NCBI RefSeq assembly: GCF_024343775.1
Contig: NZ_RJUF01000003.1
Span: 1 to 64,000, forward strand
Direction: 5' to 3'
Length of the DNA stretch: 64,000 nucleotides
Source of the DNA: Lacihabitans soyangensis
GTDB taxonomy: Bacteria > Bacteroidota > Bacteroidia > Cytophagales > Spirosomataceae
Part shown: positions 1 to 64,000 of the stretch, piece by piece
Numbering within the stretch: position 1 is the first letter of the stretch
Layout: each line of letters starts with the position of its first letter
The notes under the pieces: generated by a model
The model's database searches: none
What the model saw: the letters and a program-made list of their open reading frames with translations, nothing else
What the model was told of the DNA's origin: nothing
Translations under genes and position numbers: made by a program

Positions 1-694
1 TTTATTTGAACTTTATCCCCTTCCAAGCTTCTCCGTTTATACTTCCTCGCCGTTTGGGAGTGCAAAGGTAAGACACTATTTCCCCCTTTTCCAAATATTA
101 TTTTATTATTCTTTTTAACCATTTCTCCTAATTCACTGCTTTTCAAAGACTTTTGACTTCTACCTCATAGAAAGTTCTTGCTTTTGTTATATTTGTTTGG
201 CGTTTCGTTATATGTGCTTTTTTTGCCGCAATCTCCCCTTTTCTGGATTGAATGTGTTTTCTTGGGCATTTTCTGCCGTTTTTCGTTTTGACTATTTTAG
301 ATCGGTTATTGAAATATTTATATGTTTAGCGTTTTGTTTTTTTTAAAATGGTTGTTCTGCTCACCTGCGGTGGGTGAATTGTCGTACTAACCACCCCGGC
401 CTGCGGCCGACCCTCCTTAAAAAGGAGGGTAAAGTTAGGACTGGCTTTGCCTGCGGCTGGTCTGGTTTGTTTGACGGTTAGTGGTTCGACTATCGCTCAC
501 CAACCATGAGCTCTTTGTAACCTGGCCGCTAGGCTGGGCACAAAAACGGGAGCATAATCAAGAATGGTAATGCGAAGATTACGAGCGTAGATCTGCCCGA
601 CCCAGTGCCCACCCCTATCGCTTGTTCTTGCTCTATTGTTTTTGGGGCGGAGGGGTACTCCCTTAGAATATAAGACGAAATAAGCGGCATGACT
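1..694. other. Gene-free, hairpin-rich intergenic region at left edge
   Basis: No convincing coding region is visible. The left half is T-rich. From about 360 on the base composition becomes GC-richer and several inverted repeats appear: TCACC/GGTGA (361-377), GGCC-TGC-GGCC (398-408), a perfect palindrome at 410-430, and nested stems at 535-611. The minus strand over about 500-620 has an open frame of roughly 39 codons without a clear start. This looks like intergenic repeat DNA or a structured RNA rather than a gene. Confidence 0.6.
410..430. repeat. Perfect palindromic hairpin, arms ACCCTCCTT/AAGGAGGGT
   Basis: Nine-base arms ACCCTCCTT and AAGGAGGGT flank AAA. The GC-rich arms contrast with the AT-rich surroundings. 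It may act as a transcription terminator stem or be a dispersed palindrome; no U-run follows directly on either strand. Confidence 0.5.
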
Positions 695-2122
695 CTACAA
701 AACTTGCTTTAGTAGGTGTGGCCTTTCTTTTTCTATTTTGAGAATGAGTTCGCCGAAAAGGGTATTGGCCCAAGCGAACCACTTTCTGGTAAACTTTGAG
801 GCATCGTCTTTATCGAAGGATTCATGCATGAAGCCTGTATTGGCATGGGTGTTTTTTAGAAACTTTAATTGCTGTAGTATTTCGGCGTCAGACTGTGAAG
901 TCATGGCTCGCATGATAAGGCTCATTGGCCAAATCTGGTTGACGAGCGTGTGCGGGCTTCCGATACCTTCGGCTACTTTTCCTTTAAAATAGTATGGGTT
1001 TTTGGAAGATAATACAAATCTTCTTGTGTTGATATATAAAGGATCCGTAGCTTTGAGAACGCCTAGGTAAGGTAAACCGAGAAGATTGGGAACGTTGGCG
1101 TCGTCTTGAAATAAGGCATTGCCAAACCCGTCAACCTCCATGGCATAAATAGAACCAAACTCGGGATGCTTTACGATTGCAAATTGTTGGATGGCTTTTT
1201 GCACTTGTTTGGCAAGCGTAGTACATTTTTGGGAAAAGCTAATGTCTTTATATATTTCTATGGCTATTTCTGCCAATTGCTCTAAGCTTTTTACGGCAAA
1301 AAGATTGGATGGAACAAGAAATGGATACTGGGTGGCATCGTCAGAAGGTCTGAAAGTACTGTGAATCATGCCGTTTGGCTTGGTATGATTGCCGTAACCA
1401 TTTCCTGGAACAGTGTCGGTTGACCATGAAGTAGTACGGCCGAAACGATATGGGCCTTTAGAGGTTAACCGTTGCTGTTCAATAAAAGTGTCCACAATTA
1501 ACTTAGCAGACTTCAACCATTGATCATTGAATTGTTCTTTTCGACCAATTTTTTTCCAAAAATTATAGGATAATCTTACATGATAACACAACGAGTCTAT
1601 TTCCCATTTACGTTCATGAAGTTCGGGCTTCATGTCGGTATGATCTGAGTACCATTCGCTTTTTTCCGGCTTTTCGTTAAAAGCGTTGGCATACGGATCA
1701 ATGATGATGCAAGCTGCCTGACGATTTATAACACCAAGAATTAAGTCTTGTAGGGGTTTGGAATCTTTCGAAATTTCAAGATATGGCCAAACTTGTGCTG
1801 TACTGTCACGCAGCCACATGGCGTGTATATCACCTGTAATAACGAAAGTATCAAAAACTCCGTCTTTTTGAGAATGAAAAACAGTGGTATCTAAGGTATT
1901 TGGAAAACAGTTCTCAAAAAGCCAAGCAATTTCCTTGTCTGCACATTTTGCTTTGATTCTTTCTATCGTTTTTTCTACCAAACCATCGCTAAATTTTCTT
2001 TGAGCTTTATTAACTCTTACTGTAGGAAAATCTTGATTTTTAGAAAATGCCAAAGATGGAGATAAAAGAAAGGCCGATGAGGCTATGGTAAATTGACGAC
2101 GAGAAATTTTAGAATCAGACAT
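695..2122 (-). CDS. Glycoside hydrolase family 125 exo-alpha-1,6-mannosidase
   Basis: Predicted metal-independent GH125 enzyme that removes alpha-1,6-linked mannose from the non-reducing end of glycans. The N-terminus has a twin-arginine-like export signal (SRRQF at residues 7-11 followed by a hydrophobic stretch to about residue 26), so it should act in the periplasm. The family hallmark MWLRDS is at about residues 102-107, followed by the (alpha/alpha)6-barrel region and a C-terminal WPMSLIMRA segment. The 475-residue length fits the family. The gene is followed by gene-free DNA and separated from rnc by 212 bp, so it is probably transcribed alone. Family membership is clear from the motif; the exact substrate is inferred. 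Confidence 0.87.
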   Translation of the reverse strand: MSDSKISRRQFTIASSAFLLSPSLAFSKNQDFPTVRVNKAQRKFSDGLVEKTIERIKAKCADKEIAWLFENCFPNTLDTTVFHSQKDGVFDTFVITGDIHAMWLRDSTAQVWPYLEISKDSKPLQDLILGVINRQAACIIIDPYANAFNEKPEKSEWYSDHTDMKPELHERKWEIDSLCYHVRLSYNFWKKIGRKEQFNDQWLKSAKLIVDTFIEQQRLTSKGPYRFGRTTSWSTDTVPGNGYGNHTKPNGMIHSTFRPSDDATQYPFLVPSNLFAVKSLEQLAEIAIEIYKDISFSQKCTTLAKQVQKAIQQFAIVKHPEFGSIYAMEVDGFGNALFQDDANVPNLLGLPYLGVLKATDPLYINTRRFVLSSKNPYYFKGKVAEGIGSPHTLVNQIWPMSLIMRAMTSQSDAEILQQLKFLKNTHANTGFMHESFDKDDASKFTRKWFAWANTLFGELILKIEKERPHLLKQVL

Positions 2123-2334
2123 AATGAGAAAATCAATTTTATGAGATACCAGTAAAGAACAGACTTAAATTTATATTTCTCCATTCAGAAATAATGGTAA
2201 AAATACAGGTCTGGTTGAATTTCTCCTAAAGAAACGAACTCAGAGTTTGAGGAAAGATAGGGATTTCTGTAAATACGATGGGTTGGTGCTACTAGAAACT
2301 TCAAGACTGAGCGATTTTGGAAAATTGCTCTACT

Positions 2335-3066
2335 TTAGATACTCAGAATTTCACAGGCTCTACGTGATGCATCTTGTTCGGCTTTCTTTTTGTTCCAGCC
2401 GCTTCCCGAACTAATCACTTGAGAGTCTACCAAAACTTGAGCTATGAATTCTTTGCTGTGGTTTTTTCCTTTTTCCTCTACTATCAAAAACTCAACTTTG
2501 CGGCCGTCTGCCTGAGCCCAACTTAGTATTGTAGATTTATAGTTGGTATTGTTTGATATGACTTCGTCAAGGTCAAAATGATTTGAAAGAAGTTTGGAAA
2601 TAATGAATTTTTTGGTGAAAGCAAAGCCTTTGTCTAAATAGATGGCTCCGATAAGTGCTTCCATGGCATCACCAAACATAGAAGTTCGATGAAAATTACG
2701 TTGCCCGTCGAATTCTATGAGTTTGTCTAAACCTATGCGTCTTGCCAAAACATTTAGAGATTCGCGGTTCACTATTCTAGAACGTATCTCGGTAAGGAAA
2801 CCTTCGTCTTTGAATGGATACTTTTTAAATAAAAATTCGGCAACAACCATACCCAGAACAGAGTCCCCCAAAAACTCCAACCTTTCGTTAGATTCCTTAA
2901 AACTGTTAAATCCGTTGTGTTTCGAAGCCGAAGTATGTCTAAAAGCCAGTTGGTAAAGAAGCTTATTTTTGGGACTCGCACCAATAATTTGCTCAATTGA
3001 TTTTATGAACTCCTTCTGCTTTGGGTCTTTGTTTAAAAAACCTAGGATTGATTTTCCGAATTCCAT
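2335..3066 (-). CDS. rnc: Ribonuclease III
   Basis: Double-stranded-RNA endonuclease for rRNA and mRNA processing. The RNase III signature NERLEFLGDS is at about residues 60-69 and supplies the Mg-binding acidic residues. The second acidic cluster is in the GDAMEALIGAIYLDKG segment. A C-terminal dsRNA-binding domain covers about residues 170-243 (the GSGWNKKKAEQDASRRA helix). The 243-residue length is normal. It is the last gene of an acpP-fabF-rnc group on the minus strand, with 33 bp to fabF, a gene order found in many bacteria. Confidence 0.95.
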   Translation of the reverse strand: MEFGKSILGFLNKDPKQKEFIKSIEQIIGASPKNKLLYQLAFRHTSASKHNGFNSFKESNERLEFLGDSVLGMVVAEFLFKKYPFKDEGFLTEIRSRIVNRESLNVLARRIGLDKLIEFDGQRNFHRTSMFGDAMEALIGAIYLDKGFAFTKKFIISKLLSNHFDLDEVISNNTNYKSTILSWAQADGRKVEFLIVEEKGKNHSKEFIAQVLVDSQVISSGSGWNKKKAEQDASRRACEILSI

Positions 3067-3099
3067 TAGAAATGTTTTGACATAGTGGCTGAGAATTGA

Positions 3100-4347
3100 C
3101 TAAATTTTTCGGAAAATAAGTGTCGCGTTGTGTCCACCAAATCCGAAACAGTTACTCAAAACCACGTTAAGTTTTTTAGCTTTAGCAACATTTGGAGTTA
3201 GGTCTATTCTTGGGTCTATAACTTCGTCTATGTTGTCCAAATTGATGGTTGGAGGAACCATTTGGTGTTCTAGAGCCAAAATTCCTGCTACCGACTCAAC
3301 TGCTCCCGCACCACCCAAAAGGTGACCTGTCATTGATTTGGTAGAGCTGATAGAAACTTTATAAGCGTGATCTCCGAACAATTGCTCTATGGCTTTGATC
3401 TCTTGCGGATCTCCTAGCGGTGTAGATGTACCGTGGGTATTTATATAGTCAACCTCCTCTGGGGCTATTTGTGCATCCTCAAGTGCATCTTTCATTGAGA
3501 GATACGCTCCATAACCTTCAGGATGAGGTGCCGTGATGTGATAAGCATCTGAAGAAAAACCTCCGCCAATAAGCTCACAATAGATTTTTGCTCCACGGGC
3601 TTTGGCATGTTCATATTCTTCTAAGACAATTGCTCCACCACCTTCGCCTAATACAAAACCGTCTCTGTCTCTGTCGTAAGGTCGAGAGGCCGTTTTAGGG
3701 TCGTCGTTTCTTTCGGAAAGAGCTTTCAAGGCATTGAATCCACCGACACCGGCCTGAGCAACAGTTGCCTCAGAACCACCTGAAATACAAGCTACTATAC
3801 GACCCAATCTTATGTAATTAAAGGCATCAATGATGGCGTTATTAGCCGAAGAACAAGCCGAAACAGTTACGTAGTTTGGCCCTCTAAATCCATGCTTTAT
3901 GGAAATTTGACCAGAAACGCTGTCAGCTATCATTTTTGGAATAAAGAAAGGGTTAAACCTCGGGGTGCCGTTTCCTTGAGCGAAACCAATCATTTCGTCT
4001 TCAAAGGTTTTGAGACCTCCTATACCCGAACCCCAAATTACACCTACTTTCTCCTTGTTGATGTTTTCGTCAGAAAGGCCAGAATCGGCAATGGCTTGAT
4101 CGGCAATTACAACACCGAATTGTGTGAATAAGTCCATTTTGCGAGCGTCTTGTCTTGGAATAAAGTCTGTTACTTCGAAGTTTTTCACTTCGCAGGCAAA
4201 CCTAGTTTTGAAATTTGTGGCATCGAAACGTGTTATAAAATCACAACCACTTACGCCGTTAGAAAGGCCATTCCAAAATTCTTCGACGGTGTTACCGATA
4301 GGAGTAAGTGCTCCGAGTCCAGTAACGACAACTCTTTTTAATGTCAT
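3100..4347 (-). CDS. fabF: Beta-ketoacyl-ACP synthase II
   Basis: Condensing enzyme of type II fatty-acid synthesis; it joins malonyl-ACP to a growing acyl-ACP. The active-site cysteine lies in VSACSSANN (about C165). The catalytic histidines lie in NTHGTSTPLGD and in KSMTGHLLGGAG. Full length (415 residues) and start MTLKRVVVTGLGALTPIG are typical of FabF. It lies 91 bp downstream of acpP and directly upstream of rnc, consistent with one lipid/RNA-processing operon. Confidence 0.96.
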   Translation of the reverse strand: MTLKRVVVTGLGALTPIGNTVEEFWNGLSNGVSGCDFITRFDATNFKTRFACEVKNFEVTDFIPRQDARKMDLFTQFGVVIADQAIADSGLSDENINKEKVGVIWGSGIGGLKTFEDEMIGFAQGNGTPRFNPFFIPKMIADSVSGQISIKHGFRGPNYVTVSACSSANNAIIDAFNYIRLGRIVACISGGSEATVAQAGVGGFNALKALSERNDDPKTASRPYDRDRDGFVLGEGGGAIVLEEYEHAKARGAKIYCELIGGGFSSDAYHITAPHPEGYGAYLSMKDALEDAQIAPEEVDYINTHGTSTPLGDPQEIKAIEQLFGDHAYKVSISSTKSMTGHLLGGAGAVESVAGILALEHQMVPPTINLDNIDEVIDPRIDLTPNVAKAKKLNVVLSNCFGFGGHNATLIFRKI

Positions 4348-4438
4348 ATTATTTGAAAATTAAAAGTTCAATACCCTATTGACAATGCAAATTAACATTT
4401 ATCAATTGAATATTGAACTTAATTGAATGAGAAAATAA

Positions 4439-4675
4439 TTATTTAGAGTTTTCTTCTAAATAAGTTATTGCCTGACCTACAGTTTGAATATTTTCTGCTT
4501 GGTCATCAGGAATAGAAACATTAAATTCCTTCTCAAATTCCATTATTAACTCAACTGTGTCAAGCGAATCCGCTCCCAAGTCGTTTGTAAATGAGGCCTC
4601 AGCAGTAACTTCTGTCTCGTCAACGCCAAGCTTCTCAACAATAATTTTCTTTACTTTAGATGCTATATCAGACAT
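4439..4675 (-). CDS. acpP: Acyl carrier protein
   Basis: Small acidic carrier that holds acyl chains on a 4'-phosphopantetheine arm during fatty-acid synthesis. The attachment serine is in [10 protein letters not shown] (S37). The start was set at [10 protein letters not shown] (78 residues) rather than an upstream Met at 4708, because the extra 11 residues do not belong to the ACP fold. It is the first gene of the acpP-fabF-rnc group and is divergent from kdsA. Confidence 0.95.
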
Positions 4676-4806
4676 TTTAAAAATGTATTTTGGTGAAAAA
4701 CACTGCAAAGAAATAGATTTTATATGAAACCAACAAAACGAATCTATCTTTTTTTGAATGAAAGATAGTTCGGATATTTACATAAAATTTTAAAACAAAA
4801 TCAATA

Positions 4807-5622
4807 ATGACGCTCAAACTCAACAAAATAGCCAAATACGAAAGCAATAATTTCTTCCTGTTAGCGGGTCCGTGTGCAATTGAAGACCGTGATTTGGCCT
4901 TGAGAATAGCCGAGAAGATAACAAGCATTTGTAGCAAACTGGAGATACCCTATGTTTTCAAAGGAAGCTACAGAAAAGCCAACAGAACCAAAGCCGATAG
5001 TTTCACTGGAATTGGTGACGAAAAAGCCTTAAAAATATTAGAAGAGGTCAGCAAAACTTTTGGAATTCCAACCGTAACAGACATACACGAAACCAAAGAA
5101 GCAGAGCTTGCCGCGGCCTATGTGGATGTTCTACAAATACCCGCGTTTTTATGTCGTCAAACAGAGCTTTTGGAAGCCGCCGCAAAAACAGGTAAAGCTG
5201 TAAACATCAAAAAAGGGCAGTTTCTTTCAGGTGCTTCGATGGGATTTGCGATAGAAAAAATAAAATCTGTCAATCCAGAGGTGCAAGGCATGTTGACCGA
5301 TAGGGGTAATAGTTTTGGTTATTCTGATTTGGTGGTAGATTACAGAAACTTGGTAGACATGAAAGAGTTTGGAGCCCCAATAGTAATGGATTGCACACAT
5401 TCTCTTCAAAAGCCAAATCAGAGCTCAGGAGTGACGGGCGGAAACCCAAAAATGATCAGCACGATAGCCAAGGCGGCCATAGCGGTGGGTGCCGATGGGC
5501 TTTTTATAGAAACACATCCTGACCCAGCAAATGCGAAATCTGACGGAGCCAATATGTTGCATTTAGATAATTTAGAGCAGCTTTTGGTGGACTTGGTAAG
5601 GATAAGAGAGGCTATTAGCTAA
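4807..5622 (+). CDS. kdsA: 3-deoxy-8-phosphooctulonate synthase (KDO-8-P synthase)
   Basis: Cytoplasmic enzyme that condenses phosphoenolpyruvate with arabinose-5-phosphate to make KDO-8-P for lipopolysaccharide core synthesis. It shows the LAGPCAIED opening motif, the KGSYRKANRT substrate-binding segment and the VMDCTHSLQKP region of the DAHP/KDO8P synthase TIM barrel. The 271-residue length is normal. It shares a 131-bp divergent intergenic region with acpP. Its presence fits a Gram-negative cell with LPS. Confidence 0.95.
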   Translation: MTLKLNKIAKYESNNFFLLAGPCAIEDRDLALRIAEKITSICSKLEIPYVFKGSYRKANRTKADSFTGIGDEKALKILEEVSKTFGIPTVTDIHETKEAELAAAYVDVLQIPAFLCRQTELLEAAAKTGKAVNIKKGQFLSGASMGFAIEKIKSVNPEVQGMLTDRGNSFGYSDLVVDYRNLVDMKEFGAPIVMDCTHSLQKPNQSSGVTGGNPKMISTIAKAAIAVGADGLFIETHPDPANAKSDGANMLHLDNLEQLLVDLVRIREAIS

Positions 5623-5724
5623 TGTGATAGTTTTCGAAAGTGAAAATTGGTATTTATTTGATTTTTCAATCTTATTTGTCGACCATTTGATTTGCTGATT
5701 TGTAAAAAATACCTAAATTACATC

Positions 5725-5871
5725 ATGAAAGAAGAGCTTTATCTTGGAAAAAAAGTATTGGAATTGAACCTTCATGAGCAACGTTTTAGAAAAATGATGC
5801 AACTCATGCGGGTAAATAAAATGCTAGAAAAAGCAGAAAAAATACATAAACCAATGCCTGAGGAATCCTAA
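5725..5871 (+). CDS. Small hypothetical protein, 48 residues
   Basis: An ATG-started frame encodes a charged, helix-prone peptide beginning MKEELYLGKK and ending HKPMPEES. No signal peptide, cysteine motif or recognised family is visible. It fills most of the gap between kdsA and the amidohydrolase in the same direction. Coding status is uncertain: the length is short, and support rests only on the intact frame and protein-like composition. Confidence 0.4.
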   Translation: MKEELYLGKKVLELNLHEQRFRKMMQLMRVNKMLEKAEKIHKPMPEES

Positions 5872-5921
5872 ACTTGAAACTATTCAATACCTAATTTTAA
5901 ACTTAAACTAAAAACTAAATA

Positions 5922-7193
5922 ATGAAAAAAACTATACTCTTAGCAGTATTTGCCTCCGTTTCGGCTTTTGCCCAAAAAACCTACATCCAATGTGGAAACC
6001 TAATAGACACCAGAAACCAAAAAGTGTTGAAAGATATGACCATAGTGGTAGAAGGAAACAAAATCACTGAGGTGAAAAATGGTTTACACAAAGGTGAAAA
6101 GACTGATAATGTAATAGATCTGAGTAAGAAGTTTGTAATGCCTGGTCTAATAGATATGCATGTGCATATTGAAAGTCAAACAGCTAAAGATCAGTTTCAG
6201 AAAAGAATTCAGTACAGCGAGGCCGATATAGCTTTTGAATCACAAAAATATGCCAATGTAACTTTGATGGCTGGTTTCACTACTGTGAGAGATCTTGGCG
6301 GTAGTAATGTGAATATTTCACTCAGAAATGCCATAAATAGGGGTTCTGTAGTGGGTCCGAGGATTTTTACTTCGGGCAAAACAATAGCCACAACTGGCGG
6401 ACACGGAGATCCAAGCAATGGAATTGGCACTAAACTCTCTTTACAAGAGGAGGCATCTAATGGTGTGGTTAACTCGGCCGAAGAAGCCCGTAAAGCGGTT
6501 CGTCAAAGATATCAAGATGGTGCCGATTGGATAAAAATAACTGCAACTGGAGGTGTTTTAAGTATTGCCAAAAACGGCAAAGGCCCACAGTTTCAGGATG
6601 ATGAACTAAATGGATTAATAGCTACTGCAAAAGATTATGGATTCGGAGTTGCTGCTCACGCTCACGGAGCTGAGGGAATGAAGCGTGCATTGCGTGCAGG
6701 CGTGACCACCATAGAACACGGTTCTTTTCTTGACGATGAATGTATAGCACTTTTCAAAGAGAAAGGTGCGTATTTGGTACCTACCATCATTGCTGGTAAA
6801 ACAGCCTCAGATTCTGCAAAGATACCGGGCTACTACCATCCATTTGTAGTAAAAAAAGCCTTGGAAACGGGTGTTTTGATTCAAGATGCTTTTGCTAGGG
6901 CCTACAAAGCCGGTGTAAAAATATGCTTCGGAACTGACGCTGGAGTATTTCCACACGGATACAACGCCAAGGAATTTATGTATATGACCGAGGCAGGTAT
7001 GCCTATTATGGAAGCTTTGAAAGCTGCTACCATTACCAATGCTTTTGTGCTAGGAATGGAAAACGAGCTTGGAGCCATAGAAGCTGGAAAATTGGCAGAC
7101 ATCGTAGCCATAGATGATGACCCCACAAAAGACGTTAAAGCTCTGATGAAAATGAGCTTTGTTATGAAAGATGGGAAGGTTTATAAAAAATGA
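5922..7193 (+). CDS. Secreted amidohydrolase (imidazolonepropionase-like family)
   Basis: Predicted metal-dependent hydrolase of the amidohydrolase superfamily, exported by an N-terminal signal peptide (MKKTILLAVFASVSAFAQ). The metal site begins with MPGLIDMHVHIES (H80 and H82). It continues with the lysine in ADWIKITATGG, the histidines in GVAAHAHG and TIEHGS, and the aspartate in CFGTDAGVF. The full barrel plus small beta-domain is present (423 residues). Relatives include prolidase-like and imidazolonepropionase-like enzymes, but the substrate cannot be read from the sequence. It ends before a strong bidirectional hairpin at 7241-7276. Confidence 0.85.
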   Translation: MKKTILLAVFASVSAFAQKTYIQCGNLIDTRNQKVLKDMTIVVEGNKITEVKNGLHKGEKTDNVIDLSKKFVMPGLIDMHVHIESQTAKDQFQKRIQYSEADIAFESQKYANVTLMAGFTTVRDLGGSNVNISLRNAINRGSVVGPRIFTSGKTIATTGGHGDPSNGIGTKLSLQEEASNGVVNSAEEARKAVRQRYQDGADWIKITATGGVLSIAKNGKGPQFQDDELNGLIATAKDYGFGVAAHAHGAEGMKRALRAGVTTIEHGSFLDDECIALFKEKGAYLVPTIIAGKTASDSAKIPGYYHPFVVKKALETGVLIQDAFARAYKAGVKICFGTDAGVFPHGYNAKEFMYMTEAGMPIMEALKAATITNAFVLGMENELGAIEAGKLADIVAIDDDPTKDVKALMKMSFVMKDGKVYKK

Positions 7194-7240
7194 AACTAGT
7201 TTGCTGTGATTTCGGCCAAAAGGCTAGTCGATACTTAAAA

Positions 7241-7276
7241 TTCATAAAAAGTAATCTTCGGATTACTTTTTATGAA
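7241..7276. terminator. Perfect 16-bp hairpin with TTCG loop, bidirectional terminator
   Basis: TTCATAAAAAGTAATC pairs perfectly with its complement across a TTCG tetraloop. The A/T-rich outer arms give U-rich tails on both strands. It separates the convergent amidohydrolase (+) and the rubredoxin-tailed gene (-), and its right arm overlaps the latter's stop codon (7270-7272). Confidence 0.85.
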
Positions 7277-8727
7277 TGCACAAAATTGTCATTCATTTCA
7301 ATCGATTTAAAATTAGATTTCTGTTCTTCGCACAAGCCACAACGATAATCGCTCGGAAGATTCTCAAATGTAATCCCGGCAGGCACTCCAGCCAATTCAT
7401 CGCCATACCGAGAATCATAAATGGAGAGGCAACTATTGCACTGAAATATCTTTATTTTTTTGACTTTTTGAGGTTCTGAAACTTTCATTTGATCACCCAG
7501 CACCTTTATAGAATTTTCTGACAATTGCTTATTATAAAGCAAGACTGATCTCCGTAATTGTTCTGATAAATTCATCTTTTGAATTCCCTTGGCTAGATAC
7601 ACTTTCGTTCTGCCATTTGGGTCAAAATCTTCGGTGTAAGAAATGTCATAAACATTAAAGAACGGAATGACATTGAACAATTTGGTACGTCGCCTTTGAA
7701 CCATAATGGAAGCGAAGACTTCTGTTTTTGGGACTGTTTTGATACCAAAACAAATCCCAAAAGTACGAATATCTTGCCTGTTGAATGATTCCACCAATTC
7801 GTTTTTTAGTTTCAGAGCTTCCTCAGAATCGTCCTCTACCTGCCAATTGAGTTCGTTGGCCGCGTGCCTTACATTGATATTGTGCTTGGCCAATATAGAA
7901 CTCCAAAATTTCCTATCCGCCTCCTCTATGCCTTTAATAATGAGCGATTTCCATGGCGTAAAGCAAATTTCGCCGAGTTTGGTAAAAAGGCACAAATCGC
8001 ACATTTCTAATAGAAAAGAAACCGAGAAAAGTTCGTTTCTGCGATAAATTCCGAGCCAAGTCTTTTTGCCATAGCGGTTGAAGCCTTCATAATAAGGTAA
8101 GGTGAATTTTGGGAGTTTTAATTCCTCCTCCTTTGCTATGGAAATGATTTTAGGGATGTTTTCAAAAACATCTTTCGCTTCGTTTTCTGGAAATTGCTCC
8201 AAGGCTTCTTCAATACTTTTTGAAACTTTAGCTATTTCGTTTGAAAAAATGAGTTTGTCATAAGCATTTACGTGGTTGGTTTTTGGTTTTCTTAAAAATA
8301 GGTACCAGAAATTGGGCGTACTAGACGAAACAAAATTGAGATGTCCCGAAAAAAATGGAGTGAAACTCTGGGCGTTGTCTGAAATATTAATTTTCAGTTT
8401 AGAATCATAATCGAAAGTATCAAATATGTCTTTATATATACCTTCAGTTATCCAGTTGCCTTTTTGAAAAACATCTTCGGCAACATAAGAACTCACCAAA
8501 TTTGGCATTTCATTGGAATCAACCTGAAATTTAATATTCAAATCTGCCAAACTCTTTTCGAATTTTCGAGCAAAAGGATGAGCGATATGAAGGATAAGCT
8601 GTTGACGCAAACTTAGTCTAACTTCCTTTACATGAGCACCTTGTGCTGCCACAAGTATTTGCTTTAGTTCACCCGGTGATACTACACCACCTTTGAAGTT
8701 TATTCTAATTTTATAAAAATCATTCAT
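7270..8727 (-). CDS. Sulfite/nitrite-reductase-like protein lacking siroheme cysteines, with C-terminal rubredoxin domain
   Basis: The C-terminal ~55 residues form a rubredoxin domain (CNSC near 432-435, CGLC near 469-472) that should bind one iron. The preceding ~430 residues look like the two-fold NiR/SiR scaffold: ferredoxin-like half-domains at about 1-70 and 225-310 (compare FTPWKSL). Aligned by eye with NirB of this window, the first siroheme/4Fe-4S motif C-x5-C (SCVGTTWC) matches SYVAEDVF, and the second, C-x3-C (GCIREC), falls on DNAQSF. All four ligands are therefore missing. It lies 97 bp downstream of the nitrate reductase on the same strand and is probably co-transcribed. I infer an electron-transfer or adaptor role for nitrate reduction rather than siroheme catalysis. 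Confidence 0.65.
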   Translation of the reverse strand: MNDFYKIRINFKGGVVSPGELKQILVAAQGAHVKEVRLSLRQQLILHIAHPFARKFEKSLADLNIKFQVDSNEMPNLVSSYVAEDVFQKGNWITEGIYKDIFDTFDYDSKLKINISDNAQSFTPFFSGHLNFVSSSTPNFWYLFLRKPKTNHVNAYDKLIFSNEIAKVSKSIEEALEQFPENEAKDVFENIPKIISIAKEEELKLPKFTLPYYEGFNRYGKKTWLGIYRRNELFSVSFLLEMCDLCLFTKLGEICFTPWKSLIIKGIEEADRKFWSSILAKHNINVRHAANELNWQVEDDSEEALKLKNELVESFNRQDIRTFGICFGIKTVPKTEVFASIMVQRRRTKLFNVIPFFNVYDISYTEDFDPNGRTKVYLAKGIQKMNLSEQLRRSVLLYNKQLSENSIKVLGDQMKVSEPQKVKKIKIFQCNSCLSIYDSRYGDELAGVPAGITFENLPSDYRCGLCEEQKSNFKSIEMNDNFVHS

Positions 8728-8824
8728 TTTAAAAGCGTAAGTAATTTATCACAATAGTCAATACACCATTATAGCTTCTTTAGAAAAACTAAGAATCTAT
8801 GGCACGAAAAGTTTCTAATACGCA

Positions 8825-11800
8825 TTAACCCAAAGATATCGCCTCCTCAGCCAAACTTTTCTCAAGAATTCCTCTGACCTCTGGTCTACAAGAGCCACAG
8901 CCAGTGCCTGCTCCAGTTTCTTGGCAAAGGTTATCGAAAACCACACAACCGCCATTGATAGCTTTTTTGAGATTGCCCTCGCCAACATTGTTACACGAAC
9001 AAACAAGCTTACCCAATACCGGCTCTGGTTTTTTACCTGACCGAAGTAATTGTAATCGTTTATCAGACAATTCGATGCCCTCAGCAATGAGATTTTTGAA
9101 TTCCAAAAACTCTGATTTATCCCCTATCAAAATTGCCCCAACCAAGCGGTCGTTTTTGATCACGCATTTCTTGTAATAATGCTTGGCTTTATCAATGAAA
9201 ACTACTTCTTCATAGCCTTCTCCTCCAATCGGAATTTCAATTTCTCCTAATGAACAAAGATCCAAGCCTGACATTTTAAGAAGATTCATAGATAAGCTTC
9301 CTTTATAATAACTAGCTAGGTCACCTGCTAAAAACTTTGCCACAATTTCTGCTTGTTGTTCTGCGGCAGCTGTAATTCCCCAGAGCTGATTGTTCCATTC
9401 TGCTATTTCGCCACAGGCAAAAATATTTTCGTCAGAAGTTTGAAGATATTCGTTCACTTTTACTCCCCTATTGCACTCTAAACCTGCTTCTTTGGCTAAT
9501 TCTATCACTGGAGTGGTTCCGGCAGCTACTATCATGGCGTCACATGGTAATTTTCTTCCCGATTTCAGACGGATTCCCTCTATTTTCTCTGTTCCATAAA
9601 ATTGCTCTACTTCGTCATTGAAGTAAACCTCTATGCCCCTTGCTACAATTTCTTCATGCAGAATGGCACTACCCAACAAGTCTAACTGTCTGTCCATCAG
9701 TCTACTTATACGTTGCACCACCGTTACGTTCACTCCGATTTCCCTTAAAGATGCGGCCATCTCTAATCCCAACAGACCACCTCCTACTACCACGGCATTA
9801 CCACCTTTTTTGAGAAACGGAGCCAGATGATCAGCGTCTAAACGGCTACGCATATTGAAAATTCCCGGGATTTTAGGGAAATTTTTGGGCATAAATGCCT
9901 TGCTTCCCATACCTAAAAATAATTTGTCGTAGGAATGTTCTCTGCCTTTGGAGTCAGTAAGGATTTTATTTTTACGGTCGATGTGTTCTATGCCTATGCC
10001 CTTGTGAACCAAAATGTTATTTTCCTCGAACTGATCTTCACGGAGTTTTACGAGCTGGTCCCAAGCCTGGGTCCCGCTGATATAGTCTGGCAACATCACA
10101 CGGTTATAAAATGGATAGATTTCTTTGCTAAATACCTCAATATCATCAGTTTGATTGTATTTTCGGTAAGCCGAAATAAAACCTAAACCGGCAGAACCCG
10201 CCCCAATAACTATTATTTTTTCCTTTGGCTTTTCATATTTTGAAATTTCTACCACAGCATATTTAAAGTCGGGCTCTTTTGAGCGAGGATCGACCAGAGA
10301 ATTGGTGAGATTGTTTGCCCGTCCAAAGTTTTGGTTGAGTATTTTGCCCCAATGCATTGGCATAAAGCAGTTTCCCTTCTTTAGGTCGTTAGTTAAAATT
10401 ACCTTTACTTTTGCTTCTCCTCTTGTGCCAGTAACCATCACAACCTGACCATCCGAAATACCTCTTTCTTTGGCATCAAGTGGATTCATTTCAACATACG
10501 GCTGGTTGATGTGCTGGTTGAGTTTGTTAACCTTTCCCGTTTTGGTCATGGTATGCCATTGGTCTCTAATTCTCCCAGTAATAAGAATTAATGGGAAGTC
10601 GCCCGAAATTTGCTCGGATTGGTTCTGAAACGGTACTGAATGAATGCGTGCTTTTTTAGAGGCCGTATAAAATGAATGGTCTGTAAACAACCTCTCCGTT
10701 CCGATGGAAGATTCGTCAGTACTCATTTTTTTTGTAAACGGCCATTGAACTGTTCCAAAATTTTGAAGTTTTTCGAAGTCTAATCCAGAAACATCGATGT
10801 TGGTGTTTTCTGTAGTTTTGATGTACTCCTTATAGATGTCTTCGGTTTTGTTGTAAGAAAATTTATCTCCCCAGCCCATTTTTTCAGTAAATCGACAGAT
10901 AATTTCTGTATCGGGCAATGCATTTCCTGGGGCATCAACTACTTTATTTAGGTATGAAATGCGACGCTCTGCATTGGTCATTGTTCCGTCTTTTTCTGTC
11001 CAAGCAGCCGCAGGAAGCACAATATCGGCAAATTTTGTGGTGTCAGATTTACTGGAAACGTCTTGCACTACCACCAATTTTGCATTTTTCAATGCTCTTT
11101 CTATCATATTGGCATCTGGCATACTTACCAGTGGGTTGGTACAAACAATCCAAATCGCTTTCATTTTGCCATCTGCCAAAGCCTGAAACATTTCTGTAGC
11201 AGTGAGGCCGGGTTTTTCCGAAATGGCACCTCCACCCCAAAAAGCTTGCATTTCGTTGCGATGAACAGGATTGGCGTAGTCTCGGTGAGAAGCTAACATG
11301 TTGGCTAAACCACCTACTTCACGACCTCCCATGGCATTGGGCTGACCTGTTAATGAAAAAGGCCCATTGCCGGGCTTTCCAATTTTGCCTGTAATAAGCG
11401 AAAGGTTTATAAGCGAAAGATTTTTGTTTACGCCAATTACCGACTGATTTAGTCCCATTGTCCACATCGACAAAAAACCTTTAGATTGGCCAATCCACTT
11501 TGCTGCAGTTTTGATTTTTTGCAATTCTACACCGCAAATTTTGGCGTATTCTGAAACCGTCTTTTCAAAAACTTTTTCTTTGAAGGCCTCTATGCCTTCA
11601 GTGTGATTCTCAATAAACTCGGCATCAATTTTACCAGTTTCTATCAAAACTCGGGCAATGGCATAATTTAAAGCGACGTCTGTCCCTGGGTTTATGTCTA
11701 AATGTAAATCTCCCGAAGCTACTGTTTGAGTTTTTCGAGGATCCACGACGATGATCTTAACATGTGGATTGGCAACTTTATGTGCCTCCACTCTTCGCCA

Positions 11801-12349
11801 AATAATGGGGTGACACCAAGCTGGATTAGCCCCTTCTACCAAAATAACATCTGAAAGTTCAATATCATCATAACAAACAGGTACGGCGTCTTCTCCCAAG
11901 CTCAACTTATAACCAACAACCGCAGACGACATACACAAACGCGAGTTAGTATCAATATTATTTGCTCCGATGAATCCCTTCATCAACTTGTTCCAAAGAT
12001 AGTACTCCTCCGTTAAACACTGTCCTGAAACATAAAAACCAACAGATTCAGGGCCGTATTTGGCTATAAAAGTTTTGAAAATCGCTGCTGTGCGATCCAA
12101 GGCGGCATCCCACGAAACTTGTTCAAGTGGCATGTTTCTGTTGAATCGCATCTGAGGGTATAACAACCTGTCTGATTTGTCCATGACGGTATAGTGCAAA
12201 TTCATGCCCTTTGAACATAACATTCCACGATTCACGGGGTGGTCTTTATCACCTTCTACCAAAATCTGACCATTACTTTTCTCTTTTATTAGAATTCCGC
12301 AGCCAACTCCACAATAGCAACACGTTGATTTATAGCTCTTTTCATTCAT
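8825..12349 (-). CDS. nasC: Assimilatory nitrate reductase fused to FAD/NAD(P)-oxidoreductase and BFD-like [2Fe-2S] domain
   Basis: Reduces nitrate to nitrite in the cytoplasm. Residues 1 to about 690 are a molybdopterin oxidoreductase of the DMSO-reductase/NasA class. It has an N-terminal 4Fe-4S motif (CCYCGVGC near 10-17, then CSKG) and a C-terminal dinucleotide-binding domain. Residues ~705-1090 form a NirB-like flavoprotein with two Rossmann motifs (VIGAGSAG and VVGGGLLG). Residues ~1110-1165 form a BFD-like [2Fe-2S] domain (CSCN, then GTGCGSC). At 1174 residues it is a self-contained enzyme with its own electron-input arm. It follows the MFS nitrate transporter by 12 bp and so belongs to the operon driven from 13757-13799. 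Confidence 0.9.
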   Translation of the reverse strand: MNEKSYKSTCCYCGVGCGILIKEKSNGQILVEGDKDHPVNRGMLCSKGMNLHYTVMDKSDRLLYPQMRFNRNMPLEQVSWDAALDRTAAIFKTFIAKYGPESVGFYVSGQCLTEEYYLWNKLMKGFIGANNIDTNSRLCMSSAVVGYKLSLGEDAVPVCYDDIELSDVILVEGANPAWCHPIIWRRVEAHKVANPHVKIIVVDPRKTQTVASGDLHLDINPGTDVALNYAIARVLIETGKIDAEFIENHTEGIEAFKEKVFEKTVSEYAKICGVELQKIKTAAKWIGQSKGFLSMWTMGLNQSVIGVNKNLSLINLSLITGKIGKPGNGPFSLTGQPNAMGGREVGGLANMLASHRDYANPVHRNEMQAFWGGGAISEKPGLTATEMFQALADGKMKAIWIVCTNPLVSMPDANMIERALKNAKLVVVQDVSSKSDTTKFADIVLPAAAWTEKDGTMTNAERRISYLNKVVDAPGNALPDTEIICRFTEKMGWGDKFSYNKTEDIYKEYIKTTENTNIDVSGLDFEKLQNFGTVQWPFTKKMSTDESSIGTERLFTDHSFYTASKKARIHSVPFQNQSEQISGDFPLILITGRIRDQWHTMTKTGKVNKLNQHINQPYVEMNPLDAKERGISDGQVVMVTGTRGEAKVKVILTNDLKKGNCFMPMHWGKILNQNFGRANNLTNSLVDPRSKEPDFKYAVVEISKYEKPKEKIIVIGAGSAGLGFISAYRKYNQTDDIEVFSKEIYPFYNRVMLPDYISGTQAWDQLVKLREDQFEENNILVHKGIGIEHIDRKNKILTDSKGREHSYDKLFLGMGSKAFMPKNFPKIPGIFNMRSRLDADHLAPFLKKGGNAVVVGGGLLGLEMAASLREIGVNVTVVQRISRLMDRQLDLLGSAILHEEIVARGIEVYFNDEVEQFYGTEKIEGIRLKSGRKLPCDAMIVAAGTTPVIELAKEAGLECNRGVKVNEYLQTSDENIFACGEIAEWNNQLWGITAAAEQQAEIVAKFLAGDLASYYKGSLSMNLLKMSGLDLCSLGEIEIPIGGEGYEEVVFIDKAKHYYKKCVIKNDRLVGAILIGDKSEFLEFKNLIAEGIELSDKRLQLLRSGKKPEPVLGKLVCSCNNVGEGNLKKAINGGCVVFDNLCQETGAGTGCGSCRPEVRGILEKSLAEEAISLG

Positions 12350-12361
12350 AGCAAATACTAA

Positions 12362-13678
12362 TTATACCGCCAATTCTCCCTCTACTTTTATTTTTTCTTG
12401 AGGAGCCCCATTGAATTGATTTTTTAGGTCAAATTTTGTAAAAGCAACTACAAGTCCAGCTACAATGGCTAGCAAACCAATGTACTGAAACGCCTCGCCA
12501 TAAGTGATGTTTTCGGATTTAAATAAAAAACCCATGGCCATTCCACCGATGTTTCCACCAGCACCTACCACGCCAGCTACCAAGCCCACATTTTTAGAAT
12601 TCAAAAATGGAGTGAGAGCATAGGTAGCTCCATTGGCCATTTTAAGAAATAAAGCAAAAAACAGCATGGAAATAATTGCAAAACCAATAGAACCTGAGTT
12701 AGCAAATAACACTAACCCAATGCCTTCAATTACTATAAATGCAGCTAGTAACCAACCTTTACCAGTTAGGCCCTTTTTTCGACCAACCTTATCGGCAAAA
12801 ATGCCGCCCAATGCTCTTGCGAAAATGTTTAGAAAACCAAAAAGGCCTGCTATTAAACCTGCATTTTTTTGGTCTATCCCGAAGTTATCTACAAAATGAA
12901 GTGCCGCGACATTATCGAAGGTTATTTCCATACCGAAACAAATAGAGTAAGCAATAGTCAGGGCCCAAACCCTCCAATCGGTCAGGACTTCTTTGGTATT
13001 TGGTTTATCCTTTTTCTGTGCTACCCGCTTGATGTCCTCAAAATTGCCCTCAGGAGTATCCTTGGTGAATTTGTAATATAGAAATGCACTAATTAGTAAT
13101 AAGGAACCAGGTAATATCATAGCTAATCTCCATGCTTGGCTATTTGTATAACCAGCAGCCACAATTGCTGCAAAAACCACTGGCATAAGCATATTGGTGA
13201 TGCCACCTCCTAAGTTGCCCCATCCTCCAGCAACGGCATTCGCCGTGCCTTTAATATTGGGTGCAAACATTACAGAAGTATGATATTGGGTTACAACAAA
13301 AGAGGCACCTATAATACCTATGGCAAAACGAAAAAGTAAAAATGTTTGATAAGAATGAGACAGCCCTACAAGAAAAACTGGAACAGAACAAATCAGGAGC
13401 AATAATGTGTAGGTTTTGCGAGGACCCCAAGTATCACAAAGTCTACCGATGAGTAAACGGGCAATTATGGTTGCAGAAACCGCCGCTATCATGGTATTTC
13501 CGACCTGAGACTTAGAAAGACCTAGATCTTCACGGATAGTAGGCATCAATGGTGCCAGACCAAACCAGCCAAAAAAACACATAAAAAAAGTAAGCCAAGT
13601 GACATGGAATGTTCTCATTTGAACAGAAGAAAGATCAAATATCCTGATGTTATCTAAGGGTTTGGTACTGCTTTTCAT
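12362..13678 (-). CDS. MFS nitrate/nitrite transporter (NNP family)
   Basis: Inner-membrane transporter for nitrate uptake and possibly nitrite export. The 438-residue protein has about 12 hydrophobic segments. It carries the NNP-type glycine-rich motif in AVAGGWGNLGGGITN and a second in GVVGAGGNIGGMAMG. It is first in the operon with nasC and, probably, the rubredoxin-tailed protein. The promoter block lies 79-121 bp upstream of the ATG. Resembles NarK/NasA/NrtP; the name is left open because direction of transport cannot be told. Confidence 0.9.
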   Translation of the reverse strand: MKSSTKPLDNIRIFDLSSVQMRTFHVTWLTFFMCFFGWFGLAPLMPTIREDLGLSKSQVGNTMIAAVSATIIARLLIGRLCDTWGPRKTYTLLLLICSVPVFLVGLSHSYQTFLLFRFAIGIIGASFVVTQYHTSVMFAPNIKGTANAVAGGWGNLGGGITNMLMPVVFAAIVAAGYTNSQAWRLAMILPGSLLLISAFLYYKFTKDTPEGNFEDIKRVAQKKDKPNTKEVLTDWRVWALTIAYSICFGMEITFDNVAALHFVDNFGIDQKNAGLIAGLFGFLNIFARALGGIFADKVGRKKGLTGKGWLLAAFIVIEGIGLVLFANSGSIGFAIISMLFFALFLKMANGATYALTPFLNSKNVGLVAGVVGAGGNIGGMAMGFLFKSENITYGEAFQYIGLLAIVAGLVVAFTKFDLKNQFNGAPQEKIKVEGELAV

Positions 13679-13756
13679 ACATTATATAATTTTGGAATAT
13701 TGAATACTAAATAATTATAAAACTGAGACTTAAAGCCAAAATTCAATTGGACTACT

Positions 13757-13803
13757 CAAAATTAAAAATAAGTATTTATACTCAAAAATATATGAGTATT
13801 TAT
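13757..13803 (-). promoter_or_regulatory. Promoter/operator of the MFS-nasC operon
   Basis: Read on the minus strand: half-site ATACTC, 10-bp spacer, dyad GAGTAT-AA-ATACTT (plus-strand 13770-13783), five bases, then TAATTTTG (13764-13757), which matches the Bacteroidota -7 box TAnnTTTG. TTG immediately at the dyad start serves as -33 with an 18-bp spacer. A transcript would start near 13750, about 70 nt before the ATG. The block matches the one upstream of the porin-nrt operon in spacing and in about 34 of 43 bases. Confidence 0.7.
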
Positions 13804-13937
13804 TTCGTGTTTTTATGTATTTTATTGTGTTAATATTAATACATCTCAGAATGGTTATATTTTTAGGATGGTTTAAAAACGAAAAAGCACTGAGCCCTGC
13901 GAAAAGACCCAATGCGATTTCAAAAAAATATAAACAC

Positions 13938-14792
13938 CTATTCAAAAATTACATCTTCAATAGAGAGGTTTTTGACCAATAGACTTAAAAGTTTGTCATG
14001 TACTTCCATATATTCGGGTAGGTGAACAATATCTTTTTTGTTTCTTGGTCTTGGAATATTAATATCCACTATTTCACGAATGGTAGCCTCAGGGCCGTCG
14101 TTCATAACGACTACTCTGTCAGATAGAAATATGGCCTCTTCTATGTCGTGAGTTACCATTACGATAGTCTGCTGGCGTTTATTTAGATTCCAGATTTTGA
14201 GCAATTCCACATGCATTGACCCTTTAGTAAGTGCATCCAAAGCTCCAAAAGGCTCATCCAGCAAAAGTACCGACGGATTAATGGCGAATGCACGAGCAAT
14301 GGCCGTACGCTGTTTCATTCCGCCTGATAATTGTCCGGGGAGTTTATCTTTGTGCTGCAAAAGATTTACCATCTTGAGGTTATACTCTACTATCTCTTTC
14401 TTTTCAAGAGCTGACTTGTTCTTCAAGACCGAATCCACTGCTTCGTAAACGTTTCTGTAAACCGTCATCCATGGTAAAAGCGAGTAGTTTTGGAATACGA
14501 TTCCTCTATCGGGTCCTGGGCCGGTTACCCTGCTTCCGTTTACGGTTACCTCTCCGAAGGTAGGTCTTACCATACCGCTGATAGAGTTCATCAAAGTAGA
14601 TTTGCCACAACCTGAGTGACCAATGATGCTCACTATTTCTCCCTTTTTAATGTCTAAGTCAATGTCTTTTACTGCTGTAAAAGTACCTTTTCCATTGGTT
14701 TTGAAAGATATAGTTACGTTTTTTACAGAAATGCAATTCGACGTTTCGGACCTTTTCTCTATTAATATTTCATTTTCTAATTCTGTTATCAT
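13938..14792 (-). CDS. nrtD: Nitrate ABC transporter, ATP-binding protein
   Basis: ATPase that powers uptake through the NrtB-like permease. Walker A is GHSGCGKST, the signature is LSGGMKQR, and Walker B is LLLDEPFGALD followed by the H-loop TMVTHD-type segment (MVTHDIEEAIF). It belongs to the NitT/TauT (NrtD/SsuB) ATPase class; nitrate is inferred from context. 284 residues. It is the last gene of porin-nrtA-nrtB-nrtD and ends 259 bp before the MFS gene start. Confidence 0.85.
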   Translation of the reverse strand: MITELENEILIEKRSETSNCISVKNVTISFKTNGKGTFTAVKDIDLDIKKGEIVSIIGHSGCGKSTLMNSISGMVRPTFGEVTVNGSRVTGPGPDRGIVFQNYSLLPWMTVYRNVYEAVDSVLKNKSALEKKEIVEYNLKMVNLLQHKDKLPGQLSGGMKQRTAIARAFAINPSVLLLDEPFGALDALTKGSMHVELLKIWNLNKRQQTIVMVTHDIEEAIFLSDRVVVMNDGPEATIREIVDINIPRPRNKKDIVHLPEYMEVHDKLLSLLVKNLSIEDVIFE

Positions 14793-14835
14793 GATGTTTT
14801 TTGTTTAGAAATCATTTTCATCTTTACAATTTGTT

Positions 14836-15627
14836 TCATTTCCTGTTTTCGTAGGCGAAATAATTCTGAAGTCCATTGAAAAACTTATCGAGCAACAGGC
14901 CTACAAAACCAATAATAAGTATGGCCGAAAGAATTTTTTCAAGACTTAGCCCGTTCCACGAATCCCATACAAAGAAGCCGATTCCTACGCCTCCTGAAAG
15001 CATTTCTCCGGCTACAATCACCATCCAAGCTACTCCAATGGCCAACCTTAAACCTGTGATGATATGAGGAAGAGCGAATGGAATGAGTATTTTGGTGATG
15101 TATTTCCAACGCGAAAACCCAAATGCTTTACCCACATTTTTGTGGTCGTCGGGTATACTCGAAACACCAAATGCAGTGTTAATTAAGGTTGGCCAAAGTG
15201 AGGTGATGGCTATGATAAATACCGTGGCTCCTTCCGAAGCTTTGAACGCCAAGAGTCCCAAAGGAAACCAAGCCAATGGGGAAACTGGACGCAAAACCTG
15301 AATTAGTGGATTTAGTAGATTCATGGTGAATTTTGAACCGCCCATGAGCATTCCTAGTGGAATAGCCAACAAGCTACCCATTCCGAAACCCATCATTACA
15401 CGCTTAATAGAACTCCATAGCTGAATACCAATGCCTTTATCGTTGGGTCCGTAGTCATAAAAAGGGTCCTTGAGCATCTCGAAAAACACCGACCATGTTG
15501 CAATTGGCCCCGGAATTTCGCTTTTTGTAATGGCCGATACTAAGCTCCAAATCAAGAGTAAAATAACCATGCTACCTACAAAATAGGCTATCGAATACAT
15601 ATTTTTTAAAGAGAAAATGCTTTTCAT
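14836..15627 (-). CDS. nrtB: Nitrate ABC transporter, permease
   Basis: Inner-membrane channel of a NitT/TauT-type importer. 263 residues with about six hydrophobic segments and the permease EAA-like loop around FGFSRWKYITKILIPFALPHI. The segment AGEMLSGGVGIGFFVWDSWN resembles nitrate/cyanate permeases. It lies between the binding protein (57 bp upstream) and the ATPase (44 bp downstream). Confidence 0.87.
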   Translation of the reverse strand: MKSIFSLKNMYSIAYFVGSMVILLLIWSLVSAITKSEIPGPIATWSVFFEMLKDPFYDYGPNDKGIGIQLWSSIKRVMMGFGMGSLLAIPLGMLMGGSKFTMNLLNPLIQVLRPVSPLAWFPLGLLAFKASEGATVFIIAITSLWPTLINTAFGVSSIPDDHKNVGKAFGFSRWKYITKILIPFALPHIITGLRLAIGVAWMVIVAGEMLSGGVGIGFFVWDSWNGLSLEKILSAILIIGFVGLLLDKFFNGLQNYFAYENRK

Positions 15628-15683
15628 GATTTTAATGCTTTTTGTGAATTCGGGAAGAGACGATTCCCCTCCCGAATAATTTG

Positions 15684-16889
15684 TTATTTGCGGGTACTAC
15701 CAAGATATGCCGCTGGGTTGTTGGGATCAAAGGCTACGTCAAGATTGGTTTTGAAACCTTTCATGTCTGCCTGAACTGGTACTCCAGTTTCCTTCGCTAC
15801 CTCTGCCCATAGATCGTCCAATATTAGTTTTTCGGCTATTCCTTTATAATCAGGAGCTGATTTGAGCATTCCAAAGCGAACATATTGAGTTAAAAACCAA
15901 ATAGCGTGCGACTTAAGAGGTGTATTAACTACTCCATTATTATAAAAACGCATGTTGTTGTCGCCGTATTTTTGTGCCCCGAGCTCACACCCAAGGTCAT
16001 ATGAACCAAGAATTCTACTTTCTATTGCGGCCACAGGAGCATTTACATAATATGGTTTTGTAAGCCAGCTTACTGCTTTCTTACGGTTTGCGGCATTTGC
16101 GTCTAACCATTTGCAAGCCTCAACAATTGCTTTCATCACGTTTTTCAAATCTGCTCTGTTTTCTGATGCAAACTCTGAGTTAACTATAAGGGCTTTTTCA
16201 GGATGATTTTTCCAAATATCTTGTGAGGTAATCTCTGTAAAACCAACATTTTGGGCAGCTGCAACGCCATTCCATGGTTCCCCTACGCTAAAGCCCTCCA
16301 TGTTATCCACCTTCATATTGGCTACCATTTGAGGTGGCGGAATGGTAATAATTCCCACAGATTTTTGATTTATACCAGCGGCTGCCATCCAGTTTCTCAA
16401 CCAGATATCATGCGTGCCACCAGGAAATGTCATAGCAAAAGTCACTTCTTTTTTCTTCTTCAAAGCTGTTACAGCAGCCGCAACTTTGCTGGTTTCTTTG
16501 AACCCAACCACACCGCAGAAATCCTTTGAAAGCGTGATGGCTTGGCCATTGTTATTCAAAACCATGGCTATTTTCATTTGTGAGCCTGCTTTGCCACCAA
16601 TGCCCGTATAAACCGAAAGCGGCATTGAAAACAAGCAGTGGGCTCCAGAAAGCTCTCCGTTCAGAACTTTATCGCGGATGTTTGCCCATGAAGCTTCTTT
16701 GCTAAGTTCTACATTTACACCATATTTTTTGAACAAACCTAGTTCTTTGGCCACCACCAATGGGGCACAATCAGTTAAAGGTATAAATCCCAGTTTAATT
16801 ACGCTCACTGGAGCGGTTTTGAAAGATGTTGTAACCGAAACTATGGCCAAAAGCATAGCTACCGATAATATTTTTATGGTTCGTTTCAT
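15684..16889 (-). CDS. nrtA: Nitrate ABC transporter, periplasmic substrate-binding protein
   Basis: Binding protein of the NrtA/CmpA class with an N-terminal signal peptide (about residues 1-25) and no lipobox cysteine, so probably soluble in the periplasm. Family features visible: IKLGFIPLTDCAPLVVAKE near the N-terminus, then MTFPGGTHDIWLRNWMAAAG and GEPWNG. 401 residues is normal. Substrate could in principle be bicarbonate or a sulfonate, but the surrounding nitrate genes favour nitrate. A 10-bp-stem hairpin lies in its 118-bp upstream gap. Confidence 0.87.
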   Translation of the reverse strand: MKRTIKILSVAMLLAIVSVTTSFKTAPVSVIKLGFIPLTDCAPLVVAKELGLFKKYGVNVELSKEASWANIRDKVLNGELSGAHCLFSMPLSVYTGIGGKAGSQMKIAMVLNNNGQAITLSKDFCGVVGFKETSKVAAAVTALKKKKEVTFAMTFPGGTHDIWLRNWMAAAGINQKSVGIITIPPPQMVANMKVDNMEGFSVGEPWNGVAAAQNVGFTEITSQDIWKNHPEKALIVNSEFASENRADLKNVMKAIVEACKWLDANAANRKKAVSWLTKPYYVNAPVAAIESRILGSYDLGCELGAQKYGDNNMRFYNNGVVNTPLKSHAIWFLTQYVRFGMLKSAPDYKGIAEKLILDDLWAEVAKETGVPVQADMKGFKTNLDVAFDPNNPAAYLGSTRK

Positions 16890-16946
16890 TTTTTTAATAA
16901 ATTGAAAATGTGATGTTTAAAGATTTAACCTACAAGGTTTGTGCTT

Positions 16947-16970
16947 AATGTTTGTGGGGACACAAACATT
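16947..16970. promoter_or_regulatory. Intergenic hairpin between porin and nrtA
   Basis: AATGTTTGTG pairs perfectly with CACAAACATT around a GGGA loop (10-bp stem). It sits in the 118-bp gap inside the porin-nrtABD operon. No U-run follows on the coding strand, so it is more likely an mRNA processing or stability element than a full terminator. It could set a different dose for porin and transporter. Confidence 0.5.
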
Positions 16971-17007
16971 GGCTGACTAAAACATTAGTCGACACAGACA
17001 ATTGCCA

Positions 17008-18555
17008 TTACTGCTTGATAGCTACTGGTTTAGTGTAAAAGAAATCTGGACGGATGTTGATCATTAAGTATGCCCAGTTACCCGTTTTCTTGGTTTTGTC
17101 TAAAGTATTTGATTTTACGTATTCCAAAGAATTGCTTCCTTTCATGATAGAATAACCTAACTCCAAAGTGGTGAATTTATTCATAGCCACTTGTCCAACG
17201 AAATCAATCTCGGTTCCAAGCTTTTTATCCAACAGTTTATTGCCATCTAACTTGTTAAGCGTAGCAGCTTCCAAACTGAAATAATGTGCGTCAGCCATAA
17301 AGGTGAAAACCTTGTTTACGTATTTCAGTTTGAGGTATGCATCTTGCAATCCACCAGCTGGAGAGCCAGTACCCACATAAAAGTAATCCATGTAACCCCA
17401 GTGTTTGTGTGGAGTGCCATAAAGTGGATCAAACTTAGAGGTTTGACCAGCGATCGGTTTTGTGGCATTATTACCCGTGAGTACCTCATAACCCGGTCCA
17501 AAAGACCACTTGCCTTTTTGCATCATCGCAAATGCACCATAATGATACGCATTTTTGATTGTCAGACCGTCGCGGTCCTTTCCAGATTGAGCATAAAACC
17601 AAGCCTGAGCAGAAATTTTCCCAAACATAGCAGAAGCATTTCCAAATTGGCTGTTGGCCATTAAGCCATACGTTAGTCTTGAATTTACCCCCGTTTGGTT
17701 GTACCTACGGCCATACACGTAGCCTTGTGTAGCGTTACCAATACTGTCAGAAATGTATTTTGAAAAATCATCTTTGAAAAACAAACCCGAAAGTTTGGTC
17801 TGCTTAAATTTCCTTGTCAAATAGGCCATTTGGAAAGACTTAAACTGTTGATTCTGACCATTGGTACTCAGTGGAGTAGCCAAAACTAATGCTCCGCCTT
17901 TGCCAGCAGTAGGAATAAATCCAAGTGGGATGGCCAAACTCACGTTTTTGCTAGAAAGGGCAGACGCAGGAGCATTGCCAGCGGTATAATTTGTCCCTGT
18001 TACTCCAAAACCATCGGTATTTTGGTTAAATCCTCCGCCAAAATCTAGCGACCAACCCTGGTGTTGGGCTTTGAAAATAGCTGCATCGAATCGACGTGCC
18101 TGTTGCAACCAGTCCAAATTGCCCAATAAACGTACATCGTCGTACAACAATTCTTGCCTGCCAATTTTAAGCGAAAGGTTCTGAATTGCTTTGAATTTTA
18201 CAGTGGTATCTGCTGAATTTGCCAAAATAAGTTCTGCATTGGCTTCATGAACCATAAGTTTACTTCCGTCTGCGTTACTGATAGTTGAAGCATCTTGTCC
18301 CCAAACCCTCACATCTTGAATAGCAGTAGTAAAAACCACTCTATCCCATTTATATCCGAATGTTAATCTAGTTCGTTGTGATGTAAATGCCGCTGCTTTT
18401 GCGTCTAAAGGAGCTAGGTTTCCCAATCCGTCTCTTACTTCTGTTCGAGTACGCACCTGGCCTACCAAACTGAATTGACCATATGTAGAAACTTTCAAGA
18501 AATAAATAAGTATAAATAACCAAAGTTTTTTTGAAAATAGAAGTTTCTTTTCCAT
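17008..18555 (-). CDS. Outer-membrane porin, alginate-export-like beta-barrel, candidate nitrate channel
   Basis: A 515-residue protein with a signal peptide (MEKKLLFSKK... ending near YGQ) followed by an all-beta region with alternating aromatic strands, resembling the alginate-export family (for example VRTRTEVRDG and SQRTRLTFGYKWD). The start was set at 18555; a Met at 18645 would add 30 residues unlike a signal peptide. It is first in the porin-nrtA-nrtB-nrtD operon and is preceded by the conserved nitrate-type operator and a ~340-nt leader. I infer that it lets nitrate through the outer membrane. The family is seen in the sequence; the substrate is context only. Confidence 0.75.
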   Translation of the reverse strand: MEKKLLFSKKLWLFILIYFLKVSTYGQFSLVGQVRTRTEVRDGLGNLAPLDAKAAAFTSQRTRLTFGYKWDRVVFTTAIQDVRVWGQDASTISNADGSKLMVHEANAELILANSADTTVKFKAIQNLSLKIGRQELLYDDVRLLGNLDWLQQARRFDAAIFKAQHQGWSLDFGGGFNQNTDGFGVTGTNYTAGNAPASALSSKNVSLAIPLGFIPTAGKGGALVLATPLSTNGQNQQFKSFQMAYLTRKFKQTKLSGLFFKDDFSKYISDSIGNATQGYVYGRRYNQTGVNSRLTYGLMANSQFGNASAMFGKISAQAWFYAQSGKDRDGLTIKNAYHYGAFAMMQKGKWSFGPGYEVLTGNNATKPIAGQTSKFDPLYGTPHKHWGYMDYFYVGTGSPAGGLQDAYLKLKYVNKVFTFMADAHYFSLEAATLNKLDGNKLLDKKLGTEIDFVGQVAMNKFTTLELGYSIMKGSNSLEYVKSNTLDKTKKTGNWAYLMINIRPDFFYTKPVAIKQ

Positions 18556-18703
18556 CTTTCTAATTTTTTTAGAGATAAAATCCTTAATAGCAATTTTAGG
18601 AGTACAAAACACTTGTTTTGTTTTGATTACAAAAAGAAGAAACACAGATAAAAAAACTCAATTTCTGAAGACAGTTTGTTATTCGAAAATTTATTGATTT
18701 TCT

Positions 18704-18799
18704 TTACATCCGTCTATGTGTTCCAACACCGTAGGCAATTCCTTTGGCCGTTGGCGGTACTCCAATACCCCTTCGGCCTTTTTTTACTCTTGTATGCAT
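18704..18799 (-). CDS. Possible 31-residue basic leader peptide (doubtful)
   Basis: ATG-started minus-strand frame reading MHTRVKKGRRGIGVPPTAKG... and ending HRRM. The same frame extends upstream without an ATG and repeats a G-V/I-G-x-P pattern (GVGAP, GIGVP, GVGTH). It lies inside the porin mRNA leader. The repeated peptide pattern is exactly what the hairpin repeats would encode, so the frame may be a by-product of RNA structure. Confidence 0.2.
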   Translation of the reverse strand: MHTRVKKGRRGIGVPPTAKGIAYGVGTHRRM

Positions 18800-18827
18800 C
18801 CAAGAGTTTATAGGTGCTCCAACACCT
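18713..18827 (-). promoter_or_regulatory. mRNA leader with three similar GGA-hexaloop hairpins
   Basis: On the minus strand, in 5' to 3' order: GGTG-TTGGAG-CACC (18826-18813), GGTA-TTGGAG-TACC (18769-18756) and GGTG-TTGGAA-CAC (18730-18718). Loops are nearly identical while one stem pair changes on both sides (G-C to A-T), a compensatory change. A fourth stem ACTCTTG/CAAGAGT (18786-18807) lies between the first two. All sit between the operator at 18902-18947 and the porin start at 18555. Candidate RNA-binding-protein or attenuation element; no known riboswitch class was recognised. Confidence 0.5.
18746..18786 (+). terminator. Terminator-like hairpin with T-run on the plus strand
   Basis: GGCCG (18746-18750) pairs with CGGCC (18774-18778), enclosing the hairpin GGTA-CTCCAA-TACC, and is followed by a run of seven T from 18779. 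On the plus strand this has intrinsic-terminator form, although no plus-strand gene lies upstream of it. It could end a short RNA antisense to the porin leader. Confidence 0.4.
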
Positions 18828-18901
18828 TCTTTTGAAATCTTTTTCTAAATCGGAATAAGATTCCCTTCTGATTCTCAATTATTTAAAAAAGGATGACAGT
18901 T

Positions 18902-18947
18902 CGAAATTATAACTAAGTATAAATACTCAAATACATTTAAGTATTTA
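18902..18947 (-). promoter_or_regulatory. Promoter/operator of the porin-nrtABD operon
   Basis: Minus strand: half-site ATACTT, 10-bp spacer, dyad GAGTAT-TT-ATACTT (plus 18915-18928), five bases, then TAATTTCG (18909-18902), one mismatch from the -7 consensus TAnnTTTG. TTTG at the dyad start is the -33 element with an 18-bp spacer. Predicted start is near 18895, giving a long leader of about 340 nt. Spacing is identical to the block upstream of the MFS-nasC operon. Confidence 0.7.
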
Positions 18948-19196
18948 TTTTAAGGAAATAGGAAAAGTTCTTTGCATGTTTTAATTTAACATTTGAAAAT
19001 TTATATTTTGAAAATTGAAACACCAAAAAACACCGATTTTTTCACCTTGTATAAATTCACTTGTTTTTACATGTTTTTGATTTTTTTGCCCACTTTTTTG
19101 ATTTTTTTAAACCACATTTTTACTATTCTGTAACTTTTGCTATCATTTATTAACTTTTTTAAACCTATTTTTGAAAGAAATACAATTTTGTGTTCT

Positions 19197-19270
19197 TAGC
19201 CCGAGTGGCCTAGTAGCGGAAAGTTTCGGTGGAAACAAAACTTTGATTGAAGAAAGACTTTAGTAAATTA
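19197..19270 (+). promoter_or_regulatory. Possible structured leader of the DUF5946-like gene
   Basis: Two overlapping hairpins are possible: GTTTC-GGTG-GAAAC (19223-19236) or AAAGTTT (19220-19226) with AAACTTT (19238-19244). They cannot form together. This lies 90-130 bases before the start codon. It is only a structural possibility; no known RNA family was recognised. Confidence 0.25.
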
Positions 19271-19333
19271 TAGTTTGATTGCTTTTCAAAAGAATGAATA
19301 ATTGCATCCTATATCGTTTGGAGATTTATTAAT

Positions 19334-19750
19334 ATGCAGGAACATTATAACGAACTGGCGTTTTTTACCTTAAACCTCCATGATGATCGTTTTGTGCATC
19401 AATATGTGGTTGATGCCTTTACTTGTCAATATGCCGATGACAACACAAAACCCATAAGCCTAACTTTTGCTTTAGCTGGCTTATATTTGTTTATAGAGAA
19501 AGGATACTCGGGCAGGGAGGTACAGAAATTCCATACATTAATGAGCAAAAGAAAAATGGCTTGGCCAAATTTCATTGTGCCTTCTTATCAAGAGCTCCAT
19601 GTGGATATTTCGTCGGTAATTGCCTGTAATGATCAAAATGAACGAATCGAATTAATCGAAAAATGGTGTGCTGGTGTTTGGGAAGTCAATAAGGAGAATC
19701 ATGACAAGGTAGAGGATTTAGTTAGAAATTATTTGGGCTGCAAGAAATAA
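19334..19750 (+). CDS. Conserved hypothetical protein, DUF5946-like
   Basis: 138-residue soluble protein without signal peptide or membrane segment. The stretch HQYVVDAFTCQYAD followed by PISLTFALAGLYLFIEKGYSGREVQ resembles the DUF5946 family, whose function is unknown. It lies between the porin operon promoter and cobA, inside the nitrate island, transcribed in the opposite direction to both neighbours. A nitrogen-related role is inference from position only. Confidence 0.55.
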   Translation: MQEHYNELAFFTLNLHDDRFVHQYVVDAFTCQYADDNTKPISLTFALAGLYLFIEKGYSGREVQKFHTLMSKRKMAWPNFIVPSYQELHVDISSVIACNDQNERIELIEKWCAGVWEVNKENHDKVEDLVRNYLGCKK

Positions 19751-19798
19751 TCAAATTGAAATTTGAGTTGTCGTTTATCCAATGAGCGAAAACACAAT

Positions 19799-20554
19799 TT
19801 AGTTACAAAGTATCTCCGACCCATACTGTAGGATGTACTCTTTGTGTAGACTCACCACTTCCCCTATTATTATCACAGACGGCTGCTTGATGTTTTCTTC
19901 TCTTACTTTTGCGGCTATATCTTTAATTTTGCCAATCACAAACCGCTCATTGTGACAAGTTCCGTTTTGGATAATAGCCACTGGTGTTTCCACTTTGCCA
20001 TAGCTTCTAAAAATTTTAGCTATTTCTTCAAGTTTGCTCAAGCCCATTAATATTACTATTGTCGCACTCGACTGAGCCGCCAAGTATATGTCTTTTGGCA
20101 ATTGCTTTGCTTTTGTGTGGCCTGTCATTACCCAAAAACTCTCTGAAAGTCCGCGTTTAGTTACTGGAATCCCCTGTGCTGTAGGCACTGCAATACAACT
20201 AGATACTCCTGAAATTATTTCTGTTTCTATTCCAAACGACTCAGCATGCTCCAGTTCTTCGGTTGCTCTACCAAATACTATTGGGTCGCCTCCCTTCAGT
20301 CTGACGGCATGGCCATACTCAAATGCCGAAGCTATCAAAAGCTCGTTTATTTGGTCTTGAGTCAAGCTATGGCTTTCAAATCTTTTGCCCACAAATATAT
20401 GCTTACAATCTTGCCGGGTATATTTTAAAAGTTCTTCATTAGCTAAAGCATCATATAAAACCACATCTGCATTTTCTAAAGCCCTTATTCCTTTAAGAGT
20501 AATCAATTCAACATCCCCTGGCCCAGCTCCTACAAGTGTTATTTTTGGTTTCAT
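19799..20554 (-). CDS. cobA: Uroporphyrinogen-III C-methyltransferase (SUMT)
   Basis: Methylates uroporphyrinogen III twice with S-adenosylmethionine to precorrin-2, the precursor of siroheme. The N-terminal LVGAGPGDVELITLKG and the internal RLKGGDPIVFGRATEE motifs are diagnostic. 251 residues corresponds to a stand-alone SUMT without the CysG ferrochelatase half. It is divergent from nirB, whose siroheme it should help supply. A perfect AAGTAT-TA-ATACTT dyad lies 7-20 bp upstream of its ATG. Confidence 0.93.
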   Translation of the reverse strand: MKPKITLVGAGPGDVELITLKGIRALENADVVLYDALANEELLKYTRQDCKHIFVGKRFESHSLTQDQINELLIASAFEYGHAVRLKGGDPIVFGRATEELEHAESFGIETEIISGVSSCIAVPTAQGIPVTKRGLSESFWVMTGHTKAKQLPKDIYLAAQSSATIVILMGLSKLEEIAKIFRSYGKVETPVAIIQNGTCHNERFVIGKIKDIAAKVREENIKQPSVIIIGEVVSLHKEYILQYGSEILCN

Positions 20555-20560
20555 ATTTTT

Positions 20561-20574
20561 AAGTATTAATACTT
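20561..20574. promoter_or_regulatory. Perfect operator dyad upstream of cobA
   Basis: AAGTAT-TA-ATACTT is a perfect palindrome with the same half-site and 2-bp spacer as the dyads upstream of the MFS-nasC and porin-nrt operons. It begins 7 bp before the cobA start codon, so its geometry differs from the other two; no -7 box downstream of it was found. Confidence 0.6.
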
Positions 20575-20725
20575 ATAAGTTTTTAGAAGAAATCCAATTG
20601 TACTATTTTTAGTTAAAATTTAATATTTATTTCAAAAACAAGTCTATTTGAACATAAATAATAGATTTTCTTTAACAATCTTAGTGTTTTAATTTTCAAT
20701 TATCTAATATTGTTTCATAATTAAT

Positions 20726-20799
20726 TACTTATTAATACTCATTTTATAAATATTATTAGATAAGTACAATTGAGTATTTTTATCACGTATATAAGTTTG
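20726..20799 (+). promoter_or_regulatory. nirB promoter with NarL-like heptamers
   Basis: Contains TACTTAT (20726-20732), TACTCAT (20736-20742), reverse-oriented ATAAGTA (20760-20766) and TTGAGTA (20770-20776). The first three fit the NarL heptamer TACYYMT. TTG (20770-20772) and TAAGTTTG (20792-20799) form a Bacteroidota -33/-7 pair with a 19-bp spacer. ATACTC and GAGTAT half-sites are 31 bp apart, which is two helical turns more than the 10 bp in the other two promoters. The -7 box ends six bases before the ATG. Confidence 0.6.
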
Positions 20800-20804
20800 A
20801 TATC

Positions 20805-23327
20805 ATGAAAAAGAAAGTAGTTGTAGTTGGTAACGGTATGGTGGGTTACAAATTTTGTGAAAAATTAGTATCCAAAGGTGGAAATGAACAGTTTGATATT
20901 ATTGTGTTTGGAGAAGAACCTCGCCCAGCTTACGACAGGGTTCACCTGAGTGCTTATTTTGGCGAGAAAACTATTGCAGAACTTACTATGGCACCTTTGG
21001 AATGGTATTCCGAAAACCAAATACAATTATATCTCAGTGACCCAGTGACCAATATTGATAGAAAAAAGAAAATCATCAATACCCACCAAGGCATTTCGCT
21101 CAACTACGACTATTTAATACTCGCCACGGGTTCTGCTCCATTTGTTCCACCGATTCCTGGGGTAGAAAAAGACGGGGTTTTTGTTTACAGAACGATTGAA
21201 GACTTAGACATGATGAAATCTCATGCGGCAAAATCTAAAATAGGGGCTGTAATAGGGGGAGGTCTTTTAGGCTTAGAGGCCGCTAAAGCTTTACTTGATT
21301 TGGGAATCACCGATGCCCACGTTATAGAATTTGCACCGAGACTTATGCCAAAACAAATAGATCAGGCAGGTTCTGATATTTTAAAAAGCAAATTGAATGC
21401 ACTGGGCATAAAGATTCACTGCAATAAAAACACACAAGAAATATCTGGCGAAGATAGCATCGAAAAAATGGTGTTTGCTGATGGAGAGACATTGAAAGTT
21501 GATATGTTAGTCATTTCTGCTGGAATAAAACCCCGCGATGAACTGGCTAAAATAGCGGGCTTAGAAGTTGGCTCAAGAGGCGGTATATTGGTAAATAATA
21601 AACTCCAAACCTCTGACGAAAGTATTTTCGCAATTGGCGAATGTGCATTGCACGAGCACATGATTTACGGCTTGGTAGCTCCAGGTTATGAAATGGCCGA
21701 CATCGTAGCGTCAGAACTTATGGGTAATGCAACCAAAGAATTTACCGGTTTTGATATGTCCACCAAACTAAAGCTCATTGGTGTAGATGTCGCTAGTTTC
21801 GGCAATGCATTTGCTGAAGAGCCAGATTGTCAGACCATTATATATGAAAACAAAACCAAGGGTGTTTACAAACGCATAAACATCAGCAACGATAACAAAT
21901 ACCTTTTGGGAGGTATATTAGTGGGTGATGCCGAGCAATACAATATGCTTTTGCAAACGGTGAACAATAAACTTCCTATCCCTGCAGACGCTGAGGATTT
22001 GATCTTGGGCTCGCGTGGTGGTGAGTCCGGGGGAGAATCCGGCGTGATGTCTTTACCAGATGAAGCTCTGATTTGTTCTTGCGAAGCGATTACGAAAGGG
22101 CAAATTTGCCATGAGGTGATTGAAAATGGGAATGACACAGTGGATGCTCTTAAAAAATCAACAAAAGCTTGTACGGGTTGTGGAGGATGCACACCCATGG
22201 TGAAGGATCTAATTCAAGGCATTCTTAAATCTCAAGGAAAAGTAGTTAGAAACGTTCTTTGTGAGCATTTTGACCATACCCGTCAGGAATTATTGAGTTT
22301 GGTAAAAATCAAAAACCTCAAAACTTACGACGACGTTTTGGAAGATTTGGGACATGGAGATGGTTGCGAAATTTGTAAGCCAGCGGTGGCTTCAATATTA
22401 GCAAGCCTTTGGAACGAAAACGTCCTCGAAAAAGGCCGTTTAACGGCACAGGATTCTAACGACAGATTTTTGGCCAACATCCAAAGAGGCGGAACTTATT
22501 CTGTAGTTCCTCGAATTCCGGGCGGAGAAATAACGCCTGAAAAACTCATAGCGATTGGTGAGGTAGCTCAAAAATATGGTCTTTATACCAAAATAACTGG
22601 TGGCCAACGGATTGACATGTTCGGTGCTCATGTAGGAGATTTACCTGCAATTTGGGAAGAATTAATCGCCGCGGGCTTCGAAAGTGGGCAGGCTTATGGA
22701 AAATCTCTGAGAACCGTAAAAAGCTGCGTAGGAACTACTTGGTGTAGGTTTGGCGTGCAAGATGCCGTAAGTTTTGCTATAGAGGTAGAGAATAGATACA
22801 AAGGACTCCGTTCACCACATAAACTCAAGTCGGCGGTATCGGGCTGTATTAGAGAATGTGCCGAAGCTCAAAGCAAAGATTTCGGAATTATAGCTACTGA
22901 AAAAGGTTGGAATCTTTATGTATGCGGCAACGGTGGATCCAAACCTCGCCATGCAGAACTCTTGGCCACTGATGTTAGTAGCGAAATGTGTCTTAAGCTA
23001 ATCGATAGATTCTTGATGTTTTACATAAAAACAGCCGAGCCTCTTCAAAGAACGGCCCCATGGCTCGACAAAATGGAGGGTGGACTGGCCTACCTCAAAT
23101 CTGTAGTTATAGACGATTCCCTAGGATTGAACGCCCAGTTTGAGGCCGACATGGACGCTCTGGTAGACTCCTACAAATGCGAGTGGAAAGAGGCCGTTGA
23201 AACCCCCGAAATCAGAAAAAGATTCGTGCACTTTGTAAATGCTCCTGAAGAAAAAGACCCAACGGTGAAGTTTGAGCCACTTCGAGAACAGATAAAGGCA
23301 GAAGACTGGAATGCTGTATTAAAGTAA
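20805..23327 (+). CDS. nirB: Nitrite reductase [NAD(P)H], large subunit
   Basis: Six-electron reduction of nitrite to ammonium in the cytoplasm. Order of domains: FAD/NAD-binding oxidoreductase (VVVVGNGMVG at the N-terminus, second Rossmann VIGGGLLGLEAAK), BFD-like [2Fe-2S] domain (ICSCEA, then CTGCGGC), and ferredoxin-like plus siroheme/4Fe-4S half. The latter has the complete ligand set SCVGTTWC and GCIREC. Full length at 840 residues. nirD follows after 13 bp. The start must lie at or near 20805 because the FAD motif begins at residue 4. Confidence 0.97.
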   Translation: MKKKVVVVGNGMVGYKFCEKLVSKGGNEQFDIIVFGEEPRPAYDRVHLSAYFGEKTIAELTMAPLEWYSENQIQLYLSDPVTNIDRKKKIINTHQGISLNYDYLILATGSAPFVPPIPGVEKDGVFVYRTIEDLDMMKSHAAKSKIGAVIGGGLLGLEAAKALLDLGITDAHVIEFAPRLMPKQIDQAGSDILKSKLNALGIKIHCNKNTQEISGEDSIEKMVFADGETLKVDMLVISAGIKPRDELAKIAGLEVGSRGGILVNNKLQTSDESIFAIGECALHEHMIYGLVAPGYEMADIVASELMGNATKEFTGFDMSTKLKLIGVDVASFGNAFAEEPDCQTIIYENKTKGVYKRINISNDNKYLLGGILVGDAEQYNMLLQTVNNKLPIPADAEDLILGSRGGESGGESGVMSLPDEALICSCEAITKGQICHEVIENGNDTVDALKKSTKACTGCGGCTPMVKDLIQGILKSQGKVVRNVLCEHFDHTRQELLSLVKIKNLKTYDDVLEDLGHGDGCEICKPAVASILASLWNENVLEKGRLTAQDSNDRFLANIQRGGTYSVVPRIPGGEITPEKLIAIGEVAQKYGLYTKITGGQRIDMFGAHVGDLPAIWEELIAAGFESGQAYGKSLRTVKSCVGTTWCRFGVQDAVSFAIEVENRYKGLRSPHKLKSAVSGCIRECAEAQSKDFGIIATEKGWNLYVCGNGGSKPRHAELLATDVSSEMCLKLIDRFLMFYIKTAEPLQRTAPWLDKMEGGLAYLKSVVIDDSLGLNAQFEADMDALVDSYKCEWKEAVETPEIRKRFVHFVNAPEEKDPTVKFEPLREQIKAEDWNAVLK

Positions 23328-23340
23328 GTATAATGAACCA

Positions 23341-23736
23341 ATGATACATCTGTATGAATTATTTCATGCCATGATGAAACCAATGAAAAATATGAACAAT
23401 ACCGAAACAATTACAACGTGGATATTGGCATGTAAAGTTGAGGATATCCCAGAAAATGGAGGAGCCTGTGTTTTACTTGACGGAGAACAAATAGCCATAT
23501 ATAATTTTAAAAAACGTGGCGAATGGTATGCCACGCAAAATCTTTGCCCTCACAAACAACAGATGGCACTTTCTAGAGGAATGATAGGCTCTACTGGAGA
23601 AGAGCCCAAAGTGGCCTGTCCCTTTCACAAGAAAACATTCTCGTTAAAAACAGGAGCTTGCTTGAGTGGCGACGATTATGAAATTAAAACTTACGAAGTA
23701 AAAGTGGAAAACAACCAAGTGTTTGTTGCACTTTGA
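23341..23736 (+). CDS. nirD: Nitrite reductase, small Rieske-type subunit
   Basis: Rieske [2Fe-2S] partner of NirB. The cluster ligands are visible as CPHKQ and CPFHKK, with an intervening loop of normal size. The annotated start gives 131 residues; the Met at 23392 (MNNTETITTW) would give the more usual NirD N-terminus and may be the true start. It follows nirB by 13 bp and should be co-transcribed. Confidence 0.92.
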   Translation: MIHLYELFHAMMKPMKNMNNTETITTWILACKVEDIPENGGACVLLDGEQIAIYNFKKRGEWYATQNLCPHKQQMALSRGMIGSTGEEPKVACPFHKKTFSLKTGACLSGDDYEIKTYEVKVENNQVFVAL

Positions 23737-23855
23737 TTTACAGAATTATGGCCATTCGGGTTTTCAGATAAATCTCAAAATCCGCAACCTTGTGTAAAAA
23801 ACACTTATGAATCTACTTGGTGACTGTATATTAGGTTTTTTTAGCTCATTTATGT

Positions 23856-23863
23856 TATTTTTG
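23856..23863 (+). promoter_or_regulatory. Possible -7 box of the nitrate sensor gene
   Basis: TATTTTTG fits TAnnTTTG and lies 20 bp before the sensor kinase ATG. No good -33 TTG was found at the right distance, so support is weak. No copy of the AAGTAT/ATACTT dyad is present here. Confidence 0.3.
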
Positions 23864-23882
23864 ATTTCAAAATAAACCCGAA

Positions 23883-25352
23883 ATGGCCACCTTAGACAAA
23901 ACCGTTGGGCAAAGATTAAAAGTCCAGTATATTTTTGCATTATTGGTAGTGGCCTCTTTAACCATTTTGGGGCAAATCATTATCCAATCTACTCTATCGA
24001 GTTCGCTTGATGACTCACATGTAATAAATATAGCGGGTCGCCAACGCATGCTCAGTCAGCGTCTCACCAAAATCTCACTTATTCTTAATGACCCCACGGT
24101 TTCGGCAGAACAAAAAAATATATATTTGAAAATATTTCCTTCTGCCTATAATCTTTGGAAAGAAAGTCATGAAGCTTTAAAAAACAATAAGCTGGAGAAA
24201 CCCAGAAAGTATAATGTCACTAATAGTCGTGAAATAGCAAAACTGTACCAGAGCATAGAACCTGTTTTTACAAAGCTCTTGGCTTTATTTAAACAAGCTT
24301 CTATCAATAGCCTCAATGATAAAAGCAAAACCGAAATTCTCGAAAATGAACGTTTGTATTTGGAGCTCATGGAAAAAATCGTGTTCACCTACGATGCAGA
24401 GGCCACCAAACGTGTAGACTCTGTAAAATCTTTCGAACTCATTTTGTTGTTTCTTACCTTGGGTACCTTGTTGGTAGAGGCATTCATGATTTTTAGTCCG
24501 TTGGTCAACTACGTAAAAGAGGTAATCGCTCGCTTAACCAGTTCTGAAAGCCAATTGCAAGAAACAAACGACCAGCTGAGGTTTTCTAACAGAATGCTAT
24601 TTCAAGCACAAGAAAAACTCGAAAAAGCCTCTAGAGAAAAATATGAAGCAAAGCTCGAAGAAGAAAAAACCAGGTCGGCCTCGCTATTAGAAGGTCAAGA
24701 AGAAGAACGCAAGAGAATGTCTAGAGAAATGCACGATGGGGTAGGTCAAATGCTAACCGGTATAAAACTGGCGGCTAGCAAACTTAAATCATTAGAAGCG
24801 AGCCATCCCAAGTTTGAGTCCACTTTAAGTAGCCTCCACGACCTCATAAATGAAACAATAGAGGCAACACGAATTGTATCATTTAATCTTATGCCACCAG
24901 TTTTGGCTGATTTTGGATTAGAACCAGTACTGACTATCTTGAAAAATTCTATAGAAAAATCTACCAAAATCAAGGTAAAATTAGAAATCAAACTAATTAA
25001 CGAACGATTGTCCCAAAGCCTAGAAATAAACATTTATCGAATTATACAAGAAGCCACCAACAATACCTTAAAACACGCCAAAGCTAAAAATATCATCATA
25101 AGAATCTTAGAAAAAGACAGTATAGTTTTTGTGGAAATCAGCGATGACGGACTTGGTTTTGACCCTAACCATATTTTTTACAAAAAGCAATCGCTTATCC
25201 ACAATGGTGTGACAAATATTAAAACTCGGTGCGAGCTTTTGCAAGGAAGTTTCAAACTAACCTCGGCTCCTAAAGAAGGTACAAATATTTTCATTAAATT
25301 GCCGATTGATAATTCAGACCAAAATGGGGAAAATAAGAATATTGTTAGTTGA
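23883..25352 (+). CDS. NarX-like nitrate/nitrite sensor histidine kinase
   Basis: Membrane sensor kinase of 489 residues. First membrane segment at about 15-37, then a periplasmic PilJ/NarX-type four-helix sensor whose first helix carries a P-box-like motif (NIAGRQRMLSQRL, about 48-61; the arginine of this motif binds nitrate in E. coli NarX). Second membrane segment at about 183-207, then coiled coil, HisKA_3 dimerisation box with phospho-accepting H284 (REMHDGVGQ) and HATPase domain (DDGLGFD). Overlaps the response regulator start by 29 bp. Nitrate sensing is inferred from motif and location next to nirBD. Confidence 0.85.
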   Translation: MATLDKTVGQRLKVQYIFALLVVASLTILGQIIIQSTLSSSLDDSHVINIAGRQRMLSQRLTKISLILNDPTVSAEQKNIYLKIFPSAYNLWKESHEALKNNKLEKPRKYNVTNSREIAKLYQSIEPVFTKLLALFKQASINSLNDKSKTEILENERLYLELMEKIVFTYDAEATKRVDSVKSFELILLFLTLGTLLVEAFMIFSPLVNYVKEVIARLTSSESQLQETNDQLRFSNRMLFQAQEKLEKASREKYEAKLEEEKTRSASLLEGQEEERKRMSREMHDGVGQMLTGIKLAASKLKSLEASHPKFESTLSSLHDLINETIEATRIVSFNLMPPVLADFGLEPVLTILKNSIEKSTKIKVKLEIKLINERLSQSLEINIYRIIQEATNNTLKHAKAKNIIIRILEKDSIVFVEISDDGLGFDPNHIFYKKQSLIHNGVTNIKTRCELLQGSFKLTSAPKEGTNIFIKLPIDNSDQNGENKNIVS

Positions 25353-25977
25353 CGACCACGCCGTAGTTAGAAAAGGGCTAATTTCTTTGCTCGAAGACGA
25401 GGACCACTTAGAAGTAGTTGGAGATGTCGGCAGTGGCAAGGAAGCTTTGGAATTAGTACCAAAACTAAAGCCAGGAGTGATTTTGTTAGACCTGAATATG
25501 CCAGAAATGTCGGGCATGGAAACAGCCAAGCATCTTAAAAAACTAGCCCCCTCCATAAAAATATTGGTGTTTTCGATGCACAACGATGCTGATTATGTTC
25601 TTAAAAGTATTGAAAACGGCATCGATGGATATTTGCTAAAGGACAGTGAAAAAGACGAGATTTTACTTGGAATAAAAACCGTTTTTGAGGGGAATAAATA
25701 CTTCCCACCTTCTATTTCGGCCACGTTGGTTGGAGCTATTCAAACCAAAGGAAAGTCCGTTTCAAGCCCAAAAAATAATTTGAAAACTGATGTTCTTTCG
25801 AAAAAAGAAAAGCAAATTTTGAAATTAATAAGCGAAGGTAAAAACAGTAAAGAAATAGCCGATTTGCTAGATTTAAGTATTCGTACTGTTTCTAACCATA
25901 GAGCAAATATGCTTAAGAAAACCAATCTCAATAACACTGCCGAGCTGGTTAGAATTGCCAGCAAAGAAGGAATTTAG
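25324..25977 (+). CDS. NarL/FixJ-family response regulator
   Basis: Partner of the NarX-like kinase. Receiver domain at residues 1-120 with phospho-acceptor D56 in VILLDLNMP, acidic pair DD at 10-11 and a conserved lysine in LLKDSEKD. LuxR-type helix-turn-helix at about 150-212 (LSKKEKQILKLISEGKNSKE). The start at MGKIRILLVDD (25324) was preferred to the ATA/ATG 18 bp upstream because the receiver fold begins there. Likely binds the TACYYMT-like sites in the nitrate island; that is inference. Confidence 0.88.
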   Translation: MGKIRILLVDDHAVVRKGLISLLEDEDHLEVVGDVGSGKEALELVPKLKPGVILLDLNMPEMSGMETAKHLKKLAPSIKILVFSMHNDADYVLKSIENGIDGYLLKDSEKDEILLGIKTVFEGNKYFPPSISATLVGAIQTKGKSVSSPKNNLKTDVLSKKEKQILKLISEGKNSKEIADLLDLSIRTVSNHRANMLKKTNLNNTAELVRIASKEGI

Positions 25978-26083
25978 TCAGACCCCCTACTAATCAAAGA
26001 AAAATCCATCAGTTATGAAGACTTTGCTAAAACCAGAGCTATTGTTTTTCGTGCCTTGGTATCTTTATTATGAGAGCTTAAAA

Positions 26084-28339
26084 CTATTTTTCGAAATCAG
26101 TTTCTAACAATAATTTTTCGTTAAAAACCCCGCTGCCCTCCGGTTTTTTAGACCTCATCTTCTTTACGTCGGCCACAGTTATTCTCTTTGGCTCTTTGGC
26201 GTAAGCATTTTGTGTAAAACCTATGATATCTACAATGTCTTGGTCACTAATAGAACTGTTGTTGAGCAACGCGGGCATTTCGTTATTCAGCTCATAACGC
26301 TTCCCCCCTACACTCATTGGGCCTCCAATACCATGCAGAATAATGGCCGCCAAGCGTTTTGTAGAGCCGTCAATGTACTCTGATCCTTTCAAGGGAGGGG
26401 CTAAGTTTTCAATTCCTTTTCCATCGGCTCCATGACAAGTGGCACAAATGGACCTGAACAATTGTAAACCTTTCGTGCGGCCGTCCACCTCATTTTTTAC
26501 TTTTACAAATATCGGATTGGGCTCTTTCTTTTGTTTGTTTGTTATGGCTAAGTTCAAATTGGTTTTCAACAACTCATTCGGAGTCATTTTATCCATAAAA
26601 ACGGTCTCTTTACCCTCCAAGCTACTTGTTAAGGCGTCTTGAAATACTTTATCTGTTGAATATTTCTTTTCTATTTCTGAAAGAATTGGCAAGAAATTGT
26701 TTTCTGATATTTTGATCCAAGAACCCAAAGAGCTGGCCAAATAAAGGTCTATCGTTTCATTGTTTTGAGCTTGCAATAAAACTACCAATTGCTTGAATTT
26801 CGGAACATTGGCCGTAATAGCATACTTTTCGAGAAGACCCAGAGCATGGGCTACGGTTTCGGGTTGTTTAGACTTCTTGGCAGTTTCCTCCAGAAAACCA
26901 AATGTGAGAGCATTGAGTCCTTCAAGAACATACAACGCATGAATCTCGGTGGAATATTCGTTGCTAGCAAGCGTCAGAGTTTTTAAATCCTTCACAATGG
27001 TTAAATCTTTCCTCAGAATCAACAACTGCTGGGCACGGTCTCTAATCCACCCGTTGGGGTGACTTAAAAGATTTACCAAATCTTTACTTGTTGTTTTGGT
27101 AAAATCAGGAATCTCATAAGCTTTGGCATTCTTATGGGTTACTTTTAAAATTCTTCCGGCATTTTGAAGCGTATCCAACTGTTTTTTGGCCAACAGTTCA
27201 GTTAAATATTGCGAAATATATGCTTTGTGCTGAATAATCCCTCGGTGCATATCTACAATGTACATGGCTCCATCTGGTCCATTAAAGAGGTTTACTGGCC
27301 GAAAACCCTCATCTTTAGAAGAAATGAACTCTTTGCCTGGAATAGCTCTGGTACCTTTAATGCTGGTAGTTTTTACATCCAAAATACTACGGGTGATCAG
27401 GTTAGCTTCAGGAACACAAACAAAGGCGTTTTGATTATAAGAAGCTGGAAATGAAGACCCTCTATAAATCACTGGCCCACACGAAGCCGTAACTTCTTTG
27501 AGAAATCCGTTTTCGTCTAAGACATTTTTCACATAGCCTCTATTAACCGAAGTAGCGTGAATGGGAAAAACCTTATTGTCGGTCAACATCTGATTCTCGG
27601 CAGCCTTAGGTCTGAAATATTTGTTTTTAATTACCCTGTTGGGCAGCACGAAGTCGCCTTGGAGATGCGTGCTGTTGTTATTAAAATACAATCGGCCAAA
27701 ATTGTCTTTGGTGATACCCCATTGACCTCTCATTGAAGTAGGTTCTTTCAACCATTTTCCATTTTGAAGACGATATCTGAAATTATAATCGGCATTGTAA
27801 ATCCAGTTGTCGATGTTCATCATCAGACCATTTGATGCATGCTCCACGTTTCCACCTTCGGCGTAAATAGGGTCAACGAGGGTCTTTTTGCCCGGTTGGT
27901 CATTTTTTATTTCAACAAACCACAGCTTGGGGCCATCTACATACATTAAACCACCATAAATAAAGGCCAAAGCACGAGGAAGAACGAGTTTATCCAAAAA
28001 CACTTTTGAACGGTCAATAACGCCATCTTTGTCGAGGTCTTCTAGTATTTTTATTTTACCTGTCGGTTCTTCCTCTCCTATTCCTTCTAGATTGGGCATA
28101 TATCCCGTCATTTCTACTACCCACATGCGACCTTTATTATCAAAATCCATGGCCACAGGTGCTTTGATGTAGTTTTCAGAAGCGATTACTTTCAAATCAA
28201 AACCTTCCTCGATGGTATAGTCGTCCAATGAAATATTGGGCTCGAACATCTCGATTTTTTTAAAGCCCAAAAATGAGAAAACTATAAGAATAAGCGTGAT
28301 TAACGAGTACGTTAACTGCTTTGAATTGAATTTATACAT
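26084..28339 (-). CDS. PVC-type membrane-anchored dehydrogenase with C-terminal cytochrome c domain
   Basis: 751-residue exported protein. An N-terminal membrane segment (about 8-25) is followed by a beta-propeller of the PVC-type glucose/sorbosone-dehydrogenase-like class (DFDNKGRMWVVEMTGYMPN), helical HEAT-like repeats in the middle (about 410-600), and a cytochrome c domain with haem motif CATCH near residue 640 and distal Met in GPMSVGGKRYELNNEMPA. Members are abundant in Planctomycetes and occur in Cytophagales; most have unknown sugar-alcohol or polysaccharide-related substrates. It is convergent with the response regulator, with 106 bp between them. Confidence 0.8.
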   Translation of the reverse strand: MYKFNSKQLTYSLITLILIVFSFLGFKKIEMFEPNISLDDYTIEEGFDLKVIASENYIKAPVAMDFDNKGRMWVVEMTGYMPNLEGIGEEEPTGKIKILEDLDKDGVIDRSKVFLDKLVLPRALAFIYGGLMYVDGPKLWFVEIKNDQPGKKTLVDPIYAEGGNVEHASNGLMMNIDNWIYNADYNFRYRLQNGKWLKEPTSMRGQWGITKDNFGRLYFNNNSTHLQGDFVLPNRVIKNKYFRPKAAENQMLTDNKVFPIHATSVNRGYVKNVLDENGFLKEVTASCGPVIYRGSSFPASYNQNAFVCVPEANLITRSILDVKTTSIKGTRAIPGKEFISSKDEGFRPVNLFNGPDGAMYIVDMHRGIIQHKAYISQYLTELLAKKQLDTLQNAGRILKVTHKNAKAYEIPDFTKTTSKDLVNLLSHPNGWIRDRAQQLLILRKDLTIVKDLKTLTLASNEYSTEIHALYVLEGLNALTFGFLEETAKKSKQPETVAHALGLLEKYAITANVPKFKQLVVLLQAQNNETIDLYLASSLGSWIKISENNFLPILSEIEKKYSTDKVFQDALTSSLEGKETVFMDKMTPNELLKTNLNLAITNKQKKEPNPIFVKVKNEVDGRTKGLQLFRSICATCHGADGKGIENLAPPLKGSEYIDGSTKRLAAIILHGIGGPMSVGGKRYELNNEMPALLNNSSISDQDIVDIIGFTQNAYAKEPKRITVADVKKMRSKKPEGSGVFNEKLLLETDFEK

Positions 28340-28746
28340 GCCTTAAAAACGTAAAATTGAGGTTGATGTTTACTCTGAAAAATCTAATATTAGTTCCAAA
28401 TCTGCAATTAAAACGAGATTTTAGACAAAACTAACTTTCATGAAGCTCAAAGACTACCACAATAGGGACATATAGTGGTGAAATTTTGTCACTTTTCGTG
28501 CTTATTGTGGAATTAAACAATTGAAAACCAAATTAGGACTAACTCTTATACCTTTTGATACACTTTTCAAAACAAAAAACCCTTTAGAATCCCAAAAATC
28601 AATGGGTTTTCAGAAATCAAAAGGGTTGCCACTGGTAAATTGAAAAAGAATTTGGTCCCTAATTGAACAATTCAATTTGAACAATAAGAATCGACAGGCG
28701 GTTTGAACTTGGACATCATCAACATTCTAATAGAAAGAAACAAAAT
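28340..28746. other. Intergenic region upstream of glutathione peroxidase
   Basis: Divergent control region between the cytochrome gene (-) and gpx (+). It contains two alternative hairpins, AACCCTTT (28578-28585) with AAAGGGTT (28620-28627), or AAAACCC (28576-28582) with GGGTTTT near 28604. A perfect palindrome AATTGAA-CAA-TTCAATT lies at 28661-28677, 70-86 bp before the gpx start. No gene seen. Confidence 0.55.
28661..28677. promoter_or_regulatory. Palindrome upstream of gpx, possible operator
   Basis: AATTGAA and TTCAATT are perfect 7-bp arms around CAA. The distance of 70 bp to the start codon fits a regulator-binding site. No known regulator consensus was matched. Confidence 0.35.
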
Positions 28747-29226
28747 ATGGATTTTTACGACTTAAAGACCAAAACACCTTCTGGTAAGATAATAAAAATG
28801 ACGGAGTTTAAAGACAAAGCTGTTTTGATAGTAAATACCGCTACCAAATGTGGATTGGCACCTCAGTTTGATGGACTTGAAAAACTGCATGAAACCTATG
28901 GTAAAGATGGCCTTGTAGTACTGGGATTCCCTTGTAATCAATTCTTGAATCAAGAACCTGAATCGAATAAAACCGTAGAGGAAGCCTGTAGAATAAATCA
29001 CGGAGTAACATTCCAGCTCACTGAAAAAGTGGATGTTAATGGCAAATCTACCGATCCGATATTCAAATTTTTAAAAGATAAATTGGGCGGCACTTTGGGT
29101 AGTGCCATCAAGTGGAATTTTACAAAGTTTTTGGTGAATCCACAGGGTAAGCCTTTCAAAAGATATGCACCAACCACCACTCCAGAGGAAATTGAAGGCG
29201 ATATCAAAAAAATTTTGGGAATCTAA
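28747..29226 (+). CDS. Glutathione peroxidase family protein (thiol peroxidase)
   Basis: Reduces hydroperoxides in the cytoplasm, in bacteria usually with thioredoxin. 159 residues with the active-site cysteine in NTATKCGLAPQF, the glutamine context in GFPCNQFLNQEP and the catalytic tryptophan in KWNFTKFLV. No signal peptide. Single gene with its own upstream palindrome. Its stop codon overlaps the first base of a dispersed repeat. Confidence 0.93.
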   Translation: MDFYDLKTKTPSGKIIKMTEFKDKAVLIVNTATKCGLAPQFDGLEKLHETYGKDGLVVLGFPCNQFLNQEPESNKTVEEACRINHGVTFQLTEKVDVNGKSTDPIFKFLKDKLGGTLGSAIKWNFTKFLVNPQGKPFKRYAPTTTPEEIEGDIKKILGI

Positions 29227-29382
29227 ACCCAAATAACTCATTAGAAAATCGGCTACAATAAAATTTGGCTTCATACCTATTTCCGAGCCTCTGCAAACCT
29301 ATCTCGATAGGTTTTTCGATACTCGTCGTAGCTATTTTGTCAAATTCTATTTCGCCACAATGTCTATTGAGTTTTTTGGGTT
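29226..29382. repeat. MITE-like dispersed repeat, copy A
   Basis: 157-bp element with terminal inverted repeats: left AACCCAAATAACTCATTAGA, right the complement-like TCTATTGAGTTTTTTGGGTT (two mismatches over 20). An inner hairpin CCTATC-TC-GATAGG is at the centre. Copy B at 36964-37150 shares most of the sequence. The left end coincides with the last base of the gpx stop codon. No coding capacity. Confidence 0.75.
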
Positions 29383-29407
29383 AAAATCTGTTTTTGCTAA
29401 ATAAAAA

Positions 29408-29447
29408 AAACTCCCCAAATTCTAGAAAACTAGAAATCGGGGAGTTT
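29408..29447. terminator. Bidirectional terminator between gpx and the sugar isomerase
   Basis: AAACTCCCC (29408-29416) pairs with GGGGAGTTT (29439-29447), and an inner stem TTCTAG/CTAGAA closes an AAAA loop. An A-run precedes and T-rich bases follow, so it can work on both strands between convergent genes. Confidence 0.88.
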
Positions 29448-29487
29448 CAAAGTTGATATACTTTCCGAACAATTTATTAGCAAACCA

Positions 29488-30333
29488 TCAAAGGCTTTTT
29501 AAGTATTCTATGCTTTTAGGTACATTCTCGAGCTCTTTATTGCTTTCGTCTTCAATGAAATAGTGTTGTATACCCGCTTTTTTCGAAAGTTTGAAAATCT
29601 TCTTCCAATCTGCCTGACCGGTGCCTAAAACTACGTCGTTTTCTGCCGGTTCATGACCCGATTTATCACCTACTACACCTTTTCTGAGGTCTTTTACGTG
29701 CATCAGTTTCCAGCGGTTGCCGTATCTTTTCAGCAATTCTTGGGGCGAAGCAACTCCTCCTCCGTGAATGGTCCAAAGTACGTCCATCTCAAAAGAAACA
29801 TATTTGGGGTCTGTGTTTTGGATGATGTAATCCATGTAAGTGCCTTTATCGTGCGGGCGAAACTCATACCCGTGGTCGTGATAACAGAATGTAATGCCGT
29901 TTTCGGCCAAAACTTTGCCTCCAGCATTGAACACCTCCACCGCTTTTTTGGTGTCTTCTAGCGTAAAATCATTGCCTTTGTGTGGTATCCAAGCACACAT
30001 GACATATTTGGCACCCAAGGCTTTGGCTTTGTCGGCCACCGCTTGTGGGTCTTTTTGTAGCTCTTCAAAACTACAACCGGTAGAAGGAATACTAATGCCG
30101 CGGTCGTTGCACATTTTCTTGAATTCTGCTGCGGTTTGACCCTTTTGTGGGCCACCTTCTAGCTCTGTAAAACCCATTTTCTGGATAATATCCAAGGTTT
30201 GTTCTACACCTTTAGGGAAATGATTGCGGAACGTATAGGCCTGTACACCAAGTGGATAGGTATAAAGTTTTTTCTGCGAAAAGCCCGAAAGGCTTACAAG
30301 CGAGAGTAAAAGAACAAAGCTAATTTTTTTCAT
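29488..30333 (-). CDS. Secreted sugar phosphate isomerase/epimerase-like TIM barrel protein
   Basis: Xylose-isomerase-like AP-endonuclease-2 fold with a signal peptide (MKKISFVLLLSLVSLSGFSQ). The start was set at 30333; a Met 10 codons upstream precedes the signal sequence. Metal-binding residues are recognisable in the TELEGG segment, CYHDHGYEF, SFEMDVLW and LMHVKDL. 281 residues. Such exported relatives occur with DUF1501/PVC-type genes in Bacteroidota; the substrate is unknown. A second member lies at 49785-50690. Confidence 0.83.
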   Translation of the reverse strand: MKKISFVLLLSLVSLSGFSQKKLYTYPLGVQAYTFRNHFPKGVEQTLDIIQKMGFTELEGGPQKGQTAAEFKKMCNDRGISIPSTGCSFEELQKDPQAVADKAKALGAKYVMCAWIPHKGNDFTLEDTKKAVEVFNAGGKVLAENGITFCYHDHGYEFRPHDKGTYMDYIIQNTDPKYVSFEMDVLWTIHGGGVASPQELLKRYGNRWKLMHVKDLRKGVVGDKSGHEPAENDVVLGTGQADWKKIFKLSKKAGIQHYFIEDESNKELENVPKSIEYLKSL

Positions 30334-30518
30334 CTTGGTTAAATAGTTGAATTGAGTTTTCAATTTATGAACAAAAAATCAGATTTGATTTAAGTTCTTC
30401 CATTTTTTCAAAATCTCTCTTTTCAAGGGTCTCCATATTAACATTTCTTCGCAGACAGACAAATTCTCAATTGCACACCGCACAGTTTTCCAATATCTTT
30501 GTGGCTTAATCCGAAAAA

Positions 30519-31967
30519 ATGAAGCCTTTAGCAGAAATCGTTCAAGAATTTTTTGAGACCGCAATCGCGGAACCCATCACCAATACCGAAATCATTCCGC
30601 TCAGTGGTGGAGATAGACGGTATTTTAGATTTTATACCGCAGCAAAATCGTACATCGGTTGTTACAACGAAAACATCAAAGAAAACGAAACTTTCTTCTA
30701 CTATACCCATCATTTCAAGGCTATTGATGTTCCACTTCCTGAAATTTTGGCGATTGATACCGAACGAAAAATTTATATTCTGGAGGATTTAGGCAAGGAA
30801 TCTTTGCTTAATAATCTCGAAGCAAAAGGTTTCACAACTGAGGTTTTTGACTTGTACAAAAAGAGTCTTCGAGAATTGGCCAGAATGCAGATTTTGGGAG
30901 CAAAAGATCTCAATTTTGATGTTGCCCTCACTGCAAAAGAATTTGGCAAACAGGCCATCATGAGCGATTTGCTTTACTTCAAATATTACTTTGTAGATAC
31001 CTTAAAAATACCTTACGACAAACAACAGCTCTTGGAAGATTTCGATGCTTTGGCCACTTATCTAACCAAAACCGAGTACAAGATGTTTATGTTCAGAGAC
31101 TTTCAGAGCCGAAACATCATCGTGAAGGATGGAAAAGTGGGCTTCATTGACTACCAAGGCGGTATGCGTGGAGCATTGCAATACGACGTGGCCTCACTTC
31201 TTTGGCAAGCCAAAGCAGACCTCAGTGAAGAATGGAAAAACGAGCTTTTGGAATATTACATTACGGTCATTAACGAACTTTTGCCCGCACCTGTGCAAAA
31301 AGAAGTTTTCGTAAGTCAGTACAATGGTTATGTAGTTATTCGGATGTTGCAAGTGCTGGGAGCTTATGGTTTTAGGGGACTTTTTGAACGAAAAGCTCAT
31401 TTCCTTTCGAGCATTCCATTGGCTTTACGGAACCTCAAGTGGTTTTTGGCCAACCGAAAAGTAGGATTAATTGTGCCTACTTTAGACGATATTTTGGCAC
31501 AAATTACCAATACGGAAATCATCAAGCGTTTTGAACCACAAAAAGCCGACGAAAACACGCCATTGGTAGTAAAAGTAAAAAGCTTTAGCTACAAAAAGAG
31601 CGGAATACCGAAAGACGAAAGCGGCAATGGAGGCGGTTTTGCATTTGATTGCAGAGGGATTTTGAACCCAGGCAGATTTGAACCTTATAAAAAAATCACT
31701 GGCCGTGAAAAAGAAGTGATTGATTTCTTGGAGCAACAAACCAAAATGCCTGATTTCATGAACAATGTTTATAATATCATTGACATTTCGGTAGAAGACT
31801 ATATTGCTCGTGGTTTTGATAGCTTGGCCATAAATTTTGGCTGCACTGGCGGCCAACACCGCAGCGTGTTCGCAGCCGAGCAAACCGCCCGCCACCTCCG
31901 CAACAAATATAAAGTAAAAGTGGAGCTGGAGCATGTGGAGCAGGGTATTAGGGAGGTGAAGTATTAA
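30519..31967 (+). CDS. APH-family sugar kinase (AmgK-like) fused to RapZ C-terminal domain
   Basis: Residues 1 to about 330 are an aminoglycoside-phosphotransferase-fold kinase, with catalytic loop RDFQSRNIIV and metal-binding DYQG. Residues about 345-482 match the C-terminal domain of the RNase adaptor RapZ (FDCRGILNPGR, GCTGGQHRSV), which in E. coli binds glucosamine-6-phosphate and GlmY RNA. The RapZ P-loop half is absent. A MurU-like nucleotidyltransferase follows after 175 bp on the same strand. Together they resemble the AmgK-MurU recycling route for N-acetylmuramic acid. Kinase substrate is inferred; an antibiotic-resistance role is unlikely. Confidence 0.75.
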   Translation: MKPLAEIVQEFFETAIAEPITNTEIIPLSGGDRRYFRFYTAAKSYIGCYNENIKENETFFYYTHHFKAIDVPLPEILAIDTERKIYILEDLGKESLLNNLEAKGFTTEVFDLYKKSLRELARMQILGAKDLNFDVALTAKEFGKQAIMSDLLYFKYYFVDTLKIPYDKQQLLEDFDALATYLTKTEYKMFMFRDFQSRNIIVKDGKVGFIDYQGGMRGALQYDVASLLWQAKADLSEEWKNELLEYYITVINELLPAPVQKEVFVSQYNGYVVIRMLQVLGAYGFRGLFERKAHFLSSIPLALRNLKWFLANRKVGLIVPTLDDILAQITNTEIIKRFEPQKADENTPLVVKVKSFSYKKSGIPKDESGNGGGFAFDCRGILNPGRFEPYKKITGREKEVIDFLEQQTKMPDFMNNVYNIIDISVEDYIARGFDSLAINFGCTGGQHRSVFAAEQTARHLRNKYKVKVELEHVEQGIREVKY

Positions 31968-32142
31968 TTTTAGTTGGAAAGTTAGAAAGTTGGAAAGATT
32001 AGTTTACGTTTATTGAAATTTTAAACACACAGTTATCATAGGAAATGACACATAGGCACAGAGTATCAAAAATCAATATGTCTGTGTGAAAAATATTCTC
32101 GAAGGAAAGCTATGTGAACGATGTGGTTATAAAAAACAATTT

Positions 32143-32883
32143 ATGTCAAAAAAAATCGCTGGATTTATATTAGCTGCAGGTCTCGGCACTCGCCTGAAAC
32201 CTTGGACAGACCACCACCCAAAGGCATTGGCGGTGGTGAATGGTAAGTCTTTGCTCCAACGCAATGTGGAATACCTACAGAAATTTGGGATTACTGATAT
32301 CGTGGTAAATGTGCATCATTTTGCTGACCAAATCATTGAAGCCATAGAAACCAACAAAGGTTGGGGTAGCAAAATCAGCATCAGTGACGAAACGGACATG
32401 GTTCTGGAAACCGGAGGCGGGCTATTGAAAGCCAAAAGTCTTTTGGAAGGTTGCGAGACATTCGTACTGATGAATTGCGATATTTTGACCGATTTGGATT
32501 TAAACAACTTACTAATTCAACACCAAGAAAACCAAGCACTTGCTACTTTGGCCGTGGCCAACCGTGAAACTAGCCGCTATTTGCTTTTCAACCAAAAACA
32601 TGAAATGGTGGGTTGGAAAAACATAAAAACTGAAGAGATAAAATTACCTGCCCAACAAAAACAAGGCTCTACCGAACCCTCGCCAATGGCCTTCAGCGGC
32701 ATACATGTGATATCCAATTCCATTTTTGACAAAATAAACCTCACAGGCAAGTTCGGCATGATAGACCTCTACCTCGACCTCTGTGCCGACAACAAAATAA
32801 TAGGCTACGACCACAGCAACGACTTTGTATTGGATGTTGGGAAACCTGAGGCTGTTGTGCAGGCGGAAGGGCTATTTAAGTAA
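32143..32883 (+). CDS. Nucleotidyltransferase, MurNAc-1-phosphate uridylyltransferase (MurU)-like
   Basis: Sugar-1-phosphate nucleotidyltransferase with the signature FILAAGLGTRLKPWTDHHPKA, and VLMNCDILTD carrying the metal aspartate. 246 residues when started at MSKKIAGF (32143); the upstream Met at 32086 lies in repeat-like sequence and adds non-family residues. The short length without an acyltransferase domain and the neighbouring AmgK-like kinase suggest UDP-MurNAc salvage from peptidoglycan. Other sugar-1-phosphates remain possible. Confidence 0.8.
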   Translation: MSKKIAGFILAAGLGTRLKPWTDHHPKALAVVNGKSLLQRNVEYLQKFGITDIVVNVHHFADQIIEAIETNKGWGSKISISDETDMVLETGGGLLKAKSLLEGCETFVLMNCDILTDLDLNNLLIQHQENQALATLAVANRETSRYLLFNQKHEMVGWKNIKTEEIKLPAQQKQGSTEPSPMAFSGIHVISNSIFDKINLTGKFGMIDLYLDLCADNKIIGYDHSNDFVLDVGKPEAVVQAEGLFK

Positions 32884-32895
32884 CGTTTTATGTAA

Positions 32896-32914
32896 TGCGA
32901 TTTTTCAAATCGCA
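32896..32914. terminator. Hairpin after the MurU-like gene
   Basis: TGCGATTT and AAATCGCA form a perfect 8-bp stem around TTC, 13 bp after the stop codon. There is no clear U-run on the plus strand, so termination would be partial. Confidence 0.4.
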
Positions 32915-33055
32915 GAATGTCGGTATTAATTCTTACAGTACTTTTAATTTTTGTATGGTCGATTTGGAAAATCCCACTTCTCTATTTAAATTGGAATCAT
33001 GCAGAACGCAATCTTTTCCCAAAAATAACTGTTCAAATAAAAAACGCTTAGAATT

Positions 33056-34036
33056 TTGCTCATAGACAACCACGGACGTCCGATAAACTATCTTCGATTG
33101 GCAGTGACCGACCGATGTAATCTCCGTTGTTTCTATTGTATGCCGCATGAGGGCATTGATTTTTTGCCAAAAACTCACCTTTTGAGTTTTGAGGAAATGT
33201 TGCGATTGATTGGCCTTTTGGCCGAAATGGGCATTTCTAAAGTCAGAATTACGGGTGGTGAGCCTTTTGTCCGTAAAGAACTGATGGCTTTTCTTTGGAA
33301 AATCTCCGAGATTGAGGGCATCCAAAAAATCAACCTGACCACCAACGGTGTTCTTACCGCTCCTTATGTGCCAGAACTCAAGCAATTGGGTATTTCTTCT
33401 ATCAATCTCAGTTTGGATTCGCTAGACAGAAAGCGGTTTTTTGAAATGACCCGTCGTGACGAACTACCGAATGTTTTGAAGACTTTTGATGCTATTCTGG
33501 AAAACGATATTCCGCTGAAAATCAACTCGGTGATGATGGCGGGTAAGAATGAGGAGGATATTTTTGGTTTGGTAGATTTGGCCAAAAACCATCCAGTTGG
33601 TATAAGATTTATAGAAGAAATGCCATTTAATGGTGAAGGCGAAAAGCCTGAGTATTTTATGTCTTACAAAAAAATCATAGAAACCATAAAGGCCAAACAT
33701 ACAACACTTTATAAAATTTCTGACGAAGCCAATTCCACTTCTTACAATTATAAAATTGAAGGTTTTGAGGGAACAATTGGCGTAATTGCAGCTTTCAGTC
33801 GCACATTCTGTGGCACATGCAACCGCCTCCGCATCACACCCACGGGAGATTTTAAAACTTGTCTCTATGCCGACAGCGAAATGAACCTCCGAGACATGCT
33901 CAGGGCTGGACTTAGTAACCAAGAAATCAAAGAAAAACTTCAGGCGTCAATTTTACACAGAGCCAAAGACGGTTTCGAAGCCGAGGCTGGTCGAAAAGAC
34001 GCTATTTCAGAAAGTATGACTACCATTGGAGGCTAG
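33056..34036 (+). CDS. moaA: GTP 3',8-cyclase (molybdenum cofactor biosynthesis)
   Basis: Radical-SAM enzyme that starts Moco synthesis from GTP. The N-terminal cluster motif is C21-x3-C25-x2-C28 (DRCNLRCFYCM). The second 4Fe-4S site is in CGTCNRLR with a further Cys in GDFKTC. The chain ends in the essential GG. 326 residues. The start codon is TTG: a stop lies in frame at 33038 and the next Met is inside the cluster motif, so no ATG start is possible. It supplies cofactor for the nitrate reductase at 8825. Confidence 0.95.
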   Translation: MLIDNHGRPINYLRLAVTDRCNLRCFYCMPHEGIDFLPKTHLLSFEEMLRLIGLLAEMGISKVRITGGEPFVRKELMAFLWKISEIEGIQKINLTTNGVLTAPYVPELKQLGISSINLSLDSLDRKRFFEMTRRDELPNVLKTFDAILENDIPLKINSVMMAGKNEEDIFGLVDLAKNHPVGIRFIEEMPFNGEGEKPEYFMSYKKIIETIKAKHTTLYKISDEANSTSYNYKIEGFEGTIGVIAAFSRTFCGTCNRLRITPTGDFKTCLYADSEMNLRDMLRAGLSNQEIKEKLQASILHRAKDGFEAEAGRKDAISESMTTIGG

Positions 34037-34172
34037 TTTTTTGTTTTTTTTACAGCCTTTAAAAAACCAAAGTTTCGAATGTCTTTTTCGCATCAAATAA
34101 CTACTATTTTCGGGCGAAATTAGCATAATACTGTAGCTATGATTTTCGTATTTTTACGTTAAAATCATACTT

Positions 34173-35180
34173 ATGCCGAATATTTTCAGTTCGTTTCTTC
34201 AACCAAAATTATCAACTCGATTTACCCTCGTATTTTCTTTGATTTTGGTACTTTTTCAGGGGTTTATTTTTGCACAAAATACGCCAAAACCAGACTCCGT
34301 CGTTCGGGTTTTTCCTGGAACTCTCAACTTTTTGGTTGTGGGCGATTGGGGACGGTTCGGGGAAGATCACCAAACTCCCGTAGCCAACCAAATGGCCAAA
34401 GTGGCAGATAAAATCAACCGAAATTTTATCATTTCTACTGGTGACAATTTTTATCCGCACGGAGTAGCCAGTGTTGAGGATCCGCAATGGAAAACCTCAT
34501 ATGAAGATGTTTATAAGCAATTTGCTTTACATTGGGAGTGGTATTCGGTTCTAGGCAACCATGACTATATTGGAAATCCAGACGCACAAGTGGCATATTC
34601 CAAAATTAGCAGAAGATGGCGGATGCCAGCGAGGTATTTCAGCGAGACTTTTGCTATAAACGGCGATACCACCAACCAAGTGCTCATCGCTTTTATAGAC
34701 ACCAACCCGCTCATTCCCGATTTTTATAAAAACAAAACTTATGGGCCAAATGTGGTCAGTCAAGACAGCACTGCTCAGAAAATTTGGCTCGAAAAAACCT
34801 TGGACAACAAATCTCCGAATATCAAATGGAAAATAGTGGTGGGCCATCATCCACTTTACACCGCCACCTTAAAGCGTAGAGAAAGCCATGACACCCGAGC
34901 GGTAAGACATTCACTGAAAGGAATTTTGGACAAATACCAAGTAGATGCCTATCTCTGCGGCCACGACCACGACTTGCAGCATCTGCTTCCGGAGGGAAAA
35001 ACGCATTATTTTGTATCCGGCTCCGGCTCTGAAGTGACTGAAATAGGCACCTTACCGATATCAAAATTGGCATTGGCTGAATATGGCTTTATGACGTTTT
35101 CGATTGGTCCCAAATCCATGAATGTGCAAGCCATCAATCACCAAGGAAAAGTGGTTTACAGAACGGAAATCGTGAAATAA
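34173..35180 (+). CDS. Exported metallophosphoesterase, purple/tartrate-resistant acid phosphatase type
   Basis: N-terminal hydrophobic export signal (about 14-34). Dinuclear metal motifs appear in order: VGDWG, STGDNFYPHG, LGNHDY, VVGHHPLY and CGHDHDLQH. This arrangement is typical of acid phosphatase type 5/purple acid phosphatases. 335 residues. Likely releases phosphate from esters in the periplasm or outside the cell. 44 bp upstream of the next gene on the same strand. Confidence 0.87.
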   Translation: MPNIFSSFLQPKLSTRFTLVFSLILVLFQGFIFAQNTPKPDSVVRVFPGTLNFLVVGDWGRFGEDHQTPVANQMAKVADKINRNFIISTGDNFYPHGVASVEDPQWKTSYEDVYKQFALHWEWYSVLGNHDYIGNPDAQVAYSKISRRWRMPARYFSETFAINGDTTNQVLIAFIDTNPLIPDFYKNKTYGPNVVSQDSTAQKIWLEKTLDNKSPNIKWKIVVGHHPLYTATLKRRESHDTRAVRHSLKGILDKYQVDAYLCGHDHDLQHLLPEGKTHYFVSGSGSEVTEIGTLPISKLALAEYGFMTFSIGPKSMNVQAINHQGKVVYRTEIVK

Positions 35181-35224
35181 ATCTCATTCTTAAGAAATTA
35201 TAAAAAATACATATTTACCAAAAA

Positions 35225-36964
35225 ATGAATCGTTCTCAATTTATAAAAAGTGTTTCGGCCGCTGCTTTGGCTTTAAAATTTAATAATTTATTTGCTCAAA
35301 ACGAAGCCAATTATGACTGGCAAAAAATTGTTGAGGCCAACAATAAGGCGGTTTCGGAAATATTAAAGGCTACGCAAACGGGCTTAAAAACTCTTAAACG
35401 AAGTCTGGGTTTTGATTTGGCCAATCTTGCAGCTGGTTTTTCTGAAAAAACCTCAAATTACTATGAGAAAGAAGAACTCATAAGCAGCATGAAAGTCATT
35501 TCGGAATTTATAATATCCCAACAAAAGGCCGACGGAACGCTGGACTTCGGAAATTTGTCTTCTCCGCCAGATACTGCCTTTATAATTGAGCCTATTTGTG
35601 CTGCTGGAAATATCCTCAAAGGAAATACTAAATGCCAAGAGGTGAGTCTTTTGATTAAAAAAATAATAGAAAAAGCGGGTGCAGGATTGGCTGTTGGAGG
35701 TGTGCATACGCCCAATCACCGCTGGGTAGTTTGTGCCGCTTTGGCCAAAATAAATCACCTCTACCCCAACCCAAAATATACCAAACGCATAACTGAATGG
35801 CTCTCAGAAGGTGTTTTTTGTGACAAAGACGGAATTTATCTCGAAAGAAGCATGACTTACGCCGAGGTGATTGACCGTTCGATGATAACCGTGGCTACTT
35901 GCACCAACAGGCCCGAACTCCTAAAAATGGTAGAAAGAAATCTCCACTGGGTGTATGAATGTATGGAACCCAACGGCAATTTGGTCACTTTCCCGTCTCG
36001 CCGACAAGACGCTTATTTGAATTGGAATATTCTGCTATTTTATCCGCAATATAGGTTTATGGCCAATAAATTTAATGATGGATTTATGGGAAGTGTGGCA
36101 GCATTTATTGAAAATATGCCAGGTTTTGACCCAACTATCTCGAAAGATTTGCTTTATCTGTTTTTGGAAGACGATATTCTGGCTAAAAAATATCCTACAA
36201 AACCGCTTCCAACAGATTTTCAGAAGTTCTATGCGGGAATAAACATGTTGCGTGGCCGCAAAGGGGAGGAAACATTCACGCTATTTGGCGGAACCGACCA
36301 GCCGATAATTATTGGGTCAGGCAGATCTACAAACCCAAGTTTTTTTGGTATGCAAAAAGGAAAAGCCGTCTTGAAGCACATCAGAATGTCTTCGAGCTTT
36401 TTCAGTACCGGTTTTTTTAGGAGTGAAGGCATAAAAAAAGTAGGAAATCAGTATCATTTATACCAGAAAATAGAGGCTCCTTATTATCAACCTTTGCCCG
36501 ATAAATACAAGAAAGCCAATGGCGATTACGAACTTAGCCAAAGTACAGACCGCCGGTTTTGGAACAAAATGGATTTTAAAAATCGCCCTAAAAGCAACAT
36601 CAGTGTTCTAGAATACAAGGTGGTTTTTGAAGAAATAAATGGTGAAAAAGTACTGAATTTTGATGTAAGGGGAACCAATGGCGTACCGGTAGTGATAGAA
36701 CTGACTTTTACAAAAGGAGGAAAACTAATGGGTTGTGAGTCGATAGCGGGCAGCGAAGAGAATTTTTCTATCAAGGATAAAGAAGCGTCTTACGAGTTTG
36801 AAGGGAACAAAATCATATTTGGGCCGGGAGAGTTTGCTCATCAGACCGTCAACAACATGGAAGGCGAAATGTACAGCACCCATTTTGGTTCATTGCGTTC
36901 AAACGGCATGCATGTTTACATTACAGGCCGAACGCCTTTTGTACATACTTTGAAAATTTCGTAA
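35225..36964 (+). CDS. Secreted protein of unknown function, possible toroid/beta-sandwich lyase-like fold
   Basis: 579 residues with an export signal (FIKSVSAAALALKF... ending near FAQ). I do not recognise a family with certainty. Residues about 30-320 are helix-rich with tryptophan- and tyrosine-rich turns (HTPNHRWVVCAALAKIN), and residues about 330-579 are beta-rich. This order resembles the (alpha/alpha)-toroid plus beta-sandwich architecture of polysaccharide lyases and heparinases, but no catalytic motif can be named. It follows the phosphatase by 44 bp. Its stop codon overlaps a MITE-like repeat. Confidence 0.6.
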   Translation: MNRSQFIKSVSAAALALKFNNLFAQNEANYDWQKIVEANNKAVSEILKATQTGLKTLKRSLGFDLANLAAGFSEKTSNYYEKEELISSMKVISEFIISQQKADGTLDFGNLSSPPDTAFIIEPICAAGNILKGNTKCQEVSLLIKKIIEKAGAGLAVGGVHTPNHRWVVCAALAKINHLYPNPKYTKRITEWLSEGVFCDKDGIYLERSMTYAEVIDRSMITVATCTNRPELLKMVERNLHWVYECMEPNGNLVTFPSRRQDAYLNWNILLFYPQYRFMANKFNDGFMGSVAAFIENMPGFDPTISKDLLYLFLEDDILAKKYPTKPLPTDFQKFYAGINMLRGRKGEETFTLFGGTDQPIIIGSGRSTNPSFFGMQKGKAVLKHIRMSSSFFSTGFFRSEGIKKVGNQYHLYQKIEAPYYQPLPDKYKKANGDYELSQSTDRRFWNKMDFKNRPKSNISVLEYKVVFEEINGEKVLNFDVRGTNGVPVVIELTFTKGGKLMGCESIAGSEENFSIKDKEASYEFEGNKIIFGPGEFAHQTVNNMEGEMYSTHFGSLRSNGMHVYITGRTPFVHTLKIS

Positions 36965-37150
36965 ACCCAAAAAACTCATTAGAAAATCGGCTGCAATAAA
37001 AGTCGAAGGCGACCCCCGTTGCTTTATATCTATTTCCGACCCTCTGTAAACCTATCTCGATAGGTTTTTCGATGATCTTCATAGCTATTTTCAAACGGGG
37101 CCGACCTATCGGTATTATTTCGCCAGATTGTCTATTGAGCTTTTTGGGTT
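36964..37150. repeat. MITE-like dispersed repeat, copy B
   Basis: 187-bp relative of the element at 29226-29382, with the same ends (AACCCAAAAAACTCATTAGA at left, TCTATTGAGCTTTTTGGGTT at right) and the same central CCTATC-TC-GATAGG hairpin. It has extra bases in both arms (roughly 37002-37025 and 37094-37117) that are themselves partly complementary (CCCCGTT with AACGGGG). The left end again coincides with the last base of a stop codon. Confidence 0.75.
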
Positions 37151-37180
37151 AAAAAAAGGCTGCACAAAATGCAGCCCTTT
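37151..37180. terminator. Bidirectional terminator between 35225 gene and inositol oxygenase
   Basis: GGCTGCA (37158-37164) pairs with TGCAGCC (37170-37176) around CAAAA, with an A-run before and CTTT after. Works on both strands between convergent genes. Confidence 0.82.
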
Positions 37181-37201
37181 AATATTCAACCTATTATTAA
37201 C

Positions 37202-38074
37202 CTAGAAGTTCAAGACATTTGGTAAGTATTTAGCCACAAGATCCTCGTAGTAAGGCCTCAAAGTCTTGGCATCTGGTGGCACTGGTACCTTAGAGTACAA
37301 ATCGTAAGGGTTAAACTTATCCACCCATTTAAACATCTCGTGGTCATGCTTACTCATCAAATGATCATAGGCATTTTCACGATGTTGTGGATAAAACGAA
37401 TGGTAACGCAACATATATAAACCCTCCTCAGGAATATAATTTTTCATGATTTGGTAAATGTACTCATCGTGTCCCCAGCTCATTTTTACCTTATCTAATC
37501 CGCAGTTTGGCTCATAAACGCCATATTTGGTGTTGTAACGAGGGTCTTTGCTGTCTGGGTTAGCTTCGAAATACTCCGAGTAAACGATTTTGTCTGAGTG
37601 TTTGCAGCCAACCGGGAAGGTGTCACCCACCACAGCCCACTGCGGTTCGCCGAAGAGACAAAGTACCTTGCCCAAGTCGTGCATGAAGCCCGTAAGCACA
37701 AACCAGTCAGGATGACCATCTTGGCGAATGGCTTCGGAAGTTTGCAAAAGATGCTGAAACTGATCCAAGTCTGTGTCGGGGTCGCTATCGTCCACCAAAG
37801 TATTTAGGAAATCAACAGCATCCCAAATACTCATTTGGCGTTTGTCAAATTTTAAGAATTCTCTTTCTTTTTCTACCACAAAATCATACGTTTGGTAGGT
37901 GTGATTAAGCTCATAAAATCTTTTAACAGTAGCTACTCTATCAGAATCTACGTAATTGCGGTAATCTTCTTTTTGTTTTGTCCCTGGCTCAGGGTATCTA
38001 GAAATTACATCGTCTTCCCATTCATCAAGATTTCCCAATGGATTTAGCTCTTTTTCTGAAAAGTTTGTATTCAT
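37202..38074 (-). CDS. Inositol oxygenase (MIOX family)
   Basis: Di-iron enzyme converting myo-inositol and O2 to D-glucuronate. 290 residues with the family's HD-type metal ligands: LTGFMHDLGKVL, WGHDEYIYQI and RYHSFYPQH, plus the C-terminal DLYSKV region. No signal peptide, so cytoplasmic. It is 56 bp downstream of susD on the same strand, separated by a hairpin, which suggests it handles what the SusCD pair brings in. MIOX is best known from eukaryotes but occurs in Bacteroidota. Confidence 0.93.
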   Translation of the reverse strand: MNTNFSEKELNPLGNLDEWEDDVISRYPEPGTKQKEDYRNYVDSDRVATVKRFYELNHTYQTYDFVVEKEREFLKFDKRQMSIWDAVDFLNTLVDDSDPDTDLDQFQHLLQTSEAIRQDGHPDWFVLTGFMHDLGKVLCLFGEPQWAVVGDTFPVGCKHSDKIVYSEYFEANPDSKDPRYNTKYGVYEPNCGLDKVKMSWGHDEYIYQIMKNYIPEEGLYMLRYHSFYPQHRENAYDHLMSKHDHEMFKWVDKFNPYDLYSKVPVPPDAKTLRPYYEDLVAKYLPNVLNF

Positions 38075-38093
38075 TGTAATAAATTATAAATGT

Positions 38094-38121
38094 AAACCGA
38101 GTTTAACTTAAAACTCGGTTT
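38094..38121. terminator. Hairpin between susD and inositol oxygenase
   Basis: AAACCGAGTTT pairs perfectly with AAACTCGGTTT (11 bp) around AACTTA. It lies 10 bp after the susD stop codon. The missing U-run on the minus strand suggests partial read-through into the oxygenase gene. Confidence 0.6.
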
Positions 38122-38130
38122 ATGAAACTA

Positions 38131-39702
38131 TTAATATCCAGGGTTTTGTGTAAGTTTTGGATTGATATTCAAGATACTTCTTGGAATCGGGTACAATCTC
38201 TTATTAGGATCTGCATCCGTTTTTAATCCCCACTTGCCTTCAAACTTTCCGAAACGAATCAAGTCGTTTCGTCTCCAGTTTTCGTTGCAAAACTCACGGC
38301 CTCTTTCTGCTAGCATTATATCAAGATTCAGTTCTTTCAATTCACTAGCATTTCGTATTTTTCTTAGCGTATTTACCATAGCCAAAGGTGTATCTCCATT
38401 GGTAGCAGCAGCACCTCTCATAATAGCCTCGGCTTTCATCAACAAAACATCTGAGTATCTAAAGAAAGGAAAATCGTTACCTTGGTTACGAGTTGTGGAA
38501 GTTTTGTCAGGGAAAAACTTGGCGTATCTGTATCCTTGTGCCCATGCTTTCTCGTCATTTCCAAGATCAAAAGCAGCCAAATTTCTGTATTCGAGCTTCG
38601 GAACTAACTCCAAATGGTAGTCAATTGCAGCTGAAGCATCTGCTTCTTTATAATCTTGATCAAAGCCTCTTTTTGTTGTTTTTATAATTATTGGTGCTCC
38701 GTTGTTCAAATATTGCTTTCCTTTTAGCAACATTTTGGTTCTAACGTCGTCTTCTTCATTAAAATTAACCAAAAACTCTTCTTGAACATTAATGGCACCA
38801 GATGGCGTAAACGGTATTTCATACTTGGCTCGCATGGCTCTGTGCAGATAATAACGAGCTAAGAATTGACCACCAGCAATGTTATCAAAAGGAACAGCAA
38901 AAATGGTTTCTTTGATCTGAGGACCATTGTCTATGTCAAATACTTTCGCAAAGTTTGATTCCAAGGCGAATTTTTTAGATCCAATTATAATGTCACACAT
39001 TTTCACCACATCATCATATCTTTTTTGCCCTATATATACTTCAGAATTAATGTAAAGTTTTGCCAGCAAAGCATATCCCACAAACTTGGTTGGTCTACCA
39101 TAAGTAGCAGCGTTTACATCCCCACTAAGGTTCGGAATAGCTTCCAATACCTCTTTTTCAATAAATGCATAGATGTCTTTTCTGGGCGTTGTTGAAGGTT
39201 TTTCTGTGACTCCAAACTTTGTCAAGAGTGGCACATTGCCCCATAAATCAAGCATTATCCAATATGCAATAGCTCTCATAGCCTTTAACTCGGCCAGACC
39301 TTGTAACTTGGCAGGAGATTCAGGGGCTGTTTCTACTACCGCAATATTTTGATTTATTGTAGTAATAGTACCAGTTATCCAGTTCCATGTACCATCAATT
39401 TGGCCATTGTCAGGATTCCAATTGTGCTGATGTAGCTGAAAGTATCTTGCACCGTCGTACCAGTTACCTCCTCTTGCTGGCAATATTGACTCATCAGTAC
39501 TTAGCGATTGCAGAAACCAATATGACAATGCTATAGACCCTCTGAAGTTGGTATAAGTTGGGCCTGAGGCCTGAATAAAGTGTTCTGTCCTTATTGGAAA
39601 ATTTGAAGAGGTGAGAGCGTTCTCAACGGGCACCTCAAGGTCGTGACAAGACAGAAAAAATACTGCCACAAAGCTTGTTAATATAAATTTTATTTTTTTC
39701 AT
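38131..39702 (-). CDS. SusD/RagB-family nutrient-binding outer-membrane lipoprotein
   Basis: Surface lipoprotein that captures a substrate for the adjacent SusC transporter. The signal peptide ends in a lipobox-like LSCHD (Cys about 19). The TPR-like SusD fold is suggested by LQGLAELKAMRAIAYWIMLDLWGNVPL and the C-terminal RGREFCNENWRRNDLIRFGKF segment. 523 residues. 27 bp downstream of susC. Confidence 0.93.
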   Translation of the reverse strand: MKKIKFILTSFVAVFFLSCHDLEVPVENALTSSNFPIRTEHFIQASGPTYTNFRGSIALSYWFLQSLSTDESILPARGGNWYDGARYFQLHQHNWNPDNGQIDGTWNWITGTITTINQNIAVVETAPESPAKLQGLAELKAMRAIAYWIMLDLWGNVPLLTKFGVTEKPSTTPRKDIYAFIEKEVLEAIPNLSGDVNAATYGRPTKFVGYALLAKLYINSEVYIGQKRYDDVVKMCDIIIGSKKFALESNFAKVFDIDNGPQIKETIFAVPFDNIAGGQFLARYYLHRAMRAKYEIPFTPSGAINVQEEFLVNFNEEDDVRTKMLLKGKQYLNNGAPIIIKTTKRGFDQDYKEADASAAIDYHLELVPKLEYRNLAAFDLGNDEKAWAQGYRYAKFFPDKTSTTRNQGNDFPFFRYSDVLLMKAEAIMRGAAATNGDTPLAMVNTLRKIRNASELKELNLDIMLAERGREFCNENWRRNDLIRFGKFEGKWGLKTDADPNKRLYPIPRSILNINPKLTQNPGY

Positions 39703-39729
39703 TTTTTAAAAACTTTAAACTTTAATAAA

Positions 39730-42700
39730 TCAGAAATTAGCATTTAAACCAAACATAAATGTTCGAGTTTTTGGATAAAATCCATTACCAAATCTTGTCC
39801 AATCCACTCCAGGCGTTAGTCCGCCCATATTTACTTCTGGGTCAATTCCCGTATATTTTGTTAAAATGAAAATATTGTTTCCAGAAAGATATAATCTCAA
39901 GTTTTTGATATAATCTTTCTTGGTATTGATAGTATAACCAAAGGTGGCGTTGTCAAGTCTTAAGAAACTTCCACTCTCAATGTATCTATCAGAATATCTA
40001 AATGCATTAAAATCACCTATTGGTTCGTCAGCTGTTTCTACTAAAACGTTGTATGAACCAGCCTCTTGTGGTCTGTTAAAGTCCGCTCTAACGGTGTTCA
40101 TGATTTTGTTGCCGAGTACCGATCTAAAGAAGAAATTCAAGTCAAATTGCTTATAGGTCAGATTATTATTCCATCCTAACAACAACTTTGGCTGGGCATT
40201 TCCGGCCAAGAAATAGTCGTTTTTGTTTAACGGTACCAGTGTTGTGCCACCTTTTGAGCTTGTAAATTGAGAAACCCCAGCTTCGTTTCTTCCGGCGTGC
40301 TGAAACGTGAAGAACTGACCAACAGGCTGGCCACTCAACAATATCTGCACAGTAGAACCCGTTTGGCCTCCACCGTTAGGGGCAGCCATGAGTAAACTAT
40401 CTGCTTGTAAACCTTCTCCTTTGAGCGATACCAATAAGTTTCTGTTGTGAGCAAGGTTAACTGAGGTATTCCAAGTAAAGTTTTTGGCTTTTACAGGTGT
40501 ATAATTCAAGGTTAACTCCACGCCTTTATTGCTCATTTCTCCAGCATTTGCCGTTAATTGACGGAACAAATACACAGATGGATCAACATCGTAGGTCCAA
40601 ATTAGATCCGTTGTACGTTTATTGTAAAGATCCAAGGTACCAGTTACCTTACTTTTTAAAATTCCAAAATCAAGACCTATGTTCGACATGGCGGTCTTTT
40701 CCCATCTGAGGTCAGGGTTTGGATTTTGTACTACGCCAATAGCCGATAGTGTAACACCATTTACTAAAAATGTTCCAACGTTTCCATATCTTAGTAATGA
40801 TACCAAAGGATTAAAACCAAGTGAATTACCCGTTTGTCCGTAGCTCACTCTTAGCTTTAACTCAGAGAAAACATTTTGATTTTTCATGAAATCTTCGCCA
40901 TCGATACCCCAAGCAGCAGAAACTGAAGGGAAATAGCCCCAACGGTTATTTGCACCAAAAGCTGAAGATCCATCTCTACGCAATGAACTTTGAACGAAAT
41001 ATTTACCCTCGTAGCTATAGTTAAGTCTGGCATAATCTGAGATCAATCGAAGTTTCGAGTAATTATTACCGCCATAATCAACCACAAAACCACTAACCGC
41101 TTGTGAATTTCCTAAACCAAGAAAATTGGCCTGTGTATCATTGGTAGGAAAGTTTGTATTGTTTGCTTGAAAACCATCTCCGTTGAGTGTTTGTTGCCAA
41201 GAGTAACCCGCAATAGCATTAATATTATGCTTACCGAAGGTTTTGTTGTATGTCAAATAATTCTCAAATAAAGTGTTCTTGTTTTCATAAGTATTTCTTA
41301 CGGCCAATCCATTTCTACCACCAATGACTGTGTAGTTTGTGGTAAACGCAATGTTGTTATAATTTCTAGTATAATAGTCATTATAAAATTCCGAGCCGTT
41401 AGTTTGATTGTTTTGGATAGTTGCCGAAACATCATAAGAAAAACCAGCAGGTAGTTTTAGCGTTGCCTTGAAGTTAGCCAATGAAGTTTTTGAATTTGAC
41501 TTTACTTTGGCGTTGTCAATTATACCCAATGGATTGAAATAATTTGACCGAGCCAAGTTTTCGTAATACGTGCCGTCTTCATTAAACGGTGCCACTGTAG
41601 GTAAGTATCTAAGTCTGTTTATTAAAACCACGTCTTGGAATGGCACTAGGCTTGAATTCGACTGAGTAGATGCGAGGGTTAAGCCCATTCTCAGTTTATC
41701 CTTTAGAGCATATTGCTCTATTGATATTCTGCCAATTAGCCTGTCTAATCCGCTACCTTTTATAATTCCGTTTTGGTCAAAATAATTGATACTTGCATTG
41801 TAGTTTGTAGATTTTGTGCCGCCACCAAAAGAAACATTGTGGTTTTGAGAAAAGCCTGTCTGACTAACTACGTCTTGCCAGTTTGTGTTAACGCCCATGT
41901 CATCATCTGGCCCTAAAGATTTCCCGTTTTTGGTCAAATAGCTTCTCATTTGGTCTCCTGACATCATTTTAATAGTATTAGAAACTGATTCAGAAGCAAC
42001 ATAAGCCTTATAGCTTGCAAAACTTTGACCGTCTTTTGGTCTGTTGGTTGTGATAATAATTACACCGTTTGCGGCACGTGAACCATAAATTGAGGTTGCG
42101 GCAGCGTCTTTCAATACATCCATGGACATGATGTCATCAGGTGCAACAGTGGCCAAATCAGCTCCAACTACGCCATCGATAACAAAAAGTGGTTGAGATG
42201 CTTCGCCTTCACGAAGTGTGGATGCACCTCTCAAAACAATAGATGGACGTCCATTTGGATCTCCTGAACGAGTAATGTTTAGTCCGGCCACCTTACCTTG
42301 AAGCAACTGAGTAGGATCAGCAATAGCACCTCGGTTCAAATCCTTTGCCGCCACGGTAGAAATCGAACTGGTCAAAGATTTCCTAGTCTGCTGACCATAT
42401 CCCACGACAACTATCTCTTCAAGGGATGTGTTTGATTCTTTCAAGGTTACAGATATTTGGGTGCGGCCATTGACCTCTACGGTTTGGGCTTCAAAGCCAA
42501 TATAGCTAAAAACCAAAGACGCATTAGGACCTGCATCAATACTAAACTTCCCGTTTGGATCAGTCAAAGTTCCAGTTGATGAAGACTTTACTGTTACGGA
42601 AACACCAGGGAGCTTTTCCCCGCTTGTAGAGCTTACGATTCCCGCTACTTTTATTGTATTTTGGGCAAATACACCAAAAGATGTACACGCCAGAAACACC

Positions 42701-42741
42701 AAACAAAAGAGCAATTTCAATTTAAGGTAATTTTTTTGCAT
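39730..42741 (-). CDS. SusC/RagA-family TonB-dependent outer-membrane transporter
   Basis: Outer-membrane importer partnered with SusD. After the signal peptide (start set at 42741, MQKNYLKLK...) come a carboxypeptidase-like regulatory domain (VAGIVSSTSGEKLPGVSVTVK), the plug with the SusC signature LEEIVVVGYGQQTRKSLT and a large beta-barrel ending in FGLNANF. About 1003 residues. Substrate is not visible; the downstream inositol oxygenase and the LacI regulator suggest inositol or an inositol-containing compound. Confidence 0.95.
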   Translation of the reverse strand: MQKNYLKLKLLFCLVFLACTSFGVFAQNTIKVAGIVSSTSGEKLPGVSVTVKSSSTGTLTDPNGKFSIDAGPNASLVFSYIGFEAQTVEVNGRTQISVTLKESNTSLEEIVVVGYGQQTRKSLTSSISTVAAKDLNRGAIADPTQLLQGKVAGLNITRSGDPNGRPSIVLRGASTLREGEASQPLFVIDGVVGADLATVAPDDIMSMDVLKDAAATSIYGSRAANGVIIITTNRPKDGQSFASYKAYVASESVSNTIKMMSGDQMRSYLTKNGKSLGPDDDMGVNTNWQDVVSQTGFSQNHNVSFGGGTKSTNYNASINYFDQNGIIKGSGLDRLIGRISIEQYALKDKLRMGLTLASTQSNSSLVPFQDVVLINRLRYLPTVAPFNEDGTYYENLARSNYFNPLGIIDNAKVKSNSKTSLANFKATLKLPAGFSYDVSATIQNNQTNGSEFYNDYYTRNYNNIAFTTNYTVIGGRNGLAVRNTYENKNTLFENYLTYNKTFGKHNINAIAGYSWQQTLNGDGFQANNTNFPTNDTQANFLGLGNSQAVSGFVVDYGGNNYSKLRLISDYARLNYSYEGKYFVQSSLRRDGSSAFGANNRWGYFPSVSAAWGIDGEDFMKNQNVFSELKLRVSYGQTGNSLGFNPLVSLLRYGNVGTFLVNGVTLSAIGVVQNPNPDLRWEKTAMSNIGLDFGILKSKVTGTLDLYNKRTTDLIWTYDVDPSVYLFRQLTANAGEMSNKGVELTLNYTPVKAKNFTWNTSVNLAHNRNLLVSLKGEGLQADSLLMAAPNGGGQTGSTVQILLSGQPVGQFFTFQHAGRNEAGVSQFTSSKGGTTLVPLNKNDYFLAGNAQPKLLLGWNNNLTYKQFDLNFFFRSVLGNKIMNTVRADFNRPQEAGSYNVLVETADEPIGDFNAFRYSDRYIESGSFLRLDNATFGYTINTKKDYIKNLRLYLSGNNIFILTKYTGIDPEVNMGGLTPGVDWTRFGNGFYPKTRTFMFGLNANF

Positions 42742-42821
42742 AAAAAACGATTTATTTGTTTCGATGCAATTATAGAATATAACTTTTTTACCCAAAAATT
42801 GTACAATACAAATTTTTAGTG

Positions 42822-42831
42822 CAAACGTTTG
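42822..42831. promoter_or_regulatory. LacI-type operator upstream of susC
   Basis: CAAACGTTTG is a perfect palindrome centred on CG, the usual form of LacI/CcpA-family operators. It lies 81-90 bp before the susC start, between it and the LacI-family gene. Binding by that regulator is inferred. Confidence 0.5.
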
Positions 42832-42962
42832 AATTCGTTTTCACAAATCGAAATTTCATGAAAACATCATTAAATCAATAGAAAAGAAGGTTTTTAAGAA
42901 ATTTTAATAACTCTAAGGCAGGTCAAATAAGTATTTTTTCTTGTAGTAATAATATCATTATT

Positions 42963-43982
42963 CTAGGATAGTTGTGTAGAGTCTCGAATAATAAGATAGG
43001 GACTAAGGATGCTTTTTTCTGGTACAAAGTCGTCTTTCGATAGCATTTCTAATGATTGTTGAGCAGCCAACCTACCGATTTCAAAACTTTTGCGATCGAT
43101 GGTGGTGAGTTTAGGGAAAAAATAGGGCGAGATGGGGCAATTGTCAAAACCTACAATAGACACCTCTTCCGGTATTCTTATGTTCATTTCCATAAGTACA
43201 TTTACAGCACCATAACACACATAATCGTTAACACCAAAGATGGCATCTGGTCTTAGTTCGGACTCAAACCAGCTTTTTGTGGGCTCAATCGCACTCTCTA
43301 TGTTAAACTCTACATGTTTTATCCAGTCAGTATTTGGCGAAATTTCGTGGTTTTTTAGGCAATCCAGATATCCTTCTAGGCGGAGCTTTGAGACCAAAAG
43401 CCCTTCTGGCCCAGCCAAATGTGCTATTCTCCGAGAGCCTTTTTCTATCAAATGTTTAGTGGCTAGATAGGCCCCTTTGTAGTCGTCAATAACCACACTA
43501 CTGCCGTAATTTTCCACAATATCCCGATCGATAAAAACCAAAGGCGTTTTTCTTTTATTCACCATATCGAAATGCGAAAAATCCCTGAGGTTGGCTGTCT
43601 CTTGAGAAATTGATACCAATATAGCGTCTACTCTGTTGGACAGCAGTCTTTTAATGTGCTCTTGCTCAAGGCTGTGTAGTTCGTTGGTTACACAGAAAAT
43701 AAGCATGTAGCCCAGACTATCAAAAACCGATTGGATTCCTTGAATCATCTGTGCCTCATGAGAGTGATTAATGGACGGAACCAACACACCTATGGTTTTT
43801 GTAGATTTATTGAGTAGGCTTAAGGAAATAGAATTCTTTTGATAGCCCATTTTTTGGGCATATTCTTGAATAGTTTCTCTGGTATCAACATTGATATTTG
43901 AGTGATCATTCAAGGCTCTAGAAACCGTTGAGGGCGAACACTTAAATTTTCTCGCAATATCTTTTATCGTAATATTATTCAT
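42963..43982 (-). CDS. LacI-family transcriptional regulator
   Basis: 339 residues. N-terminal LacI helix-turn-helix (TIKDIARKFKCSPSTVSRALND) with hinge helix, then a periplasmic-binding-protein-like ligand domain (GVLVPSINH, FGVNDYVCYGA). It is upstream of susC on the same strand with 221 bp between, and probably controls the susCD-inositol oxygenase genes through the CAAACGTTTG site. Confidence 0.93.
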   Translation of the reverse strand: MNNITIKDIARKFKCSPSTVSRALNDHSNINVDTRETIQEYAQKMGYQKNSISLSLLNKSTKTIGVLVPSINHSHEAQMIQGIQSVFDSLGYMLIFCVTNELHSLEQEHIKRLLSNRVDAILVSISQETANLRDFSHFDMVNKRKTPLVFIDRDIVENYGSSVVIDDYKGAYLATKHLIEKGSRRIAHLAGPEGLLVSKLRLEGYLDCLKNHEISPNTDWIKHVEFNIESAIEPTKSWFESELRPDAIFGVNDYVCYGAVNVLMEMNIRIPEEVSIVGFDNCPISPYFFPKLTTIDRKSFEIGRLAAQQSLEMLSKDDFVPEKSILSPYLIIRDSTQLS

Positions 43983-44030
43983 TCCTAATTTTCTATGATT
44001 CCAATACTTTAATGCTCTAAAAAAAGGCTT

Positions 44031-44082
44031 AAAGGTAATTAAAACACTAATTTATAATAAATATGTCAATATTATTACCTTT
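44031..44082. promoter_or_regulatory. 9-bp inverted repeat in the lacI / DUF5916 divergent region
   Basis: AAAGGTAAT (44031-44039) and ATTACCTTT (44074-44082) are perfect inverted copies separated by 34 bp. They lie 49-100 bp upstream of the LacI-family start. Could be paired operator halves or a hairpin. Confidence 0.3.
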
Positions 44083-44178
44083 TTTCGACAATTGAATGCA
44101 ACTATTCGATGTATCTACCCATCTTTCAAAAAAGTTAAAAAAAGCTAAACCATCAACCGTTTAACCTTTTTTAAAAAA

Positions 44179-44205
44179 TTGAAAAAGCCCAGCTTGCTAC
44201 ATTTG
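44179..44205 (+). promoter_or_regulatory. Promoter of the DUF5916 gene
   Basis: TACATTTG (44198-44205) is an exact TAnnTTTG -7 box, with TTG at 44179-44181 (16-bp spacer, slightly short). The predicted transcript starts about 44212, 23 nt before the TTG start codon, which supports that start. Confidence 0.5.
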
Positions 44206-44234
44206 CGAGCTATTACTCTAAAAGTCATTACATT

Positions 44235-46700
44235 TTGAAAAAGCTATTTATCATTCTACTCTGTGTAGGCGGTTCTGTCTTTGCCCAAACCACTGTTAAA
44301 AACATTCCAGCCAAACGTACCACTCAAAGGGTTGTCATTGATGGTAAAATTGACGAGGCTGCCTGGAAGGACGCTGCAAAATTTGATGAATTGATAGAGT
44401 TTAGGCCAACTTTTGGCAGAAAAGAAGCCGAGGGAAATCAAACAGAAGCCTACCTGATGTATGACGACGAAGGCATATATTTTGGTGGAATTTGCCATGA
44501 AAACAACATCGATAGTGTTTCGAGGGAGCTTACAGGTCGTGATGGATTTGGTACAAATGACTACATAGGAATAATTTTCGACACTTATAACGACAAACTC
44601 AATGCCTTTGAGTATTTCCTAACTCCATTGGGTGAACAATGGGACTCCAAAATGTCATCAGTTCAAAATTCTAACAACGGCGGAGAAGACTTTGCATGGA
44701 ATGCTGTATGGAAAAGTAAAGTGATTTTGGACAAATCTGGCTGGGCTTTCGAGATGTTTCTCCCCTACTCTGCCATCAGATTTAGCAAGGATAAAGTGCA
44801 AACTTGGGGTATAAATATTACCAGAAGACGGAGAAAAACAGAGCAACAGTACACCTGGAACCCTGTGGATATGAACGTCAATGGATTTTTGACCCAAGAA
44901 GGCCTTTGGACAGGAATTACGGACATTAAACCTCCACTTCGATTGCAGCTTTTCCCCTATTTCTCGGTTTATGAGAATCATTTCCCGAGTACAGACCCTA
45001 AGGTTAAAAGTTGGAGTAATCAATATTCTGGCGGTTTGGACCTCAAACTGGGTATCAGTCAAGCATTTACATTGGATGCCACCTTAATCCCAGATTTCGG
45101 CCAAGTACAAAGTGACAATAGGGTATTGAACCTAACTCCCTTCGAAGTAAAATTTAACGAATACCGAAATTTCTTTACCGAAGGCACAGAGCTTTTCAAC
45201 AAAGGCGATTTCTTCTATTCGAGACGTATTGGTGGTTCGCCTATCAACCAAAACGAAGTATACAACAATCTGAAAGAAAACGAAGAAGTTATAAACAATC
45301 CGACCGAATCAAAACTCATAAATGCTTCCAAAATATCAGGAAGGACGAAGTCTGGCCTTGGAATTGGTATTCTGAACGCCATTACCAAAAGCCAACATGC
45401 ACAAATAAGAAACAAGGAAACAGGCGAAATAAGAGAATACGAGACAGATCCAGCCACCAATTATAGCTTAGTGGTTCTAGACCAAACCTTGAAAAACAAC
45501 TCTAGTGTGACATTTCTCAATGCCAACGTTACCCGAACAGGTCAAGCCTATGACGCCAATGTGAGCTCAGCCATGTTTAGCATTTTTGACAAGAAAAATA
45601 CGTATTTTGTTTCAGGCAAAACAGCCCTCAGCCACCAACGGTTTGTGGATAAAAACAAACTCGGATATTCTCATGCCTTCGGACTGGGCAAATCCAGCGG
45701 GAGGTTCAATTGGCAATACAATCAGGAACTTACTGATACCAAATTTAATAACAACGACCTTGGGTATTTTACAAACAACAACTTCATAACCCACAGAGGA
45801 TATGTAGGTTATAGATACACCACTCCGAAGAAATTCTACAATCGGCTACAATACAATCTTAATTTGACCTATAGTACGCTTTTCTCGCCAATCGGCCAGA
45901 TAGCTACCAAATATCAAAACTCCAGAATACAGACAAGCATCGTTACCCAAACCAAAAAACTGGTTTGGATAGGTCTGATAAACGATTTTATGCCAAAACA
46001 AAATGATTTTTACGAGCCTAGGGTAGAGGGAAAGTATTTTGAAAGAGGAAATAGCGGCTTGGTAGGTATTTTTGTAGAAGGAAACTCTGCCAAGAAATAT
46101 TATCTAAATGGAGAAATATTTATGAGGAAATACTTCAACTTCTACGACCTTTTTGCCTACGATGCATCTATAAACCAAACTTACCGATTCAACACCAAGT
46201 TTTCGGTAAACCACCAAATAGGAATTCTACCAAGAAAAAACGGTGTGGGTTTCTCTGGAAATGAAAACGGCAATGTCATTTTTGCCAAACGTGATGTTAA
46301 AACCTTCGAAAATATACTTTTCTTGAAATATAACTTTACAAACAAAATGGGTCTGACTTTCAGAACCCGCCATTACAATAGCCGTGTTACGAACAAGTCC
46401 TATTTTAATCTTGGGGATAATGGCTTGCTGAGTGAAAGATCATCTGTAACAGGAAATTATAACCGAAATGTCAACTATTTCAATATCGACATGGTTTATA
46501 CTTGGCAGTTTGCTCCGGGTAGTTTCCTGAATGTTGTATGGAAAGATGCGGCATTTACAAATGACAATGCTTCGCTTATTTCCTATGGAGAAAACCTCAG
46601 AAACAGCATGAACTCTGACCAAAACAACAATATTTCTCTGAAAGTGATCTATTTTATTGATTATTTGACTATGAAAAGTTGGGTGAAACGTTCTTCGTAA
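44235..46700 (+). CDS. DUF5916 protein: CBM9-like domain plus outer-membrane beta-barrel
   Basis: 821 residues with signal peptide (KKLFIILLCVGGSVFAQ). Residues ~30-215 resemble the family-9 carbohydrate-binding fold (VVIDGKIDEAAWKDA, GIYFGGICHENN), followed by a long beta-barrel (~240-821) with many aromatic strands. The family is common in Bacteroidota; its function is unknown. The start codon is TTG: no in-frame ATG lies upstream, and TTG is directly followed by a perfect signal peptide. Transcribed alone. Confidence 0.85.
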   Translation: MKKLFIILLCVGGSVFAQTTVKNIPAKRTTQRVVIDGKIDEAAWKDAAKFDELIEFRPTFGRKEAEGNQTEAYLMYDDEGIYFGGICHENNIDSVSRELTGRDGFGTNDYIGIIFDTYNDKLNAFEYFLTPLGEQWDSKMSSVQNSNNGGEDFAWNAVWKSKVILDKSGWAFEMFLPYSAIRFSKDKVQTWGINITRRRRKTEQQYTWNPVDMNVNGFLTQEGLWTGITDIKPPLRLQLFPYFSVYENHFPSTDPKVKSWSNQYSGGLDLKLGISQAFTLDATLIPDFGQVQSDNRVLNLTPFEVKFNEYRNFFTEGTELFNKGDFFYSRRIGGSPINQNEVYNNLKENEEVINNPTESKLINASKISGRTKSGLGIGILNAITKSQHAQIRNKETGEIREYETDPATNYSLVVLDQTLKNNSSVTFLNANVTRTGQAYDANVSSAMFSIFDKKNTYFVSGKTALSHQRFVDKNKLGYSHAFGLGKSSGRFNWQYNQELTDTKFNNNDLGYFTNNNFITHRGYVGYRYTTPKKFYNRLQYNLNLTYSTLFSPIGQIATKYQNSRIQTSIVTQTKKLVWIGLINDFMPKQNDFYEPRVEGKYFERGNSGLVGIFVEGNSAKKYYLNGEIFMRKYFNFYDLFAYDASINQTYRFNTKFSVNHQIGILPRKNGVGFSGNENGNVIFAKRDVKTFENILFLKYNFTNKMGLTFRTRHYNSRVTNKSYFNLGDNGLLSERSSVTGNYNRNVNYFNIDMVYTWQFAPGSFLNVVWKDAAFTNDNASLISYGENLRNSMNSDQNNNISLKVIYFIDYLTMKSWVKRSS

Positions 46701-46794
46701 CAAGTTCAAACTTTTTCCTAAATTCTGTTTTTCATTTTTGTCTGATTATTTCCTCGAAATATCACTAATTTTGAAGAAATAATTTAGATAATTT

Positions 46795-47274
46795 ATGTCC
46801 TCATTCACTCACCTAGACGTCCACGGAAATCCATCAATGGTAGATGTTGGTGAAAAAGCCGTTACCAAGCGAACCGCAACCGCAAGAAGTATTGTGGTGG
46901 TAGACGACGAAATCATGGCCAAATTTGTTGGAGAGGATATTCACACCAAAAAAGGACCGGTATTTCAGACCGCAATAATTGCTGGTGTGATGGCCGCCAA
47001 AAAAGCAGGCGATTTGATTCCCCTTTGCCACCCTCTCGGACTCGAAAATTGCCAAATTTCTATAAAAGTCATTGGGAAAAACGACATTGAGATTCTCTGC
47101 ACCGCTTCGCTTTCGGGTAAAACAGGCATAGAAATGGAAGCTCTCACGGGTGCGAGTGTGGCCGCTCTTACCATATATGATATGTGCAAGGCCATGTCAC
47201 ACAATATCGTTATCAAAGAAACTCGTTTGATTGAAAAAACGGGTGGAAAGAAAAACTTTAAACTTTCTGAATGA
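46795..47274 (+). CDS. moaC: Cyclic pyranopterin monophosphate synthase
   Basis: Second step of Moco synthesis after MoaA. The opening FTHLDVHGNPSMVDVGEK, the catalytic AAKKAGDLIPLCHPL and EMEALTGASVAALTIYDM are diagnostic. 159 residues. The mobA-like gene follows after 62 bp on the same strand. Confidence 0.96.
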   Translation: MSSFTHLDVHGNPSMVDVGEKAVTKRTATARSIVVVDDEIMAKFVGEDIHTKKGPVFQTAIIAGVMAAKKAGDLIPLCHPLGLENCQISIKVIGKNDIEILCTASLSGKTGIEMEALTGASVAALTIYDMCKAMSHNIVIKETRLIEKTGGKKNFKLSE

Positions 47275-47336
47275 TAAGTATTTTAGTAAATTAAAGGTAA
47301 AAAAATCTTTACGGCCTAGTGCCTTAGCGGTAAAAA

Positions 47337-48443
47337 ATGAAAAAGCACGAAAAACACGCCAAATTAATAAAGCCAGATATTGGCTTTTTTGGAAGAAACG
47401 AAATTGCATTTCTAGGGGCACCGTGTGGCCTGATTGAGAGTTTAGTCGATAAAATAATCGAAAACCTTCCGGCAGATTTAAATACAATCTATGTCGATGC
47501 TGACCATGGAAGCAACGAAAATGAAGTTTTTTCTAAAAATATTTTTCAAGACAAAATCAGTCATAAAAGCTTAGGGAAAAAGACGATATCTCAGTTTGAA
47601 CAGAAATTTCTGCTCAATGACCAAGACCTTGTGTTGGTAAACGGCAATCATTTTGAGGCCAAAAGTCAAATCGTTATTATAAATTCTATAAAAGAAGCTT
47701 CGCTAAAAAAACGAATAGGTCAACTGACTGATATAAAAGCCGTAATACTCGATGAAGGCGAAACCGAAATATACGATTGGCTCGAAGTTTCTCCAGAAAT
47801 TTCGGTTTTTAAAGTAGCTGAAATTTCGAAAATTTCGGATTTAATTCTGGAAAAGGTAAAACCTGCACTATTAAAAGTTCTTATACTCACTGGAGGAAAA
47901 AGTACTCGTATGGGCACTGATAAAGCCAACATTGAATATCACGGCAAGCCGCAATACCAATTTTTATATGAAACTGTGGAGAAAATGGGGCTCGAACCAT
48001 TTATTTCGTGCCGCGATGACCAAAAAAATGAATTCGAAGGTAATACGATAACAGACAAGTTCATCGGACTTGGCCCCTATGGAGCCATACTTTCTGCTTT
48101 TCAGCACGACCCTAATTCTGCTTGGCTGGTTGTGGCTTGCGATATGCCATTGATTAAATCTGAGGATATTGCTAACTTGATATCTAGCCGAAACACTTTT
48201 AAATTTGCCACGGCTTGTTATAACCCTGAGACAGATTTTCCTGATCCACTATTCACCATTTGGGAACCCAAAGTGTACCAAACACTACTTAATTTCTTGA
48301 CCATCGGATATTCTTGCCCACGAAAAGTCCTTATAAACTCGGAAATAGAATTGGTAAGACTATCGAATCCTGAAATACTGACCAATGCCAATACGCCAGA
48401 AGAAAGAGCGGCAGTTGAGAGCAAAATTACATCGGTGGTTTGA
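47337..48443 (+). CDS. mobA: Molybdenum cofactor guanylyltransferase (MobA) with degenerate MobB-like N-terminal domain
   Basis: Residues ~176-360 are MobA: signature LTGGKSTRMGTDKANIEY, then LGPYGAILSAF and VVACDMPLI, adding GMP to molybdopterin as needed for bis-MGD enzymes such as NasC. Residues 1-170 have the layout of a MobB-type P-loop protein (VDADHGSNE, LVLVNGNHFEAKSQIVIIN) but the P-loop position reads GAPCGLIES without GK[ST]. The N-terminal domain is therefore probably non-nucleotide-binding. The 3' end overlaps the convergent gene by 17 bp. Confidence 0.85.
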   Translation: MKKHEKHAKLIKPDIGFFGRNEIAFLGAPCGLIESLVDKIIENLPADLNTIYVDADHGSNENEVFSKNIFQDKISHKSLGKKTISQFEQKFLLNDQDLVLVNGNHFEAKSQIVIINSIKEASLKKRIGQLTDIKAVILDEGETEIYDWLEVSPEISVFKVAEISKISDLILEKVKPALLKVLILTGGKSTRMGTDKANIEYHGKPQYQFLYETVEKMGLEPFISCRDDQKNEFEGNTITDKFIGLGPYGAILSAFQHDPNSAWLVVACDMPLIKSEDIANLISSRNTFKFATACYNPETDFPDPLFTIWEPKVYQTLLNFLTIGYSCPRKVLINSEIELVRLSNPEILTNANTPEERAAVESKITSVV

Positions 48444-49788
48444 CCAAACTCGTATCTGTAACCAATGTTGGAACGCTATAACCACCTGTATCCAGCTTGA
48501 TTTTTGGAAAATCAGCCATCTTTAGTTTAGAAAAACGCACTTTTGATTGGTACAAATACACTTTCTGTAATTCACTCAAGCCTTTGATGTTTTCCAAGCC
48601 TTTTTCTGTAACGGCTGTACTTGCTAAATTTAGTATTTGGAGATGTTTTAGGTTTTTCAAAGCTGCCATTCCCTTATCTGAAAAATTGGTTTTGTTGAGG
48701 TGCAAAACGCGAATTTCGTCTAAATCACCAAGAGTTGCGGCCAAAAGATCCGCATTTTTAAGATTCGACGCATTAAACCAAACTATCTGTTTCTTTAACG
48801 ATTTCAACGCCTCCAAGTCTTTATCGGAAGGGTCAATATTTCTCAAATTTATAAGTAAGTAATTAGAATTTGCAGCCACGGGTAAGGCCAAAATTCCCGA
48901 TTTCTTCAAAGTAGCTATGCTCTGTTCAGAACCGGCTTCTACCTCTTTTTCCGGAATATTCGAAATTTTCGGACCTTTTTCATCATTTCCTGAGCTTTGG
49001 AATGAAATTAAAGCTGCCTTAATTTCAGGCGTTTGGTTAAAATCTTTTACCAATTTATCAAAAGAAGCTCCTTCTTTTATCCACCAATTTAACACCTTGG
49101 TTTCAGCCTCTGTGAGCTGTGGTTTACCTTTAGGCGGCATGTGTTCCTCTTCTCCTTCAGGCATAAAAATCCTTTTGCTAATCAAACTCTTCTCGGTTTG
49201 ATGTGGCACCACACTTTTTCCTTCTTTACCCCCTTTCAGGATAAACTCGGGGCTATCCAATCGAAGGTTTCCTTTTTGCTTTTTCGATGAGTGACAACTG
49301 TAGCATTTTTCTTCCAAAATCGGCTGTACTAAGTCATTATAAACTTTGGCATTTTGAATGTCAGTTATCCGTGCCTTCTCAACTTCTCCCTGAATACTCA
49401 AAAAATCCTCTCCATGGGTTAAACTGCCACCCAAGTGACCGACGACCATCAGAAGAATGGTTGAACCTATCCAAGATACAATACCCATTTTGGCATTATT
49501 TCGAAAAAAATAAACTACTAATATCAATGCCGTAAATGCTATGCCACTCCACTGGTGTTTGTCCACCATTTCAACATCATACTCGCCACTTTGAGAAAGC
49601 AAAAAGCCTGTAATTGAAGAAAATACAGAGGCCAAGAAGCTCAAAATGAGCATGATGGGCAATATAGCATCAATGGATTCTTTGTTTTTCCAAAAAGAAA
49701 TGACCTTCAAAAAAAAAGCCAAAAGGAAAAATCCGATAGGTAAATGAACCAAAAGAGGGTGAAACTTCCCGATGAACTCCGTAATCAT
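48427..49788 (-). CDS. DUF2231 membrane protein with Planctomycete-type cytochrome c and leucine-rich repeats
   Basis: 453 residues. About four membrane helices at 10-145 in DUF2231 style (HPLLVHLPIGFFLLAFFLK), then a PSCyt1-like cytochrome segment with haem motif CYSCH (about 162-166) and the EEEHMPPKGKP loop, then leucine-rich repeats from about 320 (RVLHLNKTNFSDKGM, LQILNLASTAVTEKGLENI). Last gene of the 55038-48427 operon; its start overlaps the isomerase stop (ATGA). Probably a membrane electron carrier; partner unknown. Confidence 0.8.
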   Translation of the reverse strand: MITEFIGKFHPLLVHLPIGFFLLAFFLKVISFWKNKESIDAILPIMLILSFLASVFSSITGFLLSQSGEYDVEMVDKHQWSGIAFTALILVVYFFRNNAKMGIVSWIGSTILLMVVGHLGGSLTHGEDFLSIQGEVEKARITDIQNAKVYNDLVQPILEEKCYSCHSSKKQKGNLRLDSPEFILKGGKEGKSVVPHQTEKSLISKRIFMPEGEEEHMPPKGKPQLTEAETKVLNWWIKEGASFDKLVKDFNQTPEIKAALISFQSSGNDEKGPKISNIPEKEVEAGSEQSIATLKKSGILALPVAANSNYLLINLRNIDPSDKDLEALKSLKKQIVWFNASNLKNADLLAATLGDLDEIRVLHLNKTNFSDKGMAALKNLKHLQILNLASTAVTEKGLENIKGLSELQKVYLYQSKVRFSKLKMADFPKIKLDTGGYSVPTLVTDTSLVKPPM

Positions 49789-50690
49789 TTGGTGTATCTA
49801 TTTTTGATGAGATTCAACATGTGCACATTTATATCCCACTGATTTGCAACGGGTTGGTTGGTAAAAGGTAAAGTTTGCAGATAATTTGGCGGGCCAAATT
49901 CAGTCAGAAAAGTTATTCTTTTTGCTCCTTCGGCCTCACGAAAAGCGATGACTTTGTCCCACCATTCTAGGTGTTGATCGAGGGCATACCTCCACTCGGG
50001 TGCACGTGGGTCGTTTACTTGTGGGCCTTCTTCGTGGCCTATGCGTGCATGGATGTTATAAGCGTGTTTTAGTGCCAATTCTACATTCTCTTTTTGATCA
50101 CCTAACATCGACTCGTGAACATTTGTCCAATGGCTGATGTCGAGTGTGAGTTTCATTTTGGTATACTTTTCCAGGAAACTACGTGTTATCGGTGCCGAAT
50201 AACACATCCGACCTCGGTGGGTTTCGTGCAAAACTTTTATGCCCGTAGCTTCCATTCGGTCAATCGTAAACTCCACGATTTTGGCATTTTGCTCAAAACT
50301 GAAATAATCTTTGCCCGAATGGCTATTGATGTATAAAGGTTTTGTGGCCAAGGCCTCATTCACGGCTTTTTTGTATTGGGCAAAATGCTTTTCGAAATCG
50401 GAACCGCTACCTCCACATAGAAAAGCTATCTTGAGTTGGTACTTTTCCAAGGCCGCAAAAAGCTCTTTTTGATCAGCTTCTTTGGTTGGCCACCAAAGTT
50501 CGAGGCCGTCGTAGCCAGCCTTTTTAACCTTTGCACATAAAGCATCCACCGAGCCTTCGAAACCCCAATTTGTGGCTAAAACGATAACTTCCAGGATAGT
50601 TTTTGTGCTTTTTTGAGCCAAAACCTCTGCTGATGTTGCCATGGCAGCGGTGGTTGCTAGGGTATTTGTTATGAAATTTCTACGGTTCAT
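49785..50690 (-). CDS. Exported sugar phosphate isomerase/epimerase-like TIM barrel protein
   Basis: 301 residues with a twin-arginine-like signal (MNRRNFITNTLATTAAM). TIM-barrel metal sites are visible in GYDGLELWWP, INSHSGKDYF, VLHETHRGR, LTLDISHW and LTEFGPPNY. It overlaps the downstream cytochrome gene by 4 bp, so both are translated together. Second paralogue in the window (other at 29488). Confidence 0.82.
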   Translation of the reverse strand: MNRRNFITNTLATTAAMATSAEVLAQKSTKTILEVIVLATNWGFEGSVDALCAKVKKAGYDGLELWWPTKEADQKELFAALEKYQLKIAFLCGGSGSDFEKHFAQYKKAVNEALATKPLYINSHSGKDYFSFEQNAKIVEFTIDRMEATGIKVLHETHRGRMCYSAPITRSFLEKYTKMKLTLDISHWTNVHESMLGDQKENVELALKHAYNIHARIGHEEGPQVNDPRAPEWRYALDQHLEWWDKVIAFREAEGAKRITFLTEFGPPNYLQTLPFTNQPVANQWDINVHMLNLIKNRYTK

Positions 50691-50725
50691 TTGGTTTACT
50701 TTACTTGAAATTGAACACTGATGAC

Positions 50726-50745
50726 ATTCCGATAGCTATCGGAAT
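50726..50745. repeat. 20-bp perfect palindrome
   Basis: Arms ATTCCGATAG and CTATCGGAAT meet without a loop. It lies in the 182-bp gap between the DUF1501 gene and the isomerase. Related CGATAGG-type motifs occur inside the MITE-like repeats. Likely an iterated genomic palindrome rather than an operator. Confidence 0.5.
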
Positions 50746-50872
50746 AAGCACCACAGATAGACACGGATTATAAATTGAATTAAGAAAAATAATAACTGTT
50801 TGTAAATAAATTCTAAAAAAACAGTGAAAATCAGTGCTGCCTTTGCATCTGTTTCATCTGTGTTCCATAAAA

Positions 50873-52354
50873 TCACCCCACCAACTCCCGCACCACTTTC
50901 CCTTCCAAATCTGTCAATCGGAAAGAACGTCCTTGAAAATCGAAGGTAAGTTTTTCATGGTCAAATCCCAGCTGATTCATGATGGTTGCCTGAATATCGT
51001 GAGGGTTTACTTTACCAGCAATTGCCGAGTAACCCAATTCGTCAGTTTCGCCATGACTTACTCCCGGTTTTATGCCTCCACCAGCCATAAACATTGTAAA
51101 AGCCTCAGCATGGTGGTCTCTACCCTTGAAGGCATTCGGTTTGCCGTCACGGTTTTCAGCCATGGGTGTACGCCCAAACTCTCCACCCCAAACGATGAGT
51201 GTTTCGTCTAAAAGTCCTCTTTGTTTGAGGTCTAAAATGAGTGCCGTTATGGCTTTATCCACACTCCGGCATTTATTCATGAGGCCTATGTCTAATGCTC
51301 CTCCGGCATCTGTACCGTGCGTATCCCATCCCCAGTCGTAGAGTTGTACGAATCTCACACCGTTTTCCACCAGTTTTCTTGCTAAAAGAACATTGTTAGC
51401 AAAACTCGTCTTGCCTGGTTTAGTGCCATACATCTCGTGGATGTACTGCGGCTCACTGTTGATATTCATAACTTCAGGAGCCGAAATCTGCATTTTGTAA
51501 GCCATTTCGTACTGACTTATACGACTCAAAATTTCAGGGTCACCGTATTCCTTAAATTCCGCTTGGTTTATCTCGTTTATCGCTTCAATGGAGGCCTTTC
51601 TGATATCTCGAGTTATGCCATTAGGGTCTTTGATGAACAAAACTGGGTCTCCTTCTGACCTACACTGCACACCCTGATAAACCGACGGTAGAAATCCGCT
51701 TCCCCAAATGCTTTTTCCAGCATCGGGATTGTTTCCGCCGGAGGTAAGCACTACAAAGGCAGGCAAATTATTGTTTTCAGAGCCCAAACCGTAGGTCACC
51801 CATGAGCCCATACTTGGTCGGCCCAATCTGGCACTGCCCGTTTGCATCAACAATTGGGCAGGAGCATGATTGAACTGGTCAGTAGTAACGGCTTTCAAAA
51901 AACTTATTTCGTCAGCCACGGTAGACAAGTGTGGGAGGTAATTGCTAATGAATGCTCCAGACTGTCCGTGCTGCTTAAAAACAGCTTGCGAGGCGAGCAT
52001 TTTTGGTACACCACGAATAAACGCAAACTTTTTCCCTTCTAAAAACGACTGCGGACAATCCTGCCCATCGAGTTTGGCCAGCTCGGGTTTATAGTCGAAA
52101 AGCTCCAACTGTGAAGGTGCCCCCGCCATGTGTAAGTAAATGACCGATTTGGCCCTTGGTACAAAATGAGGTGGTCTGGGAGCCAGTGGATTCTGCGGGT
52201 CAAAAATATTTTGGGCGGTTTTTGAATCTTTACTACATCCTAAAATAGAACTCAAGGCCAATCCTCCTAAACCCATAAAACTACCCTTCAAGAAATTCCT
52301 ACGGGTTTCTTTTTCCAATTGCCTAATCAATGCCTCTTGTAATATCTTATCCAT
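50873..52354 (-). CDS. DUF1501 family exported protein (sulfatase-fold-like)
   Basis: 493 residues with a twin-arginine signal ([19 protein letters not shown], about 18-36) and a Cys (LGCSK) that may be a lipobox. The DUF1501 family has an alkaline-phosphatase/sulfatase-like fold; here [20 protein letters not shown] and [17 protein letters not shown] are recognisable. It is coupled to the DUF1553-type cytochrome gene by a 1-bp overlap. This gene pair is a Planctomycetes hallmark of unknown function. Confidence 0.88.
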
Positions 52355-55038
52355 CAGCTTTTAGTGATTACTTCATCGAGATTTAAAATAGAATTACAAA
52401 CCAAAACCAAAGCGGCCAGCTCGGGATTTGGATTGCCCAAAAGCTCCTTACTTTTGCTTGGGTCTTTTTTATAGAGTGTAAGTGTGCTTTGATAAAGCCT
52501 TAAAAGAATATCAAATTTCTCTTTTTTCATTTCTTTTCCTATGGCAAAACCATAGGCTTTTTTAATACTTTCTTGAAAATTGTTCTTGGAAACTGAAAGC
52601 GATTTTTGAGCCAACTTCGCAGATAAATCCACATAAACAGAGTCATTTAAAGTCACCAAAGCTTGCAAAGGGGTGTTTGTACGGATACGGCGAGAAACAC
52701 AAATCTCTCTACCCACGCCATCGAAAGAAATCATTGACGGATAAGGACTGGTGCGTTTCCAAAAAGTATAAACTGCTCTTCGATATTGGTTTTCGTTTTG
52801 AGCTTTTATCCATTTGTCACCACTGTAAGGCGAGCTCCAAATACCTTCTGGCTGGTATGGCATTACGGGTGGGCCGTACATTTTGGGATTTAATACACCG
52901 CTAATGGCCAGAGCTTGGTCACGTATCTGTTCAGCAGAAAGCCTTACCCTCGGACCACGAGCCAAATATCTGTTGGAAGGGTCTTTTTCAATGCCTTCGG
53001 GTGTTAGTTTGGAGTCTTGTTGGTAAGTAGCCGATAGCATGATTTCTTTGATAAGCTTTTTCACCGACCAGTTGTAATCATTCATAAATTTATAACTCAA
53101 GTAATCAAGCAAAGCCTGATTGGTGGGCACGGCACCTTGCGAACCTAAATCCTCTAAGGTTTCTACCAAACCAGTACCGAATATTTGCTCCCAAACTCTA
53201 TTGACCATCGTTCTGGCAACTAATGGATTTTCTTTTGAAGTCATCCAAAGGGCCAAACCGAGCCGGTTTGTTGGGGCACCTTTGGGTAGTTTTCCTAATA
53301 CCGCAGGCACTGCTGGCGACACCTCATTACCTTGTGATAACCAGCTTCCTCGCTCAAAAATTCGCGTTTTACGAGAAAAATCGGCTGGGTTTTCAAACAT
53401 GATGGGAGTTTGTTCTACTGGAGCATTGAGGAGATTCCAAAAAACCGTTTTGTTTTCGGGAGAATTATCGGGAAGTCCTTTTGTAAAATAAAACCAATCA
53501 AACATGATTCCGTTGGCGTTTGGATCTTTCAGTTCTGGGCTTTTAAATGTAAAAAATAAATCATGAACGCGAGAAGTAGCATTTATCGGCAACTCTATTG
53601 TTCGCCAGCCTCCTTTTTCTTTTTCAGGGCTAAGTTTATACGAACCTAGCGTTTTTCCGTTTAAATTATCCGTTTTAATCTCAAAAACGCCTTTGACATA
53701 AACCTTAAAATTCATTATGAGTTTAGTTTTCCCTTCCAGATTAACTGATTTCAGTCGTGCCGAGGAGTTGTTTCTCATGGCTAGCCACTTGGTATCGGCC
53801 AAGGCAGCATTTAGCATCTCGTCGCATTTGAGAGAATTGTGCGAAGGTTGGAGCGTTTTCAGAAAAGTGATAAGTTCTTTCTTTTCATTGGCAGAAAAAG
53901 TTTTGGCGAGCCAATTGTCCACACGAGCCAAATCTGCTCTTTGTTTTTCATCAAAATGCCTTAAAACAGGGTATTCAGAGTAGGTGTCCTCGTCGCGACT
54001 GTTGTTGAAAAAGGCCAAGAATTTATAATATTCTTCAAATCTTATGGGGTCATAAGGGTGACTATGGCATTGCACACACGAAAACGAAGTGCCCATCAGA
54101 GTTTCCCAAGTAGTGTTTACTCTGTCCAATACCGCCGCAGTCCTAAACTCCTCGTTATCTGTTCCACCTTCGTCGTTGGTCATGGTGTTTCGGTGAAATG
54201 CCGTAGCTATAAGTTGGTTTTCGGATGGTTCTGGAAGGAGATCTCCTGCTATTTGTTCTTTCAAAAACTGGTCATAAGGCATGTCGGCATTGAAAGCTTT
54301 TATGAGCCAATCGCGGTATCTCCAAATATTTCGGCCACCATCACGCTCATAACCTTTTGTATCGGCATATCTGGCCATATCCAGCCACATAGAAGTCCAT
54401 TTTTCACCGTAAGCAGGCGAAGCCAAAAGGCTATCGACATAGGTTTCGTACAGGTTATTTTTCAAAAAAATGGCTTTTGTTTTATCTGATGCTGGAAACC
54501 CTATAACATCTAAAGCTGCTCTTCTGGCCAAATCTTCTTTAGGAGCTAAACTCGACGTTTTAAGGCCTTGTCTTTCTGCATTTTCGTAGATAAATTTATC
54601 AATGTCGTTCTTTAACCAATCGTTGTTTATTTTTGGAACTTCTGGGTTCGAGACAGGCACAAATGCCCAATGTTGCTCCCACTCTGCACCTTGGTCAATC
54701 CACTTGGTGAGAATTTTAACTTCTTCATCAGAAAGTGGTTCTTTTTCATGAGGCATGCGTTCTTCGGGGTCTTTTAAGGTTAGCCTTCTGATAAATTCAC
54801 TTGCCGATGCATCGCCAGGTACAATGCCAATTCTGCCAGATTTACCTTTTGAGAAAGCCTCTTCTTTAAACAACAGGCTGTATCCTCCTTGTTTTTTTAC
54901 ACCGCCATGGCAGCTGATACAGTTTTTATTGATGATGGGTTTTACCTGAGAGCTGTAATCGATTTTTTCTTCGAAAATACTGCAAGAGTATAAACCAAGT
55001 ATTAGAAAGGCTCCGATAAAATAACGCAGAAAAGACAT
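52354..55038 (-). CDS. Planctomycete-type cytochrome c protein with DUF1549 and DUF1553 domains
   Basis: 894 residues, exported by an N-terminal signal with a lipobox-like YSCS (Cys about 19). PSCyt1 domain with haem motif CISCH near 40-44 and [19 protein letters not shown]1549 ([30 protein letters not shown], about 150-360) with an [13 protein letters not shown] motif that may bind a second haem. DUF1553 in the C-terminal part ([19 protein letters not shown]). First gene of the operon with DUF1501, isomerase and DUF2231-cytochrome. Biochemical role unknown. Confidence 0.88.
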
Positions 55039-55128
55039 TTTTTACTAAGGTTGAATTTTGGAATTCAAATTAGTAAATTTTCTTATTAAATGTCTGTTCT
55101 AAAGGTTTTCTTTTGAGATTCGATACGC

Positions 55129-55563
55129 TCAAGGTGTGGCACTTACCCAAACTTCTCCGTTTTCGAGAATTTCCTTTTTCCAAATAGGCACGGTTTCCTT
55201 AAGGGTATCAATGGCATATTGACATGCCTCAAAAGCCGCTTTACGGTGGTGAGAAGACACCGAAATTATGACTGGAATTTCGCCAATTTGGAGTAACCCG
55301 ACTCTGTGATGAATGGCAATTTTTTTTATGGAAAACAAGTCGATGGCTTGCTGAGCAATTTTTTTCATTTCTGAAATAGCCATGGGTTTATATGCCTCAA
55401 AATCAAGCCTTACCACCTCCATTCCTTTGGTGTGGTTTCGCACGGTACCTACAAAATGCACTATGCCGCCGCAGTCGGGACTTTCCACAAAAGCTTGACA
55501 AGCCGATAACTCTAAAGGCTCATCGCTCAATACAATTTGGATATTTTTTTCTGTTTCAGCCAC
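55129..55563 (-). CDS. moaE: Molybdopterin synthase catalytic subunit
   Basis: Large subunit of molybdopterin synthase. FVGTVRNHTKGMEVVRLDFEAY and IAIHHRVGLLQIGEIPVIISVSSHHRKAAFEA are diagnostic, and the catalytic lysine lies in VPIWKKEIL. 144 residues. Its start overlaps the moaD end by 8 bp, so the two subunits are translated together. Confidence 0.95.
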   Translation of the reverse strand: MAETEKNIQIVLSDEPLELSACQAFVESPDCGGIVHFVGTVRNHTKGMEVVRLDFEAYKPMAISEMKKIAQQAIDLFSIKKIAIHHRVGLLQIGEIPVIISVSSHHRKAAFEACQYAIDTLKETVPIWKKEILENGEVWVSATP

Positions 55564-55801
55564 CGCTCACTGGAGGTATAAGTACAACTTCGTCTCTATG
55601 ATTCAAAACCAGCGAGTCTTCAGCATATTCTTCATTTACCGCAACCCTCAAAGAATTCAGTTTCACGAGCTCGGGATATTGTGTTTTTAAAGAAACCAAC
55701 AAGTCTGCAACAGAACTTTTTTCAGGCAGGTCAATTGTTTTTTCAAAACCTCCCACCATCTCTTTGGTTATTCCAAAACAAAGTAATTTTAATGTTATCA
55801 T
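55556..55801 (-). CDS. moaD: Molybdopterin synthase sulfur-carrier subunit
   Basis: Ubiquitin-like 81-residue protein ending in the required Gly-Gly (VLIPPVSGG), which is thiocarboxylated to donate sulfur. Precedes and overlaps moaE. Divergent from the xdhC-moeA genes across 145 bp. Confidence 0.93.
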   Translation of the reverse strand: MITLKLLCFGITKEMVGGFEKTIDLPEKSSVADLLVSLKTQYPELVKLNSLRVAVNEEYAEDSLVLNHRDEVVLIPPVSGG

Positions 55802-55946
55802 GCTTACTTTTCGAGAAACCTGTTTCTTTGAACGTTTCTTTTTTTACCAATTTATCTATTCAAAAACTCATCTTTGATTAGACAAAAATGAACATTTTTT
55901 ACTCCTCCTCAAAAAAAATGCAGAAATTGGTGCGTTATTTACCGAA

Positions 55947-57041
55947 ATGAAAGAGATTACAAGGATAATTGCTTTTTATGAGACCCTAAAACGCAAGGCC
56001 GACGTGGCTTGTGCCTTGGCCATGGTGGTTTATGTAGAAGGTTCCTCCTACCGCAGAACTGGAGCCAGAATGTTGGTTTCTGAGGATGGATTTTGGGAAG
56101 GTGGAATAAGCGGTGGCTGTCTGGAAGGCGACGCCCTCAAAAAAGCAAGAATGGCAATTCTGAAGTCCAAACCAGAGTTGGTAAGATATGACACCACAAA
56201 AGGCGATGACAATCAAATAGGCGTAGGCCTTGGCTGTAACGGTGTGATAGATGTGTTGTTTATTCCGGTAGATTTTGAGAACGAAAACAATCCCATAGAA
56301 ATTCTGAAGAAGAGTTTTGAAAATAACAATAAACCGCTTGTTGTCATCACGAATTCTTTAAAAGAACCAGAATTACTAGGAAAACTTTTCTATTTCGAAT
56401 CAAAACAAAGCATTGATTTTCTGAAAAATCATTTGGATGTCGGGCTTTTTTCTGAAGAAATTTTAGCTCTCGAAAAATCAAAAAATTATAATATCGATAA
56501 TGAGCTTCGGCTTTTTGTGGAAATTCTTCCAAAACCTATAACAGTCTATCTATTTGGAAATCAATACGATATTTATCCACTTATTGAGCTTCTGAAAATG
56601 TTGTATTGGGAAGTAAGAATTGTGTCTGAACCAAACAAAATTCAAAATCGTGAAAACCTCACGATTATTGCTCCGAGTGATTTTTCTGAGAACTTATTAA
56701 ACAAAAACTCAGCCGCCCTGCTGATGTCGCACTCGCTGGAAATAGACAAAAAGAATCTCAGAAAATTGACAACTTCCACCGTAAAATACATCGGTATGCT
56801 TGGCCCAAAAACCCGTTCTGAAAGAATTTTGAATGAACTAGCCGCTGAAGGCACCAAAATTGATTCAAACAAAATTTTTGCTCCGACCGGACTTGACTTG
56901 GGAGCCTCTACACCTGAGGAAATAGCACTTTCTATCGTTGCTGAACTGAAGGCTGTTTTTAGTGGAAGAAATGGTGGATTTTTGAGAGAAAGAGAATTGC
57001 CCATCAATGAACGTAACCAAGAAATTTTTAAATTTAATTGA
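55947..57041 (+). CDS. XdhC/CoxI-family molybdenum cofactor insertion protein
   Basis: 364 residues. N-terminal XdhC domain (VVYVEGSSYRRTGARMLV, GGISGGCLEGD) and C-terminal Rossmann-like domain (VYLFGNQYD, KYIGMLGPKTRSER). In known systems XdhC binds and sulfurates Moco for xanthine-dehydrogenase-family enzymes. No such enzyme is in the window; moeA starts on the next base after its stop codon. It may serve a target elsewhere or act more generally in Moco handling. Confidence 0.88.
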   Translation: MKEITRIIAFYETLKRKADVACALAMVVYVEGSSYRRTGARMLVSEDGFWEGGISGGCLEGDALKKARMAILKSKPELVRYDTTKGDDNQIGVGLGCNGVIDVLFIPVDFENENNPIEILKKSFENNNKPLVVITNSLKEPELLGKLFYFESKQSIDFLKNHLDVGLFSEEILALEKSKNYNIDNELRLFVEILPKPITVYLFGNQYDIYPLIELLKMLYWEVRIVSEPNKIQNRENLTIIAPSDFSENLLNKNSAALLMSHSLEIDKKNLRKLTTSTVKYIGMLGPKTRSERILNELAAEGTKIDSNKIFAPTGLDLGASTPEEIALSIVAELKAVFSGRNGGFLRERELPINERNQEIFKFN

Positions 57042-58229
57042 ATGATTTCGGTAGAAAAAGCACTTGCCCTTATTCTTGAAAACTCAATTTCTTTAAGAAA
57101 AATAAGCGTTCCGTTTGAAGATGCCCTTGGTAGAATTTTGGCCGAAGACCTATTTGCAGATAGGGATTTTCCGCCTTATGATAGAGTAACAATGGACGGA
57201 ATTGCCATTGATTTTCAAGTATTTGAAAATGGGCAACGGACGTTCAAAATCCAAGAAATGCAGGGTGCTGGTGATTTGCAAAGCACATTACACACCTCTC
57301 AAAACTGCATTGAAATCATGACTGGAGGGGTTTTGCCAAAGAATACTTCTGCGGTGGTTAGATATGAAGATCTAAAAATTGTTGACGGCTTCGCTACGAT
57401 AAATTCTGAAATTCAAAAAGGACAGAATGTGCATCATCAAGGTCAAGACAAAAAAGCTGGGGAGTTGGTACTTCAACGAGGCACCAAACTTGATGCCTCG
57501 CATTTGGCTTTAGCAGCTACTATTGGCAAACAAACACTTGATGTTTTTGAACTTCCAAATGTGGCCATAGTTTCGTCTGGAGATGAGTTGGTGGAGATTA
57601 CAGAAATTCCGCTTCCACACCAGATCAGAAAGTCAAATGTGTATGCTGTTGGTGCTTTGTTGAAAAAGTTAAATGTCTCTGTCTCATATTTTCATATTGC
57701 TGATGATTTAGAAAACTCCATCTTGAAAATCGCTGAATTGCTGAAAAACTTTGAAGTTTTGATTTTTTCAGGTGGAGTATCAATGGGTAAAAAAGATTTT
57801 ATTCCTGAAGCTTTAAAAGCCAATAATGTCGAAACTATTTTCCACAAAATAGCCCAGAAGCCGGGCAAGCCGATGTGGTTTGGTAAAACGGCAAAAAACA
57901 TGGTATTTGCTCTACCTGGAAATCCGGTTTCAACTTATCTCTGTACCATCCTTTATGTTTTGCCTTTTTTAGAGAAATGCTTGGGTTCATTAAAAAAAGA
58001 TTTTGAAAAAGTAATTCTAGGAGAAGACATCCAGTTCAAACCACAACTAAGCTATTTTTTACAAGTAAAAATCGAAAACGTTGCGGGTACTTTAATGGCA
58101 TTTCCGCTTAAGCACAATGGCTCTGGAGACTTTATAAGCCTTAGCGATGCCGATGGATTTGTAGAATTACCAAACTCCGAAGATATTTTATTTAAAAAAG
58201 GTCAAATTGTAAATTTTTTCGCAATATGA
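57042..58229 (+). CDS. moeA: Molybdopterin molybdenumtransferase
   Basis: Inserts molybdate into adenylated molybdopterin. DRDFPPYDRVTMDGIAID, MTGGVLPKNTSAVVRYED, IVSSGDELVE, FSGGVSMGKKDFIPEAL and ALPGNPVSTYLC are all MoeA motifs. 395 residues. Starts directly after the xdhC-like stop and is followed by the 5-FCL gene after 18 bp. Confidence 0.95.
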   Translation: MISVEKALALILENSISLRKISVPFEDALGRILAEDLFADRDFPPYDRVTMDGIAIDFQVFENGQRTFKIQEMQGAGDLQSTLHTSQNCIEIMTGGVLPKNTSAVVRYEDLKIVDGFATINSEIQKGQNVHHQGQDKKAGELVLQRGTKLDASHLALAATIGKQTLDVFELPNVAIVSSGDELVEITEIPLPHQIRKSNVYAVGALLKKLNVSVSYFHIADDLENSILKIAELLKNFEVLIFSGGVSMGKKDFIPEALKANNVETIFHKIAQKPGKPMWFGKTAKNMVFALPGNPVSTYLCTILYVLPFLEKCLGSLKKDFEKVILGEDIQFKPQLSYFLQVKIENVAGTLMAFPLKHNGSGDFISLSDADGFVELPNSEDILFKKGQIVNFFAI

Positions 58230-58247
58230 TTAAAATCGCAACAAACT

Positions 58248-58841
58248 GTGAGAAAAACTGAAGCAAGAGTGCACTTTAAAGACCTCCGAAAGGGTCTAAA
58301 TTCTCAAGAAATTGAAAAAATGAACGGGCGGATACGCGACCTGCTGTTTAGTAGACTCATGATTCACCGCTATTCGCCAATTCATTTGTATTTACCTATA
58401 AAAAGAAATAATGAGGTAGATTCTCTTCTGATTTTAGAAACCCTTCGTCGGGATTTTGCTCCTGATATTTATATTTCCAAAAGCTTAGATAATGGTGAAT
58501 TGCTCCATGTAAAATTTGAAGCCACCACCAATCTAGAAACTAACCGATGGGGAATTGACGAACCCTTAGACTTAACCGATTCCCTTAGTTCGGAGGCCTT
58601 CTTTGAACTATTCAAAACCGAAGACATTCTGATTTTTGTTCCTCTCTTGGCTTTCGACAAAAAAGGAAATCGAGTGGGCTATGGCAAAGGTTATTACGAT
58701 AGATTTCTACAATACGCCACCAAAGACACCACCATTGTTGGACTTTCGCTTTTCGAACCAATAGATTCTATTGATGATACCGACCAATTTGATGTAAGAA
58801 TGCATTTTTGTATTACTCCAGAACGCATTTGGGCTTGGTAA
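58248..58841 (+). CDS. 5-formyltetrahydrofolate cyclo-ligase family protein
   Basis: Converts 5-formyl-THF to 5,10-methenyl-THF with ATP. Family motif GNRVGYGKGYYDRFL is near residues 142-156. 197 residues. GTG start (MRKTEARVHFKDLRKGL) is used, as no in-frame ATG precedes the conserved N-terminus. Directly downstream of moeA, probably co-transcribed. Confidence 0.9.
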   Translation: MRKTEARVHFKDLRKGLNSQEIEKMNGRIRDLLFSRLMIHRYSPIHLYLPIKRNNEVDSLLILETLRRDFAPDIYISKSLDNGELLHVKFEATTNLETNRWGIDEPLDLTDSLSSEAFFELFKTEDILIFVPLLAFDKKGNRVGYGKGYYDRFLQYATKDTTIVGLSLFEPIDSIDDTDQFDVRMHFCITPERIWAW

Positions 58842-58947
58842 AACCCTTTCGCTATATTGATTATCGGCATCATTTACTACTATTAGACCAATTGAAAAAT
58901 CGTTTCACTAATATAGCCCTCCTATTTCATTTCAAAATTCTTTTTCT

Positions 58948-58955
58948 TAATTTTG
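58948..58955 (+). promoter_or_regulatory. Possible -7 box of asd
   Basis: TAATTTTG fits TAnnTTTG, about 118 bp before the asd start; no clear -33 TTG. Weak support. Confidence 0.3.
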
Positions 58956-59072
58956 CATCCCATTTACACCCATCAATACGTTTACAACAAATTCAACAAA
59001 AAGAGAATAGACCTCTCTCTTTATCAATAATTTAAATACCCTGCCATGGGTCGGGGGGTAAGATTAATTATC

Positions 59073-60065
59073 ATGAAAGTTGCAGTAGTAGGAGCTACCG
59101 GTCTAGTGGGTGGCGAAATCTTGAAAGTTTTGGCGGAAAGAAATTTCCCAGTATCCGAAATCATCCCAGTTGCCTCTGAGCGTAGTATCGGGAAAAAAAT
59201 CTTATTTAAGGGCCAAGAATTTACCGTTGTAGGTTATGACGATGCCATCAAAATGAAACCCAATGTCGCTATTTTCTCAGCTGGTGGTGGTACATCTCTA
59301 GAAATGGCACCCAAATTTGCCGAGGCCGGCATTACGGTTATCGACAATTCCTCGGCTTGGCGTATGGACCCAACCAAAAAATTGGTGGTGCCAGAGGTAA
59401 ACGCTGATGTGTTGACCGCAGAAGACAAAATCATTGCAAATCCAAACTGCTCAACCATACAGATGGTGGTAGTAATGAAGCCTTTGCACGAAAAATACAA
59501 AATCAAACGAGTGGTGGTATCTACCTATCAGTCTGTTACGGGTACTGGTAAAGCTGCTGTTGACCAACTTTTTGCTGAAAGAGCTGGTGACGATAGCGTT
59601 GCTAAAGTGTATCCTCATAAAATCGACCTGAATGTTCTTCCTCATATCGATGTGTTCCAGGACAATGGTTACACCAAAGAAGAAATGAAGATGATCAAAG
59701 AAACCAACAAAATCATGGGCGACGATAGCATCAAGGTTACAGCTACCACGGTTCGTATTCCTACTATTGGTGGTCACTCTGAGGCGGTAAACATCGAGTT
59801 TGAGAATGATTTTGATTTGGCAACTGTTCGTGAATTACTGGCAGCTACTGAAGGTGTGATTGTACAAGACGACCCTGCCAATTTCCTTTATCCAATGCCC
59901 ATCACAGCACACGGGAAAGACGAGGTTTTTGTAGGCCGTATCCGTCGAGACGAATCTCAGGCTAATACACTAAACCTTTGGTGTGTAGCAGACAACCTTC
60001 GTAAAGGTGCCGCCACAAATGCCGTTCAAATTGCAGAATACCTTTTGAAAAAAGGAATGATTTGA
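59073..60065 (+). CDS. asd: Aspartate-semialdehyde dehydrogenase
   Basis: NADPH-dependent reduction of aspartyl phosphate in the lysine/threonine/methionine pathway. VGATGLVGGEILKVL nucleotide-binding loop at the N-terminus, catalytic Cys in NPNCSTIQMV, and RIPTIGGHSEAVN with the catalytic His. 330 residues from ATG at 59073; the Met at 59046 adds nine non-family residues. Followed by an intrinsic terminator. Confidence 0.95.
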   Translation: MKVAVVGATGLVGGEILKVLAERNFPVSEIIPVASERSIGKKILFKGQEFTVVGYDDAIKMKPNVAIFSAGGGTSLEMAPKFAEAGITVIDNSSAWRMDPTKKLVVPEVNADVLTAEDKIIANPNCSTIQMVVVMKPLHEKYKIKRVVVSTYQSVTGTGKAAVDQLFAERAGDDSVAKVYPHKIDLNVLPHIDVFQDNGYTKEEMKMIKETNKIMGDDSIKVTATTVRIPTIGGHSEAVNIEFENDFDLATVRELLAATEGVIVQDDPANFLYPMPITAHGKDEVFVGRIRRDESQANTLNLWCVADNLRKGAATNAVQIAEYLLKKGMI

Positions 60066-60089
60066 TTGTGAAGGTTAAAAGATAATACT

Positions 60090-60122
60090 AAAATCCCGCT
60101 GAGCAATTGGCGGGATTTTTTT
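60090..60122 (+). terminator. Intrinsic terminator after asd
   Basis: AAAATCCCGC (60090-60099) pairs with GCGGGATTTT (60110-60119) and is followed by T residues, 25 bp after the asd stop codon. Confidence 0.92.
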
Positions 60123-60187
60123 GTTTCAAAAACTTTTCTTGCCTTTTTTCATAAATAAGAATAACTTTAGGATATTATCACTTCTCC

Positions 60188-60532
60188 ATGCGAATTGTAT
60201 TGTTGATATTTATTATAATCGGAGTTTTGAGCGAAGCAAATGCCCAAAGGAAGGGACTATTGTTTAGCGAAAAAATCGATTTTGATAAACAGCCAAAGCA
60301 AATAGTTGAAAAACAAGAAGCCGAAATAACCGAAGAAATGGATAGGTTTTTAGGCTTTGGATTTCATTTTTCAGTAAAAAAAGTTCCTTTAGAATCGCAA
60401 AACTCCGACCGAAAAAACAAAATTAAAGAGGGCATTTCGTTACAGTTAGGGTTTCAGATGCCCAAATATCTAAGAACCAAACCTCCAGAAAAACTCTTGA
60501 AAGCAGGCTGGAAAATGGGTCTAAATCTTTAA
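60188..60532 (+). CDS. Hypothetical exported protein
   Basis: 114 residues with a clear signal peptide (MRIVLLIFIIIGVLSEANAQ), then a charged, Lys/Glu-rich mature part without recognised domain. The mature region contains LGFGFHFSVKK and ISLQLGFQMP, two short beta-like stretches. Lies between asd and the beta-lactamase, 50 bp before the latter, possibly co-transcribed. Confidence 0.6.
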   Translation: MRIVLLIFIIIGVLSEANAQRKGLLFSEKIDFDKQPKQIVEKQEAEITEEMDRFLGFGFHFSVKKVPLESQNSDRKNKIKEGISLQLGFQMPKYLRTKPPEKLLKAGWKMGLNL

Positions 60533-60582
60533 ATTTCTTACTTCTAAAAGAATCACAAATACCTTTAAAATCATCATTTTTT

Positions 60583-61458
60583 ATGCGTTTTTTAAAAGTT
60601 CTAGTTCTGTTTTCCATCTCGATAAATGTTTTTGGTCAAACATTAGAAAATACTTTTCAGAAAATCTTAAAAGATCGAAATGCCAAAGTTGGGGTATCCG
60701 TTTATGATTTTAAAACCAAAAAATCTTATGGTATCAACCAAACCGAGCATTTCCCCATGCAAAGTGTTTTTAAGTTTCACATTGCTCTGGCGGTTTTGGA
60801 TTTGGTTGACAAGGGTAATTTAAGCTTGGCACAGAAGGTTTACATTTCAAAAGAACGCATGCAGCCCGATTGGTACAGTCCTTTGCGAGATAAATACCCA
60901 CAAGGAAATGTAAAACTAACACTTGCCGAAATTCTAAAACCAACCGTATCTGAGAGCGACAATGTAGGTTGTGAAGTTTTACTCGACCTTATTGGTGGGC
61001 CAAAAGTGGTAGACGATTATCTCAAAAAAATAGGCATGAAAGACGTACAAATTAAACACAATGAAACCGTTATGCAGGCCTCTTGGGAGCCACAGTTTGA
61101 AAATTACTCTTCGCCAAACTCTGCGGTAGAGCTCTTAAAAGCCTTAAACAATGGAAAAATATTATCGTCGAAAAGTAGAGCATTTGTTCAAAAATTGCTT
61201 CTGGAGACCTCCACTGGCCCAAATAGATTAAAAGGATTGTTACCAAAAGGAACTGTCGTTTCACACAAAACTGGAACCTCGGGTAACAACAAACAAACTG
61301 GCGAAATGGCCGCAGTAAACGATATCGGTATAATTACTTTACCAAACGGAAACCAGTTTGCGATAGCCGTTTTTGTGAGCAAATCGAAAGAAAAAATAGA
61401 AACCAACGAAAGAATTATTGCTGAAATAGCGAAGGCTACCTATGATTTTTTAAAATGA
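60583..61458 (+). CDS. Class A beta-lactamase (subclass A2-like)
   Basis: Periplasmic serine beta-lactamase with signal peptide (MRFLKVLVLFSISINVFGQ). Catalytic S61-x-x-K64 in QSVFKFH, SDN motif in SESDNVG, KTG motif in VSHKTGTSG, and the omega-loop glutamate probably in KHNETVMQ. Similar in layout to Bacteroidota enzymes of the CfxA/CepA/PER branch. 291 residues. No insertion sequence or integron nearby, so it looks like a chromosomal resident gene. The next gene overlaps by 4 bp. Confidence 0.9.
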   Translation: MRFLKVLVLFSISINVFGQTLENTFQKILKDRNAKVGVSVYDFKTKKSYGINQTEHFPMQSVFKFHIALAVLDLVDKGNLSLAQKVYISKERMQPDWYSPLRDKYPQGNVKLTLAEILKPTVSESDNVGCEVLLDLIGGPKVVDDYLKKIGMKDVQIKHNETVMQASWEPQFENYSSPNSAVELLKALNNGKILSSKSRAFVQKLLLETSTGPNRLKGLLPKGTVVSHKTGTSGNNKQTGEMAAVNDIGIITLPNGNQFAIAVFVSKSKEKIETNERIIAEIAKATYDFLK

Positions 61459-62297
61459 GCGATTACGAAATTTTAGTGGGTGAGTTTACCTCATGGACTT
61501 TACCAAAAGAAAAATGGACACACGAGGCCCATTTGATTGTAGCCATCTGGTATTGCAAAACCTATGATTTGCCAAAGGCTTTGGATTTGTTACGATATCA
61601 TATCAAAACCTACAATACTTCGGTAGGAACGCCCAATTCCGAAACACAAGGTTACCATGAAACCCTGACTCGGTTTTGGCTTTTGATAGCCGCAAATTTT
61701 GTGAAATTAAACGAAACAAAAACGTTTGAAGAAACTGCTGAGGTGTTTGTAAATTCAGATTGGGCAAGTCGAAATCTGGCTTTTAACTATTATACCCAGG
61801 AGACTTTATTTTCATTTGAGGCAAGAAAAGAATGGGTAGAGCCTGATTTGGAAAAGCTGCCGATTGAGAATGAATTTGCTTTTTTGCCAGAAAAACACCA
61901 CTTACTTTCTGATGTAGAATTTTCCCAACAGTTTTACAACAAAACCCTTAGCCCTGAGATTTTTACACACGAGGCACACTTAAGATTGGCTTGGATAATG
62001 ATTCAAAATCATGGCCTCAAACTCGGTGCAGAAATAATTTGCGAACAGATTTTGGCTTTTGTAAAACCTCTTGGAGCGGAGGAAAAGTTTAATAAAACCT
62101 TAACCGTTGCCTCCATGAACATGGTCAACCATTTTATGGAAAAGGCCAAAACTGATACTTTTCTGGATTTTATTCAAGCCTTTCCACCATTAAAATATGG
62201 CTTCAAACAATTGCTAGATCAACACTATAGTTTTGACATTTTAAAAGACGAAAGGACTAGGAAGGAATATATTGAACCGGATTTGCTTGTGTTTTAA
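61455..62297 (+). CDS. Hypothetical protein with duplicated THEAHL domain
   Basis: 280-residue soluble protein, no signal peptide. Two homologous halves: KEKWTHEAHLIVAIWYC (about 19-35) and PEIFTHEAHLRLAWIMI (about 168-184), each followed by helices (GYHETLTRFWLL in the first, FNKTLTVASMNM in the second). The conserved His-Glu-Ala-His may bind a metal in each half; the second half lacks the later YHET histidine. Start overlaps the beta-lactamase stop (ATGA), so both are translationally coupled. Family name and function not known to me. Confidence 0.7.
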   Translation: MSDYEILVGEFTSWTLPKEKWTHEAHLIVAIWYCKTYDLPKALDLLRYHIKTYNTSVGTPNSETQGYHETLTRFWLLIAANFVKLNETKTFEETAEVFVNSDWASRNLAFNYYTQETLFSFEARKEWVEPDLEKLPIENEFAFLPEKHHLLSDVEFSQQFYNKTLSPEIFTHEAHLRLAWIMIQNHGLKLGAEIICEQILAFVKPLGAEEKFNKTLTVASMNMVNHFMEKAKTDTFLDFIQAFPPLKYGFKQLLDQHYSFDILKDERTRKEYIEPDLLVF

Positions 62298-62298
62298 A

Positions 62299-62937
62299 TT
62301 ATAAAAACTTTGAAACTTGAACCTTTTTAGCAATGGAAGAGACTATTTTTAATAGGTTGTCTTCATCCTCACCCGAAATCCCATATAGCTCAGAATAAAG
62401 TACTTTTACCAACCTATGGATTTCTTGTCCAGAAAACTCGCTTTCTACATTCTTTGGTACTACCATTAGGATTTGTTCGGTTGGGAGAGTCTTGTCTAAT
62501 GCGGGTAGAATATATTTTACGTCTTTCAGCCAATATGCACCATTTTTTTGGTAAAAAGCTATTCGTTTTATTCTTGAAGGTTTGTCTTCTCCATATTCTG
62601 GATCATCCACTTCCATCAAAAGGTGTTTATGGTGCCTCTTGGAATAGCTTTTTAGAAATTCAAAGAGCCTCTCTCCTATTTGTTGGCCTCGGTGATTTTC
62701 CTTGACGGCCAAATAGTCTAAAAGTAAAAAATCAGACCCACGTAAATCAAACAAGAACCCAATGCCTACCACTTCATTATTGATTTTAGCTGCAAAAAGT
62801 ACTTCTTTGTCTTCTTTAAGTCTGATTTTTAATGTTTCTAAAGTCTGACGCTCGTTTGCTGGAAATGACGTTTCATAGATTTGAAAGATCTCTTCAAGAG
62901 TATCTTTTTGGTCTATTTCTATCTTTGTTATGTCCAT
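62299..62937 (-). CDS. GNAT-family N-acetyltransferase
   Basis: 212 residues. The acetyl-CoA-binding segment is LAVKENHRGQQIGERLFEFLKSYSK (Q/R-x-x-G-x-G/A pattern), preceded by the LLLDYLAV strand. A C-terminal extension of about 60 residues (LVKVLYSELYGISGEDED) is not part of the core fold. Substrate unknown. Convergent with the preceding gene with 1 bp between. Confidence 0.82.
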   Translation of the reverse strand: MDITKIEIDQKDTLEEIFQIYETSFPANERQTLETLKIRLKEDKEVLFAAKINNEVVGIGFLFDLRGSDFLLLDYLAVKENHRGQQIGERLFEFLKSYSKRHHKHLLMEVDDPEYGEDKPSRIKRIAFYQKNGAYWLKDVKYILPALDKTLPTEQILMVVPKNVESEFSGQEIHRLVKVLYSELYGISGEDEDNLLKIVSSIAKKVQVSKFL

Positions 62938-63104
62938 TTTTTATTCTGGCCCAGAGTTTCTCAGAGGTTTTCTTTTTATTCACTTTGCGATTTTGAGTTT
63001 CACAAAGTTTTCGCTTTGCTCATTTTGGTTTTTTAAACACATAGGCACATAGAAAACTAAGATTTTTATCTAAATGCCTTGTGCCTAAATGCCTTTTGCT
63101 TTTT

Positions 63105-63869
63105 TTACTCAATCCCCTTCCCTGTAGCAGCCCAATAGATGCCGCCATAGATGTGGTCAAGGAAGGTTTGATCTGAGAATGTGGAAGGAATATGACCTAA
63201 AGCTGTATAAAATGCTCTTCCACCATCATAAGGGTGATACCAACTGATAGGGTGGACTGCTCCCATGCCTTTGCCTTCGTTTGGTCCCCATTTGGCAGCA
63301 GGGTTATATGTTTTTTCGTCAACGGTTACCAGAATTTTCAAATCATTGGATTTTGCTGGAGTTTGGAACTCGTACCATTCGTCGGTCCAAAGGAGTTTTT
63401 TCGGGAAACGCTCCATTCCTGGGAAATTGCTGTCTTGTACTCTCAAATAGGCCGTTTGGTTTGCTGGATGAATTTTGAACATCATGCCCACCATTTTGGT
63501 GTACCAAGGCCATTCATATTCGGTGTCTGAGGCACTATGAATACCTACCCAGCCTTTGCCTGCTTGTATAAATTTCTCGACTGCTTTTTGTTGTTCGTCG
63601 TTCAAAACATCTGCGGTGGTGTTCAAGAAAATTATAACCTGATACTTCTCTAGATTTTTCTCATTGATAAACATGGTGTTTTCTTGCCAATCGACATCGA
63701 AGAAATGTCTTTCTCCCATTTTTCGGATGGCCTCCACGCCTTCATGAATTGACTCATGGTGCCAGCCTGCGGTTTTTGTAAACAATAAAACTTTGAATTG
63801 TTTTTGAGAAAATGCCGAAATGCTAAATAGAAATAGCACAGCTAAAGATAAAAAATACTTGTTTTTCAT
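63105..63869 (-). CDS. ThuA domain protein, exported
   Basis: Glutamine-amidotransferase-like ThuA fold with signal peptide (start set at 63869, MKNKYFLSLAVLFLFSISAFSQ). Motifs: LLFTKTAGWHHESI, GVEAIRKMGER, GKGWVGIHSASDTEYEWPWY, GRAFYTALGH. About 254 residues. ThuA proteins in Bacteroidota often accompany PVC-type cytochromes and sugar isomerases such as those elsewhere in this window. Function unknown (trehalose link only in rhizobia). Confidence 0.87.
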   Translation of the reverse strand: MKNKYFLSLAVLFLFSISAFSQKQFKVLLFTKTAGWHHESIHEGVEAIRKMGERHFFDVDWQENTMFINEKNLEKYQVIIFLNTTADVLNDEQQKAVEKFIQAGKGWVGIHSASDTEYEWPWYTKMVGMMFKIHPANQTAYLRVQDSNFPGMERFPKKLLWTDEWYEFQTPAKSNDLKILVTVDEKTYNPAAKWGPNEGKGMGAVHPISWYHPYDGGRAFYTALGHIPSTFSDQTFLDHIYGGIYWAATGKGIE

Positions 63870-63941
63870 GATAATTTTGATTGGTTGAATATTAATATCC
63901 AAAAATACGAAAAGATTTGGTTTGTGGTCGTCCTAAACACA

Positions 63942-63976
63942 AAAGACCTTCAGGCCGTTGCCTAGAGGTCTTTTTC
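63942..63976. terminator. Terminator-like hairpin at right edge
   Basis: AAAGACCT (63942-63949) pairs with AGGTCTTT (63966-63973) with inner GGC/GCC, T-rich tail on the plus strand and A-run before it. It probably ends a minus-strand gene beyond the right edge of the window. Confidence 0.75.
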
Positions 63977-64000
63977 TATCGATTAATTTCTAAAAACTAA

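Follow-up and report, generated by a model that had tools for sequence, protein, structure and literature searches.

Background

The described systems closest to the protein analysed here, which we call RubSiR, are the siroheme-dependent reductases of the CysI/SiRHP and NirA/NiR type, with which it shares the whole two-repeat fold over 366–391 aligned residues, a significant profile alignment and equivalents of CysI R117, N154 and K217. Unlike CysI and NirA, however, RubSiR lacks the [4Fe-4S] cysteines, R153, R214, residues 299–308 and the PF01077 domain, and it carries an additional rubredoxin. NirB, encoded in the same gene island, is related to RubSiR through the ferredoxin-like half-domain, but keeps the motifs SCVGTTWC and GCIREC, comprises one SiR half only and contains FAD and BFD domains. 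The flavorubredoxin NorV resembles RubSiR in its C-terminal rubredoxin, and the FAD reductase neighbouring RubSiR matches NorW; unlike in the NorV/NorW system, the reductase on the RubSiR side is fused to a nitrate reductase.

Dedicated partners of nitrate reductases have also been described. According to PMC6618116, active NasC of Paracoccus requires NarJ, and being a dedicated partner of a cytoplasmic nitrate reductase is a possible likeness to RubSiR. In Bradyrhizobium, according to PMC4724949, the nitrate-assimilation operon includes a dedicated NO-detoxification partner; this NasC-Flp-Bjgb system is like RubSiR in that a nitrate reductase operon encodes redox accessory proteins, and unlike it in that the flavoprotein there is a protein of its own and a hemoglobin, which has no SiR fold, acts as the accessory. 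A description of RubSiR itself was not found among the titles and abstracts listed from an open-access literature collection, most subscription papers lying outside the search.

Domain architecture and predicted fold

The window, i.e. the whole stretch of 64,000 nucleotides analysed from Lacihabitans soyangensis (contig NZ_RJUF01000003.1), has in its ORF list a 485-aa ORF on the minus strand at 7270–8727 which, judged from Pfam, an AlphaFold2 model and fold searches, encodes a cluster-less protein of the sulfite/nitrite-reductase fold with a C-terminal rubredoxin. The rubredoxin had already been recognised in a sequence-only reading of the window and is confirmed by a Pfam match at residues 428–473 (E 1.7e-11). 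It occupies about residues 425–478 (7294–7455, minus strand), and Pfam, Foldseek and VIA-align agree on a rubredoxin fold with CxxC...CxxC iron ligands, namely C430, C433, C463 and C466, all four of which are present in 138 of 140 family members.

Apart from the rubredoxin, Pfam found a single NIR_SIR_ferr half-domain (residues 4–47, E 3e-6), which is matched by all 18 members of a trimmed RubSiR set; PF01077 was matched neither in the RubSiR of the window nor in any of these 18, and the same is true of the NarJ/TorD family PF02613. NCBIfam models reach the family almost only via the rubredoxin (47 of 48 members), and a weak CobG match (E 0.0029) was seen in one of the 48. The match to the NorV model is confined to the rubredoxin end (residues 415–478) and scores 21 bits against a cut-off of 711, and Pfam detected neither a flavodiiron nor a flavodoxin domain in RubSiR, which thus does not have the make-up of NorV.

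The AlphaFold2 model, built from 48 aligned sequences, has a mean pLDDT of 85.9 and a pTM of 0.78, with low-confidence stretches at residues 84–90 (pLDDT under 50), 417–420 and 483–485, the first of which falls inside one of the motifs named in the sequence-only reading. The first 31 PDB matches obtained with Foldseek are siroheme enzymes (E 2.9e-17 to 4.9e-12), headed by NirA (1zj8, E 2.9e-17), 2akj and 6c3m, and mainly rubredoxins follow. VIA-align, which re-examines the matches found by Foldseek, placed model residues 8–406 on E. coli SiRHP (4htr) with Z 28.2 and an rmsd of 3.1 over 366 residues, and gave Z 24.4 for spinach nitrite reductase and Z about 9 over 52–54 residues for rubredoxins. 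Receptor matches in both lists are engineered rubredoxin fusions and were disregarded; a molybdenum-cofactor chaperone was not among the 50 matches shown of each list, which is weak evidence. Independent support for the fold comes from a profile alignment (hhalign, 140 RubSiR against 11 SiR sequences), since residues 5–406 align to CysI 80–546 (E 2.3e-7) and hence over the same range as in the structural matches.

Residues 5–406 are predicted to form a complete two-repeat sulfite/nitrite-reductase fold, with repeat 1 at about residues 1–195 (8143–8727) and repeat 2 at about residues 196–406 (7510–8142), both on the minus strand and delimited by hhalign and residue mapping and, for repeat 2, family conservation as well. 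The sulfite-reductase scaffold proposed earlier is thus upheld by structure prediction, fold search and profile alignment alike. In a sample of 247 genomes of the class, 38 further genomes show a weak match to the RubSiR profile (E 7e-7 to 6e-4, profile positions 5–83), as do 3 of the 12 RubSiR genomes of this sample. These matches sit in open frames of 501–769 aa, and since the frames in G214 and G218 also carry PF01077, the connection between RubSiR and true SiRs is visible by sequence.

The cofactor site

It had been claimed, from a comparison with NirB by eye, that the four cysteines of SCVGTTWC and GCIREC are replaced in RubSiR at exact spacing. The spacing was overstated, as the NirB motifs start at 640 and 680, i.e. 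40 residues apart, and the corresponding RubSiR stretches at 80 and 117, i.e. 37 apart. Furthermore, these stretches belong to repeat 1, against which the NirB half aligns weakly (RubSiR residues 5–155, E 0.008, probability 5), the same half giving E 6.6e-14 with repeat 1 and E 7.1e-10 with repeat 2 of CysI. E. coli CysI has cysteines at 84, 157, 434, 440, 479 and 483, and the cluster motif is absent from its repeat 1 too, so that a comparison of NirB with repeat 1 could not reveal a loss; by the same comparison, E. coli sulfite reductase itself would be called stripped.

The loss of the four cysteines nevertheless holds when repeat 2 is considered. There, CysI C434, C440 and C483 fall opposite gaps, whose placement depends on an alignment at 15% identity, C479 corresponds to V332 (R in 79 of the 140 sequences), and a loop is deleted relative to SiR. 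A C-x5/6-C together with a C-x3-C was found in the SiR-like part of none of the 140 sequences. Half-domain 2 contains a second CxxC, C243 and C246 (7990–8001, minus strand), both present in 129 of the 140 aligned sequences. A relocated [4Fe-4S] set made up of C243, C246, C255 and C326 was considered and rejected: C255 is a cysteine in 109 and C326 in 84 of the 140 sequences, and all four occur together in only 79.

The 11 SiRs have 36 invariant columns in common, of which 21 differ in RubSiR, 11 are gapped and four are kept, i.e. conserved in at least 90% of the RubSiR sequences (CysI G89, R117, N154 and K217). In repeat 1, R41, N76 and K112 are equivalent to CysI R117, N154 and K217, and P75 replaces R153. 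The basic residues for substrate and siroheme, which we take to be CysI R83, R153, K215 and K217, are not retained as a set: the R83 position is basic (K or R) in 135 of 140 sequences, with a basic residue at position 8 of RubSiR, and K217 is kept as K in 135; the K215 position is variable, and that of R153 is a proline in 110 of 140, with R not among its five commonest residues. CysI R214, Q121, N481 and residues 299–308 are lost. As read from the aligned sequences, the conclusion stands that RubSiR has no [4Fe-4S] cluster and that its siroheme site is dismantled. As defining features of siroheme reductases were looked for and found missing, we do not file RubSiR among these enzymes but place it in the SiR/NiR fold group.

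Conservation within the family

Conservation was assessed in 140 distinct RubSiR sequences, many from one Cytophagales family, 23 of which are less than 35% identical to the RubSiR of the window. Across this set, 34 columns are identical at or above 97%. R41, Q42 and Q120 occur in all 140 sequences, N114 in 139, W295 in 138 and H288 in 137; in repeat 2 the residues H288, E292, L293 and W295 are specific to the family. As RubSiR keeps near-invariant residues of its own, the family is not decaying, and it represents an unusual case in which a whole siroheme-reductase fold has remained under strong selection after its catalytic apparatus was lost.

The rubredoxin is absent in two members, L041 and L120 (the latter the same gene as in L198), and inspection by eye of the three forward frames directly downstream did not reveal one. 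The first of these, in a Runella MAG (L041:9585-10895), is located between moeA and xdhC and not beside NasA. G109, at 23% identity the most divergent member, lacks C243, C246 and K112, as read by eye, and keeps the rubredoxin. Broken copies of RubSiR occur in G082 and G192, and the matches in G114, G049, G090 and G118 have one stop each; the other listed matches of the order contain no internal stop.

The nitrate and nitrite gene island

That a nitrate reductase adjoins the gene, as noted before, is confirmed by the ORFs and Pfam: NasA, an assimilatory nitrate reductase of 1174 aa (8825–12349, minus strand), lies 97 bp upstream. It was assigned with Pfam, the NCBIfam NasC/NasA models matching it below their curated cut-offs, and its relatives are annotated as nitrate reductase. 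Pfam and NCBIfam show a Mo/[4Fe-4S] part followed by a FAD-NAD(P)H reductase of the NirB/NorW type and a BFD [2Fe-2S] domain. The FAD part matches models of rubredoxin-reducing flavoproteins, namely NorW and Rubredoxin_C (PF18267), the latter being unspecific in that NirB matches it too.

Further upstream on the minus strand are an MFS transporter (12362–13678, Pfam), NarK-like in that the equivalent Spirosoma gene is annotated as NarK family, and an ABC transporter (13938–16889) with ATPase, permease and NMT1-type binding protein assigned by Pfam, which from its context is a candidate nitrate importer. A siroheme nitrite reductase, NirB and NirD, is encoded on the plus strand at 20805–23736 (Pfam), NirB having canonical cysteine motifs. 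At 19799–20554 there is a cobA-like gene with homologues in the islands of relatives, the equivalent gene of Spirosoma being annotated cobA, and a DUF5946 gene (19334–19750) adjoins it inside the island. NirBD is followed at 23883–25977 by a histidine kinase with a PilJ domain (Pfam) and a likely response regulator recognised by eye, a candidate sensor pair for nitrate or nitrite.

Distribution and linkage to NasA

RubSiR was found in 69 of the 194 genomes of the order. NasA at E 1e-60 was found in 77 genomes, which include all of these 69; of the remaining eight, seven have only molybdoenzymes of 29–35% identity and one, G173, has a NasA of 61–62% identity. With long-type and distant NasA separated by us, 69 genomes have RubSiR and long-type NasA, none RubSiR only, one NasA only and 124 neither. 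The single exception, G173, carries its long-type NasA on a short contig, severed by the contig end, and its whole genome gave no match to RubSiR or NirB. In the class sample, full-length RubSiR occurs in 12 genomes and long-type NasA in exactly these 12, and the remaining molybdoenzyme matches show 28–39% identity. Over the two samples, which share G000 and G010, both genes thus occur together in 79 genomes. A search of 296 genomes of the phylum with the full profile gave matches in 94, mostly to the rubredoxin part alone, and 23 of the matches listed cover the SiR part. Nitrate assimilation in a large part of the Bacteroidota may depend on RubSiR. NirB, too, is matched in the 69 RubSiR genomes of the order, or in 68 if G106, matched only via the FAD domain of NasA, is left out, and as its co-occurrence is equally complete, genome counts alone cannot separate the nitrate from the nitrite step.

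Among the matches listed (the best 80 of 549), the nearest relatives are from Lacihabitans with 89% identity. No relatives were found in viral contigs, and a plasmid search gave four records, from Spirosoma, Hymenobacter and two Persicobacter, which we assume to be Bacteroidota. The NasA-RubSiR pair is located on plasmids of Spirosoma oryzicola and Hymenobacter volaticus (L213, L214), and in two annotated plasmid records a gene named 'rubredoxin' adjoins a 'nitrate reductase'; in the annotated records seen, RubSiR is hidden under this name.

Gene order was examined in 119 loci, some of which may represent one genome twice, and a RubSiR ORF was present at the BLAST cut-off in 117. In 111 of these 117, NasA precedes RubSiR on the same strand, four more end at a contig edge, and in L041 and L148 RubSiR has no adjoining NasA. 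The two loci without a RubSiR ORF are that of G173 (L160), chosen as NasA only, and L146, which is divergent and has NasA in the locus. With starts taken at the first ATG, the gap between NasA and RubSiR has a median of 74 bp, being zero or an overlap in 19 cases and above 300 bp in 20. A natural fusion of the two was looked for by eye in the ORF lists of the loci and not seen.

Copy number also links RubSiR with NasA. In three genomes (G103, G142 and G154) both RubSiR and long-type NasA are present in two copies and NirB in a single one; G192 likewise has duplicated RubSiR and long-type NasA and one NirB, the RubSiR copies being in pieces, and G172 carries an additional RubSiR that is not near NasA. 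Over 50 loci the pairwise distances of RubSiR and NasA correlate at 0.958 and, given NirB, at 0.82, and those of RubSiR and NirB, given NasA, at −0.07; the genes are linked, the pairs non-independent, and shared ancestry inflates the raw values. Replacing NirB by the MFS gene (79 loci) gives partials of 0.91 and −0.24, and by cobA (63 loci) of 0.93 and 0.03. These values are suggestive of a divergence of RubSiR that follows NasA and not NirB. A role as partner of NirB was rejected on the basis of the distance partials and of the three genomes with two NasA, two RubSiR and one NirB.

Possible functions

There is good support for RubSiR being a siroheme-enzyme fold that has been repurposed and is linked to the nitrate reductase. 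As to what it does there, we lean, with reservations, towards a dedicated redox or docking accessory of the NasA-FAD-[2Fe-2S] fusion of the Bacteroidota. Docking on NasA may be the task of the SiR-like body, much as siroheme enzymes bind their ferredoxin or flavoprotein partners, and single electrons could pass between the rubredoxin and the FAD/[2Fe-2S] module of NasA, either while NasA turns over or to activate it reductively. Of the former siroheme pocket, R41, K112 and the basic residue at position 8 are retained. The fold, the dismantled cofactor site and the near-invariant rubredoxin ligands favour such a role, as do co-occurrence, linkage, co-duplication and co-divergence with NasA and the matches of its FAD part to the NorW and Rubredoxin_C models. 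On the other side, Rubredoxin_C is unspecific, the rubredoxin is absent in 2 of 140 members, and two loci have no adjoining NasA. Moreover, electron delivery is not obviously needed because NasA has FAD/NAD(P)H and [2Fe-2S] modules of its own, which on paper form a complete NAD(P)H-FAD-[2Fe-2S]-[4Fe-4S]-Mo path. The docking or electron-delivery factor suggested in the sequence-only reading is plausible, but one of two leading options; a function in maturation fits about as well.

As a maturation factor, which we consider possible at a somewhat lower probability, RubSiR would take the place of NarJ/TorD-type proteins as the chaperone that loads NasA with its molybdenum cofactor or clusters or protects these, with the rubredoxin in a redox or structural role during assembly. 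PF02613 was detected in 5 of 14 control genomes but in none of the 194 from the order, yet NarJ is required for NasC in Paracoccus (PMC6618116). RubSiR bears on how a nitrate reductase may mature without NarJ in these Bacteroidota. FdhD (PF02634) is likewise absent from the genome of L. soyangensis, and on paper NasA requires no external electron donor. The neighbourhood points in the same direction: moaA, moaE and a mobA-like gene lie downstream of RubSiR in L149 (Pfam), Moco ORFs that look similar by eye, judged on their initial residues, follow it in L150, L153, L155 and L161, and the rubredoxin-less Runella member is flanked by moeA and xdhC. However, it is common in any case for Moco genes to be clustered with nitrate reductases, PF02613 is missing even from genomes without NasA, so that its absence is no correlation, and cofactor loading alone would leave the near-invariant rubredoxin unexplained. 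A bolder combination of both readings appears doubtful to us. In it, the emptied siroheme fold would be an obligate redox-assembly partner of NasA across the Bacteroidota that stands in for the absent chaperone NarJ, accommodates an anionic ligand, e.g. the molybdopterin cofactor, where siroheme once sat, and brings about reductive activation through its rubredoxin.

It is unlikely that RubSiR is a catalytic reductase in its own right, in which electrons would pass from NADH via the FAD of NasA and the rubredoxin to a new cofactor or to thiols (the CxxC at 243/246, H288) in the former pocket and act on a by-product such as nitric oxide or hydroxylamine. R41, Q42, N114, D117, Q120, H288 and W295 are strongly conserved, part of them at CysI positions which we presume to line the pocket. 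The layout recalls flavorubredoxin with NorW, and the NO-detoxification partner in Bradyrhizobium (PMC4724949) may serve as a precedent by analogy. Nevertheless, no metal or heme ligand set is recognisable, only 4 of 36 SiR-invariant columns are kept, and the divergent G109 does without C243, C246 and K112.

Still less probable is that siroheme or another tetrapyrrole is bound, e.g. via H288, with RubSiR acting as a sensor or a carrier for NirB. The equivalents of CysI R117 and K217, the basic charge at R83 and the cobA-type siroheme gene in the islands of relatives would fit, but R153, R214, Q121, N481, residues 299–308 and the four cluster cysteines are lost, K215 varies, and, with NasA taken into account, nothing remains of a correlation between the divergence of RubSiR and that of NirB. 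Finally, a decaying pseudogene or chance ORF, as the lost cofactor ligands and the few broken or stop-containing copies could suggest, is refuted by the conservation of 34 columns among sequences so divergent and by matches in 69 of 194 genomes; those few copies apart, the listed matches have no internal stop.

Additional ORFs were observed between NasA and RubSiR in some loci. A 262-aa ORF is present at this position in L143:7648-8436, where it has no Pfam match, and in L144:7772-8560. In Arcicella (L052:9082-9483) and Flectobacillus (L080:9258-9668) a small ORF of 133–136 aa on the opposite strand separates the two genes, and that of Arcicella shows a weak, sub-threshold MoaF-like match.
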